Shown here: positions 1 to 64,000 of the stretch, piece after piece
Layout: every line of letters starts with the position of its first letter
Numbering within the stretch: position 1 is the stretch's first letter
Notes under the pieces: model-generated
Database searches by the model: none
Seen by the model: the letters and a program-made list of their open reading frames with translations, nothing else
What the model was told of the DNA's origin: nothing
Source: Pseudomonadota bacterium
GTDB lineage: Bacteria > Pseudomonadota > Alphaproteobacteria > Sphingomonadales > Sphingomonadaceae
Length of the DNA: 64,000 nt
Assembly (NCBI GenBank): GCA_021847605.1
Contig: JAJZQN010000012.1
Coordinates: 1 to 64,000 of the forward strand
Direction: 5' to 3'
Program-made: the position numbers and the translations under genes

Positions 1-127
1 CGGCAGACCATCGAACATCGGCGCTTGCTTCACCGCAAGCTCGCCGCCTAACATCAACCCCCAGACGAGGCCCGCACTCCGCTAATTTACGCCGCGAGTT
101 GCGCCAAATGTTCTGACGACGGACACC
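1..127. mobile_element. possible end of a mobile element (unnamed)
   Basis: The hydrolase gene on the minus strand stops resembling its family at about base 125-128. From there to the window edge the sequence does not look like hydrolase. The plus strand holds the end of a reading frame at 1-51 ([16 protein letters not shown] then TAA). About 75 bases without a gene then lead to the junction, which starts GTCCGTCGTCAGAA when read on the minus strand. A coding end followed by a short non-coding terminus abutting a broken gene is how a transposon end, for example of the Tn3 type, would look. I cannot name the element. The other end and any target duplication lie outside the window. Confidence 0.35.
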
Positions 128-628
128 GTAAAAGGGGATGGTCAGGTCTTTGAAGAACTGGCTGCGATTGTCGAACGTGCCTTTGCGGATGCCGTCGAAC
201 ACGCCGATGGGCAGGCCGTCGGGATTGGCTTCGGTTTTTAGCATCAGCGGCGGCACTGCGCCGATCAGCGCCAGTTTCGCGACCCGTGCCGTGCCATGAC
301 GGCCGATATAGCGGGTGACTTCGCCGCCGCCGGTGGAATGGCCGACCAGCACGACATCGGTCAGGTCCAGCGCCGCGATCAGATCCGCCAGATCGTCGGC
401 ATATTGGTCCATATTATTATTGTCCCACACCTGATCCGACCGGCCATGGCTGCGGCGGTCATGGGCGATGGTCCGAAAGCCCTTGTCGGCAAAATAGACC
501 ATCTGCGCGTCCCAGGCGTCGGCGCTGAGCGGCCAGCCATGGGAAAAGAGGATCGGCTGGCCATCGCGTGGCCCCCAATCCTTATAGAAAATGCGGGTGC
601 CGTCCTGTGTCGTGACAAAATTGCTCAT
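125..628 (-). pseudogene. alpha/beta hydrolase (chloroperoxidase/arylesterase type), 3' part replaced
   Basis: Starts at ATG 628 ([19 protein letters not shown]). The first 168 residues read as a cofactor-free haloperoxidase/esterase: oxyanion-region motif [12 protein letters not shown] near residue 29, [10 protein letters not shown] near 57, and the nucleophile elbow VGHSTGGGE near 98, with Ser as the catalytic nucleophile. The family is normally about 275 residues and continues after PFYG with a lid domain and the catalytic Asp and His. Here the frame stays open to the window edge, but after PFYG the sequence is Arg-rich and unlike the family. The gene is therefore probably interrupted and inactive. 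A genuinely divergent C-terminus is the alternative. Confidence 0.6.
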
Positions 629-759
629 GATGAAAGTCCCTTCCTTTTCTTCAGGAGGGCGTCTCTCTCGCCCTGTGCTTGCAGAATTAGGGGCTTTGGC
701 CGATGGTCGGGATTGGCGGACCCGACATTAAGCGGGCCGATTCCGACAAAGGATGATCC

Positions 760-1743
760 ATGAGTGCGAGCGTCCCGGTGAAGGCCGAAATCGGCATCCT
801 CCTTTACGACCGCTGTCAGATGTCGATGACGCACGGCATGACCGACCTGATCGACATTGCCGGGCAATTTTCGCGCCAGCATGGCGGCCCGGTCGTGCGG
901 GTCAGCCATTGGCGGATGCAGGCGGATGGCGGCTTCGCCCGCTGTTTCGACACGCAGGAGGGCACGCCCGGAATGCCGGAGATATGGCTGCTTCCCGGCC
1001 GCCTGACCGGCGTTCCCGATGCGCAGGAGGCCGCGCCCTATGCCCGATGGCTGGTCGATCGCCATGCTGCCGGGGCGACGCTGGCGTCCAATTGCGGCGG
1101 CGCTTTTCTGCTGGCGGCGACAGGATTGCTCAGTGGACGCCCGGCCACGACCCATTGGTGGTTTGCCGAGGAGTTTCGCTCCCGCTTCCCCGATGTGAAG
1201 CTGGATTGCGACCGCATCGTCATCGACGATGGCGACATCATCACCGCGGGCGGGCTGATGGCGTGGACCGATCTTGGCATGCGGCTGGTCGACCGGCTGC
1301 TTGACCCCACGGTGATGCTCGACACCGCCAAATTCCTGCTGATCGACGCGACCGGGCGCGAACAGAAGCATTTTGCCCGCTTCATGCCGCGCATGACCCA
1401 TGGTGACGAACCGATATTGAAGGTGCAGCACTGGCTCGCCGCGCGAGAGGCCAAGGGCGCGAGCGTTGCCGAGATGGCCGCGACGGCCGGAATGGAGGAG
1501 CGTACATTCCAGCGCCGGTTCAAGGCGGCGACCGCCATGACCGCGATCGAATATGTGCAGCATCTGCGCGTCGCCAAGGCGCGCGAACATCTGGAATTCA
1601 CCCGTCGCACCGTGGACCAGATCGCATGGAGTGTCGGTTATGAAGACGCCGCCGCCTTCCGCAAATTATTCCACCGGCTGGTCGGCCTGTCACCCGGCGA
1701 TTACCGCGCCCGTTTCGCCGCCCCCGCTGCGCAGGCGGCATGA
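760..1743 (+). CDS. GlxA-family transcriptional regulator (DJ-1/PfpI domain plus AraC HTH)
   Basis: 327 residues. Residues about 8-190 form a DJ-1/PfpI amidotransferase-like sensor domain, with SNCGGAFLLAATGLLSGR as the elbow region carrying the conserved Cys. Residues about 220-320 are an AraC-type double helix-turn-helix (VAEMAATAGMEERTFQRRF and a second helix pair ending in the SPGDYRARF tail). Family members control catabolic or stress genes in response to small molecules; the ligand here is unknown. AAAGGA at 749-754 precedes ATG 760. It is divergent from the broken hydrolase at 628, which could be its target. That is inferred from position only. Confidence 0.85.
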   Translation: MSASVPVKAEIGILLYDRCQMSMTHGMTDLIDIAGQFSRQHGGPVVRVSHWRMQADGGFARCFDTQEGTPGMPEIWLLPGRLTGVPDAQEAAPYARWLVDRHAAGATLASNCGGAFLLAATGLLSGRPATTHWWFAEEFRSRFPDVKLDCDRIVIDDGDIITAGGLMAWTDLGMRLVDRLLDPTVMLDTAKFLLIDATGREQKHFARFMPRMTHGDEPILKVQHWLAAREAKGASVAEMAATAGMEERTFQRRFKAATAMTAIEYVQHLRVAKAREHLEFTRRTVDQIAWSVGYEDAAAFRKLFHRLVGLSPGDYRARFAAPAAQAA

Positions 1744-1775
1744 GTGGGGTTGCGGGTGAACGCAGGGGCGGCTAG

Positions 1776-1790
1776 GTTCCCGTTTCGTTC
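1776..1790 (+). promoter_or_regulatory. LexA (SOS) box upstream of rmuC
   Basis: GTTCCCGTTTCGTTC is an exact match to the alphaproteobacterial LexA operator GTTC-N7-GTTC. It ends 12 bases before the rmuC ATG and just before the AAAAGGA ribosome site, so bound LexA would block transcription. About two such matches are expected by chance in 64 kb over both strands, so the argument rests on its position before a DNA-recombination gene. Confidence 0.6.
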
Positions 1791-1802
1791 CCAAAAGGAT
1801 AG

Positions 1803-3287
1803 ATGATGGACAGCCTTGCCGCCGCTTTGATTCTCGTTGCGCTGTTGATCGGCCTTGCCGTCGGCTGGCTGCTCAGGGGCAAGGCGCTTGCCCCGCTCGC
1901 CGCTGAAAAGGCCGACCTCGCCACGAAGCTGGAGATGGCGGCGACCCAGCGCAACGCCGCCATCGCCGAACTGGCGGTGGAGCAGGAGCGCGTGGCGCAG
2001 GCCGCGACCCAGATTGCGCGCCTCGAAACCGGGCTGATCACATCGGACCAGCGACTGGACACGATGCAGGCCGCCGCGACCCAGCGGGTCGAACAGATAC
2101 AGACCGAACGGGAGGCCGCGTTGCGCGAACTGGCCGCGCTCAAATCCGACACACAGGCCCGCGCGCAGGCTTTCCAGCAACAGATCGCTGCCCTTACCGA
2201 AGCCAAGGAGCAATTGTCCGCCCAGTTCAGCGAAATCGGCGGCCGCCTGCTGCATCAGGCGCAGAACCAGTTTCTCGAACGCGCCGACCAGCGTTTCGCG
2301 CAGGCCAATGAAAAGAGCGAGGCGCAGCTTCGCACCCTGCTCAATCCCGTCGAAACCACCCTCAAACGGTATGAGGAGGGGCTGGCCCGCGTCGAGAAGG
2401 ATCGGGTGGGCAGCTATGCCGAGCTGCGCGAAGCCGTCGCCCAGGTGCAGCAGGGTCAGGGGCAGGTCCGCGAGGAAACCGCCAAGCTGGTCAACGCCCT
2501 GCGCGCCGCGCCCAAAACGCGCGGCCGCTGGGGCGAGCAGCAATTCAAAAATCTGATCGAAACCGCCGGTCTTTCCCCCTTCGTCGATTTTCGCGAGGAA
2601 GTATCGGTCGCGGTCGAGGATGGCCGCCTGCGCCCCGACTTCATCATCCGCCTGCCCGGCGATCAGCAACTGGTGGTCGACGTCAAATGTTCGCTCGTCG
2701 CCTATCTGAACGCCGTCGATCAGGTCGATCCCGCTGTGCGCGACGCCCATATGCTGGAGCATGCCCGTGCGATGCGGACCCATGCCGACGCGCTGGGGCG
2801 CAAGGCCTATTGGGAACAGTTCGAAAAGGCGCCCGATTTCGTCATCATGTATGTGCCGGGCGACAATTTCGTCACCGCCGCACTGGAGGCGGACATGGAC
2901 CTGTGGGAACGCGCGGCCAAGAACCGGGTCATCATCTGCGGCCCCGCGACCTTCCTGCCGCTCGCCCGCACGCTGGCGGGCCACTGGCGTCAGGCGAAAT
3001 TGCAGGACGAGGCGCGACAGGTCGGCCAATTGGGCAAGGAATTGTACGAGCGCCTTGCGACCGCGGCCGGCCACCTCAAGCGCGTCGGCACCGGCCTTAC
3101 CACCGCAGTCGACAATTATAACAAGTTCGTCGGCAGCTTCGACCGCAGCGTCCTGCCCGCCGGCCGCCGCTTCCGCGACCTCAATATCGAAACCGGCGGC
3201 AAGGAGATTGAGGCAGTCGAACCGCTCGACCTCCTCCCCCGCGAATCGCAGGCCGACGAATCCCGCGCTCTCCCCGCAACGGAGTAG
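1803..3287 (+). CDS. rmuC: DNA recombination protein RmuC
   Basis: 494 residues. An N-terminal membrane anchor (residues 3-24) is followed by a long Ala/Glu/Gln-rich coiled coil (about 30-190). The RmuC domain (about 235-430) has GRWGEQQFKNLIETAGL and the PD-(D/E)XK-like signature RPDFIIRLPGDQQLVVDVKC. RmuC proteins limit recombination at inverted repeats and are thought to be nucleases. Tandem ATGs at 1803 and 1806 follow AAAAGGAT. A LexA box lies directly upstream, suggesting DNA-damage control. It is convergent with ppc. Confidence 0.93.
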   Translation: MMDSLAAALILVALLIGLAVGWLLRGKALAPLAAEKADLATKLEMAATQRNAAIAELAVEQERVAQAATQIARLETGLITSDQRLDTMQAAATQRVEQIQTEREAALRELAALKSDTQARAQAFQQQIAALTEAKEQLSAQFSEIGGRLLHQAQNQFLERADQRFAQANEKSEAQLRTLLNPVETTLKRYEEGLARVEKDRVGSYAELREAVAQVQQGQGQVREETAKLVNALRAAPKTRGRWGEQQFKNLIETAGLSPFVDFREEVSVAVEDGRLRPDFIIRLPGDQQLVVDVKCSLVAYLNAVDQVDPAVRDAHMLEHARAMRTHADALGRKAYWEQFEKAPDFVIMYVPGDNFVTAALEADMDLWERAAKNRVIICGPATFLPLARTLAGHWRQAKLQDEARQVGQLGKELYERLATAAGHLKRVGTGLTTAVDNYNKFVGSFDRSVLPAGRRFRDLNIETGGKEIEAVEPLDLLPRESQADESRALPATE

Positions 3288-3320
3288 AGACAGGGCGCCT
3301 TGATCACGCCCTGTCCTTCA

Positions 3321-6053
3321 CTAGCCGCTGTTGCGAAGAGCCGTCGCGATGGCGTTGATCGACAGTTCGATGCCTTCCTTGATCCGCGCATCATCCTCAC
3401 CGGCGCGATGACGCTTGAGCAGTTCGACCTGCAACAGGTTCAATGGCTCGATATAGGGCAGTCGCAGCCGGATCGATGTTTCCAGCGCCGGGCTTTTTTC
3501 CAGCAGGCGCGACTGGCCAGTAATGCCCAGTAATCCGTCATGCGCCATACCCCATCCTTCACGGATACGGCCGAACAACGTCTCCGCCTTCGCCTGATCC
3601 TCGACCAGCGGCAGATATTGCGCGGCGATCCCCAGATCCGATTTCGCCAGCACCATTTCCAGATTGGCGAGTGCGGATTTCAGGAACGCCCAATGCTGCG
3701 CCATGTCGGTCAGCAACGCCTTGTCCTCGAACGCGGCGAGCGCGTGGCCCACGCCATACCAGCCCGGCAACATCACCCGCGCCTGCGCCCAGCTGAACAC
3801 CCATGGGATGGCGCGCAGATCCTCGATCGCGGTGCTTTTGGTGCGGCTGGCCGGACGCGATCCGATCTTCAGGCCCGAAATCTCCTGAATCGGGGTCAAC
3901 TGGCGGAAAAATTCCTTGAACCCTTCCGTCTCGTGGACAAGGTCGCGATAGGCGGCAAAGGCGTTTTTCGACAATTCATCCATCGCGCCTGAAAAACGCG
4001 CCGCGTCCCGCGCCGAGATGCCCTCCGGCTCCAGACTGGCGAGCAGGGTCGCGCTGGTCATCGCCTCCAAATTGGTCATCGCCACGTCGCGCGTGCCGAA
4101 TTTCGCGGCGATCACCTCACCCTGTTCGGTGATGCGGATGCGCCCCTGTACGCTGCCGCGCGGCTGCGCCTGAATAGCCTTGAACGCCGATCCGCCGCCG
4201 CGCCCCACCGCGCCACCGCGCCCGTGAAACAACTGCATAGACGCACCCGCATCGGCGAACACCGGCTCCAGCGCCTGACTGGCCTTGTACAGGCTCCAGG
4301 TCGATGTGATGTAACCGCCATCCTTATTGCTGTCGGAATAGCCGATCATCACTTCCTGATGGCCCCGCGCCTTCACCACGCCGGCAATTTCGGGCAGGCC
4401 GAAATAGGCGGTCATGATACTGGGCGCGGCCTCCAGATCGGCGATGGTTTCAAACAGCGGGATCGCCATGATCGCGGCCTGCGGCGGCGTGCCATCCTCC
4501 CCGGCATGCCATAATCCTGCTTCCTTCAGCAGAATGTTGACCTCCAGCAGGTCGGACACGCTCTCCGCCTTGGAAATGATATAATGGGTGATGCTGGCCG
4601 GGCCATAGGTGCGGTGCGCGGTCGCCGCCGCATGGACGATCGCCAGTTCCGACGCCGTTTCCTCCGAATAATCGGAAAAGCGTGACCCCAGCGGACGATT
4701 ATTGCCCAGCTCGCGGCGCAGCAGGGCGATGCGAGCGAATTCGTCCAGCCCGGCATAATCCGCCTCGACCCCCGCGACCTTCAGCAATTCGGCCACCACC
4801 CGTTCATGCACGGCGCTGTTCTGCCGCATGTCGAGCGTGGCGAGGTGAAAACCGAATGTCTCGACCGCGCGGATCAACCGCCCCAGCGCGCCGCCGGTGG
4901 CAAGCGCCCCGTCGCCCCCGCTCGCCAGCCCCTGCGCAATGACCACCAGATCATGGCGCAGGTCGGCAGGGCTGGCATAGGCTTCCCCCTTCAGCGCAGA
5001 GGGGCGCGGCGGCGCCTTGCCCGACAGGGCGAGATATGTCGCAGCGAGCCGGGCATAGATACCGGAAATGGCGCGGCGATAGGGTTCGTCCTGCCGGCTG
5101 GGCGACGCATCGCCGCTCGCCTCGGCCAGCGCCAGCACCGCATCCGGCACCGGCGCCAGTTCGGTCGAGACGGAAAGTTCCGCGCCCAGCGCATGCAGCC
5201 CGTCCATATAGAAAGCCAGCGCAGCCTCACACCCGCGTCCCAGCGCCGATTGCAGTTGCGGCGCCTGAACGAAAGGATTGCCGTCGCGATCGCCACCGAT
5301 CCAGTTGCCCACGCGCAGGAAACTTTGCGGACGCGCGCCCAGCACCCGTTCCCACCGCGCATAAAGGGCAGGCAGCACCGGCAGGAAGACGTCGCGGAAA
5401 TAGGTCAGGACATTGTCGATCTCATCCTGAACGAATAATTTTTCCCGGCGCAGCGGCCGCGTCTGCCACAACAGGGCGATCTGGCGGAAAATCGCCTCGT
5501 CCAGATTCTCGCCTTCCTCCGTCTCGCTGCGCCCGGCATCCTTGAGCAGCATCAGGTCGGAAATGCGGTTCTTATGGTCGATCATGCTTTTTCGCCGCAC
5601 CTCGGTCGGGTGGGCTGTCAGCACCGGCACGATCAGGCTGTGCGACAATAGCTCCAGCACGGCGTCGCGACCGACCCCTTCCTTCTCCAGCCGCTCAAGG
5701 GCGGAGGCAACGTCGGCACCCGGTTCGGCCGCCACGCCCTGCCGATCCTCGGCCAGATTGGCGAGCATCGAAAACAGCATGAAGCCGCGCACGAAATTCA
5801 GCGTGTCGTCCAGGCTCAGCGCATCCAGCCCGCTGTCGGTGACGTCCGCGCCCTGAATGCCCCGCGCCCGATCGACCGACGCGGATCTTATATATTCGGT
5901 CTGCTTATAGAGTTTCTCGCCCCCATAAGCGCGAATGACATCGCCCAACAGGCGGCCCAGATAGCGAATATCGGGATTCTGCGTGATTGCAGGCGCGACT
6001 TGAGTCGCAGCGGGGGCGTTGGCTTGGCTCTCCATAATGGCCTGATGCTGCAT
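3321..6053 (-). CDS. ppc: phosphoenolpyruvate carboxylase
   Basis: 910 residues, the usual bacterial length. It converts PEP and bicarbonate to oxaloacetate, refilling the TCA cycle. Visible signatures are VLTAHPTE (the catalytic His region), GYSDSNKDGG, FHGRGGAVGRGGG, and a C-terminus ending NAIATALRNSG, as expected for the allosteric C-terminal end. The first seven codons contain two ATGs, so translation may begin at the seventh (6035). It stands alone, convergent with rmuC. Confidence 0.96.
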   Translation of the reverse strand: MQHQAIMESQANAPAATQVAPAITQNPDIRYLGRLLGDVIRAYGGEKLYKQTEYIRSASVDRARGIQGADVTDSGLDALSLDDTLNFVRGFMLFSMLANLAEDRQGVAAEPGADVASALERLEKEGVGRDAVLELLSHSLIVPVLTAHPTEVRRKSMIDHKNRISDLMLLKDAGRSETEEGENLDEAIFRQIALLWQTRPLRREKLFVQDEIDNVLTYFRDVFLPVLPALYARWERVLGARPQSFLRVGNWIGGDRDGNPFVQAPQLQSALGRGCEAALAFYMDGLHALGAELSVSTELAPVPDAVLALAEASGDASPSRQDEPYRRAISGIYARLAATYLALSGKAPPRPSALKGEAYASPADLRHDLVVIAQGLASGGDGALATGGALGRLIRAVETFGFHLATLDMRQNSAVHERVVAELLKVAGVEADYAGLDEFARIALLRRELGNNRPLGSRFSDYSEETASELAIVHAAATAHRTYGPASITHYIISKAESVSDLLEVNILLKEAGLWHAGEDGTPPQAAIMAIPLFETIADLEAAPSIMTAYFGLPEIAGVVKARGHQEVMIGYSDSNKDGGYITSTWSLYKASQALEPVFADAGASMQLFHGRGGAVGRGGGSAFKAIQAQPRGSVQGRIRITEQGEVIAAKFGTRDVAMTNLEAMTSATLLASLEPEGISARDAARFSGAMDELSKNAFAAYRDLVHETEGFKEFFRQLTPIQEISGLKIGSRPASRTKSTAIEDLRAIPWVFSWAQARVMLPGWYGVGHALAAFEDKALLTDMAQHWAFLKSALANLEMVLAKSDLGIAAQYLPLVEDQAKAETLFGRIREGWGMAHDGLLGITGQSRLLEKSPALETSIRLRLPYIEPLNLLQVELLKRHRAGEDDARIKEGIELSINAIATALRNSG

Positions 6054-6112
6054 TGCGGCATGGCGATGGTCAAGGGAGTCGGGATATTATCTTCGCCGCC
6101 CCCATCACCGGA

Positions 6113-6580
6113 TCAATCCGATTGTCGTCGCAGATAGGCGATGATGTCCGCCCGATCGAGCGCATCGGGTACACCGGCAAACTGCATGCTGGTCCCCGGC
6201 ACCAGCTTTTTGGGATTGGCGATCCATGCGTTCAACGTCGGCGCGTCCCATCGCCCACCCGCGTCGATCAGCGCGGCGGTATAGCCAAATCGATTGCTAT
6301 GTTGCCCCATCTTTTGCCCGAACACGCCATAAAGATTGGGACCACCAAAGTCCGGCGCGTCCTTGCTTGCCTTGTGACAGCCCGCGCATAGGCCGAACTT
6401 GCGCGCACCGACATCGGCATCGGCGACTTTCATCAGCGCGTCGAACGAAGGATTCGGACCTGCCGCGCGCAACCGTTCCTCCCGCCGGTCGTCGGCGCAT
6501 CCCGAAAGGCTGGCTGCAAGGATGAAGGCGGCGGCAATAAGAGGGCGCAAGGCGATGGCTCCTGTAATCGCACGCGCCAT
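6113..6580 (-). CDS. c-type cytochrome, lipoprotein
   Basis: About 155 residues. An N-terminal hydrophobic stretch ends in the lipobox SLSGC, so the protein is probably lipid-anchored in the periplasm. One haem site is visible (CAGCH), with a Met ligand candidate in PGTSMQFAGV and a C-terminal helix DIIAYLRRQSD, all typical of monohaem class I cytochrome c (c2/c552 type) that shuttles electrons in respiration. The ATG at 6580 has no clear ribosome site. TTG at 6550 is preceded by AGGAG at the right spacing and may be the true start, giving a minimal lipoprotein signal. Longer readings upstream are not cytochrome-like. Confidence 0.85.
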   Translation of the reverse strand: MARAITGAIALRPLIAAAFILAASLSGCADDRREERLRAAGPNPSFDALMKVADADVGARKFGLCAGCHKASKDAPDFGGPNLYGVFGQKMGQHSNRFGYTAALIDAGGRWDAPTLNAWIANPKKLVPGTSMQFAGVPDALDRADIIAYLRRQSD

Positions 6581-6731
6581 AGCGGACGGATTATGACACG
6601 GCCAGCGGACCGATTGTCCTCGCTTTTGCCGTCGCCATGCGACGCGGGCGCCTCCAACATCGAATCGGCGCCCGCTATCATCTTCACCAACCCGCTTGCA
6701 CTCACCCGCCCGCTTGGGCCAAAGGCAGATC

Positions 6732-8180
6732 GTGACCGCCACCATCAGCATAGGAAATGACAGCAACGGCAATGCCGTGCTGGTCGACGTGGAAGAATTG
6801 CTCGCCACCCGTCTGCTCGTTCAGGGCAATTCAGGGTCGGGCAAGTCGCATCTGCTGCGCCGCCTGCTGGAGGAAAGCGCCACCATGGTGCAGCAGGTAG
6901 TGATCGACCCGGAGGGCGATTTCGTCACGCTGGCCGATGAATATGGCCATGTGGTCATCGACGCGGGCGACTATAATGAGCGGGAAATCGTCAAGATGGC
7001 GACCCGCATTCGCGAACATCGCGCCTCGGTGATCCTCAGCCTCGACAGTCTGGAACTGGAGGCGCAGATGAAATGCGCCGCCACATTCCTGTCGACCCTG
7101 TTCGACGCGCCCCGCGACCATTGGTATCCCGCGCTGGTGGTTGTGGACGAAGCGCAGATGTTCGCTCCCGTCGCCGCAGGGGACGTATCCGACGAAGCCC
7201 GTCGCCTGTCGCTCGCCGCCATGACCAACCTGATGTGCCGGGGCCGAAAGCGCGGTCTGGCGGGCGTTATCGCCACCCAGCGCCTTGCCAAGCTGGCCAA
7301 GAATGTCGCGGCCGAAGCCTCGAACTTCCTGATGGGCCGCACCTTCCTCGACATCGACATGGCCCGCGCCGCCGACCTCCTCGGCATGGAGCGGCGACAA
7401 GCGGAACAGATTCGCGATCTGGAACGCGGCCGGTTCCTGGGCCTCGGCCCCGCTATCGCCCGGCGGCCCGTCGCGGTGAAGATCGGCGCTGTCAAAACAG
7501 GCTCGCGTGGCGGCACGCACAAGCTGATGCCCCCGCCCGTCACCACCGGCGGCGATTTTCAGGAAATGCTCTTTGCGAAGGTGGAGGAAGAGGCGCTGCC
7601 CGCCCCCCCGCCCCGCGCCGATCCGCCCGCCCGCCCGGCGGAAGAAATCATGCGCGCGCTCGCCGATTCGCCTTCGGCCAAACCTGCCGCGCCGGAACTC
7701 GACTTTGGTCAGAATGAGCCGGTGGTGATCGCCGTGCTGGAGGAAATCGTCGCCGATCTGGGCGATGCCGCCCCCAGCGTCGCGACCCTGTATCAGGATT
7801 TCGGCGTGCGCTGCCGGATGAAGGGGCTGCGCACCCCGCCGCTCGATCTGCCCGCCTTCCGCAAGCGTTTCGCCATGGCGCAGGCGGGCATGGCGGACGC
7901 CAACGATCCCCGCTGGCAGGATGCGATCGCCGCCTCCGCTCCGGTGCCGGAAGATATGCTGGCCCCCTTCCTGCTGATCGCCCGCGCCGCGCTTGATGGG
8001 CAGCCATGCCCGGACGATAATGCGCTGGCTCGCGCCTATGGCACATCCTCGCCGGGCCGGGTTCGCCGCCTGATCGATTATATGGAAAAGCTGGGCGTCA
8101 TCGTCGCCCGCACCGATTTTTCGGGTAAGCGCTCCATCGGCCTGCCGGGCCTTGGCCTCTCCACGGCAGCGGCGGACTGA
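6732..8180 (+). CDS. HerA-like / DUF87 ATPase
   Basis: 482 residues from GTG 6732, which has AAAGG at 6721-6725. Walker A is GNSGSGKS near residue 28. Walker B is ALVVVDEAQMF near 140. MCRGRKRGLAGVIATQR is typical of HerA/FtsK-like motors. The C-terminal third is Pro-rich and then folds as a helical domain (about 330-480). Relatives are annotated as helicase HerA-like or DUF87 proteins; a DNA-translocating role is inferred. The stop overlaps the following phosphatase start (ATGA-type junction), so the two are translationally coupled. Confidence 0.82.
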   Translation: MTATISIGNDSNGNAVLVDVEELLATRLLVQGNSGSGKSHLLRRLLEESATMVQQVVIDPEGDFVTLADEYGHVVIDAGDYNEREIVKMATRIREHRASVILSLDSLELEAQMKCAATFLSTLFDAPRDHWYPALVVVDEAQMFAPVAAGDVSDEARRLSLAAMTNLMCRGRKRGLAGVIATQRLAKLAKNVAAEASNFLMGRTFLDIDMARAADLLGMERRQAEQIRDLERGRFLGLGPAIARRPVAVKIGAVKTGSRGGTHKLMPPPVTTGGDFQEMLFAKVEEEALPAPPPRADPPARPAEEIMRALADSPSAKPAAPELDFGQNEPVVIAVLEEIVADLGDAAPSVATLYQDFGVRCRMKGLRTPPLDLPAFRKRFAMAQAGMADANDPRWQDAIAASAPVPEDMLAPFLLIARAALDGQPCPDDNALARAYGTSSPGRVRRLIDYMEKLGVIVARTDFSGKRSIGLPGLGLSTAAAD

Positions 8181-8656
8181 TGGCGCGCGCGTCCATCCTG
8201 TTCGTATGTCTGGGCAATATCTGCCGTTCGCCCCTGGCCGAAGCGGCTATGCGGGCGGAAGCGGACAAGGCCGGGCTGGACATCATCGTCGATTCGGCCG
8301 GCACCGGCGACTGGCATGTCGGCAGCCCGCCCGACCAGCGGGCGCAGCGACAGGCGCTGTCCCACGGCATCGACATATCCACCTATCGCGGACGGCAGGT
8401 CAGCGCCGAGGATTTCCGCCGTTTCACGCATATTTTCGCGCTCGACACCGACAATCTGCGCAACCTTAAACGCATCCGCCCATCGGACGGCGCGGCCGAT
8501 CTCGCCCTGTTAATGGACATGGTGCCGGGGCGCGAGGGGACGGGTGTGGTCGATCCCTATTATGGCGACGAGGCCGGTTTTGCCGACACATGGGACGATG
8601 TGACCCGTGCGGCGCGGGCCATCGCAAAACGGATCAGCTCGATTCCCGAACGATGA
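8180..8656 (+). CDS. low-molecular-weight protein tyrosine phosphatase
   Basis: 158 residues. The P-loop CLGNICRSPLAEA (residues about 10-22) is the C-X5-R-S signature, and DPYYGDEAGF near residue 120 holds the general-acid Asp. The enzyme removes phosphate from tyrosine residues, or from arginine in some homologues. In some bacteria members regulate capsule synthesis kinases, but no kinase is adjacent here. Its last 23 bases overlap the end of the convergent LacI-family gene. Confidence 0.93.
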   Translation: MARASILFVCLGNICRSPLAEAAMRAEADKAGLDIIVDSAGTGDWHVGSPPDQRAQRQALSHGIDISTYRGRQVSAEDFRRFTHIFALDTDNLRNLKRIRPSDGAADLALLMDMVPGREGTGVVDPYYGDEAGFADTWDDVTRAARAIAKRISSIPER

Positions 8657-9638
8657 TGTCAGGCATCGCCTGCACCGGGGAGACATCCTCCCCCGCCATG
8701 CGGCGCAGCAACAGGTCGACCAGATTGCGGGCACCCGCCGCAATATCCTGACGGATGGTGGTCAGTGGCGGGTTGGCGAAGCGGGCGATGGGAATATCGT
8801 CGAATCCCACCACCGACAGATCGCCCGGCACCGAAATGCCCTGCTCGGCCGCCGCAGACAGGACCGACAGGGCGACGACATCGGACGTCGCAAAAATGCC
8901 GTCCGGCCGGTTGCCCGCGGCAAAATAGGCAGCGGCGACATGCAGGCTGGCGTCCGGGGTGATCCGGGTCGTGACCAGATCCACCGATGCGCCGATTTCA
9001 GGCGGAAGGGCATCTACGAACCCATGATAACGGGCGGCAAATTCCGGCACCGTCACATTGCCGAAAAAGGCAAGCTTGCGTCGCCCCCGGTCGAACAGAT
9101 GCCGGGCGGCCAGCGCGCCACCGGCCCGATTGTCGGACCCGACGGTCACATGGACATGGCTGTCATTTCGTTCGCCCCACACCACCATAGGCGCATAACG
9201 GCCGGCGGTCCGGTCCAGCACGCCGCTCTGGTCGGACTGGCCGATGATGATGACGCCATCCACCCGCCCGCCACGAATGAAAGCATCCAGCCAGCCGTCC
9301 CCTTCAGGCAGCACCCGCGACAGCAACAGGTCATAGCCCTTGTCTGCAAGCGCATCGGCCAGAAAGCCGAGCATCGCCATGAAGAACGGGTCGGACAGAT
9401 GCTGTCCCCGCTCATGCCCCAGCGGCAACAGCACGGCGATCGCCCCGGTCCGCCCCAGCCGAAGATTTTGCGCGGCAATATTGAGCCGGAAACCATGACC
9501 ATCGGCGATCGATTGAATGCGTTCGCGGGTCTTGGCAGCCAGAGCGCCCTTGCCAGTCAAGGCCCGCGAGACGGTTGAAACGGACACACCTGCGATGCGC
9601 GCCAGATCGGCGATGCTTTTGACCTGATCCTCTTCCAT
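8634..9638 (-). CDS. LacI-family transcriptional regulator
   Basis: 334 residues from ATG 9638 (MEEDQVKSIADLARIAGVS). The N-terminal helix-turn-helix has GVSVSTVSRALTGKG, and the hinge helix is followed by a periplasmic-binding-protein-like effector domain (residues about 60-330). Family members repress sugar catabolism genes. No sugar genes lie nearby, so the ligand cannot be guessed. An in-frame longer start exists upstream but adds no family sequence. Confidence 0.88.
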   Translation of the reverse strand: MEEDQVKSIADLARIAGVSVSTVSRALTGKGALAAKTRERIQSIADGHGFRLNIAAQNLRLGRTGAIAVLLPLGHERGQHLSDPFFMAMLGFLADALADKGYDLLLSRVLPEGDGWLDAFIRGGRVDGVIIIGQSDQSGVLDRTAGRYAPMVVWGERNDSHVHVTVGSDNRAGGALAARHLFDRGRRKLAFFGNVTVPEFAARYHGFVDALPPEIGASVDLVTTRITPDASLHVAAAYFAAGNRPDGIFATSDVVALSVLSAAAEQGISVPGDLSVVGFDDIPIARFANPPLTTIRQDIAAGARNLVDLLLRRMAGEDVSPVQAMPDIIVRESS

Positions 9639-9722
9639 GGAAGCGAGACTATGCGAAAAAAAGACGCGCCACAACGCCTCGCGGTTCAAGGCAGAACCGG
9701 TAAATCCAGCAGCAATAAGGTG

Positions 9723-10535
9723 TCAGGCAGCCATCAGTTCCAGCGCACGGCCGACCGCCGCGATACCTTCGGGCGATGCCGCAAAGCCCATATGCGTGCA
9801 ATCGACTTCGATCGCGCGATCGCGTTCCCCGGCACGACCCCGGGCACATTCTGGCAGGATAACGCCATCGCGGCGTGACCACAGAGCCATGGTCGGGGCA
9901 TCGGGCTTTTGTTCGCGGGTACAGGGAAAGGGTGGCCGATCGACCGGAAAGCCCGAAACAAGCTGATATAGACGCCAGGCATGATTGGCGCGAGGATCAC
10001 CGGAAAAGGGGGTTCCGAGCGTGACGACACCGCCAACCTTAAGCGGCGCGAACTTGGCATATTCCCGCGCATAAAGGCCGCCAAGGCTCCATCCCACCAG
10101 CGTTACCGGAGCATCGTCACGGCCGCGAAGGGCATCGATGCGTTCGTCGATCCGTTCCAGACTGTCGACACGCGGCCCGAAATTACGCCCCATCGCCCAG
10201 TCATGGGCGTCATAGCCAGCACGCGAAAGGATGCGACGCATCCAGTCCATCCGCTGTTCCGACGCCAGCAAACCGGGAATCAACAGAATCTTGCGACCGT
10301 CCCCGTGCATACCCGCGGCCAGCCGATCAGCCTCGGCACGTGTGCGGGCAAGATCGAAAGGCACCGAAAGATTGCCCAGAAGATGCGGCAGCGAAGGCAG
10401 GACCGCTGCACGCGGACCGGATGCCAGCCGCCCCTTCCACTGGGCAGACTTCCAGAATGTGGCAAAGGCATCGGCGTAAGGCGGCACGGCAAGACAATCC
10501 AAGGCCCGAAGGCAAAGATGACATTGTCGTGACAA
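9723..10535 (-). CDS. lipase-like alpha/beta hydrolase
   Basis: Up to 270 residues. The nucleophile elbow GWSLGGLYAREYAK (Ser in GxSxG), a preceding ILLIPGLLASEQRMDW loop, and a late DCTHMGFAASPEG with the catalytic His define a small triacylglycerol-lipase-like or PGAP1-like hydrolase. Start is uncertain: the longest frame begins at TTG 10535 without a convincing ribosome site, and a GTG at about 10487 would also keep the whole domain. Substrate unknown. Confidence 0.75.
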   Translation of the reverse strand: MSRQCHLCLRALDCLAVPPYADAFATFWKSAQWKGRLASGPRAAVLPSLPHLLGNLSVPFDLARTRAEADRLAAGMHGDGRKILLIPGLLASEQRMDWMRRILSRAGYDAHDWAMGRNFGPRVDSLERIDERIDALRGRDDAPVTLVGWSLGGLYAREYAKFAPLKVGGVVTLGTPFSGDPRANHAWRLYQLVSGFPVDRPPFPCTREQKPDAPTMALWSRRDGVILPECARGRAGERDRAIEVDCTHMGFAASPEGIAAVGRALELMAA

Positions 10536-10595
10536 ACGGCCCGTTCGTCCATTAGTTTCGTCGCAACCGGCGAACGGTCTATCGACTGAATCTCG

Positions 10596-11471
10596 TCAGG
10601 GTGTTGAAGATGAACCCTGTGCGATCGGCTCTCCATCCGTGACGCCAAGGGCGCGCGGCTCCAATATGGCGGCGGTTTCGATCAGGTCGAGCGCACGGCG
10701 CGCTTCCAGATAGCGGCGTGCCAGTTGAATCCAGCGGTCCGCAACGGCGCGGCCCGGCATATGCTCGACCTCCGCCAGTGCGGGTGCGACCCGCCCACCA
10801 TCGAGATAGCGCACGGCGCGTTCCAGCGCGGCCTGCGGGCGCGGTGAAGGCGTGGAGGCCCGGCGGATGGAAACAAGTTCGCGCGCTTCATGTTCCAGCG
10901 CCGTCCACCAGCTTGCATCGGGCGCAGGCGTGACCACCCGGTCGCCAATATCTGTCAGGCCAGCCCGCAGATCAGCCAGAGTCACAGGTTCGCGCGCGGC
11001 GTTGATGATGGTGGCGACAGCCCGTGGTTGCGCAGGGCCGAAACGCAGGCGCAACTGTGCCTCCACATAGCCAAGCGGTGCGCCGTTATCGAGCGCGCGA
11101 CGCGCGGCAAAAGCGACCAGCAGCCCTTCGGCGTGAGCGGCATTGGCCGATGCCGCCTGCGCTTCTACCGTGATGCGGGTCAGCCTTTCCTCCAGTTGCA
11201 CCACGCGCCCGTCGAGCATTTGCGCCGCATCTGTCGTCAGCGGCCGGGGCGCCATCGCAGGGGCAGACGGAACGGCGGGCAATGCCGCATTCGATGCCGG
11301 ATGTGGACGAGCGCCGCCCCAACGTTCCTGAATTTGCGGCCAGGCCCAGACCGTCAGCGTGACGCCCAGCGCAAAAGCCAGCAGCATCAGGATGATGAAC
11401 GGCAAAAAACTGCGCCGCCGCGCCGGAAGCGGGGTTACAGCCGCGCCGCCAACGCTCTCCTCATCGCTCAT
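10596..11471 (-). CDS. mitofilin-like inner-membrane protein downstream of hemD
   Basis: 291 residues. A cytoplasmic N-terminus is followed by one transmembrane helix (about 22-44, FLPFIILMLLAFALGVTLTVW), an Ala-rich coiled region with VVQLEERLTRITVEAQ, and a helical C-terminal domain. This layout (COG4223, mitofilin relatives) regularly follows hemC-hemD in alphaproteobacteria. The ATG overlaps the hemD stop (ATGA, 11468-11471). It may help organise membranes or anchor haem enzymes; no function is proven by the sequence. Confidence 0.75.
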   Translation of the reverse strand: MSDEESVGGAAVTPLPARRRSFLPFIILMLLAFALGVTLTVWAWPQIQERWGGARPHPASNAALPAVPSAPAMAPRPLTTDAAQMLDGRVVQLEERLTRITVEAQAASANAAHAEGLLVAFAARRALDNGAPLGYVEAQLRLRFGPAQPRAVATIINAAREPVTLADLRAGLTDIGDRVVTPAPDASWWTALEHEARELVSIRRASTPSPRPQAALERAVRYLDGGRVAPALAEVEHMPGRAVADRWIQLARRYLEARRALDLIETAAILEPRALGVTDGEPIAQGSSSTP

Positions 11472-12172
11472 GCCGACCCTTTCCCGCTTTGTCGTTGCCG
11501 TCCTTCGCACAATCGTGCGGCAAGGGCCAGCATCTCGTCATCCTGCGGATTTTGCGCAGCCTGTCCACTGGCCCAGCCCACGCCGCAAGCAAGCAGCGCC
11601 GCGGGGCTGATCGCCACAACATGCCGTTCCATGCGTTTTGAAGGAGGAAGAAGCATCGACAGCCTTTCTCCGGCGCGTGGAGAGTGGACCAGTATGATAT
11701 CGTCGTTTTCTAACAGATTGGCGAGATCCGGCGCAGGATCGGCACCAGCCATGGTGTAGACAGCAACATGCGATATCCGAAGTGATCCGGCGTCTATCGG
11801 CGCAACCGTCGTGCCACCCAAATGCAGAACTGCATGCCGCCCATCGGCTGCTATCGACGCCGCGATGGCGCTGCCGTCGCTTTCGCCGGTAACGGTCGGC
11901 TCCATCCCCCTGGCCTGCAATGCGCTCGCTGTTGCCTGCCCCACCGCATATACAGGCAAGCCAGCATAGAGCAGCAGCCCGTCACCCGACAGCCGCACCG
12001 CATGGGCGCTGGTGAGCAGCACCGCGTCGAAATCAGCAACGGCTGGCGGCTGCCATTCGATGGGGCGGGCAACGAAAAGCGGATGGATATGCGCGTCCAG
12101 CCCCATGATCCCCGCCTTGTCCGCGGTGCGATCCGCGCCGGGCTGAGGACGCAGGACGAAAAGGCGCGTCAC
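11468..12172 (-). CDS. hemD: uroporphyrinogen-III synthase
   Basis: 234 residues. The sequence is weakly conserved, as usual for HemD, but has the two-domain pattern: LFVLRPQPGADRTA at the N-terminus, DAVLLTSAHAVRL, AVGQATASALQARG, and late DIILVHSPRAGERL. It cyclises and inverts ring D of hydroxymethylbilane in tetrapyrrole synthesis. Position decides the call: its ATG overlaps the hemC stop (ATGA at 12169-12172) and it overlaps the next gene in the same way, so the three form one translationally coupled operon. Confidence 0.9.
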   Translation of the reverse strand: MTRLFVLRPQPGADRTADKAGIMGLDAHIHPLFVARPIEWQPPAVADFDAVLLTSAHAVRLSGDGLLLYAGLPVYAVGQATASALQARGMEPTVTGESDGSAIAASIAADGRHAVLHLGGTTVAPIDAGSLRISHVAVYTMAGADPAPDLANLLENDDIILVHSPRAGERLSMLLPPSKRMERHVVAISPAALLACGVGWASGQAAQNPQDDEMLALAARLCEGRQRQSGKGSA

Positions 12173-13095
12173 CCTTCGAACAGGCTGGCGAGAGCCGGAC
12201 TCGCCGCCGCGAGCAATGCGCGACCGATGGCCTGTGCCGCCGCCGCATCGCCGCGTGCGATACGAGCCTCTTCCCGCACCGTTTCCCGTCCGTCCGGGCT
12301 GATGATCTCGGCCCGCAGGAACAGCGCGTCCCCATCCACCATGGCAAGGGCAGCGATCGGCGAATGGCAGGTACCGCCCAACCCCGCCAGCACAGCCCGT
12401 TCCGCCATGACCGCATCGAAAGTGTCGGCATGGCTGATCGCCGCCAGCGCGGCGACCACCGGCCCATTATCAACCAGCGTCTCGATACCGACCGCGCCCT
12501 GCGACGGCGCGGGCAACATCATGTCAATCGGGATCAGGGTTCCCACTTCCCCCTGATCGAGACGATCAAGACCGGCCGCCGCCAGCAGAGTCGCGTGAAC
12601 TTCTCCCGCCGCCAGCTTGGCGAGGCGCGTGGCCACATTGCCACGAAACAGCGTGATGGTGGCATCGGGGCGCATCCGCTTCACCTGTGCAGCGCGGCGC
12701 GGAGAGCTGGTCCCGACAACAGGATTCGCCGGAAGATCAGCAAAATCGCCCGCACCCACCAGCTTGTCGCGCACATCGGCGCGCGGCAGCATGGCGGCGA
12801 TGGAGAAAGCATCGGGACGCAGCGTCTCTACATCCTTCATGCTATGTACCGAAAAATCGATCTCTCCGGCGATCAGCGCCCGGTCCAGTTCCTTGGTCCA
12901 TAAGGCTTTGCCGCCGATATCGGCCAGCGCGCGATCCTGAATCCGATCGCCGCTCGTCTGGACGGTGACGATCTCTACAGCGGATTGCGGCCACCCATGG
13001 GTAGTGACGAGGGCATGAGCGGTAAGGCGCGCCTGCGCCAGTGCCAGCGGCGAGCCCCTGGTGCCCAGGCGCAACGGTCGGTCAGTGAAAAGCAT
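12169..13095 (-). CDS. hemC: hydroxymethylbilane synthase (porphobilinogen deaminase)
   Basis: 308 residues, standard length. Polymerises four porphobilinogens into hydroxymethylbilane. Signatures: LRLGTRGSPLALAQA at the N-terminus, DFSVHSMKDVE, TSSPRRAAQVKRMRPD, and LGGTCHSPIAALA carrying the Cys that holds the dipyrromethane cofactor. First gene of hemC-hemD-mitofilin, and divergent from tsaD over a 44-base gap. Confidence 0.96.
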   Translation of the reverse strand: MLFTDRPLRLGTRGSPLALAQARLTAHALVTTHGWPQSAVEIVTVQTSGDRIQDRALADIGGKALWTKELDRALIAGEIDFSVHSMKDVETLRPDAFSIAAMLPRADVRDKLVGAGDFADLPANPVVGTSSPRRAAQVKRMRPDATITLFRGNVATRLAKLAAGEVHATLLAAAGLDRLDQGEVGTLIPIDMMLPAPSQGAVGIETLVDNGPVVAALAAISHADTFDAVMAERAVLAGLGGTCHSPIAALAMVDGDALFLRAEIISPDGRETVREEARIARGDAAAAQAIGRALLAAASPALASLFEG

Positions 13096-13107
13096 ATCCG
13101 GCTTGCT

Positions 13108-13127
13108 CTAATGTCCACGGGCATTAG
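13108..13127. promoter_or_regulatory. inverted repeat between hemC and tsaD
   Basis: CTAATGTCC and GGGCATTAG form an imperfect inverted repeat (8 of 9 pairs, 2-base spacer) in the 44-base divergent intergenic region. It could be an operator or a small hairpin. No known binding site is recognised. Confidence 0.25.
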
Positions 13128-13139
13128 ATGGAAGCGGCA

Positions 13140-14174
13140 ATGACAATCATCCTGGGCCTGGAATCAAGCTGCGACGAAACTGCGGCAGCGCTGGTGACGG
13201 CCGATGGTCGCATATTGGCGCATCGACTGGCCACGCAGGAAGAAGCGCACCGCCCCTATGGCGGCGTCGTGCCGGAAATCGCCGCGCGCGCCCATGTGGA
13301 AGCGCTGGCGCCGCTGATCGAAGCGGCTCTGAATGATGCGGACATGACTCTGGCCGATGTGGATGTGATCGCCGCGACGGCTGGTCCGGGCCTGATCGGC
13401 GGCGTGATGGTGGGGCTGGTCACGGGCAAGGCGCTTGCCCATGCGGCCGGCAAGCCGCTGGTGGCGGTCAATCATCTGGAGGGGCATGCTCTTTCACCCC
13501 GCCTTGCCGATCGCGACCTGCAATTTCCCTATATGCTGTTGCTGGTGTCAGGCGGGCATTGCCAGATTCTGCATGTGAAGGGGCCGGGTGACTATGCGCG
13601 CCTTGCCACCACCATCGACGATGCCGCCGGTGAAGCCTTCGACAAGACCGCCAAGCTGCTGGGCCTTGGCTATCCTGGTGGTCCGGCGGTGGAAAAGGCA
13701 GCGGCGCTTGGTAATCCCAAGGCGGTTCCCCTGCCGCGCCCGCTGGTCGGCACGGCCGAACCGCATTTCTCTTTCGCGGGCCTCAAGAGCGCGGTGATGC
13801 GCGCCGTACAGTCTGGACAATATTCGATGGAGGATATTGCCGCCAGTTTTCAGCAGGCGGTGATCGATTGCCTGATCGATCGCACCCGTCGCGCTCTGGA
13901 ACAGGGCAGCGGCATGAGCGCATTGGTCGTCGCCGGAGGTGTCGCCGCCAACAAAGCGATTCGCGGCGCACTGGAGGCGCTGGCAGCCGATCATGGGCTG
14001 CCTTTCGTTGCGCCGCCGCTGTGGCTTTGCACCGACAATGCGGCGATGATCGCATGGGCGGGGGCAGAACGTTATGCCGCTGGATTGGTCCATGATCTGA
14101 GTTTTCCGGCCCGGCCCCGTTGGCCGCTGGACCCGGACGCTGAAAAGGCGCGTGGCGCGGGAGTGAAGGCATGA
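13140..14174 (+). CDS. tsaD: tRNA N6-adenosine threonylcarbamoyltransferase TsaD
   Basis: 344 residues from ATG 13140, preceded by GGAAG; an ATG at 13128 is in frame but lacks a ribosome site. Transfers the threonylcarbamoyl group to A37 of ANN-decoding tRNAs, with TsaB and TsaE. ASKHA-fold signatures: [26 protein letters not shown] (metal-binding His pair), [30 protein letters not shown], and [13 protein letters not shown]. Its stop overlaps the gpsA start (ATGA). Confidence 0.96.
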
Positions 14175-15142
14175 AGGCGGGGGTCATCGGAGCAGGTGCC
14201 TGGGGCACGGCACTGGCGCAACTGCTGGCCGCCGACGGTGCGCCTGTCCGCCTGTGGGCGCTGGAAGACGAGGTTGTGCGCGCAATCAATGCGACGCGCG
14301 AAAATCCGCTTTACCTGCCCAATATTCCGCTCTCCGACTCCATCGAAGCCACCAGCGACATGGGGGCACTGGCCGATTGCGCGATGCTGCTGGTAGTCAG
14401 CCCCGCCCAGCATCTGCGCTCTGTTGTCGCGGCCGCGCCAGCCGGGGTGCCGCTGCTTCTGTGTTCGAAGGGCATAGAAGCTGGCACTGGCCTGCTGATG
14501 TCGGAAGTCGCGGCACAGGCCCAGCCCGCATCGCCCATCGCCGTCCTATCCGGCCCGACCTTTGCGCATGAAGTGGCAAAAGGGCTGCCGACTGCGGTCA
14601 CGCTGGCCTGCGCAGACGCCGATCTTGGCGCGCGACTGGCCGCGCGCATCGCCCGGCCAACCTTTCGCCCCTATCTGTCCGACGACGTGATCGGCGCCGA
14701 AATCGGTGGCGCGGTCAAGAATGTGCTGGCGATCGCCTGTGGCGTGTCGGAAGGCGCAGGCCTTGGCCTTAACGCTCGCGCCTCGCTGATCAGCCGGGGC
14801 TTTGCAGAGATGACGCGGTTCGGTCTGGCGCGTGGTGCAAGGGCGGAAACGCTGGCGGGCCTGTCGGGTCTGGGCGATCTGGTGCTGACCTGCTCGTCCA
14901 CCAATTCGCGCAATTTCTCGCTTGGCAAAGGCCTTGGCGAGGGACAGAGCGCCGCCATGCTGATGACCAACCGCCGCACCGTGGCCGAAGGCGCCTTTAC
15001 CGCGCCAGTTCTTCGTGAGGCCGCACGAACGGCTGGCGTCGACATGCCGGTCGTGGAAGCCGTATGCGCTTTGCTTGCCGACGAAGCGCCGCTGGCGCAG
15101 GTGATCGACGCGCTGCTCGCTCGTCCGCTGCGTCCCGAATAA
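14171..15142 (+). CDS. gpsA: NAD(P)H-dependent glycerol-3-phosphate dehydrogenase
   Basis: 323 residues. Reduces dihydroxyacetone phosphate to sn-glycerol-3-phosphate for phospholipid synthesis. N-terminal Rossmann motif [30 protein letters not shown], the catalytic Lys in [14 protein letters not shown], and [14 protein letters not shown] are all present. Translationally coupled to tsaD, a common alphaproteobacterial pair. Confidence 0.96.
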
Positions 15143-15165
15143 AAGCGTCGCCCCGCTGCATCATC

Positions 15166-16707
15166 ATGGATAACAAGCAAAGGATACAGGAGACGGCGCA
15201 GGGGAGTCGATTGGCCGCACAAACGCCAGATTCGAAGGATCAGGACGATATTGCCGCTCTGGCAAAGGGCGGACGCACCAATATCTTTGGATTCCTGCTG
15301 CGGCTGGCGGCGCGATTGCCCTTCCTGTTCATCGCAGGGCGCTGGTATGGCGCCGATGCGCTGGGTCGCTTTGCCTATGCGGTGCTGGTCGTGGAATTCG
15401 TCGCTCAACTCGCCACGCTGGGCCTTAAGCGCGGCCTTGCCGGTGCGCTGGCGCAGACCGAACGCCCACACTCCCATGTCGTGACGGATGCGATGGTCGT
15501 CACCATGACCGCTGCATTTGTTGGCGCGGGCCTGTTGATCGCTTTTCCGCAGGCCATGTTCCCTAATAGCGGCATTAACGGCCTGGACCGGCTGCTGGCG
15601 CTGGTGGTGATTGCGGTTGCAGGATCGGACGTGGCGCTTGCCGCCTGCGCCTATCGGTTCGATGTCGGCGCCACGGTGCGGGCGCGGGCCATTATCGAAC
15701 CCTGGACCATCAGCATCGGCGCCTTTGCCTTCGCCTTTTATTCGACGCGAGATGGGTTGATCCTGTCCTACGCCGTATCGATGATCGCAGCGCTGGTCGC
15801 ATCAATCATTCCCATGATCCGCCATTATGGTTTCCCCCGCGGTTGGCGTCCGGACGGCGGACGATTGTGGCGACTGGCGCGACGCAACCTGCCACTGGCA
15901 GCGGCCGATGGCGTGGAATGGGGGTCGCGCCGGCTCGACATGGCCATTTTGGGCCTGTTCGTCAGCCCGGCCGTCATCGGCGTCTATTATGTGGCGCAAC
16001 AGGTCGCGTCGCTGCCGCAAAAGCTGAAGACCAGTTTCGATCCGATATTGGGGCCGGTCATCACCCGCAATCTGGCCGAGAATAATCTGGCGGCGATCGC
16101 GCGTCAGGTCAGTCAGGTCGGTTTCTGGATCATCGCGGCACAGGCGGGGATCGCCCTGGCGCTCGGTATTCCGGGCGAAGCCGTCATGGGTCTGGTCGGT
16201 CCGCATTTCGTGGGTGGCACGGCGGCGCTCGCCTTCCTCCTGCTGGCCGAAGTGGTGGCGGCGACCGCCGTGGTCAGCGAATCGGCGCTGGTATATATCG
16301 CGCGGCACCGCAATTTGATGATTTCGCTGGTCATGATCGCTTTGCAGGCCGCTTTCAGCTTTGCCCTGATACTGGGCGCAAAATCCATGGGATTGAGCGT
16401 AATGGCCGTGGCCGCCGCACCCGCCCTCGCGCTTTGTCTGGCGCTGGGCGTCGGCGCTCTGGTCAAAGCACGGCTGCTCTCGCGATTGCTCGACGCCCGG
16501 ATCAATGCCTGGCGTTGGCCCTTGCTGATCGCGGCAGCCGTAGGCAGCGCAGTCGGCGCCGCCTTCGTAGCGCTGCCGCCACAATTGGAGTGGGTGGAAC
16601 TAGTGGTGGGGGTATGGGCAATCCTGGGTGCCTATGGCTTCGTCATATGGCGCTGGGGCTTCGGCCCGGAGGATCGCACGCTGTTCCGCCGTCAGAAAAA
16701 GGCCTGA
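15166..16707 (+). CDS. polysaccharide/lipid flippase (Wzx/MATE-like)
   Basis: 513 residues from ATG 15166 with about 12-14 hydrophobic helices, starting NIFGFLLRLAARLPFLF and AVLVVEFVAQLATLGLKRGL. This N-terminal helix pair followed by a cytoplasmic-rim LKRG is typical of the oligosaccharide flippase family (MOP superfamily). It probably moves a lipid-linked glycan across the inner membrane. No glycan cluster is adjacent, so the substrate is unknown. A reading frame extension into gpsA is not real. Confidence 0.8.
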   Translation: MDNKQRIQETAQGSRLAAQTPDSKDQDDIAALAKGGRTNIFGFLLRLAARLPFLFIAGRWYGADALGRFAYAVLVVEFVAQLATLGLKRGLAGALAQTERPHSHVVTDAMVVTMTAAFVGAGLLIAFPQAMFPNSGINGLDRLLALVVIAVAGSDVALAACAYRFDVGATVRARAIIEPWTISIGAFAFAFYSTRDGLILSYAVSMIAALVASIIPMIRHYGFPRGWRPDGGRLWRLARRNLPLAAADGVEWGSRRLDMAILGLFVSPAVIGVYYVAQQVASLPQKLKTSFDPILGPVITRNLAENNLAAIARQVSQVGFWIIAAQAGIALALGIPGEAVMGLVGPHFVGGTAALAFLLLAEVVAATAVVSESALVYIARHRNLMISLVMIALQAAFSFALILGAKSMGLSVMAVAAAPALALCLALGVGALVKARLLSRLLDARINAWRWPLLIAAAVGSAVGAAFVALPPQLEWVELVVGVWAILGAYGFVIWRWGFGPEDRTLFRRQKKA

Positions 16708-16728
16708 CGGCGGACGCGGTTCTTTCGA

Positions 16729-17730
16729 TCAGGCGAACAGCTTGTCGCGAATGATGCCGAGATCTTCCTCGGGACGGGCGCCCCAGTGCGAAATCACTTC
16801 GGCAGCGGCAGCCGCGCCCAGTGCCAGCGCATCCGTGACGCTGCGGCCGTCGATATGGGCGGCAAGGAAGCCGGCGGCGAACAGGTCGCCAGCGCCAGTG
16901 GTGTCGATGATCCGTTCGACCGGGGCAGCCGGCGCTTCATGGCGAACGCCATCAACGATAGCGACTGCCCCCTTTTCGCTGCGGGTCGACACCAGTACCG
17001 GCACCTTGTCGGCGAAGCGGGCCAGCGCGGCATCGAAATTATCGACCTGAGCCAGCGACATGATTTCTCCCTCGTTCGAGAAGAGAATGTCGATCTGACC
17101 ATGTTCGATGAGGTCGATGAAGTCGGCGCGGTGGCGGTCGATCACGAAATTATCGGACAAGGTGAAAGCGACCTTGCGACCGGCACCACGGGCGGCATCA
17201 ATGGCGGCGCGCATCGCGGCACGCGGCTGCTCCGGATCCCAGAGATAGCCCTCCAGATAGAGGATGCCGGCCGAGCGGATCAGGTCGAGGTCGAGCGCGC
17301 TTTCCGGCAGGAATTGCGATGCGCCTAGGAAGGTGTTCATCGTACGCTGTGCATCGGGCGTCACCAGAATGAGGCAACGGGCCGTCGGCACGTCGCCCAC
17401 GATCGGCGCGGTGTCGAAGCGGATGCCAAGCGCGCGGACGTCATGGGCGAAAACCGAGCCAAGCTGATCGTCGCAGACCTGACCGATGAAACCGCATTTC
17501 TTGCCCAGAGCGGCAAGGCCAGCCAGCGTATTGGCGGCCGATCCGCCGCTGATTTCCTTGGCCTGAGGCATATCGGCATAGAGGGTTTCGGCCATTTCAG
17601 CGTCGATAAGCTGCATGCCGCCTTTCGTCAGGGCATGCTGGGCGAGGAAGGCGTCGTCGCTGCGGGCGAGAACGTCGACGATGGCATTGCCGATGGCGAC
17701 GACATCGAGCGTGGGGGCGGAAGCGGTCAC
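16729..17730 (-). CDS. adenosine kinase (PfkB family)
   Basis: 333 residues. Start is GTG 17730, with AAGGAT five bases upstream. N-terminal DVVAIGNAIVDVLA, sugar-binding GGSAANTLAGLAALG, and the C-terminal PfkB signature DTTGAGDLFAAGFL with the catalytic Asp. Alphaproteobacterial members of this branch phosphorylate adenosine to AMP, although ribokinase-like specificities cannot be excluded. Longer upstream readings run into the divergent EI24 gene and are spurious. Confidence 0.9.
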   Translation of the reverse strand: MTASAPTLDVVAIGNAIVDVLARSDDAFLAQHALTKGGMQLIDAEMAETLYADMPQAKEISGGSAANTLAGLAALGKKCGFIGQVCDDQLGSVFAHDVRALGIRFDTAPIVGDVPTARCLILVTPDAQRTMNTFLGASQFLPESALDLDLIRSAGILYLEGYLWDPEQPRAAMRAAIDAARGAGRKVAFTLSDNFVIDRHRADFIDLIEHGQIDILFSNEGEIMSLAQVDNFDAALARFADKVPVLVSTRSEKGAVAIVDGVRHEAPAAPVERIIDTTGAGDLFAAGFLAAHIDGRSVTDALALGAAAAAEVISHWGARPEEDLGIIRDKLFA

Positions 17731-17844
17731 GCAAAATCCTTGTAATTGGGGAGGAACGATAAAATAAAATTGCGCCGTCTCTATAGGGCGCGGGGCGACC
17801 ATGCAACGACGCTGATTGACGGCGGGGTCGGCGCGGGGGATAGA

Positions 17845-18522
17845 ATGGGTATGGTCCTCACCGCTGCATTGCGCGCTTTCCCCTCGATTTTTCACGGCGC
17901 GGCGCTGCGGCTGCTGGCCAAGACGCTGGCGTTGACGCTGATCCTGTTCGCCCTGCTGGCAACGGGATTGTGGTGGGGCTTTCACGGGCTGCGACTGCGT
18001 TTCGGCTGGGGTGGCGGAGGTCTGGCCGAAGCGGGCGCGACTGCGCTGGTGGTGATCGGCGCGGGATGGCTGTTGTTTCGGGCGACGGCGATGGCGGTGA
18101 TGGGCCTGTTCGCCGACGATATTATCGAGGCGGTGGAGCGGGAGGATTATCCGCAGGCAGCCGCAACCGCGCGGCCGGTGGGATGGGGACGCAGCATCCG
18201 ATTTGCGCTGGCGTCGATCGGGCGGACGATCGGATGGAATCTCGTCGCCCTGCCGCTCTATGTCCTGCTGCTGGTGACGGGGGTCGGAACGATCGGGCTG
18301 TTCCTGGCGGTGAACGCCTATCTGCTCGGACGGGACATGGCGGACATGGTGGAGCCGCGCCATCCGGGCCTGCCGCCGCTTGGCCGCAGCAGCCGGTGGC
18401 TGATGGGCCTCGTTTCGGCGCTTCTGTTCCTGATCCCGCTGGTCAACCTGCTTGCGCCGATCTGGAGCGCGGCTATGGCGGTGCATATGTTGCTGGGCCG
18501 TCGAGAGAAGATAAAAAGATGA
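17845..18522 (+). CDS. EI24-domain (CysZ-like) membrane protein
   Basis: 225 residues from ATG 17845, preceded by GGGGGA. Four or more hydrophobic segments: ALTLILFALLATGLWWGF, ALVVIGAGWLLF, WNLVALPLYVLLLVTGVGTIGLFL and ALLFLIPLVNLLAPIWSAAM, with the family motif LGRDMADMVEPRHPG. CysZ relatives are sulfate channels; many alphaproteobacterial members have no assigned role. Its stop overlaps the next gene (ATGA). Confidence 0.8.
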   Translation: MGMVLTAALRAFPSIFHGAALRLLAKTLALTLILFALLATGLWWGFHGLRLRFGWGGGGLAEAGATALVVIGAGWLLFRATAMAVMGLFADDIIEAVEREDYPQAAATARPVGWGRSIRFALASIGRTIGWNLVALPLYVLLLVTGVGTIGLFLAVNAYLLGRDMADMVEPRHPGLPPLGRSSRWLMGLVSALLFLIPLVNLLAPIWSAAMAVHMLLGRREKIKR

Positions 18523-18890
18523 GTTTCCCCCGTTCCCTGATGGCCATGGCATTCGCCCTTCCTTTGGCGGCATGCGGCGGGGCCATCGTGCCGCCGCAGC
18601 CGGTGTACAAGGCACCACCTGGCCCGCCGGCCAGCGCCTTCACCAAGCAAGGGCCGTTATTGGGTATGGATGCCAGGCAACTGACCCGCCAGTTCGGCGA
18701 ACCCCGTCTCGACATACGGGAAACCGCCGTGCGCAAATTGCAGTTCGGCAATGGGCGCTGCGTATTGGACGCCTATCTCTATTCGCCGTCGCGGGGGAAA
18801 GAGCCGGTGGTGACGCATGTGGATGCGCGGTCGCCGAGCGGGAGCGATGTCGATACGACAGCGTGTGCGGCCAGCCTTCAGGCGAAATGA
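18519..18890 (+). CDS. small conserved lipoprotein
   Basis: 123 residues. Signal peptide with lipobox LPLAAC near residue 19, then a Pro-rich stretch, then a small domain with LLGMDARQLTRQFGEPRLDIRE and a Cys pair (GRCVLDAYLY and TTACAASLQ) that could form a disulfide. The DARQLTRQFGEP segment resembles the BamE/SmpA-type fold seen in many short lipoproteins; that is a guess from pattern. Coupled by ATGA to the EI24 gene. Confidence 0.7.
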   Translation: MSFPRSLMAMAFALPLAACGGAIVPPQPVYKAPPGPPASAFTKQGPLLGMDARQLTRQFGEPRLDIRETAVRKLQFGNGRCVLDAYLYSPSRGKEPVVTHVDARSPSGSDVDTTACAASLQAK

Positions 18891-18925
18891 GACGGCGAAG
18901 TAGACAGGTCGCTTATGGGGCTTTC

Positions 18926-18941
18926 ACCTGTATATACAGGT
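18926..18941. promoter_or_regulatory. perfect 16-base palindrome in a convergent gap
   Basis: ACCTGTATATACAGGT is fully self-complementary and lies between the ends of the lipoprotein and queG. It has no U-run, so it is not a standard terminator. Spacing CTGT-N4-ACAG differs from the enterobacterial LexA box (N8). Purpose unknown. Confidence 0.3.
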
Positions 18942-18945
18942 TGAC

Positions 18946-19998
18946 TTATCGATGCCGTTCGATGGCATCGATTGCCCATGATGCCGCCTCCGCCACAGTC
19001 GCATCGGGATCGTCGATCAGCGGACGCAGCGCGGGGAGCAGGCGCGGGTCGGCGCTGTTGCCCGCAGCGATCGCGGCATTGCGGACCATGCGGTCGCGGC
19101 CGATGCGCTTGATCGGAGAACCGGAGAAGATTTCGCGGAACGCGGCGTCATCCAGCGCCAGCAGGTCGGCGATTTCGGGCGCCGCCAGTTCAGCCCGACC
19201 GACAAAGGCGCAGTTGGCCGCCGCAGCATCGGCGAATTTGTTCCACGGACAGACGGCCAGACAATCGTCGCAGCCATAGACCCGGTTGCCTATCCCGGCA
19301 CGCAGATCATGCGGGATCGGCCCCTTATGCTCGATGGTGAGGTAGGAGATGCAGCGGCGGGCATCGACCACATAGGGCGAAGGGAAAGCGTCGGTCGGGC
19401 AAGCGGTCTGGCAGGCGGTGCAACTGCCGCAATGATCGCGGTCGCCAGCGTCGGGCGTCAATGCGAGTTCTGTATAGATGGCGCCCAGAAACAGCCAGCT
19501 GCCATGATCGCGGCTGACGAGATTGCTGTGCTTGCCCTGCCAGCCGAGGCCCGCCGCCTGTGCCAGCGGCTTTTCCATGACGGGAGCGGTGTCCACGAAT
19601 ACCTTGAGCGCGCCAGGCTGTTCATCGACCAGCCAGCGGGCCAGCGCCTTCAGCCCCTTTTTCACCACATCATGATAGTCGCGCCCCTGCGCATAGACGG
19701 AGAAGCGGGCGCGATCCGACACATCGGCCAGCGCCAGCGGATCGCGGCCGGGGGCATAGCTCATCCCCAGCATGATGATGCTGCGCACGTCGGGCCAGAG
19801 CGTTTTGGGGGTACCGCGCTGATCGGCGCGATCCTCCATCCAGCCCATGTCGCCATGATGACCGGCGTCGAGCCAGCGGCGCAGCCTTTCCGCCGTTTCG
19901 GGCGTGGCGTCGGCAGGCGCGATGCGGCAGGCGGCGAAACCCAGCCGTTTCGCTTCATCTTTCAGCCTTTGTTCCAAGCTTTCGGTTTGCTTCGCCAT
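18946..19998 (-). CDS. queG: epoxyqueuosine reductase QueG
   Basis: 350 residues. Catalyses the last step of queuosine synthesis in tRNA, a cobalamin-dependent reduction of epoxyqueuosine. Two [4Fe-4S] motifs are clear: [16 protein letters not shown] (about residue 190) and [11 protein letters not shown] (about 248). The N-terminal cobalamin-binding domain includes GDMGWMEDR and [10 protein letters not shown]. The C-terminal HEAT-like repeats contain [27 protein letters not shown]. Confidence 0.95.
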
Positions 19999-20020
19999 AG
20001 GTCCAGATTATCTAGGCGGA

Positions 20021-21010
20021 ATGAACGACGCCAGTGCGGCCCTGCCCTCTCATCCCGAAGCGGCCCGTGACGCGGCCTATGCCCTTGAAGGCCATGGGCT
20101 TGTCAAGATATTCGGTGCGTTCCGGGCGGTCGACGGCATCGACATCGCGGTGCCGACCGGCAGCATCTATGGCATCCTTGGCCCCAATGGCGCGGGCAAG
20201 ACGACGTTGCTGCGCACATTATTGGGCATTGTCGATCCCGACGAAGGACATCGCCGCCTGCTGGGTGAGGATCAGCCGCTGCGCATGGCGCGGATGGTCG
20301 GATATCTGCCGGAAGAACGGGGGCTTTACCCGTCGATGAAGGCGTTCGAAGCCATCGCCTTCATGGGTGCGCTGCGCGGATTGCCGCTGAAGATCGGTCG
20401 GGTGCGGGCGCGCGAAATGCTGGAGGCCCATGGCATGGGCGCGTCGGCGGAAAAGCCGATCCGCCAACTGTCCAAGGGCATGGCGCAGACGGTGCAGTTA
20501 TTCGGCACCATCATCCATGAGCCGCGCCTGATCGTGCTGGACGAACCCTTTTCCGGGCTGGACGCGATCAATCAGGAAAAACTGGAAGCCTTGATTCGCG
20601 AACAGGCCCGTCGCGGCGTGACCGTGCTGTTTTCGACGCATGTCATCGCCCATGCTGAACGATTGTGCGAGCGCATCGCCATCGTGGCGGGCGGGCGCAT
20701 CCGGTTCGAGGGGACCGTCAGCGCCGCGCGCGACCGGCTGCGCCCACAAGTGAGCCTGCGCACGCGGGCGAGCGATGGTGCCTGGCGCCGTGCCCTGCCC
20801 GCCGACACGCTGGCGCAGGACGGGACTTGGCATTTCGCGCTGCCCGAAGAGGGCATCGAACCATTGCTGCGCGAACTGATCGAAGGGCAGGCGGGAATCG
20901 AGAGCCTGTCGATCGAGCGACCGGGCCTGCATGACGCCTTTGTCGCGATTGCGGGCGCGGCGGCGGCGCAGGGGATGCGAAGCGAAGCGGCCGGGGAGGA
21001 TGAGGCATGA
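20021..21010 (+). CDS. ABC transporter ATP-binding protein (NatA-like)
   Basis: 329 residues from ATG 20021. Walker A GPNGAGKTT, signature LSKGM (in place of LSGGQ), Walker B LIVLDEPFSGLD, and the H-loop STHVIAHAE. The extended C-terminal domain after residue 240 is typical of the drug/sodium/polysaccharide exporter class (DrrA/NatA). ATGA overlap with the permease gene makes this a two-gene exporter. Substrate unknown. Confidence 0.92.
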   Translation: MNDASAALPSHPEAARDAAYALEGHGLVKIFGAFRAVDGIDIAVPTGSIYGILGPNGAGKTTLLRTLLGIVDPDEGHRRLLGEDQPLRMARMVGYLPEERGLYPSMKAFEAIAFMGALRGLPLKIGRVRAREMLEAHGMGASAEKPIRQLSKGMAQTVQLFGTIIHEPRLIVLDEPFSGLDAINQEKLEALIREQARRGVTVLFSTHVIAHAERLCERIAIVAGGRIRFEGTVSAARDRLRPQVSLRTRASDGAWRRALPADTLAQDGTWHFALPEEGIEPLLRELIEGQAGIESLSIERPGLHDAFVAIAGAAAAQGMRSEAAGEDEA

Positions 21011-22197
21011 AGGAATTGCTGCGTGCCGCGCGCGTGATCGCCCGGCGGGATTGCACCGCCGTCGTCCTGTCCCGCACCTTCATCCTGTTCCTGATCGGGC
21101 CGTTGCTGCCCATCATCATCGGCATGGTCTTTGCCGGGTTCACCGAAAAGATCAGCAGCACCGACCTGCGCCCCGTGGTGGGCATCGCCATGACGCCGTC
21201 CGACACGGGGCGCATGACGGCAGCGCATGAACGGCTGTCGGCACGCATGGGGCCGCAGGCATTGGTGCGGTTACGCGCCGTACCATCGACGCCCGGCCCG
21301 CGCGAATTGCTGGCCCGGCCCGATTCCAATGTGGTGGCCATCCTGTCCGGCTCGGTCATGCAGCCGGTGTTGACCGGGAAGACGGATGATCTGGACAAGT
21401 TGCAGGGCGATTTGAGCCTGATCGCCAGCGCAGCGGCGATGGACAAGGCGCTGCACCTGATCAAGGTCGAACGGCAGGAAGTGACCACCAGCCTGGGCGC
21501 ACAGGCGCAGGCGCGGCTGTTGATCGGCCGGGTGGCACAGATCGTCATGTTCTTCCTCACCATATTGCTGGCAGGCATGATCCTGTCCAATCTGGTCGAG
21601 GAAAAGACGAACAAGATCATCGAGATATTGGCCGCCGCCGTTCCGATCGACGCGATATTCCTGGGCAAGTTGATGGCGATGCTGGCGATGAGTTTCGTCG
21701 GCATCGCTTTTTGGGGCGGGACAGCCTTCACCATCTTCCTCGCGCTGAAAGGCACGACGGCGGGGCTGCCATCCCCGGCGGTGGGATGGCCGATGTTCCT
21801 GATATTGGCTGTGGTCTATTTCGCCATGGCCTATACGCTGTTGGGGTCGCTGTTTCTGGGGATCGGCGCGCAGGCCGCGACGGTGCGCGAGGTGCAGACG
21901 CTCAACATGCCCGTCACCATGGGGCAGATGATGATTTTCTTCTTCGCCAGCTATGCCGTCGACCATATGGGCGATCCGGTGGAGATGGCGGCGGCGATAT
22001 TCCCGTTCAGTTCGCCCTTCACCATGATCGCCCGTGCGGCGCAGGAACCGGCCATATGGCCGCATCTGGTCGCCATAGTCTGGCAAGGCCTGTTCGTGGC
22101 GCTGATCATTCGGGTGGGCGTGCTGCTGTTCCGGCGGCATGTGATGCAATCGGGCGGGCAATGGTGGAAACGGTTGTTCAGGGCGGCGACAGGCTGA
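21007..22197 (+). CDS. ABC-2 type permease (NatB-like)
   Basis: 396 residues. One N-terminal helix (about 22-42), a large extracytoplasmic loop (about 45-175), then five or six helices from IVMFFLTILLAGMILSNLVEEKTNKIIEI onward. The EEKTNKIIEILAAAVP segment is the cytoplasmic coupling helix characteristic of NatB/YhaP-type ABC-2 permeases. Partners with the preceding ATPase. Confidence 0.9.
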   Translation: MKELLRAARVIARRDCTAVVLSRTFILFLIGPLLPIIIGMVFAGFTEKISSTDLRPVVGIAMTPSDTGRMTAAHERLSARMGPQALVRLRAVPSTPGPRELLARPDSNVVAILSGSVMQPVLTGKTDDLDKLQGDLSLIASAAAMDKALHLIKVERQEVTTSLGAQAQARLLIGRVAQIVMFFLTILLAGMILSNLVEEKTNKIIEILAAAVPIDAIFLGKLMAMLAMSFVGIAFWGGTAFTIFLALKGTTAGLPSPAVGWPMFLILAVVYFAMAYTLLGSLFLGIGAQAATVREVQTLNMPVTMGQMMIFFFASYAVDHMGDPVEMAAAIFPFSSPFTMIARAAQEPAIWPHLVAIVWQGLFVALIIRVGVLLFRRHVMQSGGQWWKRLFRAATG

Positions 22198-22216
22198 GAC
22201 GCGCATAAGGGCGGGC

Positions 22217-22693
22217 ATGAACCGGCGGCATTTCATCTATGGCGTCGCGACCGGCGCCGTCCTGCTCACCACCCGGCAACTCTGGCCTGACCGGGCCGAG
22301 GCGGCTTATCCCTATCGGCTGACCGATGCCCAATGGCGCGCGAAGCTCAGCCCATGGGCCTATAAGGTGTTGCGGCAGGAGGCGACCGAGCATCCCTTTA
22401 CCAGCCCCCTAAATGACGAGCATCGTGCCGGTATTTTTTCCTGCGCGGGGTGCGACCAGAAATTGTTCGACGCAAAGACGAAGTTCGACAGCGGGACGGG
22501 ATGGCCGAGTTTCTGGGCGCCGATCCGGGGTGCCACCGGCAGCAGCAGCGACCATATGCTGGGCTATGCCCGAACCGAAGTGCATTGCGCACGGTGCGGC
22601 GGGCATCTGGGCCATGTGTTTGACGACGGGCCGCGACCGACCGGCAAGCGTTATTGCATGAACGGCGTCGCGATGCGCTTCATTCCGGGGTGA
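22217..22693 (+). CDS. msrB: peptide-methionine (R)-S-oxide reductase with Tat signal
   Basis: 158 residues. Repairs R-methionine sulfoxide in proteins. The catalytic motif RYCMNGVAMRF holds the resolving Cys nucleophile. Two CxxC pairs (CAGCDQ and CARCGGHLGHVFDDGP) bind structural zinc. The N-terminus MNRRHFIYGVATGAVLL looks like a twin-arginine signal, so this is probably a periplasmic form. Its last 14 bases overlap the end of the convergent membrane-protein gene. Confidence 0.93.
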   Translation: MNRRHFIYGVATGAVLLTTRQLWPDRAEAAYPYRLTDAQWRAKLSPWAYKVLRQEATEHPFTSPLNDEHRAGIFSCAGCDQKLFDAKTKFDSGTGWPSFWAPIRGATGSSSDHMLGYARTEVHCARCGGHLGHVFDDGPRPTGKRYCMNGVAMRFIPG

Positions 22694-24509
22694 CGCGATA
22701 AATCTTCAGCAGGCCTTTGTTCGGCACAGGCTTGAGCCAGTCGGGTATCTTCCCGCTGCTCAACTGGGCAGCCAGCCCCTTGGGAGCGACCTGCGCATAG
22801 GCCAGCACCTCATTCATATGATTGCACAATACCAGATAATCCGCGCCGCGTCCGCCATTGACCGCCATCACATCAGCCCGCGCCTGATCAGGTGGTGATA
22901 CGAAAGCATGGGTGACGGCATTGATGCCGATGACATTGCGATGGTGTCCGGTGCCGATCACGGAGTGCGGAGTGTCGGTCAGAATATCAGGCCCGATATC
23001 CAGCGGGGCAAACAGCACGGACGGCGGCAGCGCCCGCAGCGGCGCGAGAACCGCATGCGTGCTGCAATGATCCTTTTGCGCCGCCGTGTCGGTATCGGAC
23101 ACTTCCGTCACACTGAGCCAGACGGCGGCAAGGCCGACCGGCGTGAACATGATCAGAAGGACCGAGAATATGACGCGCATCGGCGCGGTACGAAACCGCT
23201 GAACATGATGAAAAGCCATGATCAGTATGAAGGCGATGCCAGGCAGCGCATAGACATGGGCCACCGTCATGGCGCGCATGACGAGGACGGACACAAGGGT
23301 CGCCCCCACCAGCAGCAACGCCGTCACCAGCCAGCGTGCCTTCGCCTCTCCATCGGTCGCAAACATGGTGGCCGCCAGCGTCGCGCCGATACCGACGAGA
23401 GAGGGCAGCAGGTCGATGCCGGCCATGGGCGCGCCCTGTTCCCACAAGGGTCGCCCCTCCATGACGCGCATATACCATTGATTATAGGCGAGCGGCGTCA
23501 GTTCGTGGAACGGCCCGGCGGTCAGACAATCCGCCCCGATCCATGAGCAAATTGCCAACGCCGTGACGGCACCGATCGTCGGCACGATCATACGACCGAG
23601 GAACGATCCGGGCGCAGGCAGGCGCGATCCCGCCACGATGATAAGGGCGAAGGCGGCGAGCGGCCAGACATAGACAGCGGACAGGGCGTCGCACTGACTC
23701 TGGCGAAAAGCGCCCGCGCCATGGGTAAGTAGCAGCAGGGTCAACGCCGCGCCGCCGAGCATGGCGGCAAAGCTGGTCAGGCGTGCGCTTTCGCGACCGT
23801 CTATCGCCTGTCGCAGGACGAACAGGCCGCCGAACAGCGCCGCATAAGGCAGGGCTTCGGTCGAAATTTGCAGCCATGTCGCGATGGCAAGGCCGGCGAT
23901 CAGGCCTCCGCGTCCATGACGGGGGTCGAGCGCGCCGCCAAGAGCAATCGTCGCCATCACGATCTGCCAACCATGATGATCGATCCGCATCGGCAAGAAC
24001 TGAATGAGGATGGTCGGCGTGACCACCAGAAGAACGATGGGCAGCAACGCCCTGTACGGTGTCATCAACTGGCGCGATGCCCGGAACAGTGCCAGACAGA
24101 GCAGGCCCAGCGTCACCATCGGCACCGTCGCACAGGCCAGGATTTCCGCAACGGGCTGACCGATCAGCGGCCGTGCGAGCAGGATGATCGTCGCGATCGG
24201 CAGATCGACCAGACGCGACCAGTGCATCGGCCCACCCACCGGCGGATTGACGCGATATTGCGTGACATCGAACCAGCCCTGCCCCGCGATCCAGTCGCGC
24301 ACCTGTTGCAGGCGCATCGAATCGTCGGGGTCCATGAAGGTCAACGACATGATATTATTGCGGTACAGCAGCAACAGCACCATGACGCATATCAGCCAGA
24401 TCGCCGCCACAGCCGACAGGGGGCTGAACGCGCCGAAAGACCGCCTGTTGGCAAAGGACGATGACATGATCTTGTTCACCCAATCCGCATGATGAGGGCG
24501 AGCCGGCAT
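22680..24509 (-). CDS. GT-C-like multi-spanning membrane protein (possible glycosyltransferase)
   Basis: 609 residues, start ATG 24509 with GGGAG upstream; ATG 24467 is an alternative. One helix at the N-terminus is followed by an acidic loop, MDPDDSMRLQQVRDWIAG, and then about ten further helices. An acidic DDxxR loop after the first helix, plus FLPMRIDHHGWQI later, resembles the GT-C fold of STT3/PglB and lipid-linked-sugar transferases. The C-terminal about 130 residues form an extracytoplasmic domain (DYLVLCNHMNEVLAYA). The glycosyltransferase role is inferred from topology and the acidic motif. Confidence 0.6.
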   Translation of the reverse strand: MPARPHHADWVNKIMSSSFANRRSFGAFSPLSAVAAIWLICVMVLLLLYRNNIMSLTFMDPDDSMRLQQVRDWIAGQGWFDVTQYRVNPPVGGPMHWSRLVDLPIATIILLARPLIGQPVAEILACATVPMVTLGLLCLALFRASRQLMTPYRALLPIVLLVVTPTILIQFLPMRIDHHGWQIVMATIALGGALDPRHGRGGLIAGLAIATWLQISTEALPYAALFGGLFVLRQAIDGRESARLTSFAAMLGGAALTLLLLTHGAGAFRQSQCDALSAVYVWPLAAFALIIVAGSRLPAPGSFLGRMIVPTIGAVTALAICSWIGADCLTAGPFHELTPLAYNQWYMRVMEGRPLWEQGAPMAGIDLLPSLVGIGATLAATMFATDGEAKARWLVTALLLVGATLVSVLVMRAMTVAHVYALPGIAFILIMAFHHVQRFRTAPMRVIFSVLLIMFTPVGLAAVWLSVTEVSDTDTAAQKDHCSTHAVLAPLRALPPSVLFAPLDIGPDILTDTPHSVIGTGHHRNVIGINAVTHAFVSPPDQARADVMAVNGGRGADYLVLCNHMNEVLAYAQVAPKGLAAQLSSGKIPDWLKPVPNKGLLKIYRVTPE

Positions 24510-24659
24510 GGCAGGCTCCCGCTATGCCCCGGTGATGGCGCACAGGATAGGATGCTGTCAGCCGATGCAGGAATGATGTCCGGCATCACGGCACATAAAT
24601 GACGGGACCGGCGGGAGAGGCGCGATATGACTGCTCTCCCGCCGGTCGCCCCGTCCGGG

Positions 24660-26198
24660 TCAGGCGGCCTTCAACCGTGAGGGCACGGCGCGGACGCTGC
24701 CCAGAGCGGCCTGATCATCGGCGGCCTGCGCATCGACATCCTGCCCTTCATCGCCGGCCTCATGATATTCGGCATCTTCGTTGACGCTCCACACGTCATG
24801 GACGCGGGCGCCCGCGACGATGTTGCGCACGGTCAGCATCGCCGTCATCATGGCGTGATCCTGATTATTATAGCGGTGCATACCGTTTCGGCCGACCATG
24901 TGCAGCGTAGGATAGCGCGCCTCCAGTTCGGTCCGCATCGCCAGCACATTGGCGGCATAGACATCGTCATAGACCGGATAGGCCTTTTCCTGACGCACCA
25001 CAGCGCCACCGACCACAGCCGAAGGATCGCACAGGTTGAGCGCCGCCATTTCGCGGGTGGCGAGTGCAATCAAATCCTCGTCGGACGAAGCCCACAGACC
25101 GTCCCCTTCGAAACAGAAATATTCCAGGCCCACGCAGGCGAGCGAGGGGTCCGGCACCATTTCAGGCGACCAGCTGCGGAAATTCTGGATGCGGCCGACC
25201 ATCACCTTGGGATCGTGAATGTAAATCCAGTTGTCGGGGAAGATATCGTCGCCCTTGACCATCAGGGCGACGGTCAGGAAATCGCGATATTTCAGGTCCA
25301 TCGCCTGTGGCAGAGTAGCGGGCAGCGGATGAATGCGGCCGGCCAGTTCGCGCATCGGCGCGGACGAGATGACATGCGCCGCCTCGATCGCGACCTCGCC
25401 GTCCGGTCCCTGCGCGATAAGGCGCCAGTTGTCCGAACCCTGATCCTGTTCCAGCCGCTTGAAGCTGTGCGCCATCAGCACCTGATTGCCGCCCTCTACC
25501 ACGCGGTCACGCGCGGCTTCCCACATCATGCCCGGGCCAAGGCGCGGATAGCGGAAGCTTTCCAGCAGCGTCTTGGTTTCCATGCCGTCATTGGGTTTCT
25601 TGTTGAGGCCGAGCGAGCGCTTCAGGCCATCCTTCACCGCGCCCCAGAGCGACAGCCCCTTGATGCGCTGCGCCGCCCAGTCGGCCGACATTTCGTTGCA
25701 GGGCATGCCCCAGACCTTTTCCGTATAGGTCTTGAAGAAGATCGAGAAGAGCTTGTGGCCAAAGGCGTTGACGGTCCAGTCCTGAAAGGAGCGGATGTTG
25801 CGGTTGGGGAAAAGGCGCGCCTTGGCAAAGCTGGCCATGCAGAGCGTCGAGCGCCAGACGCCCAGATTCCACAGCGCTTCGAATGCGCGCAGCGGATAGC
25901 TGTAATATTTGCCCTCATAATAGATGCGGCTCATGCGGGGACGCTGGATGAAATCGTCGGGCAGGATTTCATTCCACAGGTCGACAACCTGTTGAGACTT
26001 GGAAAAGAAGCGATGGCCGCCAATGTCGAACCGGAATCCGTTCAGTTCCACCGTGCGGCTGATGCCACCGACATAGACCGGGTCTTTTTCGATCACGCTG
26101 ACGCTATATCCCTGTTTCGTCAGCAGATAGGCGGCGGTCAAACCCGCCGGACCCGCGCCAATGATGGCAACGTCCACATTCTTGGTGATTCGCGGCAT
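24660..26198 (-). CDS. FAD-dependent oxidoreductase (UDP-galactopyranose-mutase/protoporphyrinogen-oxidase-like)
   Basis: 512 residues from ATG 26198 (GGGGGA upstream). N-terminal Rossmann motif VAIIGAGPAGLTAAYLL, IGGHRFFSKSQ, and a C-terminal VGRNGMHRYNNQDHAM that contacts FAD in this group. Relatives sit in polysaccharide clusters and are often annotated NAD(P)/FAD-dependent oxidoreductase. Substrate unknown. The very C-terminus (DEGQDVDAQAADDQAALG) is an acidic, probably disordered tail. Confidence 0.8.
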   Translation of the reverse strand: MPRITKNVDVAIIGAGPAGLTAAYLLTKQGYSVSVIEKDPVYVGGISRTVELNGFRFDIGGHRFFSKSQQVVDLWNEILPDDFIQRPRMSRIYYEGKYYSYPLRAFEALWNLGVWRSTLCMASFAKARLFPNRNIRSFQDWTVNAFGHKLFSIFFKTYTEKVWGMPCNEMSADWAAQRIKGLSLWGAVKDGLKRSLGLNKKPNDGMETKTLLESFRYPRLGPGMMWEAARDRVVEGGNQVLMAHSFKRLEQDQGSDNWRLIAQGPDGEVAIEAAHVISSAPMRELAGRIHPLPATLPQAMDLKYRDFLTVALMVKGDDIFPDNWIYIHDPKVMVGRIQNFRSWSPEMVPDPSLACVGLEYFCFEGDGLWASSDEDLIALATREMAALNLCDPSAVVGGAVVRQEKAYPVYDDVYAANVLAMRTELEARYPTLHMVGRNGMHRYNNQDHAMMTAMLTVRNIVAGARVHDVWSVNEDAEYHEAGDEGQDVDAQAADDQAALGSVRAVPSRLKAA

Positions 26199-26317
26199 GG
26201 CAGGCTGTTCCCCCAGATGATCTTTCACGAGGCCGGGAGTGAACGAAATCCTCTAAGGAGTGGTTAACGCGCGGTAAGCATGAGCGCGCGACCGCGCAAA
26301 ACCGGCCCGCAAACGAC

Positions 26318-26354
26318 AAAGGGCCGTCCGACCCCATGGATCGAACGGCCCTTT
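26318..26354 (-). terminator. rho-independent terminator after urcA-1
   Basis: Stem AAAGGGCCGTCCGA / TCGAACGGCCCTTT (one mismatch) with a 9-base loop. On the minus strand it ends CCCTTTGTCGTTT, just downstream of the urcA-1 stop. Confidence 0.7.
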
Positions 26355-26388
26355 ACCCCTCCCAACCCAGGGGGCGGGCTGGTGGAAA

Positions 26389-26733
26389 TCAGCCCTGGCG
26401 CTGGGCCAAGTTGTTAAGGTCTGTGCGAGCGCCTTCGATCGCCTGTCCATAGCAGCTGCGATAATCGTCGCTGGCCGGGATGATCGACCCGTTGACGAAG
26501 CCGCACACCTGCTTGGACGCGCGGATCAGACGATAATCGGCGCGGCGCAGGCCCGACGCGCTGGCAAGGTTGAGATCGCCCAGTTGCACCGCGACGGTGC
26601 GGGTTTCATGGCCGGTCTGGCCATCCACGATCACATCCATGTCATTGCTGCCGGCGCTGGCGGTGCCGGGAGCCATGCCGGGCAGCGCGAGGGCGATCGT
26701 GGCGGCCAGTGCCACCAGCGTCTTTCTGGTCAT
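26389..26733 (-). CDS. UrcA-family secreted protein (copy 1)
   Basis: 114 residues. Signal peptide (ALAATIALALPGMAPGTASAG) followed by the short UrcA domain: VAVQLGDLNLASASGLRRADYRLIRAS, then CGFVNG and a Cys in YRSCYGQAI, probably a disulfide pair. The family is named after a Caulobacter uranium-responsive gene; the molecular function is unknown. AGGAG lies upstream of the ATG. A similar gene lies 227 bases upstream on the same strand, each with its own terminator, so they are separately transcribed paralogues. Confidence 0.85.
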   Translation of the reverse strand: MTRKTLVALAATIALALPGMAPGTASAGSNDMDVIVDGQTGHETRTVAVQLGDLNLASASGLRRADYRLIRASKQVCGFVNGSIIPASDDYRSCYGQAIEGARTDLNNLAQRQG

Positions 26734-26846
26734 CCTCTCAATCTCCTGTCGTCATCTATATCTTTTTTAAGCCTCGCGCCCGACAAGGCAGCGAAGTCAT
26801 GCTCTAAATAATAGAACAGGCCGTACTTGAAAAGAGGCCACGTCAT
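26730..26846 (-). CDS. possible 38-residue leader peptide before urcA-1
   Basis: Reading frame MTWPLFKYGLFYYLEHDF followed by a charged tail ending DDDRRLRG. Its stop overlaps the urcA-1 start (ATGA at 26730-26733), the arrangement used for translational coupling. The composition (aromatic, then basic/acidic) looks more protein-like than random antisense. There is no clear ribosome site before the ATG, so it may be chance or leaderless. Confidence 0.3.
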   Translation of the reverse strand: MTWPLFKYGLFYYLEHDFAALSGARLKKDIDDDRRLRG

Positions 26847-26890
26847 AAAAAGTGGCTGATTTGCGCGATTTTGCAGGTGCGAAGGACGCC

Positions 26891-26925
26891 AAAAAAAAGG
26901 GGAAGCGCCACGCCAGCGCCTCCCC
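26891..26925 (-). terminator. rho-independent terminator after urcA-2
   Basis: Stem GGGGAAGCGC / GCGCCTCCCC (one mismatch), 7-base loop. On the minus strand it is followed by eight T residues: a textbook terminator 34 bases past the urcA-2 stop. Confidence 0.85.
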
Positions 26926-26959
26926 TCCCCCGGTTGACCGGGCAATTAAGTCAATGAAA

Positions 26960-27310
26960 TCAGCCCTGACGCTGATCCGCGATGATGCCGTTCAGGTCCA
27001 CGCGGGCGCGCGAGAAAGCATCGGCATAACAACCGCTTTCATGGGGTTGAATGACGCTGCCGTTCATACGGCCTACGCCACACACAGAAGCGGCAGCGGT
27101 ACGGATGCGCGAATCGGCCTTGCGCACATCGCGATCGACCCGCAGGTCGAGGTCGGCGACCGACACCATGGTAGCGCGAGTATCGCGGTCGGCGGCGCGG
27201 CCGGTAATGGTGAGATCACCCGTCGGCGCCTGTGCGTGAGCCGGCATGATGGTCATGGCCGGCAGGATGAGCGCGGCAGCACCCATGGCGACGAACGTCT
27301 GTTTCAGCAT
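26960..27310 (-). CDS. UrcA-family secreted protein (copy 2)
   Basis: 116 residues from ATG 27310 with AAAGGAG upstream. Signal peptide ending MPAHAQA. The mature part has the same plan as copy 1: ATMVSVADLDLRVDRDVRKADSRIRTAA, a Cys in VCGVGRMNGS and a Cys in ESGCYADAFSRA. The two paralogues are divergent in sequence but colinear. Function unknown; both are probably periplasmic. Confidence 0.85.
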   Translation of the reverse strand: MLKQTFVAMGAAALILPAMTIMPAHAQAPTGDLTITGRAADRDTRATMVSVADLDLRVDRDVRKADSRIRTAAASVCGVGRMNGSVIQPHESGCYADAFSRARVDLNGIIADQRQG

Positions 27311-27469
27311 GACTGTCTCCTTTCTGTCCGCTCCTGCGACCAACAACGGGCAGATGGGAAGGAAGGTCCGTTTTCCGCCGCGCTATGCGCTCGCCTTATC
27401 GCTTGGCAGGCTGCTTTCCTGTAAGGGCGGGAAGGTCATCTGGACAAAAGCCGCCTAGCCGCAAACGAG

Positions 27470-27582
27470 CATAGTTAGCCATTGGGAGGCGCGTCATCCT
27501 GAACTTGTTTCAGGATCCATTTCTCCACATCGAACAATGGATTGGGCCGCTGGATGGATGCTGAAACAAGCTCAGCATGACG
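27470..27582 (+). repeat. dispersed repeat family A, copy 1
   Basis: About 113 bases beginning CATAGTTAGCC, then CGTCATCCTGAACTTG, with an inverted partner CTGAAACAAGCTCAGCATGACG at the end. Nearly the same sequence occurs at 35279-35391 and, inverted, at 52357-52471. The ends pair with each other, so a transcript would fold into a long hairpin. The rest of the 27311-27795 gap holds this repeat, the structured region at 27640-27793, and nothing else I can support. Confidence 0.85.
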
Positions 27583-27639
27583 TCGCTTGAGAGTCTTGAA
27601 CGCCCCCTTGTGGTCATTCCTGCGACCCGGAGGGCGGTA

Positions 27640-27793
27640 TGAAGTAGGCGATACGCTCGCTGCTTACCTACCCGCGTCGAACACGTTCGTGTAGCGCAGG
27701 CCGACGGGCAGCGGCGGATTTCGGTGCGAACCGGGGGAAGTGACGGGCGTGCAGGTGCGGATGATGGTGTCCGCCCGGCGCGCCCGTCATTTT
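27640..27793 (+). ncRNA. structured intergenic region, possible small RNA or gene remnant
   Basis: A nested hairpin at 27741-27789 pairs TGACGGGCGTGC with GCGCGCCCGTCA (11 of 12), encloses an inner GCGGA/TCCGC stem, and is followed by TTTT, like a plus-strand terminator. Upstream are smaller hairpins. The minus strand also holds a short open stretch at 27664-27781 ending [13 protein letters not shown] with no start codon, so a decayed gene end is the alternative. Confidence 0.25.
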
Positions 27794-27795
27794 GA

Positions 27796-29397
27796 TCAGT
27801 GGCGGAAGTGGCGCATGCCGGTGAAGACCATGGCGAGGCCGGCTTCGTCAGCAGCGGCGATGACTTCTTCGTCGCGGATGGAGCCGCCCGGCTGGATCAC
27901 CGCCGTGGCGCCGGCTTCGACCGCGGCGAGCAGGCCGTCGGCGAAGGGGAAGAAAGCGTCGGAGGCGACGGCCGAACCGATAGTGCGCGGGGTTGCCCAG
28001 CCGGCCTTTTCAGCGGCGTCCTTTGCCTTCCACGCGGCGATGCGGGCGGATTCAAGGCGGTTCATCTGGCCCGCGCCGACGCCCGCTGTGCTGCCATCCT
28101 TGGCATAGACGATGGCGTTGGACTTCACATGCTTGGCGACGGTCCAGGCGAACAGGCAGTCCTTCAGTTCCTGATCGGTCGGGGCGCGTTTCGTCACGAC
28201 CTTGAGCGCGTCACGATCCACCTTGCCATTGTCGCGGCTCTGGACCAGCAGGCCGCCAGCGATGCTCTTGATCTGAAGGCCGGGGCGCGCCGGATCGGGC
28301 AGGTCGCCGGTCAGCAGCAGGCGGAGATTCTTCTTCTTGGCAAAGATCGCCTTGGCCGCGTCGTCGGCGTCGGGCGCAGCGACGACTTCGGTGAAGATGC
28401 CGCTGATCGCTTCGGCGGTCGGGCCGTCGAGCGGGCGATTGACGGCGATGATGCCGCCAAAGGCCGACACGCTGTCACAGGCGAGCGCAGCTTCATAGGC
28501 TTCGATCAGGGTATCGCCGGTGGCGACGCCACAGGGATTGGCATGTTTGACGATCACGACGGTCGGCGGGCCGTCGCGAAATTCGCTGACCAGTTCGAGC
28601 GCGGCGTCGGCGTCGTTATAATTATTGTAGCTGAGTTCCTTGCCCTGAATCTGCTGCGCCTGGGCGATGCCCTTGGCCGAGGGGCCGACGGGCAGGTAAA
28701 GGGCGGCGGACTGATGCGGGTTTTCGCCATAGCGCAGCGTGGTGCCGAGCATGCTGGAGACGGCAAGCGTTTCGGGGAACATCAGGCCCTGATCGGCGAA
28801 GGCGAACCAGCTGGCGATCATCGAGTCATAGGCGGCGGTGGCGGCATAGGCCTTTGCCGCGCACATGCGGCGGAAATCGTAGCTGGTGGCGCCGCCCTTG
28901 GCATCCATTTCCTCGATCAGGCGGGCATAGTCGGCCGGATCGGTGACGATCGCGACGCTTTCATGGTTCTTGGCCGCCGAACGGACCATGGACGGACCGC
29001 CAATGTCGATATTCTCGATGATTTCCTCACGCTCCGCGCCCTTGGCGACGGTGGCGGCGAAGGGATAGAGATTGACGATCACCAGATCGATCGCGCCGAT
29101 TTCATGTTCGTCCATCGAGGCGACATGATCGGGATTATTGCGCACGGCGAGCAGGCCGCCATGCACCTTGGGATGCAGGGTCTTGACCCGGCCGTCCATC
29201 ATTTCGGGGAAGCCGGTGAGGTCGGAAATATCCTTCACTTCAAGGCCAGCCTCGCGCAGCGCCTTGGCGGTGCCGCCGGTCGACACCAGTTCCACGCCGT
29301 GACGGCCGAGCGCCTGCCCCAGTTCGATCAGGCCCGATTTGTCCGACACGGACAGAAGGGCGCGTTTGATGGTGACGTCGACAGGGGATGCGGTCAT
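27796..29397 (-). CDS. purH: bifunctional AICAR formyltransferase / IMP cyclohydrolase
   Basis: 533 residues, full length. Performs the last two steps of de novo purine synthesis. N-terminal IMP cyclohydrolase ([43 protein letters not shown]) and C-terminal transformylase ([55 protein letters not shown]). Stands alone on the minus strand. Confidence 0.97.
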
Positions 29398-29541
29398 GAG
29401 GCAGGCTTTCCGGGCAAGGGACGGGATGCGCCTGCCCCTTAGTGCCGGAGGCTCGAAAAATATAGCCCTGTTGGGGGGTGTGGGACAGTGCGCCCCAGAT
29501 AAGAACTGATTGGACCAAGCCCCTGGCCAACATGTCGGGAA

Positions 29542-29574
29542 GGGCTGCCCTTCGACAGGCTCAGGGCGAACGGG
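29542..29574 (+). repeat. dispersed repeat family B, half copy
   Basis: GGGCTGCCCTTCGACAGG followed by CTCAGGGCGAACGGGG. This matches one arm of the paired repeats at 61979-62054 and is related to the ones inside the his gene cluster. Only one arm is present here. Confidence 0.6.
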
Positions 29575-29592
29575 GTCTGGAAGAGGCTTTCT

Positions 29593-29940
29593 TCAGCTCT
29601 TGGCTGTTTTGTCGGCCTGGTCGACGAGGATGGGTTTGGCGCTCTTGTCCGGGATCGCCTTGATCGCGCGCTTGCGATCCGCCTCCCGCTTGGCCTCATA
29701 GAGCTTGCCGGCCATATAGGCGCCGGTGACGAACAGGGCGCCAGCCGGGTAACGCATGATCAGGCGTTTGGCGCCCGCGCCAGCCAGCAGGCCGAAAACG
29801 CCCTTCTTCCCCGTGGCGGCAGCAACCCGCGCACCCACGAGGGTCGCGCCGACCTTTGCCGCCGATTTCAGCATGCTGCGCTTTTTCGGTGGGCGGACCG
29901 TCAGCAGCGACGGGGCGGGGTCAGGCAATTTCCTCTTCAT
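29593..29940 (-). CDS. small conserved hypothetical protein
   Basis: 115 residues, basic (many Lys and Arg). An amphipathic Ala/Gly-rich middle (VGATLVGARVAAATGKKGVFGLLAGAGAKRL) and a moderately hydrophobic YPAGALFVTGAYMAGKLYEA could be one membrane helix. The C-terminus is charged. No domain recognised. It lies between purH and fumC on the same strand; codon use resembles its neighbours, so I take it as a real gene. Confidence 0.6.
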   Translation of the reverse strand: MKRKLPDPAPSLLTVRPPKKRSMLKSAAKVGATLVGARVAAATGKKGVFGLLAGAGAKRLIMRYPAGALFVTGAYMAGKLYEAKREADRKRAIKAIPDKSAKPILVDQADKTAKS

Positions 29941-29989
29941 AGAGGATTAATGTACCGGACGCCCGCCGGTTCCGCCACGACGATCAGCG

Positions 29990-31375
<1,386 letters not shown>

Positions 31376-31543
31376 TCAAAACTCCCAGTTAAGAATCAAT
31401 CGCAAATACTGGACCCCATGTAGGAGGATGGCGGGAAAAGCCAAGAGGCTTTGGTCCCCGCCAAACATGGTAAAGAAATTTAACGCTTTCTTATCCGCTG
31501 TGGCCCTAGACCCGGCGATCATTCCCCCATCGTGGATCATCCT

Positions 31544-33787
31544 ATGTCTGGCCTCGACGCGATCTTCCTCAAAGCCCGGAGCGCGCAAAAGCGGGGCGAT
31601 GCGGACGAAGCCCGTCGCCTGTTGCAGGGGGTGCTGGATAAATTCCCCCAGAACCGCAAGGCGATCGACGCCATGGCGCGGCTGGAGCAGGGCGGGCGCG
31701 ATCCCCAGACATGGCTGAATGAAGAAGTTGCGGCGATCCAGACACTGCACGCACAAGGCGAACATGCGGACATGGCGCGGCGAACCGAAGCGCTGATCGC
31801 GGCCTTTCCGCAACTGCCCGCTCTGCACGGTGTGCTGGGCGCGGCCTATCTGGGCCTGAAGGATGGCCCGCGGGCGGCAACGGCATTGCGCAAGGCGATG
31901 ACGGCCTTTCCCGGCGATCCGGCGCATATTTGCAATCTGGGCATCGCGTTGCGGCAACAGGGGATGATGGCGCAGGCGGAGGAAGCCTATCGGCGGGTGA
32001 TCGCGCTCAGCCCGGACCATGCGCAGGCGCACCATAATCTCGCCAATCTGCTGGTGGATCAGGGGCGGTCGGATGAAGCAGAGGCCGCCTATCGGCACGC
32101 GCTGACTCACCAGCCCGATTATGCCGAAGCGCTGCATGGCCTGGGCGACCTGTATCGCGGGCGGCGGGACCATCAGCGGGCTGTCGAACAGTATGAGGCG
32201 CTGTTGCGGCTGCGCCCCGATCATCATGACGGCTGGACCAGCATGGCCTGCGTGCTGCTGGAGCGCGGGGACAAGGACGCAGCCATTGCGGCCTTTACGC
32301 GGGCGGCGGCGATCGGGCCGGATCAGGGGCAGGCGCATATCAACATGGCCAATGCGCTGGCGCTGGCGGGGCGGCTGGATGAGGCGCATGCCGCATTTTC
32401 CCGCGCGCAGGCGCTGAGCCCCGACAATCATCATGTCGCGGCGCAATGCCTGTATCTGGAGGCCCATATGGGCGACTGGCGGCGGCGGGACGCCTTTGTC
32501 GCGCTGCCGGTCGAACCGGGCGCGCATGATCCGATCCCGCCTTTCATCGCCCTGCCCTTCGACGATGATCCGGCGCGGCAACTGGCGCGATCACGGGTGA
32601 TGGCCCGGCACATCATGGCAGGGCAGCGATCGACCTACGCCGCGCCAGCGCGTCAGCCGGGCGGGCGCATCCGCATCGCTTATGTCTCGGCCGATTTCCA
32701 TGATCATGCCACGATGCACCTTTTGTCGGGCCTGCTGCGCGAACATGACCGCGAACGGTTCGACGTGCGGGCCTATAGTCTGGGCGCGGACGACGGATCG
32801 GGTCGGCGGCAGGCGATGATGGCGGATGTGGATGCGTTCATCGACCTCAGTTCCATGAACGACGAGCGGGCGCTGGCGCTGATGCGGGCCGACGCCATCG
32901 ACATTGCCGTGGACCTGAAAGGGCATACGCAGGATGGGCGGCTGTCCCTCTTCGCGCAGCGGGTCGCGCCGGTGCAGATCGGCTATCTGGGCTATCCGGG
33001 GTCGGTGGGAGCCGATTTTCTGGACTATATCATCGCCGATCCGGTGGTCGTGCCGCCGGGCGCGGAAAGCGGCTATGCCGAGCGCGTCATCCGCCTGCCC
33101 GGCAGTTACCAGTGCAACGACAATCGACGTGTCATCGGCGCTTGTCCGACGGACCGGACCGCGCTGGGCCTGCCGCAAAGCGGCTTCGTCTTTTGCAGTT
33201 TCAACCAGAACTGGAAGATCGGACCGCAGGAATTCGACATATGGATGCGGTTGTTGACGCAGGTCGAGGATAGCGTTTTGTGGCTGATCCGGTCCAATCC
33301 ATGGGCGCAGGAACGGTTGATACAGGCGGCACAGGATCGTGGCGTCGATCCGGCGCGGTTGATATTCGCAAGCAAGCTGCCCCATGCCGATCATCTGGCG
33401 CGCCATGTTCATGCCGACCTGTTCCTCGACAGCTTCATCGTCAACGCGCATACGACGGCGAGCGACGCGCTATGGGCCGGATTGCCGGTGCTGACCATGG
33501 CGGGACGGCAATTTGCCGCGCGGGTGGGCGCCAGCCTGATGACCGCCATCGGCCTGCCCGACATGATTGCGTCGTCGCCGCATGACTATGAGGCCAAGGC
33601 GCTGGAGCTGGCGCAATCGCCGGAGAAAATGGCAGCGGTGAAGACACGCTTGGCGGGGCAAAGGCTGACAACGCCGTTGTTCGACACGGCTGGCCATGCG
33701 CGTCATATCGAAGCCGCCTATCGCGCCGCCCATGAGCGCGCGATGCAGGGACTAAGGCCCGACCATATCGACATCGGCGGGGCATGA
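31544..33787 (+). CDS. TPR-containing O-GlcNAc-transferase-like glycosyltransferase (GT41/SPINDLY-like)
   Basis: 747 residues. Residues about 1-300 hold at least seven tetratricopeptide repeats (for example AEEAYRRVIALSPDHAQAHH and AEAAYRHALTHQPDYAEALH). Residues about 370-730 form the GT41 catalytic domain: RIRIAYVSADFHDHATMHLL, DIAVDLKGHTQDGRL, RVAPVQIGYLGYPGSVGADF and FCSFNQNWKIGPQEFD. Eukaryotic homologues add O-GlcNAc or O-fucose to Ser/Thr; bacterial ones often glycosylate flagellin, adhesins or S-layer proteins. The start could also be GTG 31532. The partner may be the next gene. Confidence 0.88.
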   Translation: MSGLDAIFLKARSAQKRGDADEARRLLQGVLDKFPQNRKAIDAMARLEQGGRDPQTWLNEEVAAIQTLHAQGEHADMARRTEALIAAFPQLPALHGVLGAAYLGLKDGPRAATALRKAMTAFPGDPAHICNLGIALRQQGMMAQAEEAYRRVIALSPDHAQAHHNLANLLVDQGRSDEAEAAYRHALTHQPDYAEALHGLGDLYRGRRDHQRAVEQYEALLRLRPDHHDGWTSMACVLLERGDKDAAIAAFTRAAAIGPDQGQAHINMANALALAGRLDEAHAAFSRAQALSPDNHHVAAQCLYLEAHMGDWRRRDAFVALPVEPGAHDPIPPFIALPFDDDPARQLARSRVMARHIMAGQRSTYAAPARQPGGRIRIAYVSADFHDHATMHLLSGLLREHDRERFDVRAYSLGADDGSGRRQAMMADVDAFIDLSSMNDERALALMRADAIDIAVDLKGHTQDGRLSLFAQRVAPVQIGYLGYPGSVGADFLDYIIADPVVVPPGAESGYAERVIRLPGSYQCNDNRRVIGACPTDRTALGLPQSGFVFCSFNQNWKIGPQEFDIWMRLLTQVEDSVLWLIRSNPWAQERLIQAAQDRGVDPARLIFASKLPHADHLARHVHADLFLDSFIVNAHTTASDALWAGLPVLTMAGRQFAARVGASLMTAIGLPDMIASSPHDYEAKALELAQSPEKMAAVKTRLAGQRLTTPLFDTAGHARHIEAAYRAAHERAMQGLRPDHIDIGGA

Positions 33788-33884
33788 CGCGGCGCGCGCG
33801 ATAACCCAAAATTAAGCATGTCGATTTACCCCTTTGCGCGTGCGGCCACGCGATGGCCGATGCCCAATAGCAGGACGCGCGCGC

Positions 33885-35207
33885 ATGATCCCCAAGCTCA
33901 TTCATTTCATCTGGGTCGGTGACGAGAGCAAGCGGCCGGACAATTGCATCGAAACCTGGCGCACGATGAACCCCGACTGGGATTTCCTGTTGTGGGGCAA
34001 TGCCGAGCTGGATGGCATGGAATGGGTCAATCATGCCCATATGCGCGCCATGTACGACCGCGAACTGAACGGCGTCGCCGATATGATGCGATGGGAATTG
34101 CTGCATGCCCATGGCGGGATCGTGGTCGATGCCGACAGCATCGCGCTGCGTCCGATGGACGAGGCACTGTTGCAATGCGAGGCATTTGCCTGCTGGGAAA
34201 ATGAGATTGTGCGTCCCGGCCTGATCGCGGCGGGCTATTTCGGCAGCGTGGCGGGCAATCCGTTCCTGAAACATATTATCGACGACATCGCCGCCGAACC
34301 GACCGTCATCGACAGGATGGCGTGGGAAACGGTGGGGCCGCAACGGCTGACCGACAGCTATCGCAAATATGGGTATTCGCGGCTGCGCATCTATCCCAGC
34401 CATTATTTCATTCCGCGCCACTTCACCGGCATCGCCTATGACGGGCCGGACCCGATCTATGCCCATCAGCTTTGGGGATCGACGCGCGGTGCCTATGACG
34501 AGATTCACCGGCATGACCTGAACACCGGCATCGTCAGCGATGCGGCCCCCGAAAGCGCGCCGCAGCCGCAAACGCAGGCAGCAGAGCCGCCTGTTGCCGA
34601 TCCGCAGGCATCGCCCAATATCCAGCGCGTGCCGGTGTCGAACGCGATCGAAAGCCTGAGCCGCATCGACGTCCTCGCCCAGCTATGTCAGGGCAAGCGG
34701 GTGTTGCATATCGGATGCGGTGACTGGTCCGACGAAGATGCGATCGGGGCGCTGCATCTGGCGCTGGAGCCGCATTGCGCTGCGCTCGACGGCTATGATC
34801 CGCGGCCCGAGATGGTCGAGGTGCTGGCTCCTTTGAGCAAGGGGCGGTTGCATGCGCGGCTGGAAGACATTGAGGACAGCTATGACGTGGTGCTGGCCCC
34901 CGCGATGATGGGGCATGTCGCCGATGTGCCGGCTTTTCTGGCGCAACTACAGGCGTTGAACGCATCCTGCTATTTCGTCGCTGTGCCAGATGCCTTTCAG
35001 GCGCGCGGTCGTCAGTTCAACTATGTCGAACATGATCAGACCTTTGTGGAAAGGGTGCATCCCGATCATCGCGGATGGTACACGCCCTACAGCTTCACCA
35101 ACGTCATCCGCACCCATAGCGACCTGACCGTCGAACAGATGTGGTTCTTCAACGGCGACGCGCTGCTGGCGTTGCTGTCGAAATCCGAAATGCTGATGGC
35201 AGCTTAG
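33885..35207 (+). CDS. glycosyltransferase (DXD sugar transferase) fused to a methyltransferase-like domain
   Basis: 440 residues. Residues 1-210 are a GT32-type sugar transferase: MIPKLIHFIWVGDES, MRWELLHAHGGIVVDADS (DXD metal/nucleotide site) and MAWETVGPQRLTDSY. A Pro/Gln/Ala-rich linker (about 217-250) leads to a second domain (about 268-430) with VLHIGCGDWSDEDAIG, similar to SAM-binding motif I, and DSYDVVLAPAMMGHV in the position of motif II/III. The methyltransferase reading is inferred from pattern. It follows the GT41 gene by 97 bases. Confidence 0.75.
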   Translation: MIPKLIHFIWVGDESKRPDNCIETWRTMNPDWDFLLWGNAELDGMEWVNHAHMRAMYDRELNGVADMMRWELLHAHGGIVVDADSIALRPMDEALLQCEAFACWENEIVRPGLIAAGYFGSVAGNPFLKHIIDDIAAEPTVIDRMAWETVGPQRLTDSYRKYGYSRLRIYPSHYFIPRHFTGIAYDGPDPIYAHQLWGSTRGAYDEIHRHDLNTGIVSDAAPESAPQPQTQAAEPPVADPQASPNIQRVPVSNAIESLSRIDVLAQLCQGKRVLHIGCGDWSDEDAIGALHLALEPHCAALDGYDPRPEMVEVLAPLSKGRLHARLEDIEDSYDVVLAPAMMGHVADVPAFLAQLQALNASCYFVAVPDAFQARGRQFNYVEHDQTFVERVHPDHRGWYTPYSFTNVIRTHSDLTVEQMWFFNGDALLALLSKSEMLMAA

Positions 35208-35278
35208 GGGCGCCACGGCCTTTCCCTTCCCCGATAGGCAAGGATCGTAGCTTCGCTGGAATGAGGGTTAAAGCCGTC

Positions 35279-35391
35279 CATAGTTAGTCATTAGGAGGGG
35301 CGTCATCCTGAACTTGTTTCAGGATCCATTTCTCCAAATTGACCAATGGAGTGGGCCGCTGGATAGATGCTGAAACAAGTTCAGCATGACG
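35279..35391 (+). repeat. dispersed repeat family A, copy 2
   Basis: Starts CATAGTTAGTCATTAGGAGG, then CGTCATCCTGAACTTG, and ends AACAAGTTCAGCATGACG. Same order and orientation as 27470-27582. Lies between the glycosyltransferase and sspB stops (convergent genes), a typical site for REP-like elements. Confidence 0.85.
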
Positions 35392-35480
35392 AATTTCGAA
35401 TGACCGGCATCCATTCTTTTCGCCTTACCAGCAGAGGCGGGAATAACGGTTTTTCCAAGATGACAGCGGATGCGCCCCGC

Positions 35481-35957
35481 TTATTTCTTCTTGCCGAAAT
35501 CCACCGTGACGACGTTGGAGCCGTCTTCGCTCGTCACCTGCGGGCCGTCATTTTCGGCCTCGTCATGCGGTTCGGGCAGTTCGTCTGCCTGCACCTGAAA
35601 CTGGAGCGCGAAATTGACCGCCGGATCGACGAAAGCGGTGATGGCGGCAAAGGGAATGGTGAGTTGTGCAGCGATCTGGTTGAAGGTCAGGCTGACCTGA
35701 AACAGATCGTCCTGCACCTTGAGATCCCAATATTTATTCTGGAGGACGATGGTCATTTCGTCCGGGAAACGTTCCACCAGATGCTTGGGAATGTCGACGC
35801 CGGGCGCCTGAGTCTTGAACGTGATGTAGAAATGATGCGCGCCCGGCAAGCCGCCGGTACGCTCCACCTGTCCCAGCACGCGGCCGACGACTGCGCGCAG
35901 AGCCTCCTGCACGATTTCGTCATAGGGAATCAGGCTATCTGGCAGGTCATCACTCAT
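35481..35957 (-). CDS. sspB: SspB-family ClpXP adaptor
   Basis: 158 residues from ATG 35957. SspB tethers ssrA-tagged proteins to ClpXP. The core (residues 5-110) has SLIPYDEIVQEALRAVVGRVL, HHFYITFKTQAPGVDIP and KYWDLKVQDDLFQVSLTF. The acidic linker ends in the short conserved tail NVVTVDFGKKK, which in this family docks on ClpX. It is of the alphaproteobacterial SspB type. Divergent from hisB; longer upstream readings are antisense to hisB. Confidence 0.88.
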   Translation of the reverse strand: MSDDLPDSLIPYDEIVQEALRAVVGRVLGQVERTGGLPGAHHFYITFKTQAPGVDIPKHLVERFPDEMTIVLQNKYWDLKVQDDLFQVSLTFNQIAAQLTIPFAAITAFVDPAVNFALQFQVQADELPEPHDEAENDGPQVTSEDGSNVVTVDFGKKK

Positions 35958-36065
35958 GCGCCAATGTCCTAGCGGCGCGAAACAGAGGGTCAACCCCCCG
36001 CACTCGTTCCGGGCCAGCCATCCTTCACGCATTGCATGCCACGCGCCACACGCTATAGGGCGGCC

Positions 36066-36653
36066 ATGCGTACGGCCGAAATTCACCGCAACACGGCGGA
36101 AACCCAGATCGACGTGACCGTCAACCTCGACGGAACGGGCGTCTATACGGTGTCGACGGGCATCGGCTTCCTCGACCATATGATCGAGCAGCTTTCGCGC
36201 CACTCCCTGATCGACATGGCCGTGAAAACGGTCGGCGACCTGCATGTCGACCAGCATCACACGACCGAGGATACCGCCATCGCCATTGGTGAGGCGATCG
36301 CCAAGGCGCTGGGCGACAAACGCGGGATCAGCCGGTACGGCAGCGTCTATTCGCCGATGGACGAGACGCTGACGCGCGTTGCGCTCGACATTTCGGGCCG
36401 CCCCTGGCTGGTGTGCAAGCTGCCCTTTACCGTGCAGAAGATCGGCGAATGGGACACCGAGATGGTGGAACATTTCTTCCACAGCTTTGCGCAGGCCGCC
36501 GGCATCACGCTGCACATCGAATTTCTGCACGGCAGCAACAATCATCATATCGTCGAAAGCGCATTCAAGGGGCTGGCCCGCGCGATGCGGCAGGCGGTGG
36601 AGATCGATCCGCGCAAGGCCGACGCCATCCCGTCGACCAAGGGCATGCTGTAA
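36066..36653 (+). CDS. hisB: imidazoleglycerol-phosphate dehydratase
   Basis: 195 residues, monofunctional type. Sixth step of histidine synthesis. [54 protein letters not shown] and [18 protein letters not shown] carry the manganese-binding His residues. First gene of the his cluster; start ATG 36066. Confidence 0.97.
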
Positions 36654-36673
36654 CAGCATAAGGAGTGAAGGCC

Positions 36674-36964
36674 ATGATCATCGTGTCGCTGACCTATAAG
36701 GTGCCGCTGGACGTCGTGGACAGCCACCGCCCGGCGCATATGACATGGCTGGACGAAGCGATCGCGGCCGGATGGCTGTTGGCGGCGGGGCGCAAATCGC
36801 CCCCGACCGGCGGCGTGCTGATCGCGAAGGGCGAGCGCAGCGCGATCGAGGCGCTGATCACCGGCGACCCCTATCATGTCCATGGCGTCGCCGATTATGA
36901 GGTCATCGAATTTCTGCCGGGCAAGATCGCCCCGGACATGACGGTGGAGAGCCTGCTGGGATGA
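36674..36964 (+). CDS. YciI-family protein inside the his cluster
   Basis: 96 residues from ATG 36674 with AAGGAG upstream (an earlier GTG at 36665 lies within the ribosome site). Small ferredoxin-like YciI fold: MIIVSLTYKVPLDVVDSHRPAHMTWL with the conserved His-Asp type pair, GRKSPPTGGVLIAKG, and DPYHVHGVADYEVIEF. YciI proteins may be small hydrolases or dehydratases; function in the pathway is unknown. Its stop overlaps hisH (ATGA), so the two are coupled. Confidence 0.85.
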   Translation: MIIVSLTYKVPLDVVDSHRPAHMTWLDEAIAAGWLLAAGRKSPPTGGVLIAKGERSAIEALITGDPYHVHGVADYEVIEFLPGKIAPDMTVESLLG

Positions 36965-37575
36965 GCATTGCGCTGATCGATTATGGCGCGGGCAATCTCC
37001 ATTCGGTGCATAATGCCCTGCGCAAGGCGGGCGCAGACGGTGTCGTCATCACCGCCGACGCCGATGTCGTGGCAAAGGCGGACCGCATCGTCCTGCCGGG
37101 CGTAGGCGCCTTTCGCGCCTGTCGCGACGCGCTGGTCGCCATCCCCGGCATGGTGGAGGCGATGGGCGAGGCGGTGAATGGACGCGGCACGCCCTTTCTG
37201 GGCGTGTGCGTGGGCATGCAATTGCTGGCTGACGCGGGCGAGGAATTTGGCCGGCATGAAGGGCTGGGCTGGATTCCCGGCACGGTGCGACGGGTCGAAC
37301 CGACCGATCCCGCCGTGAAGGTGCCGCATATGGGCTGGAACGATGTTACGCTGACTGGCCCCGCCGGTTTGCTGGAACCGGGCGAGGCCTATTTCCTGCA
37401 CAGCTATCATTATGAAGCGGCGGACCCCGCCCATGTGGCCGCCGTCACCGACCATGGCGGCCCGCTGGTCGCGGCGGTCGCGCGCGGCACCATCATCGGT
37501 TGCCAGTTCCACCCGGAAAAGAGCCAGCGCTATGGCCTGTCCTTCCTGTCCCGTTTTCTCGACTGGCGGCCGTGA
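36961..37575 (+). CDS. hisH: imidazole glycerol phosphate synthase, glutamine amidotransferase subunit
   Basis: 204 residues. Releases ammonia from glutamine for HisF. Triad visible: nucleophile Cys in FLGVCVGMQLLA, and His/Glu in GCQFHPEKSQRYG. N-terminal IALIDYGAGNLHSVHNAL is diagnostic. Confidence 0.97.
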   Translation: MSIALIDYGAGNLHSVHNALRKAGADGVVITADADVVAKADRIVLPGVGAFRACRDALVAIPGMVEAMGEAVNGRGTPFLGVCVGMQLLADAGEEFGRHEGLGWIPGTVRRVEPTDPAVKVPHMGWNDVTLTGPAGLLEPGEAYFLHSYHYEAADPAHVAAVTDHGGPLVAAVARGTIIGCQFHPEKSQRYGLSFLSRFLDWRP

Positions 37576-37588
37576 AACAAGACCAACC

Positions 37589-37657
37589 CCGTTCGGTTCG
37601 AGCGAAGTCGAGAACCGTACGCACTATCCATGTCTCGACTTCGCTCGACATGAACGG
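37589..37657. repeat. dispersed repeat family B, paired copy between hisH and hisA
   Basis: CCGTTCGGTTCGAGCGAAGTCGAGAACC pairs, after a spacer, with TGTCTCGACTTCGCTCGACA and TGAACGG. The two arms would form a long stem-loop in the his mRNA. This is longer than the usual his-gene spacing and looks inserted. Confidence 0.75.
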
Positions 37658-37665
37658 ATGCTGAT

Positions 37666-38403
37666 ATGAGCCTGATCGTCTTTCCCGCCATCGACCTTAA
37701 AGGGGGACAGGTCGTCCGCCTGGCAGAGGGCGATATGGACCGCGCCACCGTCTATGGCGACAATCCCGCCGCACAGGCGATTCTGTTCGCGCAGGCAGGA
37801 GCGCAGCATCTGCATGTCGTCGATCTGGACGGCAGCTTTGCGGGGCATGCGGTCAATGCCGAAGCGGTCGAGGCCATCGTCGAGGCCTTTCCCGGCCATG
37901 TCCAGTTGGGCGGCGGCATCCGCAACCGGGAATCGGTGGAGCGCTGGTTTGACCTGGGCGTATCGCGCATCGTCATCGGGACGGCGGCACTGAAAGACCC
38001 GGACTTCGTGAAGGCGGTGGCGCGCGACTTTCCCGGTGGCATCGTCGTCGCGGTCGATGCGCGCGACGGCTATGTCGCGACCGACGGCTGGGCGGAAAAG
38101 AGCGACATGCCGGTCATCGATCTGGCCCGCCGGTTCGAGGATGCGGGCGTCGCCAGCCTGCTGTTCACCGATGTCGGCCGCGACGGCATGCTGAAAGGCT
38201 GCAATATCGACGCGACCGTCGACCTCGCCCGCGCCACCGGCATTCCGGTGATCGCCAGCGGCGGCGTGGCGGGGATTGCGGACATCCGCATCCTCAGCCT
38301 CCATGCCGACGAAGGGATCGAAGGCGTCATCACCGGCCGCGCGCTCTATGACGGACGGCTGGACCTCAAGACCGCGCTGGCCGTGGCGCAGGCTGCGGCA
38401 TAA
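37666..38403 (+). CDS. hisA: phosphoribosylformimino-AICAR ribotide isomerase
   Basis: 245 residues, (beta/alpha)8 barrel. Fourth step of histidine synthesis. [20 protein letters not shown] (catalytic Asp), [43 protein letters not shown] and [13 protein letters not shown] (phosphate loop) are as expected. Confidence 0.97.
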
Positions 38404-38420
38404 GCAGAATATCACAACCA

Positions 38421-38494
38421 CCGTTCGTTTCGAGCGTGTCGAGAAACGGCAAGAGCGGCGCCATCCGCTTCTCGACTGCGCTTGAAGCGAACGG
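38421..38494. repeat. dispersed repeat family B, paired copy between hisA and hisF
   Basis: CCGTTCGTTTCGAGCGTG and GTCGAGAAACGG, then the inverted arm CTTCTCGACTGCGCTTGAAG and CGAACGG. Same plan as 37589-37657 with different bases at several positions, so it is a second insertion rather than a recent duplicate. Confidence 0.75.
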
Positions 38495-38512
38495 AAACCG
38501 GGAACCAGCCTC

Positions 38513-39277
38513 ATGACCGTCCGAACCCGTGTCATCCCCTGTCTCGACGTCGCCAACGGGCGCGTGGTGAAGGGCGTCAATTTCGTCGACCTCAAAGATG
38601 CGGGCGATCCGGTCGAGCAGGCGAAGCTGTATGACGCGGCGGGGGCGGACGAACTCTGCTTCCTCGACATCACCGCCACACATGAGGCACGCGGCACCAT
38701 ATTGGACGTGGTGCGGCGCACTGCCGAAGTCTGTTTCATGCCCGTCACCGTGGGCGGTGGCGTGCGCAGCACGGAGGACGCGCGTGCGCTGTTGCTGGCG
38801 GGGGCGGACAAGGTGGCGGTCAACAGCGCGGCGGTCGCGCGGCCCGAACTGGTCGCCGACATCGCCGACCGCTTTGGCGCCCAGTGCATCGTCGGTTCGG
38901 TCGATGCCCGCCGGGTGGCCGAGGGACGCTGGGAAATCTTCACCCATGGCGGGCGACAGCCGACCGGCATCGACGCGCTGGAACATGCACTGAGACTGGC
39001 GGAACTGGGCGCGGGCGAATTGCTGGTGACGTCGATGGACGGCGACGGGACCAAGGCAGGCTATGATCTGGAACTGACCCGGACCATCGCTGATGCGGTG
39101 TCGATCCCGGTGATCGCCAGCGGCGGGGTGGGCACGCTCGATCATCTGGTCGAAGGCGTGACGCGGGGCCATGCTAGCGCCGTTCTGGCCGCGTCCATAT
39201 TTCATTTCGGCCAACACACTATTGCTGAAGCGCATCAGGCTTTGCGCGCCGCCGGCATCGCGGTGCGCGGCGGATAA
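38513..39277 (+). CDS. hisF: imidazole glycerol phosphate synthase, cyclase subunit
   Basis: 254 residues, (beta/alpha)8 barrel. Uses ammonia from HisH to make imidazole glycerol phosphate and [24 protein letters not shown] carries the catalytic Asp, with [26 protein letters not shown] and [17 protein letters not shown] (second catalytic Asp). Confidence 0.97.
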
Positions 39278-39280
39278 CCG

Positions 39281-39302
39281 CGACAAAGCGCCCTTTTTGT
39301 CG
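39281..39302 (+). terminator. weak hairpin after hisF
   Basis: CGACAAA and TTTGTCG form a 7-base stem overlapping a run of five T residues, right after the hisF stop. It could reduce read-through from hisF into the PEP-CTERM gene. Not a strong terminator. Confidence 0.35.
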
Positions 39303-39379
39303 GGTTAATTTACATTTACCAAATATGGCAGTCAGGCGTTAACCATGTGTGCGCTGGAATAGCGTGATTCGCGATCGAC

Positions 39380-39395
39380 TGGCACGCTCCCTGCA
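39380..39395 (+). promoter_or_regulatory. sigma-54 (RpoN) promoter of the PEP-CTERM gene
   Basis: TGGCACGCTCCCTGCA matches TGGCAC-N5-TTGCA with one change (C for T), keeping the invariant -24 GG and -12 GC. Transcription would start near 39406, leaving AAGGAGGG at 39423-39430 and ATG 39437 perfectly placed. PEP-CTERM genes are known to be driven by RpoN with the PrsK/PrsR two-component system in several bacteria. An imperfect TTAA-N7-TTAC at 39305-39319 could be part of an enhancer site. Confidence 0.65.
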
Positions 39396-39436
39396 CCATC
39401 CTCCGCATCCTTATCAGGGGTGAAGGAGGGAATAGA

Positions 39437-39718
39437 ATGAATATGAACAAGATGTTGCTGACGCTGGGGGCCGCCACATTGATGGGGGCGGCTGCTACGC
39501 CGGCACAGGCAACCTGGGGTTGCTGGCTGAGCAAGAAGTGCGGCGGTTCCAGCAGCTCGGGCGGCAGCACCAGCACCGGTGGCAGCACGTCGACTGGCGG
39601 TTCTTCGTCGGGCGGTACGCCTACCCCGGTGCCCGAACCCGAACAGATGGCCCTGTTCGGCATCGGCGCGTCGGTTCTGATCGGCCGTATGGTCATTGCG
39701 AGCCGCAAGCGCAAATAA
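39437..39718 (+). CDS. mini PEP-CTERM protein
   Basis: 93 residues. Signal peptide to about residue 26 (MLLTLGAATLMGAAATPAQA), a short segment with two Cys (WGCWLSKKCGG), a Ser/Gly/Thr repeat (GGSTSTGGSTSTGGSSSGG), then the C-terminal sorting signal: PVPEP, a hydrophobic stretch LFGIGASVLIGRMVI, and a basic tail ASRKRK. That is the full PEP-CTERM tripartite plan. Such proteins are cut and anchored by exosortase (not in this window) and exported with exopolysaccharide. The Ser/Thr linker is a likely glycosylation region. Own sigma-54 promoter; sits 30 bases before hisE. Confidence 0.85.
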   Translation: MNMNKMLLTLGAATLMGAAATPAQATWGCWLSKKCGGSSSSGGSTSTGGSTSTGGSSSGGTPTPVPEPEQMALFGIGASVLIGRMVIASRKRK

Positions 39719-39748
39719 TCGATTGACGGGTCGCGCGCAGGACGCTTG

Positions 39749-40078
39749 ATGCAGGCCATGCGCGCGACCCTCTCTCACCTGGAACAGACCATTCGCCAGC
39801 GGCGGACGGCCGATCCATCGACATCCTATGTGGCCAAGCTGACCGCGCGTGGCCGGGGCAAGATCGCCCAGAAGGTCGGCGAGGAAGCGGTCGAGACGGT
39901 AATCGCCGCCATGGCGGACGATCGGGCCGAAGCGATCGGCGAAAGTGCCGACCTGATTTTCCATCTGATGATGCTGCTGGCCGATATGGACATTCCGTTC
40001 GATGCGGTTCTGGACGAACTGGACCGGCGCGAGGGCGTGTCGGGAATCGCGGAAAAGGCCGCTCGGCCCCGGGACTGA
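39749..40078 (+). CDS. hisE: phosphoribosyl-ATP diphosphatase
   Basis: 109 residues. Second step of histidine synthesis. All-alpha MazG-like fold with SYVAKLTARGRGKIAQKVGEEAVETVIAA and GESADLIFHLMMLLADM holding the metal-binding Glu/Asp residues. Start ATG 39749; ATG 39758 possible. Cut off from hisF by the PEP-CTERM gene, so part of its transcription may come from the sigma-54 promoter. Confidence 0.93.
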   Translation: MQAMRATLSHLEQTIRQRRTADPSTSYVAKLTARGRGKIAQKVGEEAVETVIAAMADDRAEAIGESADLIFHLMMLLADMDIPFDAVLDELDRREGVSGIAEKAARPRD

Positions 40079-40156
40079 CCACTGACCATCATCACCGGAT
40101 AGATTTGACGCTCCCTGCGTTGATGCGTGCAATGCATATCGGAAAAGGGGGCTGAC

Positions 40157-40732
40157 ATGATTCGAATGCTGATCGGCGGGCTGGCAGGCGGGTTTGCCAT
40201 GTTCATTACCGGGTTTCTGTTCTGGGGCACGCCGCTGAGCGCTCTGGCGATGAGCAGGGCGGGCGAACAGGACAGCGCCAATCTTCAGGCCGCGATGGCG
40301 CAGGCGCTGACCCCGACCGGCACCGGCGTCTATATCATCCCCGACCCGGCAAGCGCGCAGGGCACCATATTATATGGACGCGGGCCGGTGGCGCAGGTCT
40401 TTTACAATAGTGGCGGATTTCCGGTGATGGACGGCAGCGCTCTGATCGGCGGGCTGATATTATCGCTGGTGGTCGGTGTACTGATCGCGCTGGCGCTGCG
40501 CATGGCGCAGGCCGATTTTGCGGGCCGGGCGCGCCTGGCACTGATTTTCGCACTGGCCGGGGTGCTGTGGATGCATGTCGGACAGGCCGTTTTCAACCAT
40601 GCGCCATGGCCCTATATCCTCTACCTCGCCTTCAGTGATTTCGTGGCGCTGGCCGCTGCGGGCCTGATTGCGGCGAAGATGATGGATAGCAAGGCGGTCG
40701 CCGCTCCTGCGTCCGAATCAACTGTGCATTAA
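40157..40732 (+). CDS. hypothetical membrane protein
   Basis: 191 residues from ATG 40157, with AAAGGGGG upstream. N-terminal helix ([20 protein letters not shown]), an extracytoplasmic loop of about 75 residues, then three helices ([38 protein letters not shown] and [16 protein letters not shown]). The plan resembles DUF1761-like or similar short membrane proteins; I do not recognise the family. Overlaps the convergent deacetylase by 15 bases. Confidence 0.65.
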
Positions 40733-41629
40733 AAGCGCATTGTCCTGCGCCATTCGCGCCATGCAGGCGGCGTGGCGGCGGGCGATGGCCATGCGGTCAG
40801 CACCATAGCCGCCGCCCATGGTGCTGGCGAGCGGAATGGCCCGGCCCCGCGCCTGCGCCATGACGAAATGATCGCGCGCAGCCAACCCGGCGTCGGTCAG
40901 CGACAGACGGCCGAGGCGATCGTCGCCATGGGTGTCGACCCCGGCCTGATAGAGGATGAGGTCGGGTGCGAAATCATCCAGGACGCGGGGCAGCATATCG
41001 CGCAGCATCGTAAGATAATCGGCATCGCCAGTGTCGTCGGGCAGCGCGATGTCGAGGGTGGAGTGCGCCTTGCGCACCGGAAAATTGCGTTCAGCATGAA
41101 CCGACAGGGTGAAAATGTCGCCCCGCTCCGCCAGCAGCGAAGCGGTGCCGTCGCCCTGATGCACGTCGAGGTCGAGGATCAGTATGCGCGCCGCATCCCC
41201 CTCCGCAATCAAGCGGTTGGCGGCGATGGCAAGGTCATTGAACACACAATAGCCAGCGCCCGTATCGGCCAGCGCATGATGGCTGCCCCCCGCCGCGTTG
41301 GCGGCATAGCCATGGGCCAGCGCGAGCCGCGCCGCCGCCCATGTGCCACCGGGCGACAGACAGGCGCGACGCATTACCCGATCCGTAACGGGAAAGCCGA
41401 TACGCCTTTCCTTGGCCACCGGAACGGTGAGGGTCAGCACTTCGTCGACATAATCGGGATCATGCACCGCCGCGATCCATTCGCGCGGCATGGGATCGGG
41501 ACTGTGGATCGTCATGGCGATGCCGCTTTCACGCAAGGCGTCCATCACCAGTCCATATTTGTCGAAACGAAATTGCCCCTCATCTGTTGCAGGGGAGACA
41601 TAAGCGGGATGATGAACAACGTGCAGCAT
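40718..41629 (-). CDS. histone deacetylase family protein (acetylpolyamine/acetoin-type amidohydrolase)
   Basis: 303 residues from ATG 41629. Arginase/deacetylase fold with a zinc site: [21 protein letters not shown] (catalytic His pair), [12 protein letters not shown] (zinc Asp/His) and [14 protein letters not shown] (second zinc Asp). Bacterial members deacetylate polyamines, acetoin-pathway proteins or unknown amides. The substrate here is unknown. Longer readings past 41629 run antisense to the L,D-transpeptidase and are spurious. Confidence 0.92.
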
Positions 41630-41686
41630 GATCTTTTCCCACCATCGCGATTTAAACGATGGTCGTTTTGTTCTATCTGGTCCAGC

Positions 41687-43180
41687 ATGAACCGTCCCGA
41701 CATGATCCGTTTCCCGCTGATGGCGCTGATGGGCGCCGCCGCGATCCCTGCCGCCGCACAAAGTCCCGCTACGCCGCCGGTGATCGTGCCGACCCTGCCC
41801 GTGCCAGCCCAGGGACAGACTACGCCTCCGCCAGCACAGGTTCAGCCGACCCCGCCGGCCATCGTGACCCCGCCCCCCGTGCCGGTACCCGCCCTGTCGT
41901 CCGCGCAGGAGGCATGGGCGAATGACTGGCTGAAGACCGGCGTGGCGCAGGGTTTGATGGCGCGGCAAAAGTCCGCTCCCGCCTTGCATGGCCCCGCCCT
42001 GATCAGCGCTTTGATCGACCGGGCCAAGGCGCTCAGCACCGGGCGGGTCGATACCGCCGACTTCCTCGATATCTGGGCGCTGCGTCCCGGCGCGTTCGAC
42101 CCGCGTCCCGCCCTTGCCAAGGCGGTGAGCGAAGACCGACTGCCGCAATGGGCCAATGGCCTGACCCCGCCCTGGGCAGGATATGACACGCTGCGCAAGG
42201 CGCTTGCCAAATATGAGGGGATTCGCGACCGGGGCGGCTGGCAAAACCTGACCAGCACGTCGCCCGAGGATGCGGTGCGCAAGCGCATCGCGCTGGAAGA
42301 CCCGGCCGTCACCCCCGACGAACCGCTGGTCGATGTGCTGCAACGCGCGCAGCGCCGCTATGGGCTGGAACCGGATGGTCGGATGGGGCCGCGCACGCTG
42401 ACCGCGCTGAACGTCAGCGTCGATGAACGCATCGCCGCGATCATGGCCAATATGGAACGGTGGCGCTGGATGCCCCGCACCCTGCCGGTCGACCGGGTGC
42501 AGGTGAATATCGCCGCCGCCGTACTGACGGTGTTCGAGGGCGACCAGCCGGTCAGTTCGATGCGCGCCGTCACCGGCAGCCCGGACAATGCGACGCCGAT
42601 GCTGACGTCCAGCATCCATTCGATCGTGGTCAATCCGCCCTGGAACGTCCCCATGTCGATCGCCAAGCGCGAACTCTTCCCCAAGGGGCGCGCCGCGCTG
42701 GCCGCACAAGGGTATAAGATCGTCAAAACGCCCGAGGGCGGCGAACGTATCGTCCAGCCCGCCGGGCCGAACAGCGCGCTGGGGCGGTTGAAATTCGATT
42801 TCGCCAATCCCTTTGCCGTTTACCTGCACGACACGCCCAGCCGGGGCAAATTTTCCAGCTATGACCGGCTGGCCAGCCATGGCTGCATCCGGCTGGAAAA
42901 GCCGGTGGCGCTGGCGGAACGCTTTGTGGAGAGCGACCCGAACCTGAATGGTCAGATCCAGACGCTGATCGATCAGGGCAAGACGCAGCGCGTATCCCTG
43001 CCCAAGGATGTTGCCGTCTATCTGCTCTACTGGACCGCTTTCGCCAATAATAATGGCGTCGTCAGCTTCCGCGCGGACCCCTATGGCTGGGACAAGCTGC
43101 TGGCTGAAAAGATCGAGGCGTCGAGCCGCCGTGCCGACCCGACCGCTGCCCCCTCCCCCGCTATCGCATCGAAGGATTAA
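41687..43180 (+). CDS. L,D-transpeptidase with peptidoglycan-binding domain
   Basis: 497 residues from ATG 41687. Signal peptide ending AAAQ, a Pro-rich linker (about 25-70), a scaffold region, a peptidoglycan-binding helix bundle ([25 protein letters not shown]), and the YkuD catalytic domain with [20 protein letters not shown] and IRL (nucleophile Cys). It is in the YcbB/LdtD-like group with [13 protein letters not shown]. Makes 3-3 cross-links in peptidoglycan or attaches proteins to it. Divergent from the deacetylase. Confidence 0.92.
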
Positions 43181-43185
43181 GCCCC

Positions 43186-43497
43186 ATGCGCAAGATCGCC
43201 CTTATCGCCCTGACCAGCGCCCTCGCCCTCGCCGCCTGCGGCAAGAAGGAAGAAGAAGCGCCCGTGACCAACAATCTGGTCGAACCGCCAGTCGAAAATG
43301 TCATCATCGACGAACCGGATGCAGCGATGCCGATGCCGGAAAATAATGCCGTCGCGACTCCGGCCGCGCCGCCCCCGTCGATTTCGGAACAGCAGCAGAT
43401 TCAGGATGATGCCGAAGCCACCGGCATGACGTCGCGCATTCAGGAAAGCGGCGAACAGAGCCAGTCCACCGACCAGTCGAGCGGTACGAGCGAATGA
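43186..43497 (+). CDS. small acidic lipoprotein
   Basis: 103 residues. Lipobox LALAAC at residue 18, then an acidic, Pro/Gln/Ser-rich low-complexity mature part ([27 protein letters not shown]). No fold is recognisable. Five bases after the L,D-transpeptidase stop, so it is probably co-transcribed and may act at the cell wall. Confidence 0.65.
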
Positions 43498-43549
43498 AGC
43501 CACCCGCCCCGGCCTTCAACCGGGGCGGCGGATTTGCTATATAGCGGCC

Positions 43550-44233
43550 ATGGATCGCCGCAATTTTACGAAGTTCGCTTTAAGCGGACTCGCCTTTTCG
43601 TTTTTGTCGGACAGTATGGGACGGGCCGCATTGCCGACCGTGCCACAACCCGTCAGCCCGGTTCCGGTTCCCTCCGCCCCTGCGGTGCCGCCGACGCCCA
43701 GCGCCTTTGCAAATCAGCCCTATGCCGCATTGCTGGAACGGGCCAAAGCCGCGCTGGATGGGCATGCCCATGCCTTCACCCTGCGCGATCGCATGGCCAT
43801 CGTCGATTTCGATGCCCCGTCAAAGGATATGCGGATGCACATCGTCGACCTGATCGGCGGGCAGAGCAGCAGCTATCTGGTGTCGCACGGGCGTGGGTCC
43901 GACCCGGCGCATAGCGGATTCCTGCATAGTTTTTCCAACGAACCCAATTCGCTGGCCAGCAGCCAGGGTGCGTTCAAGACGGGCGACATCTATGTCGGCC
44001 AGCATGGCCGGTCGATGCGCCTGATGGGCCTGGACCCGCACAATAATAATGCCGAGGCGCGTGCCATCGTCGTCCATGGCGCCGATTATGTGAGCGAGGA
44101 TCATGTCGCCGCATGGGGCAAGTGCGGCCGGTCGGAAGGCTGTTTCGCGGTCGCCCCCCATCTGGTGCCACAGGTGCTGGGCCTGCTGGGTTCGGGGCGG
44201 ATGCTCTACGCCGACAAGATCGGGCGGGGATAA
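43550..44233 (+). CDS. murein L,D-transpeptidase catalytic domain family protein (YkuD_2)
   Basis: 227 residues. N-terminal MDRRNFTKFALSGLAFSFL looks like a Tat signal. A short Pro-rich linker follows, then the catalytic domain: MAIVDFDAPSKDMRMHIVDL, VSHGRGSDPAHSGF, IVVHGADYVSEDHV and GRSEGCFAVAP with the Cys nucleophile. The YkuD_2 family is distinct from the classical YkuD but uses the same chemistry. Second wall cross-linking enzyme in one cluster. Confidence 0.88.
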   Translation: MDRRNFTKFALSGLAFSFLSDSMGRAALPTVPQPVSPVPVPSAPAVPPTPSAFANQPYAALLERAKAALDGHAHAFTLRDRMAIVDFDAPSKDMRMHIVDLIGGQSSSYLVSHGRGSDPAHSGFLHSFSNEPNSLASSQGAFKTGDIYVGQHGRSMRLMGLDPHNNNAEARAIVVHGADYVSEDHVAAWGKCGRSEGCFAVAPHLVPQVLGLLGSGRMLYADKIGRG

Positions 44234-44245
44234 GGCGAGGCCTTC

Positions 44246-44265
44246 CTCCCCCTGAAAAAGGGGAG
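44246..44265 (+). terminator. hairpin after the YkuD_2 gene
   Basis: CTCCCC / GGGGAG stem with an A-rich loop, 13 bases past the stop. There is no T-run after it, so it is a weak terminator or an mRNA-end stabiliser. Confidence 0.35.
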
Positions 44266-44282
44266 CGTTACGACAATCCCCT

Positions 44283-44373
44283 GTCGTTCCCGCGAGGGCG
44301 GGAACCCCTCTCCCTACGCTACATCAAGGCGATAAGTCCGGAGATAGATTCCCGCCTTCGCGGGAATGACGAC
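44283..44373. repeat. dispersed repeat family C (GTCGTTCCCGCGA type), paired copy
   Basis: GTCGTTCCCGCGAGGGCGGG at 44283 onwards and the inverted GATTCCCGCCTTCGCGGG at 44347-44364, continuing AATGACGAC. Each arm is itself a hairpin. This type of repeat is common between genes in many proteobacteria. One pair found here. Confidence 0.7.
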
Positions 44374-44451
44374 GACCTGGATGCAGGCGTGAATTTCGCG
44401 ATGATCCTCCTGCGGGGGGAGGATGAACAGATATGCGGTGCGGGGATAAGA

Positions 44452-44479
44452 AAAGGGCCGGTGTTTCCGCCGGCCCTTT
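44452..44479 (-). terminator. rho-independent terminator after the FKBP gene
   Basis: AAAGGGCCGG / CCGGCCCTTT, a perfect 10-base stem. On the minus strand it runs into CCCTTTTCTT, 33 bases past the stop. Confidence 0.85.
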
Positions 44480-44511
44480 CTGATTCGTCACACTGGCTGT
44501 GCGTGTCGCGC

Positions 44512-45087
44512 TTACTGGCCGCCCTGGGGGGGCGTACCCTGCGGCGGGGCGCCTGCGCCCTGCTGCATCATCTGCTGCATCTGCATCAGTTCCGCGCGCG
44601 ACTTGAAATCATGCAATTCGACGTCGAACACCAGCACCGAACCGGCCGGGATCGGGCCGGCGGCCTGATCACCATAGCCAAGCTGCGGCGGAATCCACAG
44701 GCGGTACTTACCGCCCTTCTTCATCTTCTGAAGACCTTCGGAAAAACCGGGGACCACGCCGTCGATCGGCATGGGTGCCTGCGGATTTTCGTCGAAGACG
44801 GTACCGTCGAGCAGCGTGCCCTTATAGCCCACCAGAGCCACGTCGGCCGTGGTCGGGCTGGCGCCGGTGCCTTCCGAAAGAACCTTATACTGAAGGCCCG
44901 ATTCGGTCGTCACCACGCCGTCCTCATGCGCGTTGTGCGACAGGAAGGACGAAGGCGTTGCTTCGACATGCATCTGCCCCGCCCATGCAAGACCGCCGGC
45001 GGCCAGTGCAATCGCGGCCACGCCAACCCAGAGCCGCGTCAGCGAACCCTTGGCGATAGGACGAAGGGGAACGGCTGTCGTGGACAT
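44512..45087 (-). CDS. FKBP-type peptidyl-prolyl isomerase, membrane-anchored
   Basis: 191 residues. One N-terminal helix (about 18-37, RLWVGVAAIALAAGGLAWAG) anchors it, and the FKBP domain (about 60-160) reads GVVTTESGLQYKVLSEGTG, LVGYKGTLLDGTVFDEN, GVVPGFSEGLQKMKKG and IPAGSVLVFDVELHDF. Assists folding of exported proteins. The Gln/Pro/Gly-rich tail (GAPPQGTPPQGG) looks disordered. Confidence 0.93.
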   Translation of the reverse strand: MSTTAVPLRPIAKGSLTRLWVGVAAIALAAGGLAWAGQMHVEATPSSFLSHNAHEDGVVTTESGLQYKVLSEGTGASPTTADVALVGYKGTLLDGTVFDENPQAPMPIDGVVPGFSEGLQKMKKGGKYRLWIPPQLGYGDQAAGPIPAGSVLVFDVELHDFKSRAELMQMQQMMQQGAGAPPQGTPPQGGQ

Positions 45088-45126
45088 GGCGATGCGTCTC
45101 GCAATTATGGACGGGGATGTTCAGCG

Positions 45127-45156
45127 AAGAAAAGGCGGGGCGAACGAACGCGCCCC
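45127..45156 (-). terminator. rho-independent terminator after rpsU
   Basis: GGGGCG / CGCCCC stem with an 8-base loop, followed on the minus strand by GCCTTTTCTT. Separates rpsU from the FKBP gene. Confidence 0.65.
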
Positions 45157-45176
45157 GGCCCTTTTAAAGGCGTACC

Positions 45177-45383
45177 TTAACGGACGCCGTCACGCTCGGC
45201 GCGCTTGCGCTCCATCTTGCGCGCGCGGCGCACAGCGGCAGCCTTTTCACGAGCGCGCTTTTCCGACGGCTTTTCGTAATGACGGCGCAGCTTCATTTCG
45301 CGATAGACGCCTTCACGCTGCAGCTTCTTCTTGAGCGCCCGCAGCGCCTGGTCGACATTATTGTCGCGAACGATGATTTGCAT
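45177..45383 (-). CDS. rpsU: 30S ribosomal protein S21
   Basis: 68 residues from ATG 45383 ([20 protein letters not shown]). Very basic, with the conserved [22 protein letters not shown]21 helps mRNA binding at the anti-Shine-Dalgarno end of 16S rRNA. A slightly longer in-frame start upstream is not conserved in the family. Confidence 0.96.
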
Positions 45384-45630
45384 AAGTCCGTCAATCTCCA
45401 ATCGAAAACGCATGGTCGCCAGGATTTCGAAAATCCGTCCCGACAGGCCAAACGAATAGCAAAGCCAGTGAGTCGTCGCAGGCCCCCCTGCGCCGTGTGG
45501 GCCGCGCCCTACCAGCAGAGTCGCGCAAATTCAACCCTAAAGCCCATATCTCGACAAAGGCAGATTATCGGCGGATAGTGTCGGTTATGAGAAAGGCCCG
45601 ATGAGAGGCCCATAAAATGAGAGGATTGCC

Positions 45631-46389
45631 ATGGCAACCGCCGCACGTGCGCCAAGTATGTCCGCCGCAGAATGGGAAGCGCGCCAGCAACTGGCCGCCT
45701 GTTACCGCATATTCGACCATATGGGATGGTCGGAACTTATCTATAACCACATCACCCTGCGCGTTCCGGGCGAGGAGGATGCTTTCCTGATCAATCCTTT
45801 CGGCCTCAGCTACCGCGAGGTGAAGGCGTCCAATCTGGTGAAGATCGATATTGACGGGCAGGTGTTGGACGGCAGCCCCTATCCGGTCAATCGCGCGGGT
45901 TTCATGCAGCACAGCCTGTTCCATCGCCACCTGCCCGACGCCCATTGCATCATCCATACCCACACCACGGCAGGCATGGCGGTGAGCGCGACGGAGGAAG
46001 GGCTGCTCCCGATCAGCTTCTATGCCGCCGCCTTCATCGGCCAGATTGCTTATCATGACTTTGAAGGCGTCACGATTCGGCCGGAGGAGGGCGAGAGGCT
46101 GATCGCGCATCTGGGCGACAAGCGGGTGATGATGCTGCGCAATCATGGGACGCTGGTGATGGCGCCAACTCTGCCATGGGCGTTTCTGAAACACTGGTCG
46201 CTCCAGCGCGCCTGTGAGGTGCAGGTCGCCGCCTGCGCCGCAGGGACGCCAGCGATCATCCCGCCCGAGGTGATCGCCGTGCATCAGCGCGATCTGGCGG
46301 GCATGCAGCTACCCGTCGGGCCGGGCGTGCCGGATTTTCAGGCGATGCTGCGGGAGATCGACCGGATCGACAGTAGCTGGCGGGATTAA
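45631..46389 (+). CDS. class II aldolase/adducin family protein
   Basis: 252 residues. Zinc-dependent aldolase fold: ACYRIFDHMGWSELIYNHIT, FLINPFGLSYREVKASNLVK, HCIIHTHTTAGMAVSA (metal His cluster) and RVMMLRNHGTLVMAP (third metal His). This bacterial group has no firm reaction; members are usually called class II aldolase/adducin family. Ends six bases from the convergent hydantoinase gene. Confidence 0.88.
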   Translation: MATAARAPSMSAAEWEARQQLAACYRIFDHMGWSELIYNHITLRVPGEEDAFLINPFGLSYREVKASNLVKIDIDGQVLDGSPYPVNRAGFMQHSLFHRHLPDAHCIIHTHTTAGMAVSATEEGLLPISFYAAAFIGQIAYHDFEGVTIRPEEGERLIAHLGDKRVMMLRNHGTLVMAPTLPWAFLKHWSLQRACEVQVAACAAGTPAIIPPEVIAVHQRDLAGMQLPVGPGVPDFQAMLREIDRIDSSWRD

Positions 46390-46395
46390 CGCAGC

Positions 46396-49300
46396 TTACC
46401 CATAGCCCCCGCCGCCCGGCGTCTCGATAACGAAGACGTCGCCCGGTTCCAGCGCTGCGCCATCGGTGGAACCGAGCGTTTCAATGCGTCCGTCCGCCCG
46501 CTCCACCCGGTTGCGGCCGACATCGCCAGGCGCGCCACCCGCAAGGCCGAAGGGCGGCACGATGCGCCGGTTGGACAGGATGCCCGCCTGCATCGATTCG
46601 AGGAAGCGGACGCGGCGCAGGCCGCCGTCGCCGCCGCGATGCCGCCCGGTCCCGCCCGATCCGGCGCGAATCGAAAATTCCTCCAGCAGGACGGGGAAGC
46701 GGCTTTCCAATATTTCGGGGTCGGTCAGGCGGCTGTTGGTCATGTGCGTCTGAACCACGGGCGCGCCATCATAATCCGGCCCCGCGCCCGATCCGCCCGC
46801 GATCGTCTCATAATATTGGTGGCGGTCATTGCCGAAGGTGAAATTGTTCATCGTCCCCTGTGCGCCCGCCATGACGCCCAGCGCGCCGAACAGGGCGTCG
46901 GTGACGACCTGACTGGTTTCCACATTGCCCGCGACCACGGCGGCGGGATGACGGGGACGCAGCATCGATCCTTCGGGGACGAGGATGGAGATGGGCTTGA
47001 GGCAGCCGTCATTCATCGGCACAGCTTCGTCGATCAGGGTCCGCACGACATAGAGGACGGCGGCGCGCACGACCGAAAGCGGGGCGTTGAAATTGCCGGG
47101 AAGCTGATCCGACGACCCGGAGAAATCGATGGTGGCAGAGCGATGCTGACGGTCGAGCGTCACGCGGACGCGCACGGTCGCGCCATCGTCCATCGCATAG
47201 CGGAATTCACCATCGGACAGGTTGCCGATCAGGCGGCGCACGGCGGCCTCCGCCTGATCCTGCACATGGCCCATATAGGCAGCGACCATAGCCGTGCCGT
47301 AAAGGGCGCTGATGCGGTGCAATTCGCTCGCCCCTTTGGCGCAGGCGGCGATCTGGGCCGACAGGTCGGCGATATTCTGATCGATGTTGCGCGCGGGCCA
47401 TGGGCCGGAACCGAGCAGGGCGCGAATGTCGCCTTCGCGGAAATCGCCGCGATCCACCACCAGCAGATTGTCGAGGATGATCCCCTCTTCCTCCACCGAG
47501 CGGCTGTTCGGCGGCATGGAGCCGGGGGTGATGCCGCCAATATCGGCATGATGACCGCGCGCCGCGACGTAGAAGGACGGGGCGGCATCCTGCCCATCGA
47601 CAAAGACCGGCATGACGACGGTCACGTCGGGCAGATGCGTGCCGCCGTCATAGGGCGCGTTGAGCGCATAGACGTCGCCCGGCTGCATGCCGCGCCCGTC
47701 GATCGGCGCGCCGTCATCGCCTGTGCCACGTCGTCGCATGATGGTGCGGATGCTGTCGCCCATGCTGCCCAGATGCACCGGCATATGCGGGGCGTTCGCG
47801 ACCAGATTGCCCGCCGCGTCGAATAGCGCGCAGGAAAAATCGAGCCGTTCGCGAATATTGACGGAGGAAGCGCTGTTCTGAAGCGCGGCGCCCATTTCCT
47901 CGGCAATGGCCATAAACAGCCCGCCCATCACCTCCAGCCGGACCGCATCGACGGCATGCGCGTCGCCACTGTCGGGTTTGGGTCGGGGGATATGGCGAGT
48001 GAGGATGAGGTTGCCGATGGCGTCGATGCGCGCACGCCAGCCCGGCTCGACCGCCGTGGTGGACACAGGATCGATGATCAGTGCAGGCCCGTCAATCAGG
48101 CTGTCGGCGGACAGGCCGGCACGGTCGTGGACAGGCGCATCCTGCCCCGCATAATCGACCTGCGCGGCCGGTGGCGCGGCCTGTGCCGCGATCTGCACGA
48201 TGTCCTCCATCGCTTCGCGCGTGTCGGCGATCGCCTCCACCCGGATCATGTCGATCAGAACGGCGCCCTTGCCATCGAAGCCGAAACGGGCGCGATGCTG
48301 CGCTTCGAAATCGGCGCGCATCGCGCCTTCCGGTCCCAGCGGGACGTCGAACAGGCTGTCGGTCCCCGCATGGCGCAACCGGGCCATGATCTCCACCCTG
48401 TCGGCATCGGGCAGGTCGGCGCGCACCTCATCGCTCAGGGCAGCGACGGCGCGATCCACCTCGTCCTGCGCCTCCCCACCCAGCGGCAGAGCCAGCGTGC
48501 GTTCGCGCACCGCGCGGCGATCGGCCAGACCCATGCCATAGGCGGACAGGACGCCGCCCAGCGGATGGATCATCACCCGATCCATGCCCAGCGCATCGGC
48601 GACGAGGCAGGCATGTTGCCCGCCCGCCCCACCGAAGCTGGCGAGCGTATAGCGCGCCACATCATGGCCGCGCGCGACGGAGATGCGCTTGATCGCATTG
48701 GCCATGCTGGCGACGGCGACGGCGATGAAGCCCTGCGCCGCGTCACGCGGGGTCATGATGCGGCCGGTGTCACGCTCCACCTGCGCGCAGATGTCGGCAA
48801 AGCGCGCCTCGACCGCCGCAACGTCCAGCGGCTGATCGCCGTTCGGGCCGAACAGGCTGGGGAAGAAAGCGGGCTGTATCTTGCCCAGCATGACGTTGCA
48901 GTCGGTGATGGTCAGCGGTCCGCCACGCCGATAGCAGGCCGGCCCCGGCACCGCGCCCGCGCTTTCCGGGCCGACACGAAATCGCCCATCGACGAAGGAA
49001 CAGATGGAGCCACCGCCCGCCGCGATAGTATGTATCCGCATCATCGGCGCGCGCAGCCGCACGCCCGCCACCTTCGCCTCATTGTCGCGCTCATAGGCGC
49101 CGGCATAGTGCGAGACGTCGGTCGACGTGCCGCCCATGTCGAAACCGATGACTTCGCCGAAACCGGCCTGCTCCGCCGTACGGGCAAGGCCAACGATGCC
49201 GCCTGCCGGGCCGGACAATATGGCATCCTTGCCCCGGAACAGATCGCCACTGGTCAGGCCACCGCTCGACTGCATGAACAGCATGTCCGCCCGCTCGCCC

Positions 49301-49971
49301 AGCGCGGCACGCAGGCCACCGACATAGGCACGCAGCACGGGCGAGAGATAGGCGTCGGCCAGCGTCGTGTCGCCACGCCCGATCAGGCGGATGAGCGGCG
49401 CGACGTCATGGCTGGCGCTGATCTGGGTGAAACCGATGTCGGCGGCGATGGCGGCAATCCGTCGTTCATGGTCGGGATAGCGATAGCCGTGCATCAGCGC
49501 GATCGCGACGGCGCGCAGTCCACGGTCATAAGCGGCCTGCAAGGCGGCGCGGACGGCGTCCTCATCCAGCGAGCGCAAGATCGTGCCGTCGGCCATGATC
49601 CGCTCGTCCATTTCGGCGACTTCGGCATGGAGAGGATCGGGCAGACGGATCGCGCGGGCGAACAGATCGGGCCGTTCCTGCGTGCCGATGCGGATAGCGT
49701 CGCGAAAACCGCGCGTGATCGCCAGCAGCACAGGCTCACCCTTGCGTTCCAACAGGGCGTTAGTGGCGATGGTGGTGCCGATGCGCAGCGCACAGGATGG
49801 AATTGCTCCCTTACCTGCCCCCGTCAACCGGCGCACCGCCTCCACCGCGGCATCGGCATAGCGTTCCGGGTCGCTCGACAGCAATTTTACGGTGTGCAGC
49901 CGCCCGTCGGGGTCACGCGCCACCACATCGGTAAAGGTGCCGCCACGGTCGATCCAGAATTGCCAGTCCAT
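46396..49971 (-). CDS. fused hydantoinase A/B (5-oxoprolinase family)
   Basis: 1191 residues from ATG 49971 ([20 protein letters not shown]). HyuA-type N-terminal half: an actin-like ATP site with [45 protein letters not shown] and [18 protein letters not shown]. HyuB-type C-terminal half from about residue 690: [58 protein letters not shown], and a Gly-rich end. Full-length single-chain layout as in 5-oxoprolinase, which opens 5-oxoproline to glutamate using ATP. Hydantoin or related amides are alternative substrates. Confidence 0.92.
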
Positions 49972-50083
49972 GGGCCGGGTGATGGCGGGCGCGAACGGAA
50001 TTGGCAAGCGGACGCCGTACGGCAATTGTAGTGATGCGGATGTTTACCGTTTCGATTATGAACCATTTTACCGATCAGGGTTA

Positions 50084-50350
50084 ATGGCTCAATCCATCAT
50101 CGTCCCGTTTGCTGGGGAGAGCAGACCCGTGACTGCCATGACCACCAACGCCGAATTCCTGATTGCCGATATTGCAGATGCCGTGACGGTGCGTTCCATA
50201 GCCCCCGAAACGCGATCCTTTGCGGTTTCCATACCCGCGCCCACGCCGTCAGAACCGGTCGTCGGCGGCCTGATCCGCGCATTGCCTTTGGCTTTGGCTG
50301 TCGGCGTCGCCTTATGGGCGCTGGTCGCTGTCGCCATCGCGATGGCATAG
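50084..50350 (+). CDS. small single-pass membrane protein, hypothetical
   Basis: 88 residues from ATG 50084 (CAGGG upstream). A soluble N-terminal part (TTNAEFLIADIADAVTVRSI) and one C-terminal helix (LIRALPLALAVGVALWALVA). No family recognised. Lies alone between the divergent oxoprolinase gene and the histidine kinase. Confidence 0.5.
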   Translation: MAQSIIVPFAGESRPVTAMTTNAEFLIADIADAVTVRSIAPETRSFAVSIPAPTPSEPVVGGLIRALPLALAVGVALWALVAVAIAMA

Positions 50351-50412
50351 GGCGTATTCCGGAATTTTTCGGGGGGCGCGGAAGCCGCTTGCTCTGAACC
50401 CTGCTATTCAGC

Positions 50413-52284
50413 ATGAGAGGCGGCATGCCCGCCATGCGTCCCGAACGTTCCGTCATTCTGCTCTTTGCCGCGTTGCTGACCTTGCTGGTCGCGGCGAGCG
50501 GCACCTATTGGCTGTATCGGAGCCAGCAGGACAGTGCGCGATGGATCACCCATACGCTGCGGGTGGAAAATCGCCTGTCTACCTTGCTCTCTCAGGTACA
50601 GGCCGCAGAAAGCAGCCAGCGCGGTTTTCTGCTGACGCGCGAACCGGAATTTCTGGTCCCCTATAATGAGGTGAAGGACCAGTGGGTCGCCAGTATTGCG
50701 ACCCTGCGCAACGAGGTGCGCGACAATCCGCCACAGGCACAGGCGGTCGATATTCTCAGTCGCATGATCACCCGTCGCATGGACCAGATGCAGGTCGGCA
50801 TCGACCGGCAACGCATGGGGCGGCGTGTCGACAATATTCTGATCGCGCGCGGATATAAGATGATGTCCGAAATCCGTGGCCATGTTGCCGCGATGAAGGC
50901 GCGCGAAGAACATTTGCTGGCGCAGCGCAGCCGGCATGGCGCTCGGCTCAGCGCGCTGGTATCGAGCGGTATGGCGCTCAGTGCCGCGCTCATCATCCTG
51001 ATGGGCTTCATGGCGCTGCGCACCGCACGCCGCCGCACGCTGGAAGCGGTCGAGGCGGGACGCGCGCTGCGCGCTGCCAATGAGCAGCTGATCGTGGAAG
51101 GGAAAGAGCGGGAAGCCGCGCAGGCCCAGCTGCGTCAGGTGCAGAAGATGGAATCCATCGGCCAGCTCACCGGCGGCATCGCCCATGATTTCAACAATAT
51201 GCTGGCCATCGTCATCGGATCGCTCGACATCGCGCGGCGGCGGCTGGGCGAGGATGGCGACCCGCGCGTCATCAAGGGCATCGACAATGCCGCTGAAGGC
51301 GCGCAGCGCGCCGCGCAACTGACCGCCCGTCTGCTCGCCTTTTCCCGGCAACAGCCATTGGAACCGCACCCCACCGACCTCAACAAGCTGGTCGGTGGCA
51401 TGTCGGAACTGCTGCGCCGGACCATCGGTGAGGATATGCGGGTGGAAACCGTGCTGGCCGGCGGCCTGTGGCGCGCGGCGATCGACCCCAGCCAGCTTGA
51501 AAATGCGATATTGAATCTGTGCGTCAATGCGCGCGATGCGATGCCGGGCGGCGGACGGGTCACGATCGAGACGGCGAACGCGCATCTGGACGACGCCTAT
51601 TGCGCCGCCCATGACGAGGTTTCGCCGGGGCAATATGTAATGGTATCGGTCACGGATACCGGCACCGGCATGCCGCCCGAAGTGGTAGAGCGGGCGTTCG
51701 ACCCCTTCTTTACCACCAAGGGCGTGGGCAAGGGCACGGGCCTTGGCCTCAGCCAGGTATTCGGCTTCATCAAACAGTCGCACGGCCATGTGAAAATCTA
51801 TTCAGAGCCGAGCCAGGGCACGATCATCAAAATGTATCTGCCACGCCATTATGGCGAGGACAGCATCGTGGGCGGCTATGCCGCGCCCGCGCCCGAAACC
51901 CTGCCGCGCGCGCAAGGCGAGGAAATCATCCTGCTGGTCGAAGATGAAGAACGGGTCCGGCACATGTCGGCCGATTCTCTGCGCGAACTGGGCTATACCA
52001 TCGTGCAGGCGTCGGACGGGGAGCAGGCGCTGGCCATGCTGACCATCCAGCCGCGCATCGACATGATCTTCACCGACATCGTCATGCCCGGCATCAACGG
52101 CCGGGTGCTGGCCGACCGCGCGCGCGAAACACGTCCGGACATGAAGGTGCTGTTCACCACCGGCTATACCCGCAACGCCATCGTCCATAACGGCATGCTG
52201 GACCCCGGCGTCGCCTTCCTCGCGAAACCCTTTACGCTCGACCAGTTGGCGGTGAAGGTGCGGCAGGTGCTGGACGGGGAATAG
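50413..52284 (+). CDS. hybrid histidine kinase (CHASE3, HisKA, HATPase, receiver)
   Basis: 623 residues. Helix 1 (about 13-34), a periplasmic CHASE3 sensor (about 40-175, with AAESSQRGFLLTREPEFL), helix 2 (about 183-203), a short coiled linker, the H-box GGIAHDFNNMLA with phospho-His 258, N-box NLCVNARDAMPGGG, G-boxes VTDTGTGMPPEVVE and GKGTGLGLSQVFG, and a C-terminal receiver with LLVEDEERVR and FTDIVMPGING (phospho-Asp). ATG 50425 may be the real start. Sensed signal unknown. Confidence 0.92.
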   Translation: MRGGMPAMRPERSVILLFAALLTLLVAASGTYWLYRSQQDSARWITHTLRVENRLSTLLSQVQAAESSQRGFLLTREPEFLVPYNEVKDQWVASIATLRNEVRDNPPQAQAVDILSRMITRRMDQMQVGIDRQRMGRRVDNILIARGYKMMSEIRGHVAAMKAREEHLLAQRSRHGARLSALVSSGMALSAALIILMGFMALRTARRRTLEAVEAGRALRAANEQLIVEGKEREAAQAQLRQVQKMESIGQLTGGIAHDFNNMLAIVIGSLDIARRRLGEDGDPRVIKGIDNAAEGAQRAAQLTARLLAFSRQQPLEPHPTDLNKLVGGMSELLRRTIGEDMRVETVLAGGLWRAAIDPSQLENAILNLCVNARDAMPGGGRVTIETANAHLDDAYCAAHDEVSPGQYVMVSVTDTGTGMPPEVVERAFDPFFTTKGVGKGTGLGLSQVFGFIKQSHGHVKIYSEPSQGTIIKMYLPRHYGEDSIVGGYAAPAPETLPRAQGEEIILLVEDEERVRHMSADSLRELGYTIVQASDGEQALAMLTIQPRIDMIFTDIVMPGINGRVLADRARETRPDMKVLFTTGYTRNAIVHNGMLDPGVAFLAKPFTLDQLAVKVRQVLDGE

Positions 52285-52356
52285 GCGCGGGCGATTGCTG
52301 CGTGGTTGCCCGGCTCTCAAATGGCCATTTGGGGTGAGTCCAGGACGGTCAGACTA

Positions 52357-52471
52357 CGTCATGCTGAACTTGTTTCAGCATCCATCCAGCGGCCCAATCC
52401 ATTGTACAAATTGGATAAATAGATCCTGAAACAAGTTCAGGATGACGTCCCTCTCAACGGCTTAGCTATGG
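52357..52471 (-). repeat. dispersed repeat family A, copy 3 (inverted)
   Basis: Reads CGTCATGCTGAACTTG, then the inverted arm AACAAGTTCAGGATGACG and CTAAGCCGTTGAGAGG on the opposite strand. Orientation is opposite to the copies at 27470 and 35279. It fills most of the gap between the kinase and the oxidase. Confidence 0.8.
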
Positions 52472-52505
52472 CCGATTTTCAACTGTCCGACTTACCCCCG
52501 CATCC

Positions 52506-53663
52506 CTAAGCCCAGAATGTTGCCAGCTTCTGCACCGACGCCTCGGCCGCTGCCCGGTCCGGTTCTTCATTGGCGTCGCCATAGCCGAACCATTCGTCCG
52601 TCCCGACATCCTGCACGACGATACCGTCGCGGCGCGCCAGCATGGACAAGCCATCATAATAGACGCCAAAGGTCAGGCCCGGCTGCGGGATGAGCCAGGC
52701 GATCTGCCCACGCACCGGCACGATGCTCTCGTCGCGCCACAAGGCACGCGCGCCATAGCCGGTGCAATGGATGATCGATCGCTGTTTCAGCTTCGTCACA
52801 TCGCCCGGTTCGTGAAATTCCATCGGCACGATCCGCCCGCCCGCAATCAGGAAATCATTGGTGAGTTGGTGCATCAGGTCCGCGACGTTGAAAGTCAGCG
52901 AACTGCTGCGCCGGGCATAAGCGGCGCGGAAGGGATGCGTGCCAGACGGCAGCTCCACGCTGCGCGGCGTGATGTCGCGCAATCGCTGTTCCAGGCGCAG
53001 GAACGTGTCAGGGCGCGGCGGGCCGACCGGCGCATGTTCGGGTCGGCGTCCCTCCCATGGCGCATCCGCCAGAACATAGCGGTCGGTCCATTCGACCGGG
53101 CTGCCGGGCAAACCGAGCAAGCCCTGATAATGCTGGAAAGAAGCACGGGCCATGCTTTCCCAACGGTCGCCAAAACCCGGATCGGCCGCTTTTTCCATCG
53201 CGATCCGGCTGTCGGGCGTCCAGCTTCCCGTCGCGCGGGCGGAACGGACGAGGGGAAATTGCTCCTTGGCATAGATGGTGACGCTGGCCCCGGCACGCTG
53301 CGCCGTCAGCGCCGCCGTCAGGCCCAGCGCGCCCGCGCCGATCACCGCCACGTCATGCACACCGTCGGCCATGGCCATCGCCACCGCAATCTGCGCCGAT
53401 CCCCAACTGAGCGACCAGCCGCTGCCACCATGGCCATAATTATGGACGACGCGCTTGCGGCCCACTTCCTCCACCTCGATGCGGGGTCCGGCGGGGCGGA
53501 AGGGGCGCAGGCAGACGGTTGTGCGAAAGATGCGGTCGACACTCGCCCGAACCGGCTCCACCCCGGCCAGCGGCACGAAGGGTGTCGCCGCACCAGCAAC
53601 ACCCGCCAGCGGCAGCGCACCCATGGTGCCGATGCCGCGTCCCAGAAAAGCCCGCCTGTCCAT
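52506..53663 (-). CDS. Tat-exported D-amino-acid-oxidase-like flavoprotein, circularly permuted
   Basis: 385 residues. N-terminus MDRRAFLGRGIGTMGALPLAG is a Tat signal, so it is probably periplasmic. In ordinary D-amino-acid oxidases the Rossmann GxGxxG is N-terminal, and the segment LRPxRP, then HNYGHGG and the FAD-contacting helix is C-terminal. Here LRPFRP is at 52-57 and HNYGHGGSGWSLSWG at 74-88, both before VIGAGALGLTAAL (107-119). The chain ends soon after GYGARALW and VRGQIAWL (317-324) with no C-terminal copy of those motifs. Substrate unknown. Divergent from the radical SAM gene. Confidence 0.85.
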   Translation of the reverse strand: MDRRAFLGRGIGTMGALPLAGVAGAATPFVPLAGVEPVRASVDRIFRTTVCLRPFRPAGPRIEVEEVGRKRVVHNYGHGGSGWSLSWGSAQIAVAMAMADGVHDVAVIGAGALGLTAALTAQRAGASVTIYAKEQFPLVRSARATGSWTPDSRIAMEKAADPGFGDRWESMARASFQHYQGLLGLPGSPVEWTDRYVLADAPWEGRRPEHAPVGPPRPDTFLRLEQRLRDITPRSVELPSGTHPFRAAYARRSSSLTFNVADLMHQLTNDFLIAGGRIVPMEFHEPGDVTKLKQRSIIHCTGYGARALWRDESIVPVRGQIAWLIPQPGLTFGVYYDGLSMLARRDGIVVQDVGTDEWFGYGDANEEPDRAAAEASVQKLATFWA

Positions 53664-53743
53664 CGCCCTGCCCCTTTTCGGTTTGCTTGCTCCTGCCTGT
53701 CATAACGAAGCGCTGTCGCAAAGCCGCCTACTGATCGAGGTTA

Positions 53744-53776
53744 TAGACAATGGTACCGCGCGAACATATCATGAAC
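53744..53776 (+). promoter_or_regulatory. SOS-controlled promoter of the radical SAM gene set
   Basis: -35 TAGACA (53744-53749), 17 bases, -10 TATCAT (53767-53772). The LexA box GAACATATCATGAAC (53762-53776, reverse reading of GTTC-N7-GTTC) covers the -10. Transcription would start at about 53779, immediately before ATG 53780, so the mRNA is probably leaderless. Confidence 0.6.
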
Positions 53777-53779
53777 GAT

Positions 53780-55024
53780 ATGGTGCAACTATCCACCCGG
53801 CAGAAATTGGAGATTTTGGCGGATGCCGCCAAATATGATGCGTCCTGCGCGTCTTCGGGAACGACGAAGCGGGATTCGCGTGGTGGCAAGGGGGTTGGAT
53901 CGACCGAAGGGATGGGCATTTGCCACGCCTATGCACCCGATGGCCGCTGCATTTCCTTGCTGAAAATCCTGCTGACCAACAGCTGCATCTTCGATTGTCA
54001 TTATTGCATCAACCGCCGGTCGAGCGACGTGCGCCGCGCCCGCTTCACCGCTGCTGAAGTGGTCGACCTGACGCTCAGCTTCTATCGCCGCAATTATATC
54101 GAGGGGCTGTTCCTGTCGTCAGGCATCATCCGATCGTCCGACTATACGATGGAGCAGATGGTCGAGGTCGCGCGATCGCTGCGCGAGGATCATGATTTTC
54201 GCGGCTATATTCACCTGAAGACGATCCCCGACGCCGACCCGGAGTTGATGCGGCTGGCCGGACTGCATGCCGACCGCCTGTCGATCAACGTCGAATTGCC
54301 GACGCAGGCGGGGCTGCGAAAGCTGGCACCCGAAAAGGATGGCGGACGCATCGAAAGCGCGATGGGCCGGATGCGGACGGAGATGGAGGAAGGGCAGGAA
54401 GCCAGACGCAAATATCGCAGCGCGCCACGCTTTGCACCCGCTGGCCAGTCGACCCAGATGATCGTCGGCGCGGACGAGGCGGACGACCGCGCCATCATCA
54501 CCCGCGCCAGCAGCCTGTATGACCGGCATCGCCTGCGCCGTGTTTATTACAGCGCCTTTTCCCCCATCCCCTCGCCCAGTGCGGTATTGCCCCTCAAACG
54601 CCCACCGCTGCTGCGCGAACACCGGCTTTATCAGTCGGACTGGATGATGCGCTTTTACGGTTATGAAGCGCAGGATGTGGCGGCAGCGACCGATCCGGCG
54701 ACGGGGTGCCTGCCACTCGACATCGATCCCAAGCTCGCCTGGGCCTTGCGGCATCGCGCGACCTTTCCCGTGGACGTCAACCGCGCACCGCGTGAAATGC
54801 TGCTGCGGGTGCCGGGTCTGGGGGTAAAGGCGGTGGATCGCATTCTGGCCAGTCGGCGCCATCGCCGGCTGCGGCTGGACGACGTGGCCCGGCTCACCAC
54901 GTCGGTCAAAAAGATTCGCCCCTTCCTGATCGCGGCGGACTGGCGGCCGGTCGGACTGGCGGAACGGGCTGACCTGCGCGCCATGCTGGCCCCTCCCGCA
55001 CGGCAACTTTACCTTTTTGCCTGA
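53780..55024 (+). CDS. putative DNA modification/repair radical SAM protein
   Basis: 414 residues from ATG 53780. Radical SAM cluster C69-x3-C73-x2-C76 (CIFDCHYC), preceded by KYDASCASSG and GICHAYAPDGRC, as in the family paired with DUF4130 proteins. A helix-hairpin-helix near 340-358 (LLRVPGLGVKAVDRIL) suggests DNA binding. Earlier ATGs at 53750 and 53771 lie inside the promoter; GAGG stands before 53750, so a start there cannot be excluded. First gene of the set that ends with the DUF4130-UdgX gene. The chemical reaction is not known. Confidence 0.88.
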   Translation: MVQLSTRQKLEILADAAKYDASCASSGTTKRDSRGGKGVGSTEGMGICHAYAPDGRCISLLKILLTNSCIFDCHYCINRRSSDVRRARFTAAEVVDLTLSFYRRNYIEGLFLSSGIIRSSDYTMEQMVEVARSLREDHDFRGYIHLKTIPDADPELMRLAGLHADRLSINVELPTQAGLRKLAPEKDGGRIESAMGRMRTEMEEGQEARRKYRSAPRFAPAGQSTQMIVGADEADDRAIITRASSLYDRHRLRRVYYSAFSPIPSPSAVLPLKRPPLLREHRLYQSDWMMRFYGYEAQDVAAATDPATGCLPLDIDPKLAWALRHRATFPVDVNRAPREMLLRVPGLGVKAVDRILASRRHRRLRLDDVARLTTSVKKIRPFLIAADWRPVGLAERADLRAMLAPPARQLYLFA

Positions 55025-55101
55025 AATCTGCGTTTTTCGGGTTGATCCGGTGGTGCGAACATGATTGTCTGGAAACGAGCCAGCAAGGGAGACAATGGGT
55101 C

Positions 55102-55452
55102 TTGGCGACAGCGTTCCAAAATCGCGCCTATCACCGCAAGAGCTTCGCCAAGCGGATCGGTTCGCATCTGGCGGGCGCCCTGCTTGTCTTCTGCCTCGCC
55201 CAGATTTTCATTGTGTCGAAAATGGGCGGATCGCTCATCCTGCATCTGGGTGTCATCGTGGCTATCGGCGGTTTTGCCATTGCTGCGCGTGGACTGGAAC
55301 ATCGCTGGCAAATGCTGGAGCAGGGCGGTTTGTCGGAAGGTGGCCTTGCGGTGCGGTTCCGCCGCGACGTGCTGCAATTGTGGGGTGCAAGCATTCTGGG
55401 CGCGCTGCTGTGGATACCCGTCACCATCATCTTCCGCTTCCTGTTCGGATAA
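55102..55452 (+). CDS. small two- or three-helix membrane protein in the cassette
   Basis: 116 residues from TTG 55102, with GGGAG ten bases upstream; a longer TTG at 55042 is possible. Helices: AGALLVFCLAQIFIVSKMGG, LILHLGVIVAIGGFAIAARG and ILGALLWIPVTIIFRFLFG. I recognise no family. Same strand as the radical SAM and UdgX genes, and between them, with gaps of 77 and 98 bases. Confidence 0.6.
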   Translation: MATAFQNRAYHRKSFAKRIGSHLAGALLVFCLAQIFIVSKMGGSLILHLGVIVAIGGFAIAARGLEHRWQMLEQGGLSEGGLAVRFRRDVLQLWGASILGALLWIPVTIIFRFLFG

Positions 55453-55550
55453 ATCCCGCCCTGCCGGAAGATCGGCCATCGGATCGGGCATAGACCCGGA
55501 CCCATTTCCTTTGATCGTCGTTGTCCTTCCTCAAACGAGGAGGATTATTC

Positions 55551-56012
55551 ATGGCCAATGCGACGATTTTCGACCGCCTGAAACAGGACCACGACGCCCA
55601 TCGCCAGTTGTTCGCCAAGATGGCGGATGCGGAAAAGGACGAGCAGCTTCGGAAGCTGTTCGAGCAGTTCGTCGTGGAAGTGTCGGCGCATGCCGCCGCC
55701 GAAGAAGAAACCCTCTACGCCACTATGCTGGCGCGACCGGACCTGCGCGAGGATGCACAGCACAGCGTATCGGAACACAAGGAAATCGACGATTATTTCG
55801 AAGAGCTGGCCGACCTCAAATTCAATGGCGATGCCTGGCGCAAAAAGTTTGCCGAGATGAAGAAGCGCTACCTCCACCATATCGAGGAGGAAGAGGAAGA
55901 GATGTTCCCGGACGCCGCCAAGGATTTAAGCGCCGAAGAAGAAGAGAAGTTGGGCAAGCTGTTCGCCAAGCGCAAGCCCGCCGAACTGGAACGGGCGAAA
56001 GCCGACAACTGA
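55551..56012 (+). CDS. hemerythrin-domain protein
   Basis: 153 residues from ATG 55551, preceded by GAGGAGG. Four-helix hemerythrin pattern with His/Glu ligands: LKQDHDAHRQLFAKM, SAHAAAEEETLYATML, VSEHKEIDDYFEEL and YLHHIEEEEEEMFPDA. The di-iron site probably senses or binds oxygen, NO or peroxide. Lies 10 bases before the UdgX gene, so it is co-transcribed. Confidence 0.9.
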   Translation: MANATIFDRLKQDHDAHRQLFAKMADAEKDEQLRKLFEQFVVEVSAHAAAEEETLYATMLARPDLREDAQHSVSEHKEIDDYFEELADLKFNGDAWRKKFAEMKKRYLHHIEEEEEEMFPDAAKDLSAEEEEKLGKLFAKRKPAELERAKADN

Positions 56013-56022
56013 CGGATCTGCC

Positions 56023-57444
56023 ATGCACCGCGTCACGCTGACCGCGCCCGACGATTTTGACGGGTGGCGGGCGGCGGCGCGGCGGTTAGTAGTCGCCGGG
56101 GTCGATCCGGCCGATGTCCTGTGGTCGCTGCCCGATGAGAGTGACGACCTGTTCGGTGCCATGGCCGGTGACGACGATCTGCCACCTGAGCGGGGGAGCG
56201 CGGAATTTTCGGTCCCTCGCGCCTTCGTCGATCTGGCGCAGAGCGCAATCCTGCACCGGGCGCCGGAACGCTTTTCCTTGCTCTATGCGCTGTTGTGCCG
56301 GGTGCGGGCGCGCCCCGGCACAATGGAGGATCGTGCCGATCCGTTGCTGGGCCGGATAGAGGCGCTGGCCAAGACGGTGCGGCGCGACATCCACAAGATC
56401 CGGGCCTTCGTCAGGTTTCGCGCGGTGGAAGACCCGCAAGGTACCCGCTTCGTCGCCTGGTTCGAGCCGGACCATCATATCGTCCGCGCCAATGCAGGCT
56501 TTTTCGCTCGCCGATTTGCAACCATGCGCTGGTCGATCCTGACCCCGGAAATTTCGATCCATTGGGATGGCGACACGTTGCAGGAAGGACCGGGCGCGAC
56601 GCGCGGCGAGGCAGGGCCGGACGAAGACCCGGTGGAGGGGCTGTGGCGCGGCTATTATGCCGCCATCTTCAACCCTGCCCGGTTGAAGACGCGGGCGATG
56701 ATGTCGGAAATGCCGAAAAAATATTGGCGCAATTTGCCGGAGGCATCGCTGATCCCCGAACTGGTCGCGGGTGCGCAGGCCCGCGAAGCGGCGATGATCG
56801 CGACTGCACCGGCATCACCCCGGCGTGCAAATCCGCCGCCATCACAAGCTAAAGACTCTGGCGCTGCATGGCGCGCGCTGCGCGATGCAGCGAAGGACTG
56901 CATCCGATGCCCGCTGCACCGGGACGCGACGCAGATGGTGTTTGGCGAGGGACCGGTCGATGCACCGTTGATGTTTGTCGGCGAACAGCCCGGCGATCAG
57001 GAAGATCTGGCGGGGCGCCCCTTCGTCGGGCCGGCGGGGCAATTGTTCGACGATGCGCTGGCGCAGGCCGGCATCGACCGCAGCCACGCCTATGTCACCA
57101 ACGCGGTCAAACATTTCAAATTTCAATGGCGGGGCAAACATCGCCTGCATCAAGGCCCGAATGCCGGCGAGATCGAAGCATGCCGGTGGTGGCTGGACAG
57201 AGAACGAGCGATCGTGCGGCCGCGCCTGATCGTGGCGTTGGGGGCCAGCGCCGGGCGCGCGATACTGGGCCGGGCGGTCACGATTGCGCGGGTGCGCGGG
57301 CAAGCCATAACGATGGAGGATGGGTCGCAGCTCTGGGTGACGGTGCATCCCAGCTATCTGCTGCGCCTGCCCGATGCGGGGAGGCGTGCGGAGGAGCAGA
57401 CCCGTTTCGTGGAAGATTTACGCCTGGTGGGATCAATGCTCTGA
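56023..57444 (+). CDS. udgX: DUF4130 - UdgX fusion (uracil-DNA-binding protein)
   Basis: 473 residues. N-terminal DUF4130 (about 3-240): FDGWRAAARRLVVAGV, FVRFRAVEDPQGTRFVAWF, PKKYWRNLPEA. C-terminal UdgX (about 280-470): CIRCPLH cluster Cys293/296, FGEGPVDAPLMFVGEQPGDQ, GRPFVGPAGQLFDDAL, NAVKHFKFQWRGKHRLHQGP, Cys387 and VHPSYLLRLP. UdgX proteins form a covalent bond between a loop His and the deoxyribose after removing uracil. The loop KRRIH is KHRLH here, with that His (376) kept. The fourth cluster ligand of family-4 glycosylases is replaced by His364 in the VKHFKF stretch. Partner of the radical SAM protein. Confidence 0.92.
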   Translation: MHRVTLTAPDDFDGWRAAARRLVVAGVDPADVLWSLPDESDDLFGAMAGDDDLPPERGSAEFSVPRAFVDLAQSAILHRAPERFSLLYALLCRVRARPGTMEDRADPLLGRIEALAKTVRRDIHKIRAFVRFRAVEDPQGTRFVAWFEPDHHIVRANAGFFARRFATMRWSILTPEISIHWDGDTLQEGPGATRGEAGPDEDPVEGLWRGYYAAIFNPARLKTRAMMSEMPKKYWRNLPEASLIPELVAGAQAREAAMIATAPASPRRANPPPSQAKDSGAAWRALRDAAKDCIRCPLHRDATQMVFGEGPVDAPLMFVGEQPGDQEDLAGRPFVGPAGQLFDDALAQAGIDRSHAYVTNAVKHFKFQWRGKHRLHQGPNAGEIEACRWWLDRERAIVRPRLIVALGASAGRAILGRAVTIARVRGQAITMEDGSQLWVTVHPSYLLRLPDAGRRAEEQTRFVEDLRLVGSML

Positions 57445-57454
57445 AAGCGGCGAA

Positions 57455-57487
57455 TGCGGAACGGCCGCAGTCCATGGCCGTTCCGCA
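57455..57487. terminator. strong hairpin between convergent udgX and outer-membrane gene
   Basis: TGCGGAACGGCC / GGCCGTTCCGCA, a perfect 12-base stem with a 9-base loop. No T-run on either side, so it acts weakly if at all as a rho-independent terminator. Confidence 0.45.
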
Positions 57488-57566
57488 CCCCTATTCCCTG
57501 CGAAGAGGGAAAAGCCGATTTGGACGGCAGGACGCGCCCGGCGCGCCCTACCCGTCCTTTATCGCA

Positions 57567-58124
57567 TCAGAATTTTGCGACCACGCCCGCCATCGGGCGG
57601 ATCGAGCGGAAATTGCCGAACGTGTCTGCCTGAACGCGCAGGCGAATATTGCTGCTCTGGGCCGATCCGCCCATATCGGCAGGCGACAATTCGATGCCTG
57701 CGCCATAGGTGGTGCCATGGAAATCCGGGCTGTCGGGGCCGAGCGCATCAAAATTCACCCAGCGATAGCCGACCTTGCCAAAGATCAGGCTGTCTTTACC
57801 CGCCTTGATACCGGCGCGGCCCGCGACGCCATATTCCCAGTCAATGTCGCCCGAGATGCCTTTGGACGCCGTGCCTTCGACGCCGACGACCAGCGGGCCT
57901 GCGACATTATAGTTCACGCCGGCGACGCCTTCGACCATGCGCCCCTTATAACCGACGGGAGGAATGCCTTCCTTGCCGGTTTCGCTGTCATAATTGTCGA
58001 CGCCGCCCATCACGCCGACATAGGGTTCGATGCGGCGGGTGGAGGTAGCGCCTTCGTCCTGCGCCATGGCGGCGGCGGGAATGAGAGACGCGACGGCGGC
58101 TGCCGTGAGAAGCATGAATTTCAT
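57567..58124 (-). CDS. outer-membrane beta-barrel (opacity-like) protein
   Basis: 185 residues. Signal peptide ending AAAMAQ, then alternating-residue strands (RIEPYVGVMGGVDNY, GYKGRMVEGVAGVNYNV, GPLVVGVEGTAS, WEYGVAGRAGIKAG, LIFGKVGYRWVNF) and a C-terminal Phe (MAGVVAKF), as needed for outer-membrane insertion. About eight strands. Exact role unknown. Confidence 0.8.
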   Translation of the reverse strand: MKFMLLTAAAVASLIPAAAMAQDEGATSTRRIEPYVGVMGGVDNYDSETGKEGIPPVGYKGRMVEGVAGVNYNVAGPLVVGVEGTASKGISGDIDWEYGVAGRAGIKAGKDSLIFGKVGYRWVNFDALGPDSPDFHGTTYGAGIELSPADMGGSAQSSNIRLRVQADTFGNFRSIRPMAGVVAKF

Positions 58125-58282
58125 GGGGCGATACCCTTTTTCTATAGGAGATGTTGCAGCGGTTTGGACCCGCCGGGACGATCGGGCGCTGCAAGCGCTG
58201 CCATGTCGTCGGGGGGATAATGACCGGCGATGGGGTAAGGTTTCCGCACAAAATCGGAAAAAACGGACAAATGACGATTATG

Positions 58283-58308
58283 TGACGGAAAGGACACGCT
58301 TTCTGTCA
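58283..58308. promoter_or_regulatory. inverted repeat in a divergent intergenic region
   Basis: TGACGGAAAG and CTTTCTGTCA form a 10-base inverted repeat (one mismatch) with a 6-base spacer. It lies in the 311-base gap between the outer-membrane gene (minus) and the Tyr/Gly lipoprotein (plus); the rest of that gap shows nothing I can support. Possible operator. Confidence 0.3.
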
Positions 58309-58435
58309 TTGCGATGAACGAAAGTCTCCCTATCTGAACAAGAGATAAACGGGAGTGGAAAGCAGCGTTTTTCATTCACCACCAATTCAAGCTGGCCACG
58401 TTACGCCCGCATCAGATGATTAGAGGAGACAGGCG

Positions 58436-59101
58436 ATGACGGGCATCCGACATCGGTTTCTGGTGGCGATAGGTTTGGCTGGAGCGCTGGCGCTGGGCGG
58501 ATGCGCCTATGACGATGGTTATGGCTATGGCGGCGTCAGCGTGGGTAGCGGCTATTATGGCGGCGGTGGCTATTACGACCCCTATTATGGCCCCGGCTAT
58601 TATCAGCCGGGCCTGTATAGCGGCTGGTATGACGGCTTTTATTATCCAGGCAGCGGCTATTATGTCTATGATCGGGGTGGCCGTCGGTCGCGCTGGAACG
58701 ATGGGCAGCGGCGCTATTGGGAAGCGCGCCGGGCCGAACATCGGGGGGATCGTGGCCGTGGCCCCGACCGGTGGCAGGGACGCCCGGACGGCAATAATGG
58801 TCGTGGCGATGGCCAGGGCAACAACTGGAACCGCCCACGCCCACCACAGGGCACGCCCGGTGGCGATCCCGGCCGTGGCGGCTGGCGTGGCAATGACGGC
58901 AACCGCCCGCCACAGGCGACGCAACCGCGTCCGCAGGGTGAATGGGGCAATCGGCAGACGCCATCATTCCGAACGCCGCAGGCGACACAGCCGCGCCCCC
59001 AACGGCAATGGAATAACGGCCCGACGCCCTCGTTCCGCGCGCCCAGGTCTTCCGGCGGCGGTGCGGGACGCGATCGGGCGCCGCGGGTTCGTCCTAATTA
59101 A
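58436..59101 (+). CDS. Tyr/Gly- and Arg/Pro-rich low-complexity lipoprotein
   Basis: 221 residues. Lipobox ALGGC at residue 23. Residues about 24-80 are almost all Tyr, Gly, Asp, Ser and Pro (GYGYGGVSVGSGYYGGGGYY), and the rest is a basic Arg/Gly/Asn/Pro-rich region with an imperfect repeat, PQATQPRPQGEWGN and PQATQPRPQRQWNN. No catalytic fold. Probably a disordered, surface-exposed or wall-interacting lipoprotein. GAGGAGACAG precedes the ATG. Confidence 0.7.
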   Translation: MTGIRHRFLVAIGLAGALALGGCAYDDGYGYGGVSVGSGYYGGGGYYDPYYGPGYYQPGLYSGWYDGFYYPGSGYYVYDRGGRRSRWNDGQRRYWEARRAEHRGDRGRGPDRWQGRPDGNNGRGDGQGNNWNRPRPPQGTPGGDPGRGGWRGNDGNRPPQATQPRPQGEWGNRQTPSFRTPQATQPRPQRQWNNGPTPSFRAPRSSGGGAGRDRAPRVRPN

Positions 59102-59124
59102 TATCTAATTTGATGCGAGGTGGA

Positions 59125-59793
59125 ATGAAGAGGGGTTGGCTTTCGACTATCGCATTGCTTCCCATCCTGCTCGTCGCGGCGTGCGACGGGCGGGAGGAAA
59201 ACGCGATCAACAATCTGGCCAATGGCGCAAATGCCGCGCAGTTGGAAAATAATGTGCGGGCTGAGGCGATGGCGGTGATGGAACCGCTGGCACCGCCAGC
59301 GCCCGGCACGCCCGGCGGCCTGCCCGACGATCGCACGCCCATCATCGAAGGGACGATCGACCCCGACAGCGGTCAAGGCGCAGCGCAGGTGGTGCAGGGC
59401 TATTTCGGCCTGCTCGAAAGCAAAAAGTTCGAGGACGCGCAGGATCTGTGGGATCAGGAAGGCGCCATCGGATCGCAGGATGACGCGCATTTCGTCTCAC
59501 GTTTCCGGGGTTTTTCCGAAATTCACGCGAATATCGGCGCGCCGAGCGAGCCGGAGGGCGCCGCTGGATCGACATTCGTGACCGTTCCGGTGCAGGTCTA
59601 TGGCCGGATCGCCGCCAATGGGAAACCCTGGTACGCACTGCGTCAGGTGACGTTGCGCCGGATCAATGATGTGCCGGGATCGACCGCAGACGATCGGCGT
59701 TGGCACATCGAATCCATCGCCAACTACACGCCACCGCCTGTCGAAGAGCGGGAGGCCATTTCGATGACCGACGGCATGGCCACCAAGAAATAA
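59125..59793 (+). CDS. conserved hypothetical lipoprotein
   Basis: 222 residues from ATG 59125 (AGGTGG upstream; ATG 59113 is an alternative). Lipobox LLVAAC near residue 17. The mature part has a disordered Pro-rich segment, then a domain (about 85-200) with AAQVVQGYFGLLESKKFEDAQDLW and SRFRGFSEIHANIG, which looks like an NTF2/SnoaL-like cone fold. The fold is a guess from pattern. Twenty-three bases after the previous lipoprotein. Confidence 0.65.
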   Translation: MKRGWLSTIALLPILLVAACDGREENAINNLANGANAAQLENNVRAEAMAVMEPLAPPAPGTPGGLPDDRTPIIEGTIDPDSGQGAAQVVQGYFGLLESKKFEDAQDLWDQEGAIGSQDDAHFVSRFRGFSEIHANIGAPSEPEGAAGSTFVTVPVQVYGRIAANGKPWYALRQVTLRRINDVPGSTADDRRWHIESIANYTPPPVEEREAISMTDGMATKK

Positions 59794-59802
59794 AGGCAAA
59801 AT

Positions 59803-59837
59803 AAAAGCTCCGGTTCGCCATCGAACCGGAGCTTTTT
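59803..59837. terminator. bidirectional rho-independent terminator
   Basis: AAAAGCTCCGGTTCG / CGAACCGGAGCTTTT, perfect 15-base stem with a tetraloop, T-run on both strands. Serves the lipoprotein (plus) and the cyclophilin gene (minus). Confidence 0.9.
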
Positions 59838-59875
59838 AAAGGGAAGCGCCCCATCGGCGGGCACCCATCCTGTTA

Positions 59876-60328
59876 TCAGGCAACGGTCGCCTTGACGATC
59901 TTGCCCGGCGTGCGCGGCGGCTCACCCTTGGGCAGGGCGTCGACATATTCCATGCCCGACGTCACTTCGCCCCAGACGGTGTACTGGCCGTCAAGGAAGG
60001 TCGCATCGTCGAAGCAGATGAAGAACTGGCTGTTGGCGCTGTTCGGGTTCATCGCGCGGGCCATGGAGCAGACGCCACGGACATGCGGTTCGCGGCTGAA
60101 TTCCGCCTTGATGTCGGGCAGCTTCGACCCGCCCATGCCGGTGCCGGTCGGATCGCCGCCCTGCGCCATGAAGCCGGGGATGACGCGGTGGAAGACGACG
60201 CCATCGTAGAAGCCGTCCTTGGCCAGCGTGGCGATGCGTTCGACATGGCCGGGGGCCAGATCGGGCCGCAGCTTGATGACGACATCGCCGCCACTGTCGA
60301 GGGAAAGGGTCAGAGTTTCGTCGGCCAT
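59876..60328 (-). CDS. cyclophilin-type peptidyl-prolyl isomerase
   Basis: 150 residues, no signal peptide, so cytoplasmic. FHRVIPGFMAQGGDPTGTGMGG, GVCSMARAMNPNSANSQFF and GQYTVWGEVTSGMEYVDAL are the cyclophilin active-site segments (Arg in FHRVI, Gln in FMAQGGD). Single domain, PpiB type. Confidence 0.95.
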   Translation of the reverse strand: MADETLTLSLDSGGDVVIKLRPDLAPGHVERIATLAKDGFYDGVVFHRVIPGFMAQGGDPTGTGMGGSKLPDIKAEFSREPHVRGVCSMARAMNPNSANSQFFICFDDATFLDGQYTVWGEVTSGMEYVDALPKGEPPRTPGKIVKATVA

Positions 60329-60396
60329 GGGAAATCCTCTCTTGCCGGGGATGATCGTAAACGCCCCATATAGAGGCTCCCGCCCGCGATGGAAGT

Positions 60397-60410
60397 TTCT
60401 TGTACAAGAA
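60397..60410. promoter_or_regulatory. perfect 14-base palindrome before mgtE
   Basis: TTCTTGTACAAGAA lies in the divergent gap between the cyclophilin gene and mgtE, 69 bases upstream of the cyclophilin start. Size and symmetry fit a dimeric repressor site. The regulator is unknown. Confidence 0.4.
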
Positions 60411-60515
60411 GCATGATCGGTTCGCCTTCCCCCTTCGCAATTCGCCCCATTGCATTTCCATGGTGCATGGGCGAAAGCAGCCCCATGTTACAGGAACCGG
60501 ACAGTAGGGGGCGCC

Positions 60516-61955
60516 ATGAGCGAGCGCGGCGAATTTGCCGAACCCCTGACGCATGGGGACGATACTGACGAAGCGATCCTGGAACCGGCCGAAGCGAGCC
60601 GGGACGAGGATGACCGTCTGAAACCCGAATTTCTGTCCGCCGTGCTGGATGCGGTGGAGGATGGCGACAGCGAGACAGCGCGCGATCTGGTGTCGCCGTT
60701 GCATCCCGCCGACATTGCCGACCTTCTGGAACTCACCCCGTCCGAACGGCGCGCCGATGTGGCCGCGGCTCTGGGCGATCTGGTGGGTGCTGAAGTCTTA
60801 TCCGAACTCAATGATTATGTTCGCGACGACCTGATCGGTGCATTGGCGCCCGAACAGGTTGCCGAATTCGCCGCCGAACTCGATACCGACGACGCCGTCG
60901 CCATCATCGAGGATATGGAGGAGGCCGACCAGCAGGCCGTCCTCGACGCGATGGAGCCGGAAGATCGCGCCGCCATCGAAAGCGCGCTGTCCTACCCCGA
61001 AGAATCCGCCGGCCGTTTGATGCAGCGCGATCTGGTCGCGGTGCCGGAACATATGACCGTCGGGCAGGTCATCGACTATCTGCGCGACAATAATGACCTG
61101 ACCCGCGACTTCTGGGAAATTTTCGTCGTCGATGAAGGGCATAAGCCCATCGGCACCTGTCAGCTGAGCTGGGTGCTGACCTGCCCGCGCGGCATTCCCA
61201 TGGCCGACCTGATGAAGCGCGAACAGACGCTGATCCCGGTCGACATGGATCAGGAAGAGGTCGCGCTGCGCTTCCAGAAATATGCGCTGATCTCTGCCGC
61301 CGTCATCGACGGCAGCGGGCGCCTCGTCGGCATGATCACGGTCGATGACGTGGTCCACATCATTTCCGAGGAAGCGGGCGAGGACATCCTCCGCCTGTCG
61401 GGTGCAGGCGAAGGCGACATCAACGAACCAGTGATGGAAAGCTATCGCGGGCGCGTCCGCTGGCTGCTGACCAACCTCGTCACCGCTCTCGTCGCATCGT
61501 CCATCATTGGCGCGTTTGAAGGGACGATCCAGAAAATGGTGGCGCTCGCCACGCTGATGCCCATCGTCGCGGGCGTCGGCGGTAATGCGGGCAGCCAGAC
61601 GATGGCCGTCACCGTGCGCGCCCTTGCCACCAACCAGATTACCGGGTCCAACGCCCGCCGCACCATCCTGCGCGAAATCCGTGTTGCGGCGCTGAACGGC
61701 GTCACCGTCGCGCTGGTGCTGGGTCTGGGCGTATCTTTGGTGTTCCAGAATATGGCGCTGGGTGGGGTCATCGCCGCGGCGATGGTGACGAATATCGTGA
61801 CGGCGGGTCTGGCGGGCGCAGCGGTACCGCTGGCGTTCGACCGGCTCAATCTCGACCCGGCGGTGGCTTCCTCCATCTTCGTGACGATGATCACCGATTC
61901 GATGGGCTTCCTCGCTTTCCTTGGCCTTGCCACGGCGGCGGGATTGACCGGCTGA
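60516..61955 (+). CDS. mgtE: magnesium transporter MgtE
   Basis: 479 residues from ATG 60516 (AGGGGGC upstream). N-terminal MgtE_N superhelix (about 30-165, repeats such as LVGAEVLSELNDYVRDDLIGAL), two CBS domains (about 175-300), the connecting helix, and five membrane helices (about 318-478) with IVAGVGGNAGSQTMAVTVRAL and ITDSMGFLAFLGLA lining the pore. Cytoplasmic Mg2+ closes the channel in this family. Confidence 0.95.
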   Translation: MSERGEFAEPLTHGDDTDEAILEPAEASRDEDDRLKPEFLSAVLDAVEDGDSETARDLVSPLHPADIADLLELTPSERRADVAAALGDLVGAEVLSELNDYVRDDLIGALAPEQVAEFAAELDTDDAVAIIEDMEEADQQAVLDAMEPEDRAAIESALSYPEESAGRLMQRDLVAVPEHMTVGQVIDYLRDNNDLTRDFWEIFVVDEGHKPIGTCQLSWVLTCPRGIPMADLMKREQTLIPVDMDQEEVALRFQKYALISAAVIDGSGRLVGMITVDDVVHIISEEAGEDILRLSGAGEGDINEPVMESYRGRVRWLLTNLVTALVASSIIGAFEGTIQKMVALATLMPIVAGVGGNAGSQTMAVTVRALATNQITGSNARRTILREIRVAALNGVTVALVLGLGVSLVFQNMALGGVIAAAMVTNIVTAGLAGAAVPLAFDRLNLDPAVASSIFVTMITDSMGFLAFLGLATAAGLTG

Positions 61956-61978
61956 AACCAGTCCCCATTTAAGCCATG

Positions 61979-62054
61979 CCGTTCGCCCTGAGCATGTCGA
62001 AGGGCTGCATTTTCTGAAGACAGGACGGGGCTTCGACCGGCTCAGCCCGAACGG
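61979..62054. repeat. dispersed repeat family B, paired copy
   Basis: CCGTTCGCCCTGAGC and ATGTCGAAGGGC, then the inverted GGGGCTTCGACCGG and CTCAGCCCGAACGG. Same general plan as the copies in the his genes, with a different middle base set matching 29542-29574. Lies between mgtE and the DUF1489 gene. Confidence 0.75.
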
Positions 62055-62075
62055 ATATAGATAGACGCCTCTGCC

Positions 62076-62474
62076 ATGCCGCTGAACATCACCAAGATTG
62101 CCTTTGGCGCCGAAAGCCCCGCCACATTGCGCGCATGGCTGGAAAGCCATGCCGGGGAAGCACGCACCAGCACGCGATACCTGCCCAAGCGGCTGGAGGA
62201 GATGACAGGCGGCTCCCTTTACTGGATTCATGCCCATATGCTGGTCGGGCGCAGCCCGATTCTGGGCTTTGAGGAAACCGGACAGGGCCGATACTGGATC
62301 AGGCTGGAGCCGCGCCTCATCCCGGTGCGCAGCCAGCCCAAGCGCGCCCATCAGGGCTGGCGCTATCTGGAGGAATCCGCCGCACCCCCTGACCTGAATG
62401 ACGGTGAGGCCGACGATCTGGACGCGATGCCGCCCGCCATGCTGGGCGAGCTGACCAAATTGGGGCTGGTGTGA
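62076..62474 (+). CDS. DUF1489 family protein
   Basis: 132 residues. Characteristic motifs are NITKIAFGAESPATLRAWL, TRYLPKRLEEMTGGSLYWI and RLEPRLIPVRSQPKRAHQGW. The family is nearly confined to alphaproteobacteria and its function is unknown. Its end overlaps the GTG start of nadD (GTGA), so the two are coupled. Confidence 0.9.
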   Translation: MPLNITKIAFGAESPATLRAWLESHAGEARTSTRYLPKRLEEMTGGSLYWIHAHMLVGRSPILGFEETGQGRYWIRLEPRLIPVRSQPKRAHQGWRYLEESAAPPDLNDGEADDLDAMPPAMLGELTKLGLV

Positions 62475-63103
62475 CACGGCGGATCGGCCTGCTCGGCGGC
62501 TCTTTCAATCCCGCACATGGCGGCCATCGGGCCATTTCGCTCTTTGCGCTACGTGCGCTGGACCTTGATGAAATCTGGTGGCTGGTGTCGCCGGGCAATC
62601 CGCTGAAGCCCGCAAAGGGGATGGCGCCGCTGCCCGCCCGGCTGGCGCAGGCACAGCATATCGCCCGTCGCGCCCCGATTCGCGCAACAGCGATCGAGGC
62701 GCATCTGAAGACCCGCTATACCGTCGATACGCTGCGCGCGATCCGCCGCACACACCCGCGCAATCGCTTCATCTGGCTGATGGGCGCCGACAATCTGGCG
62801 CAATTCAGCCAGTGGCGCGACTGGCGCGACATCGCACGGCAAATGCCCATTGCCGTAATCGCCCGTCCGGGTTATGATAGCGATGCCCGTGGCTCTACGG
62901 CCATGAGCTGGCTGCGGCGCTTCGTCCGGTCCGCGCGCCAGAGTGCAGACTGGACGAATTGGAGACCACCGGCGCTCGTGCTATTGCGCTTTCGCCCTGA
63001 TCCAAGATCGGCAACCCTGCTGCGGCAGGCGGACCCCCTCTGGCATCGCGAATATGAAGCAACGTGTGTGCGCGATCCGCTCACGCGCCGGTTGATCGTC
63101 TAG
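62471..63103 (+). CDS. nadD: nicotinate-nucleotide adenylyltransferase
   Basis: 210 residues from GTG 62471. Adenylates nicotinate mononucleotide in NAD synthesis. IGLLGGSFNPAHGGHRAISL carries the nucleotidyltransferase HxGH motif; WLVSPGNPLKP and FIWLMGADNLAQFSQWRDW follow. The C-terminal ISTSSIR-type motif is not obvious, but the length and the first motifs are clear. Confidence 0.93.
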   Translation: MTRRIGLLGGSFNPAHGGHRAISLFALRALDLDEIWWLVSPGNPLKPAKGMAPLPARLAQAQHIARRAPIRATAIEAHLKTRYTVDTLRAIRRTHPRNRFIWLMGADNLAQFSQWRDWRDIARQMPIAVIARPGYDSDARGSTAMSWLRRFVRSARQSADWTNWRPPALVLLRFRPDPRSATLLRQADPLWHREYEATCVRDPLTRRLIV

Positions 63104-63115
63104 ATTGGAGTTTAA

Positions 63116-63505
63116 TTGTCTAACCTCGCCCCTGCCAACGATACCGCGCTCGGCGCAGAATCCGTGGCCGCCCTGCACGCCCTTGTCATGCAATCGCTCG
63201 ACGACGACCAGGCGCAGGAAACCATCTCCATCCCGCTAGAAGGCAAGAGCAGCATCGCCGATCATATGGTGATCGCGAGCGGCCGTTCGTCGCGTCAGGT
63301 CGCGGCCATGGCCCAGCATCTGGCCGAACGGATCAAGAAGGAAACGGGCCGTTCCGCACGGGTCGAAGGCCTGCCGGTCGCCGACTGGGTGCTGATCGAC
63401 GCGGGGGATGTGATCGTCCACCTGTTCAAGCCGGAAGTACGCAGCTTCTACAATCTTGAACGCATGTGGGGCTTCGTCGACGCGCCAGTCGCGGGCAACG
63501 CCTGA
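63116..63505 (+). CDS. rsfS: ribosomal silencing factor RsfS
   Basis: 129 residues. TTG start at 63116 with GGAG five bases upstream; no ATG fits. DHMVIASGRSSRQVAAMAQHL and DWVLIDAGDVIVHLFKPEVRSFYNLERMW are diagnostic. Binds L14 to keep ribosomal subunits apart in starvation. Between nadD and rlmH, the usual order. Confidence 0.94.
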   Translation: MSNLAPANDTALGAESVAALHALVMQSLDDDQAQETISIPLEGKSSIADHMVIASGRSSRQVAAMAQHLAERIKKETGRSARVEGLPVADWVLIDAGDVIVHLFKPEVRSFYNLERMWGFVDAPVAGNA

Positions 63506-63560
63506 ATTCGGGCGCCTGATCCCTTCGACAGGCGCGCGATGATTGGATAAGGGAGGGGCC

Positions 63561-63983
63561 ATGCTCCTCCATATTATCGCGCGCGGAAAGATCGGGCGGT
63601 CGCCCGAGGCCGAACTGGTCGACCGCTATGTCAAACGGCTGACCATGCCGTTCAAGATTACCGAAATGCCCGACCGGGGCGGCAAGCTGCCCCCCGTCGC
63701 GCCCGGCACCGTCACGGTGATGCTGGACGAAAAGGGCAAGCAGCTTGGCTCCATGGATTTCGCCCGTCGGATCGAGGGGTGGCGCGACGCGGGAACCCGC
63801 GAATGCCGCTTCCTGATCGGCGCGGCCGACGGCTTCGACGATGCGGAGCGGGCCAATGCGGACCTGTTGATCGCTTTTGGCGCCATGACATGGCCGCATA
63901 TGATCGCACGCGCGATGCTGGCCGAACAGCTTTGGCGCGCCTGCTCCATATTGGCGAACCATCCCTATCATCGCGAGGGGTAA
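63561..63983 (+). CDS. rlmH: 23S rRNA (pseudouridine1915-N3)-methyltransferase RlmH
   Basis: 140 residues from ATG 63561 (GGGAGGGGCC upstream). SPOUT methyltransferase with a C-terminal trefoil knot: MLDEKGKQLGSMDFARRIE, FLIGAADGFDD, and MTWPHMIARAMLAEQLWRA ending YHREG. Completes the nadD-rsfS-rlmH block. Confidence 0.95.
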   Translation: MLLHIIARGKIGRSPEAELVDRYVKRLTMPFKITEMPDRGGKLPPVAPGTVTVMLDEKGKQLGSMDFARRIEGWRDAGTRECRFLIGAADGFDDAERANADLLIAFGAMTWPHMIARAMLAEQLWRACSILANHPYHREG

Positions 63984-64000
63984 AGACTGGCACCCCGACT

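Follow-up and report, generated by a model that had tools for sequence, protein, structure and literature searches.

The stretch of DNA analysed here (64,000 nucleotides, hereafter the window) bears on its minus strand a gene for a protein of the DAO family. The whole protein matches the Pfam family PF01266 (DAO, FAD-dependent oxidoreductase) with 90.1 bits, above the gathering cut-off of 27.9, and its close relatives are found mainly in Sphingobium. The gene, the parts of its product and two further genes discussed below are:

52506..53663, minus strand: gene of the DAO-family flavoprotein, very probably circularly permuted (open reading frame and translation; 385 amino acids plus stop, ATG start)
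53586..53663, minus strand: probable Tat signal with MDRRAFLG, residues 1-26 (R3 and R4 invariant in 17 aligned rows; the cleavage point is a guess)
53361..53534, minus strand: relocated segment, residues 44-101, counterpart of the strand-loop-helix at the C-terminus of canonical DAOs (Pfam DAO 301-352; 7ct4 320-371)
53493..53510, minus strand: LRPFRP, residues 52-57 (R53 aligned with pig DAAO Arg283)
53400..53444, minus strand: HNYGHGGSGWSLSWG, residues 74-88, from the translation (G80 aligned with DAAO Gly313)
53322..53339, minus strand: GAGALG, residues 109-114, a GxGxxG dinucleotide-binding motif with its conserved glycines
52509..53354, minus strand: body of the protein, residues 104-385, corresponding to DAO from its N-terminal end to the loop that precedes LRPxRP (Pfam DAO 1-294, bases 52521-53354)
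50413..52284, plus strand: CHASE3 histidine kinase gene (Pfam), with the permuted gene on one side and the hydantoinase gene on the other
46396..50025, minus strand: fused hydantoinase A/B (oxoprolinase-type) gene (Pfam), a possible pathway partner

Circular permutation and DAOs are each well known, and DAAO, of which many structures have been solved, is a textbook flavoenzyme. In canonical DAAO and DASPO proteins the GxGxxG Rossmann motif is N-terminal, while the segment containing LRPxRP and HNYGHGG is C-terminal. In contrast, the window protein carries the latter segment in N-terminal position, with no second copy, and the Rossmann motif, although kept, follows the relocated segment, at residues 109-114. 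An earlier sequence-only reading had placed LRPFRP at residues 52-57, HNYGHGGSGWSLSWG at 74-88 and GAGALG at 109-114, and the translation reproduced these positions exactly. Its statement that the C-terminal end is devoid of the relocated motifs also held: the stretch searched beyond the stop codon (600 bases, all three frames of the gene's strand) contained no second C-terminal segment, and HNYGHG occurs a single time in the whole window.

Profile searches found the two parts of the DAO family in swapped order. Positions 1-292 of Pfam DAO matched residues 104-379 in the protein search, and positions 301-352 matched bases 53379-53537 (about residues 43-95) when the window's genome was searched. 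Against the solved fungal DAAO 7ct4, the protein in native order gave two separate stretches, residues 45-96 on 320-371 (35.4 bits, i-Evalue 5e-08) and residues 103-333 on 24-251 (12.8 bits). When the canonical order was restored, a single stretch of 48.4 bits ran from 27 to 371, as compared with 35.4 for the best native stretch. The best stretch rose from 25.7 to 47.2 bits with human DASPO, and from 20.6 to 31.3 bits with human DAAO 6kbp, in both cases now crossing the junction. The summed scores of these PDB matches stayed nearly flat from native to restored order (51.9 to 52.1 for 7ct4, 44 to 53 for DASPO and 40.4 to 41.3 for 6kbp); chain 9vpf was still matched in pieces, and for DASPO and DAAO the start of the Rossmann part remained a separate weak piece.

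Unpermuted homologues exist (the PDB DAAOs, and loci L146, L153, L155, L159, L160, L161 and L163). The protein was rotated in 5-residue steps (70 rotations, plus a fine scan) and each version compared with a profile built from seven bacterial DAOs of canonical order. In its native form the protein gave two matches in swapped order, one of 64.1 bits (profile 6-208) and the other of 47.0 bits (profile 265-319), for a total of 112.4. Rotation to residue 101, the top of the 70 rotations, gave one stretch of 121.6 bits covering profile positions 8-318, for a total of 122.4; in the fine scan, starts at residues 93 to 104 were all within 1.6 bits of the peak. The gain in the total was thus small, the real change being that the pieces joined into one. 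The peak falls at the join of the relocated helix with the first Rossmann strand, which is the predicted junction. Two swapped native matches that become one full-length match on rotation at one point are what identifies a natural permutant.

An AlphaFold2 model of one chain, built from 16 aligned sequences, was of middling quality (mean pLDDT 69.5, pTM 0.74). Ten-residue pLDDT means were 77-97 over residues 61-140, 53 over residues 51-60 (which include LRPFRP) and 47-63 over residues 311-370. When the model was compared with the PDB using Foldseek, each of the first 33 matches was a DAAO or a DASPO, with a best E of 8.2e-12 and TM-scores of about 0.4-0.5 when normalised by query length. VIA-align placed residues 103-385 of the model on pig DAAO (1kif) 1-268 (Z 17.0, rmsd 3.5, 246 aligned) and residues 101-385 on human DASPO 2-263 (Z 17.7, rmsd 3.7, 251 aligned); the window protein ends at the point where the LRPxRP and HNYGHGG part of DAAO is still to come. 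The superposition on DAAO that had been suggested as a check thus covers the body of the protein, both aligners giving collinear alignments.

A survey of homologues had been suggested as well, and it revealed the permuted order to be a trait of a large family rather than a one-off. All 17 rows of alignment A1 share it. The A1 profile matched 69 of 298 sampled Sphingomonadaceae genomes (E 1e-15), 15 of 385 genomes in a class sample (E 1e-15) and 20 of 398 in a phylum sample (E 1e-10), these three samples overlapping. Two of the 185 genomes of the class of G920 were also matched (E 1e-10); the gene of G1242 is canonical and that of G920 permuted, the latter with a TAG codon that precedes the relocated segment by a few residues. 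Since the A1 profile is biased to permuted matches, the DNA pattern of the motif was searched separately. H[NH]YGHGG gave 69 sites in 68 of the 298 Sphingomonadaceae genomes, against four for the reversed control, and all 69 lay in permuted genes: 29 of the 30 loci fetched were permuted by their spacing and L194 by reading of the sequence, and the remaining sites (39/39) stood near the front of native-order A1 profile matches. For HNYGHGG, 13 sites were obtained in 13 of 289 genomes of the class sample (the window's own included) against four control sites; 12 were in permuted genes and one (L146) in a canonical gene. Among plasmid-collection records, the genes read were permuted in Kozakia, Bradyrhizobium, Rhizobium, Nonomuraea and Mesorhizobium (there as two CDS), and canonical in three Streptomyces records, Nocardia, Tsukamurella and Mycobacterium lentiflavum; a Niveispirillum record matched in native order.

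Altogether, 127 loci with a permuted open frame were collected, 86 of them distinct (representatives differing in the first 200 body residues); the motif pattern missed the permuted genes of L140 and L194. The motif-to-GxGxxG distance was 35 residues in 75 of the 86, 39 in six of rhizobial type, and took other values in five, at least three of which reflect the pattern picking another glycine run. The swapped Pfam match, the rotation peak at the junction, the PDB matches that cross the restored junction, the fold match of the body to DAAO 1-268 and the sharing of the order across a large family all argue for the circular permutation originally proposed, and the window protein is very probably a circular permutant of the DAAO/DASPO fold.

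No phage record matched the window protein. The HNYGHGG pattern found 14 stretches in IMG/VR, three of which hold a permuted DAO (L127, L133 and L136, the contigs of L089, L090 and L091); the other 11 were unrelated proteins or chance frames. At L089:1420-2454 and L090:3895-4983 the permuted gene adjoins a phage-type terminase gene. That of L089 is truncated and lies between terminase-like and portal-like genes (named by eye from their translations), in surroundings that resemble a gene-transfer-agent or prophage head cluster. On plasmid pOM4 of Mesorhizobium onobrychidis (L162:3995-5058) annotation divides the permuted gene into two overlapping CDS, with the break right after GAGVMG; the gene is either disrupted or truly split. 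A divergent permuted DAO from a 1.9 Mb genome (L140 of G488) has a signal-like N-terminus and a longer motif spacing, and keeps a Tyr near the active site (FYIFPK).

A tree was made after rearranging the permuted sequences to canonical order. The alignment contained 85 permuted rows (L048 was skipped for its spacing) and eight canonical ones; after near-copies and the truncated L089 (29 rows together) had been removed by hand, 64 were left, i.e. 56 permuted and 8 canonical, with no outside root. One branch divides the two sets (SH-aLRT 99, quick search), which is consistent with a single origin of the permutation without proving it, given the length of several canonical rows. Among the permuted sequences the rhizobial type is the first to split off, followed by the Tyr-keeping sphingomonad and other forms; the window's type comes next, on a long branch (1.11, support 100), with a cytochrome c subclade inside it. 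The rhizobial and Nonomuraea DAOs (L154, L156, L158, L090, L104 and L105) share the permutation of the window protein but differ from it in having no signal (five of the six), a spacing of 39, and the Tyr228 equivalent and GG kept. The nearest unpermuted relatives examined are canonical bacterial DAOs (L146 of the class sample, L155 from Streptomyces and L160 from Nocardia), in which the HNYGHGG segment is C-terminal. Glycine oxidase ThiO, an enzyme of canonical order, is a weak match to the Rossmann part of the window protein (TIGR02352, 24.2 bits against a cut-off of 250.8).

In human DAAO, Arg283 and Tyr228 hold the substrate carboxylate and Gly313 the amine, according to a passage of PMC6279847. 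These residues were mapped by alignment to pig DAAO at about 20% identity. The Arg283 equivalent, R53, is R in 85/85 permuted and 8/8 canonical rows, and the three GxGxxG glycines are likewise kept in both sets (85/85 and 8/8); the Gly313 equivalent, G80, is kept in all 85 permuted rows, where the HxYGHGG segment is likewise invariant. The Tyr228 position is Ser340 in the window protein. At this position the 85 permuted rows have 36 S, 16 Y, 11 N and 7 A, the rest being other residues, while the eight canonical rows have 7 Y and 1 F. In the printed rows, the Tyr and the GG that follows it are present in the rhizobial type and in complete Y-type rows, and gone in the window's type. The window protein thus has in common with DAAO/DASPO (pig 1kif, human 6rkf, Rasamsonia emersonii 7ct4) the fold, GxGxxG, HxYGHGG and the equivalents of Arg283 and Gly313, and differs from them in its permuted chain, the change of Tyr228 to Ser, a Tat-like signal and an identity of about 20%. 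Ordinary DAAO activity is doubtful because Ser340 takes the place of Tyr228, and the substrate of the window's clade is probably not a standard DAAO one.

Tat export had been proposed along with the permutation. It is supported as a pattern, MDRRAFLG being a twin-arginine motif, with both arginines invariant in A1, that precedes a hydrophobic stretch. A crude pattern detected a Tat-like signal in 75 of the 86 representatives; among the 11 others, five are of rhizobial type and several are cut contigs or failures of the pattern. A lipobox-like cysteine is found in 32 of the 86 and is absent from the window's protein. Directly downstream of the permuted gene, on the same strand, eight of the 86 representatives have a frame with a cytochrome c haem motif (L015, L016, L061, L062, L064, L065, L123 and L157); the seven of these present in the tree form a single clade (support 100). 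In Kozakia (L157) the gap to the downstream gene is 5 bases, and Pfam confirms that gene as cytochrome c. The window's own gene has no cytochrome c gene within 1.5 kb. The adjacent cytochrome c gene in one subclade suggests a periplasmic dehydrogenase.

The Kozakia cluster (L157:1-12048) contains two serine-hydrolase genes, a second DAO-family gene (canonical) and an alpha/beta hydrolase gene, together with the permuted DAO, cytochrome c, a CocE/NonD hydrolase and a TonB receptor; it looks like a cluster for peptide or amide use. In L119 (the L016 genome) and in L123, a RidA-type (L-PSP) gene is located about 3.4 kb away from the permuted gene, with TonB-receptor genes close by; RidA proteins act on imines left after amine oxidation. 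The permuted gene of Bradyrhizobium and Rhizobium is flanked by genes for an FAD-binding oxidoreductase and a TPP-dependent enzyme, and that of Mesorhizobium is followed by a TPP-dependent enzyme gene. For the TPP enzyme of Bradyrhizobium the nearest model is indolepyruvate/phenylpyruvate decarboxylase, whose cut-off it does not reach (207.1 against 554.5 bits). These rhizobial neighbours fit a permuted enzyme that yields 2-oxo acids.

Within the Sphingobium group, a fused hydantoinase A/B gene is found directly downstream of the permuted gene in six of 23 distinct loci (26 less three duplicates; of the 26, 13 hold 1.0-1.5 kb of downstream sequence and one just 94 bases). In the window it lies 2.5 kb further on, past the histidine kinase gene. 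A homologue of this kinase is upstream and divergent in 10 of the 23 distinct loci, and its downstream position in the window would be a local rearrangement. When 54 of 367 called ORFs were examined, only the TonB-receptor and two-component families appeared in more than two; the ORF caller used for gene context is crude in GC-rich DNA.

The best explanation as a whole, in which we place considerable confidence, is a DAO fold permuted in place and serving as an exported oxidoreductase of carboxylated amines. The strand-loop-helix that ends canonical DAOs, with its carboxylate Arg and HNYGHGG, now precedes the first Rossmann strand. The old chain ends would have been joined, the former C-terminal helix leading into beta-1 over a distance that hardly varies, while the new ends would have been opened in the loop before LRPxRP. 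The relocated segment would pack against FAD in its usual place; this appears to be the most economical mechanism, and it agrees with the nearly fixed motif spacing. The enzyme would still oxidise, in an FAD-dependent manner, the carbon-nitrogen bond of a carboxylated amine, and in the window's clade it would be exported by Tat and periplasmic. Taken separately, its being an exported amine or amino-acid oxidoreductase is favoured on balance, and to a similar extent it would be a dehydrogenase in preference to an H2O2-producing oxidase; the cytochrome c clade probably acts as a dehydrogenase.

A different chemistry on the same permuted fold, the window's clade being an ordinary H2O2-producing oxidase or acting on a substrate other than an amino acid, is less probable while still carrying real weight. 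The change of Tyr228 to Ser340, the long branch that leads to the clade, the absence of an adjacent cytochrome c gene from the window and the fused hydantoinase gene near some loci would all fit it, whereas the invariant carboxylate Arg and HxYGHGG segment, and the position of the cytochrome c subclade inside the window's clade, speak against it.

In-place packing has its own competitor, a domain swap in which the chain is permuted and the relocated segment sits on the FAD site of a second subunit, forming an intertwined dimer. This is compatible with the sequence, but we regard it as unlikely: in the one-chain model no more than 6 residues separate helix 86-97 from strand 104-108, and this, like the nearly fixed spacing across the family, fits packing within the same chain. 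The model is consistent with the relocated segment in its usual place, but the collinear alignments covered residues 98-385 only.

That the permuted order is ancestral and the canonical DAO order derived seems very improbable; a tree without an outside root leaves room for it, but Pfam DAO, which covers the wider superfamily, is canonical in order. Glycine and sarcosine oxidases also have the canonical order. A damaged or misassembled gene that lost its C-terminus and by chance acquired a C-terminal fragment at its front has practically no likelihood, gene damage or assembly error being ruled out by the same order with an open frame in the collected homologues, several Sphingobium species and plasmid-collection records among them.

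With the permutation in place as the preferred reading, a history can be sketched that we consider plausible while falling short of probable. One permutation would have founded a separate DAO branch, whose early rhizobial and Nonomuraea members were cytoplasmic and had the active site of DAAO; a later lineage would have acquired a Tat signal ahead of the relocated segment and an altered active site, and would have turned into a dehydrogenase of the periplasm, often lipid-anchored, with amino acids or amines as electron donors and cytochrome c as the acceptor.

The sequence-only reading knew of no description of such a protein, and none of a permuted DAO was found in the open-access full texts searched, as judged from their listings; one may exist elsewhere. 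No amino acid oxidase is named in passages of PMC4432964, and term searches of PMC12667903 and PMC11757225 gave no mention of oxidases or FAD. By the open-access literature searched, the new part is the combination of natural permutation with the DAO family, and this may be described elsewhere. The window protein is very probably a natural permutant with a reordered cofactor-binding core, an order fixed across a large bacterial family whose members are mostly predicted to be exported. Unpermuted relatives, together with permuted ones that have the ancestral active site, form a natural experiment for studying chain order, folding and changes of the active site. The family would also point to an uncharacterised periplasmic use of amino acids or amines in sphingomonads and other Alphaproteobacteria. 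Permuted proteins of this kind get split by collinear searches, and the annotated copies encountered bear only the name 'FAD-dependent oxidoreductase'.

On the other side of the permuted gene, the window contains an adjoining gene for a radical SAM protein (TIGR03916; 53750-55024, plus strand) and, at 56023-57444 on the same strand, one for a fused TIGR03915/UdgX uracil-DNA-binding protein, the two forming a putative DNA repair pair.
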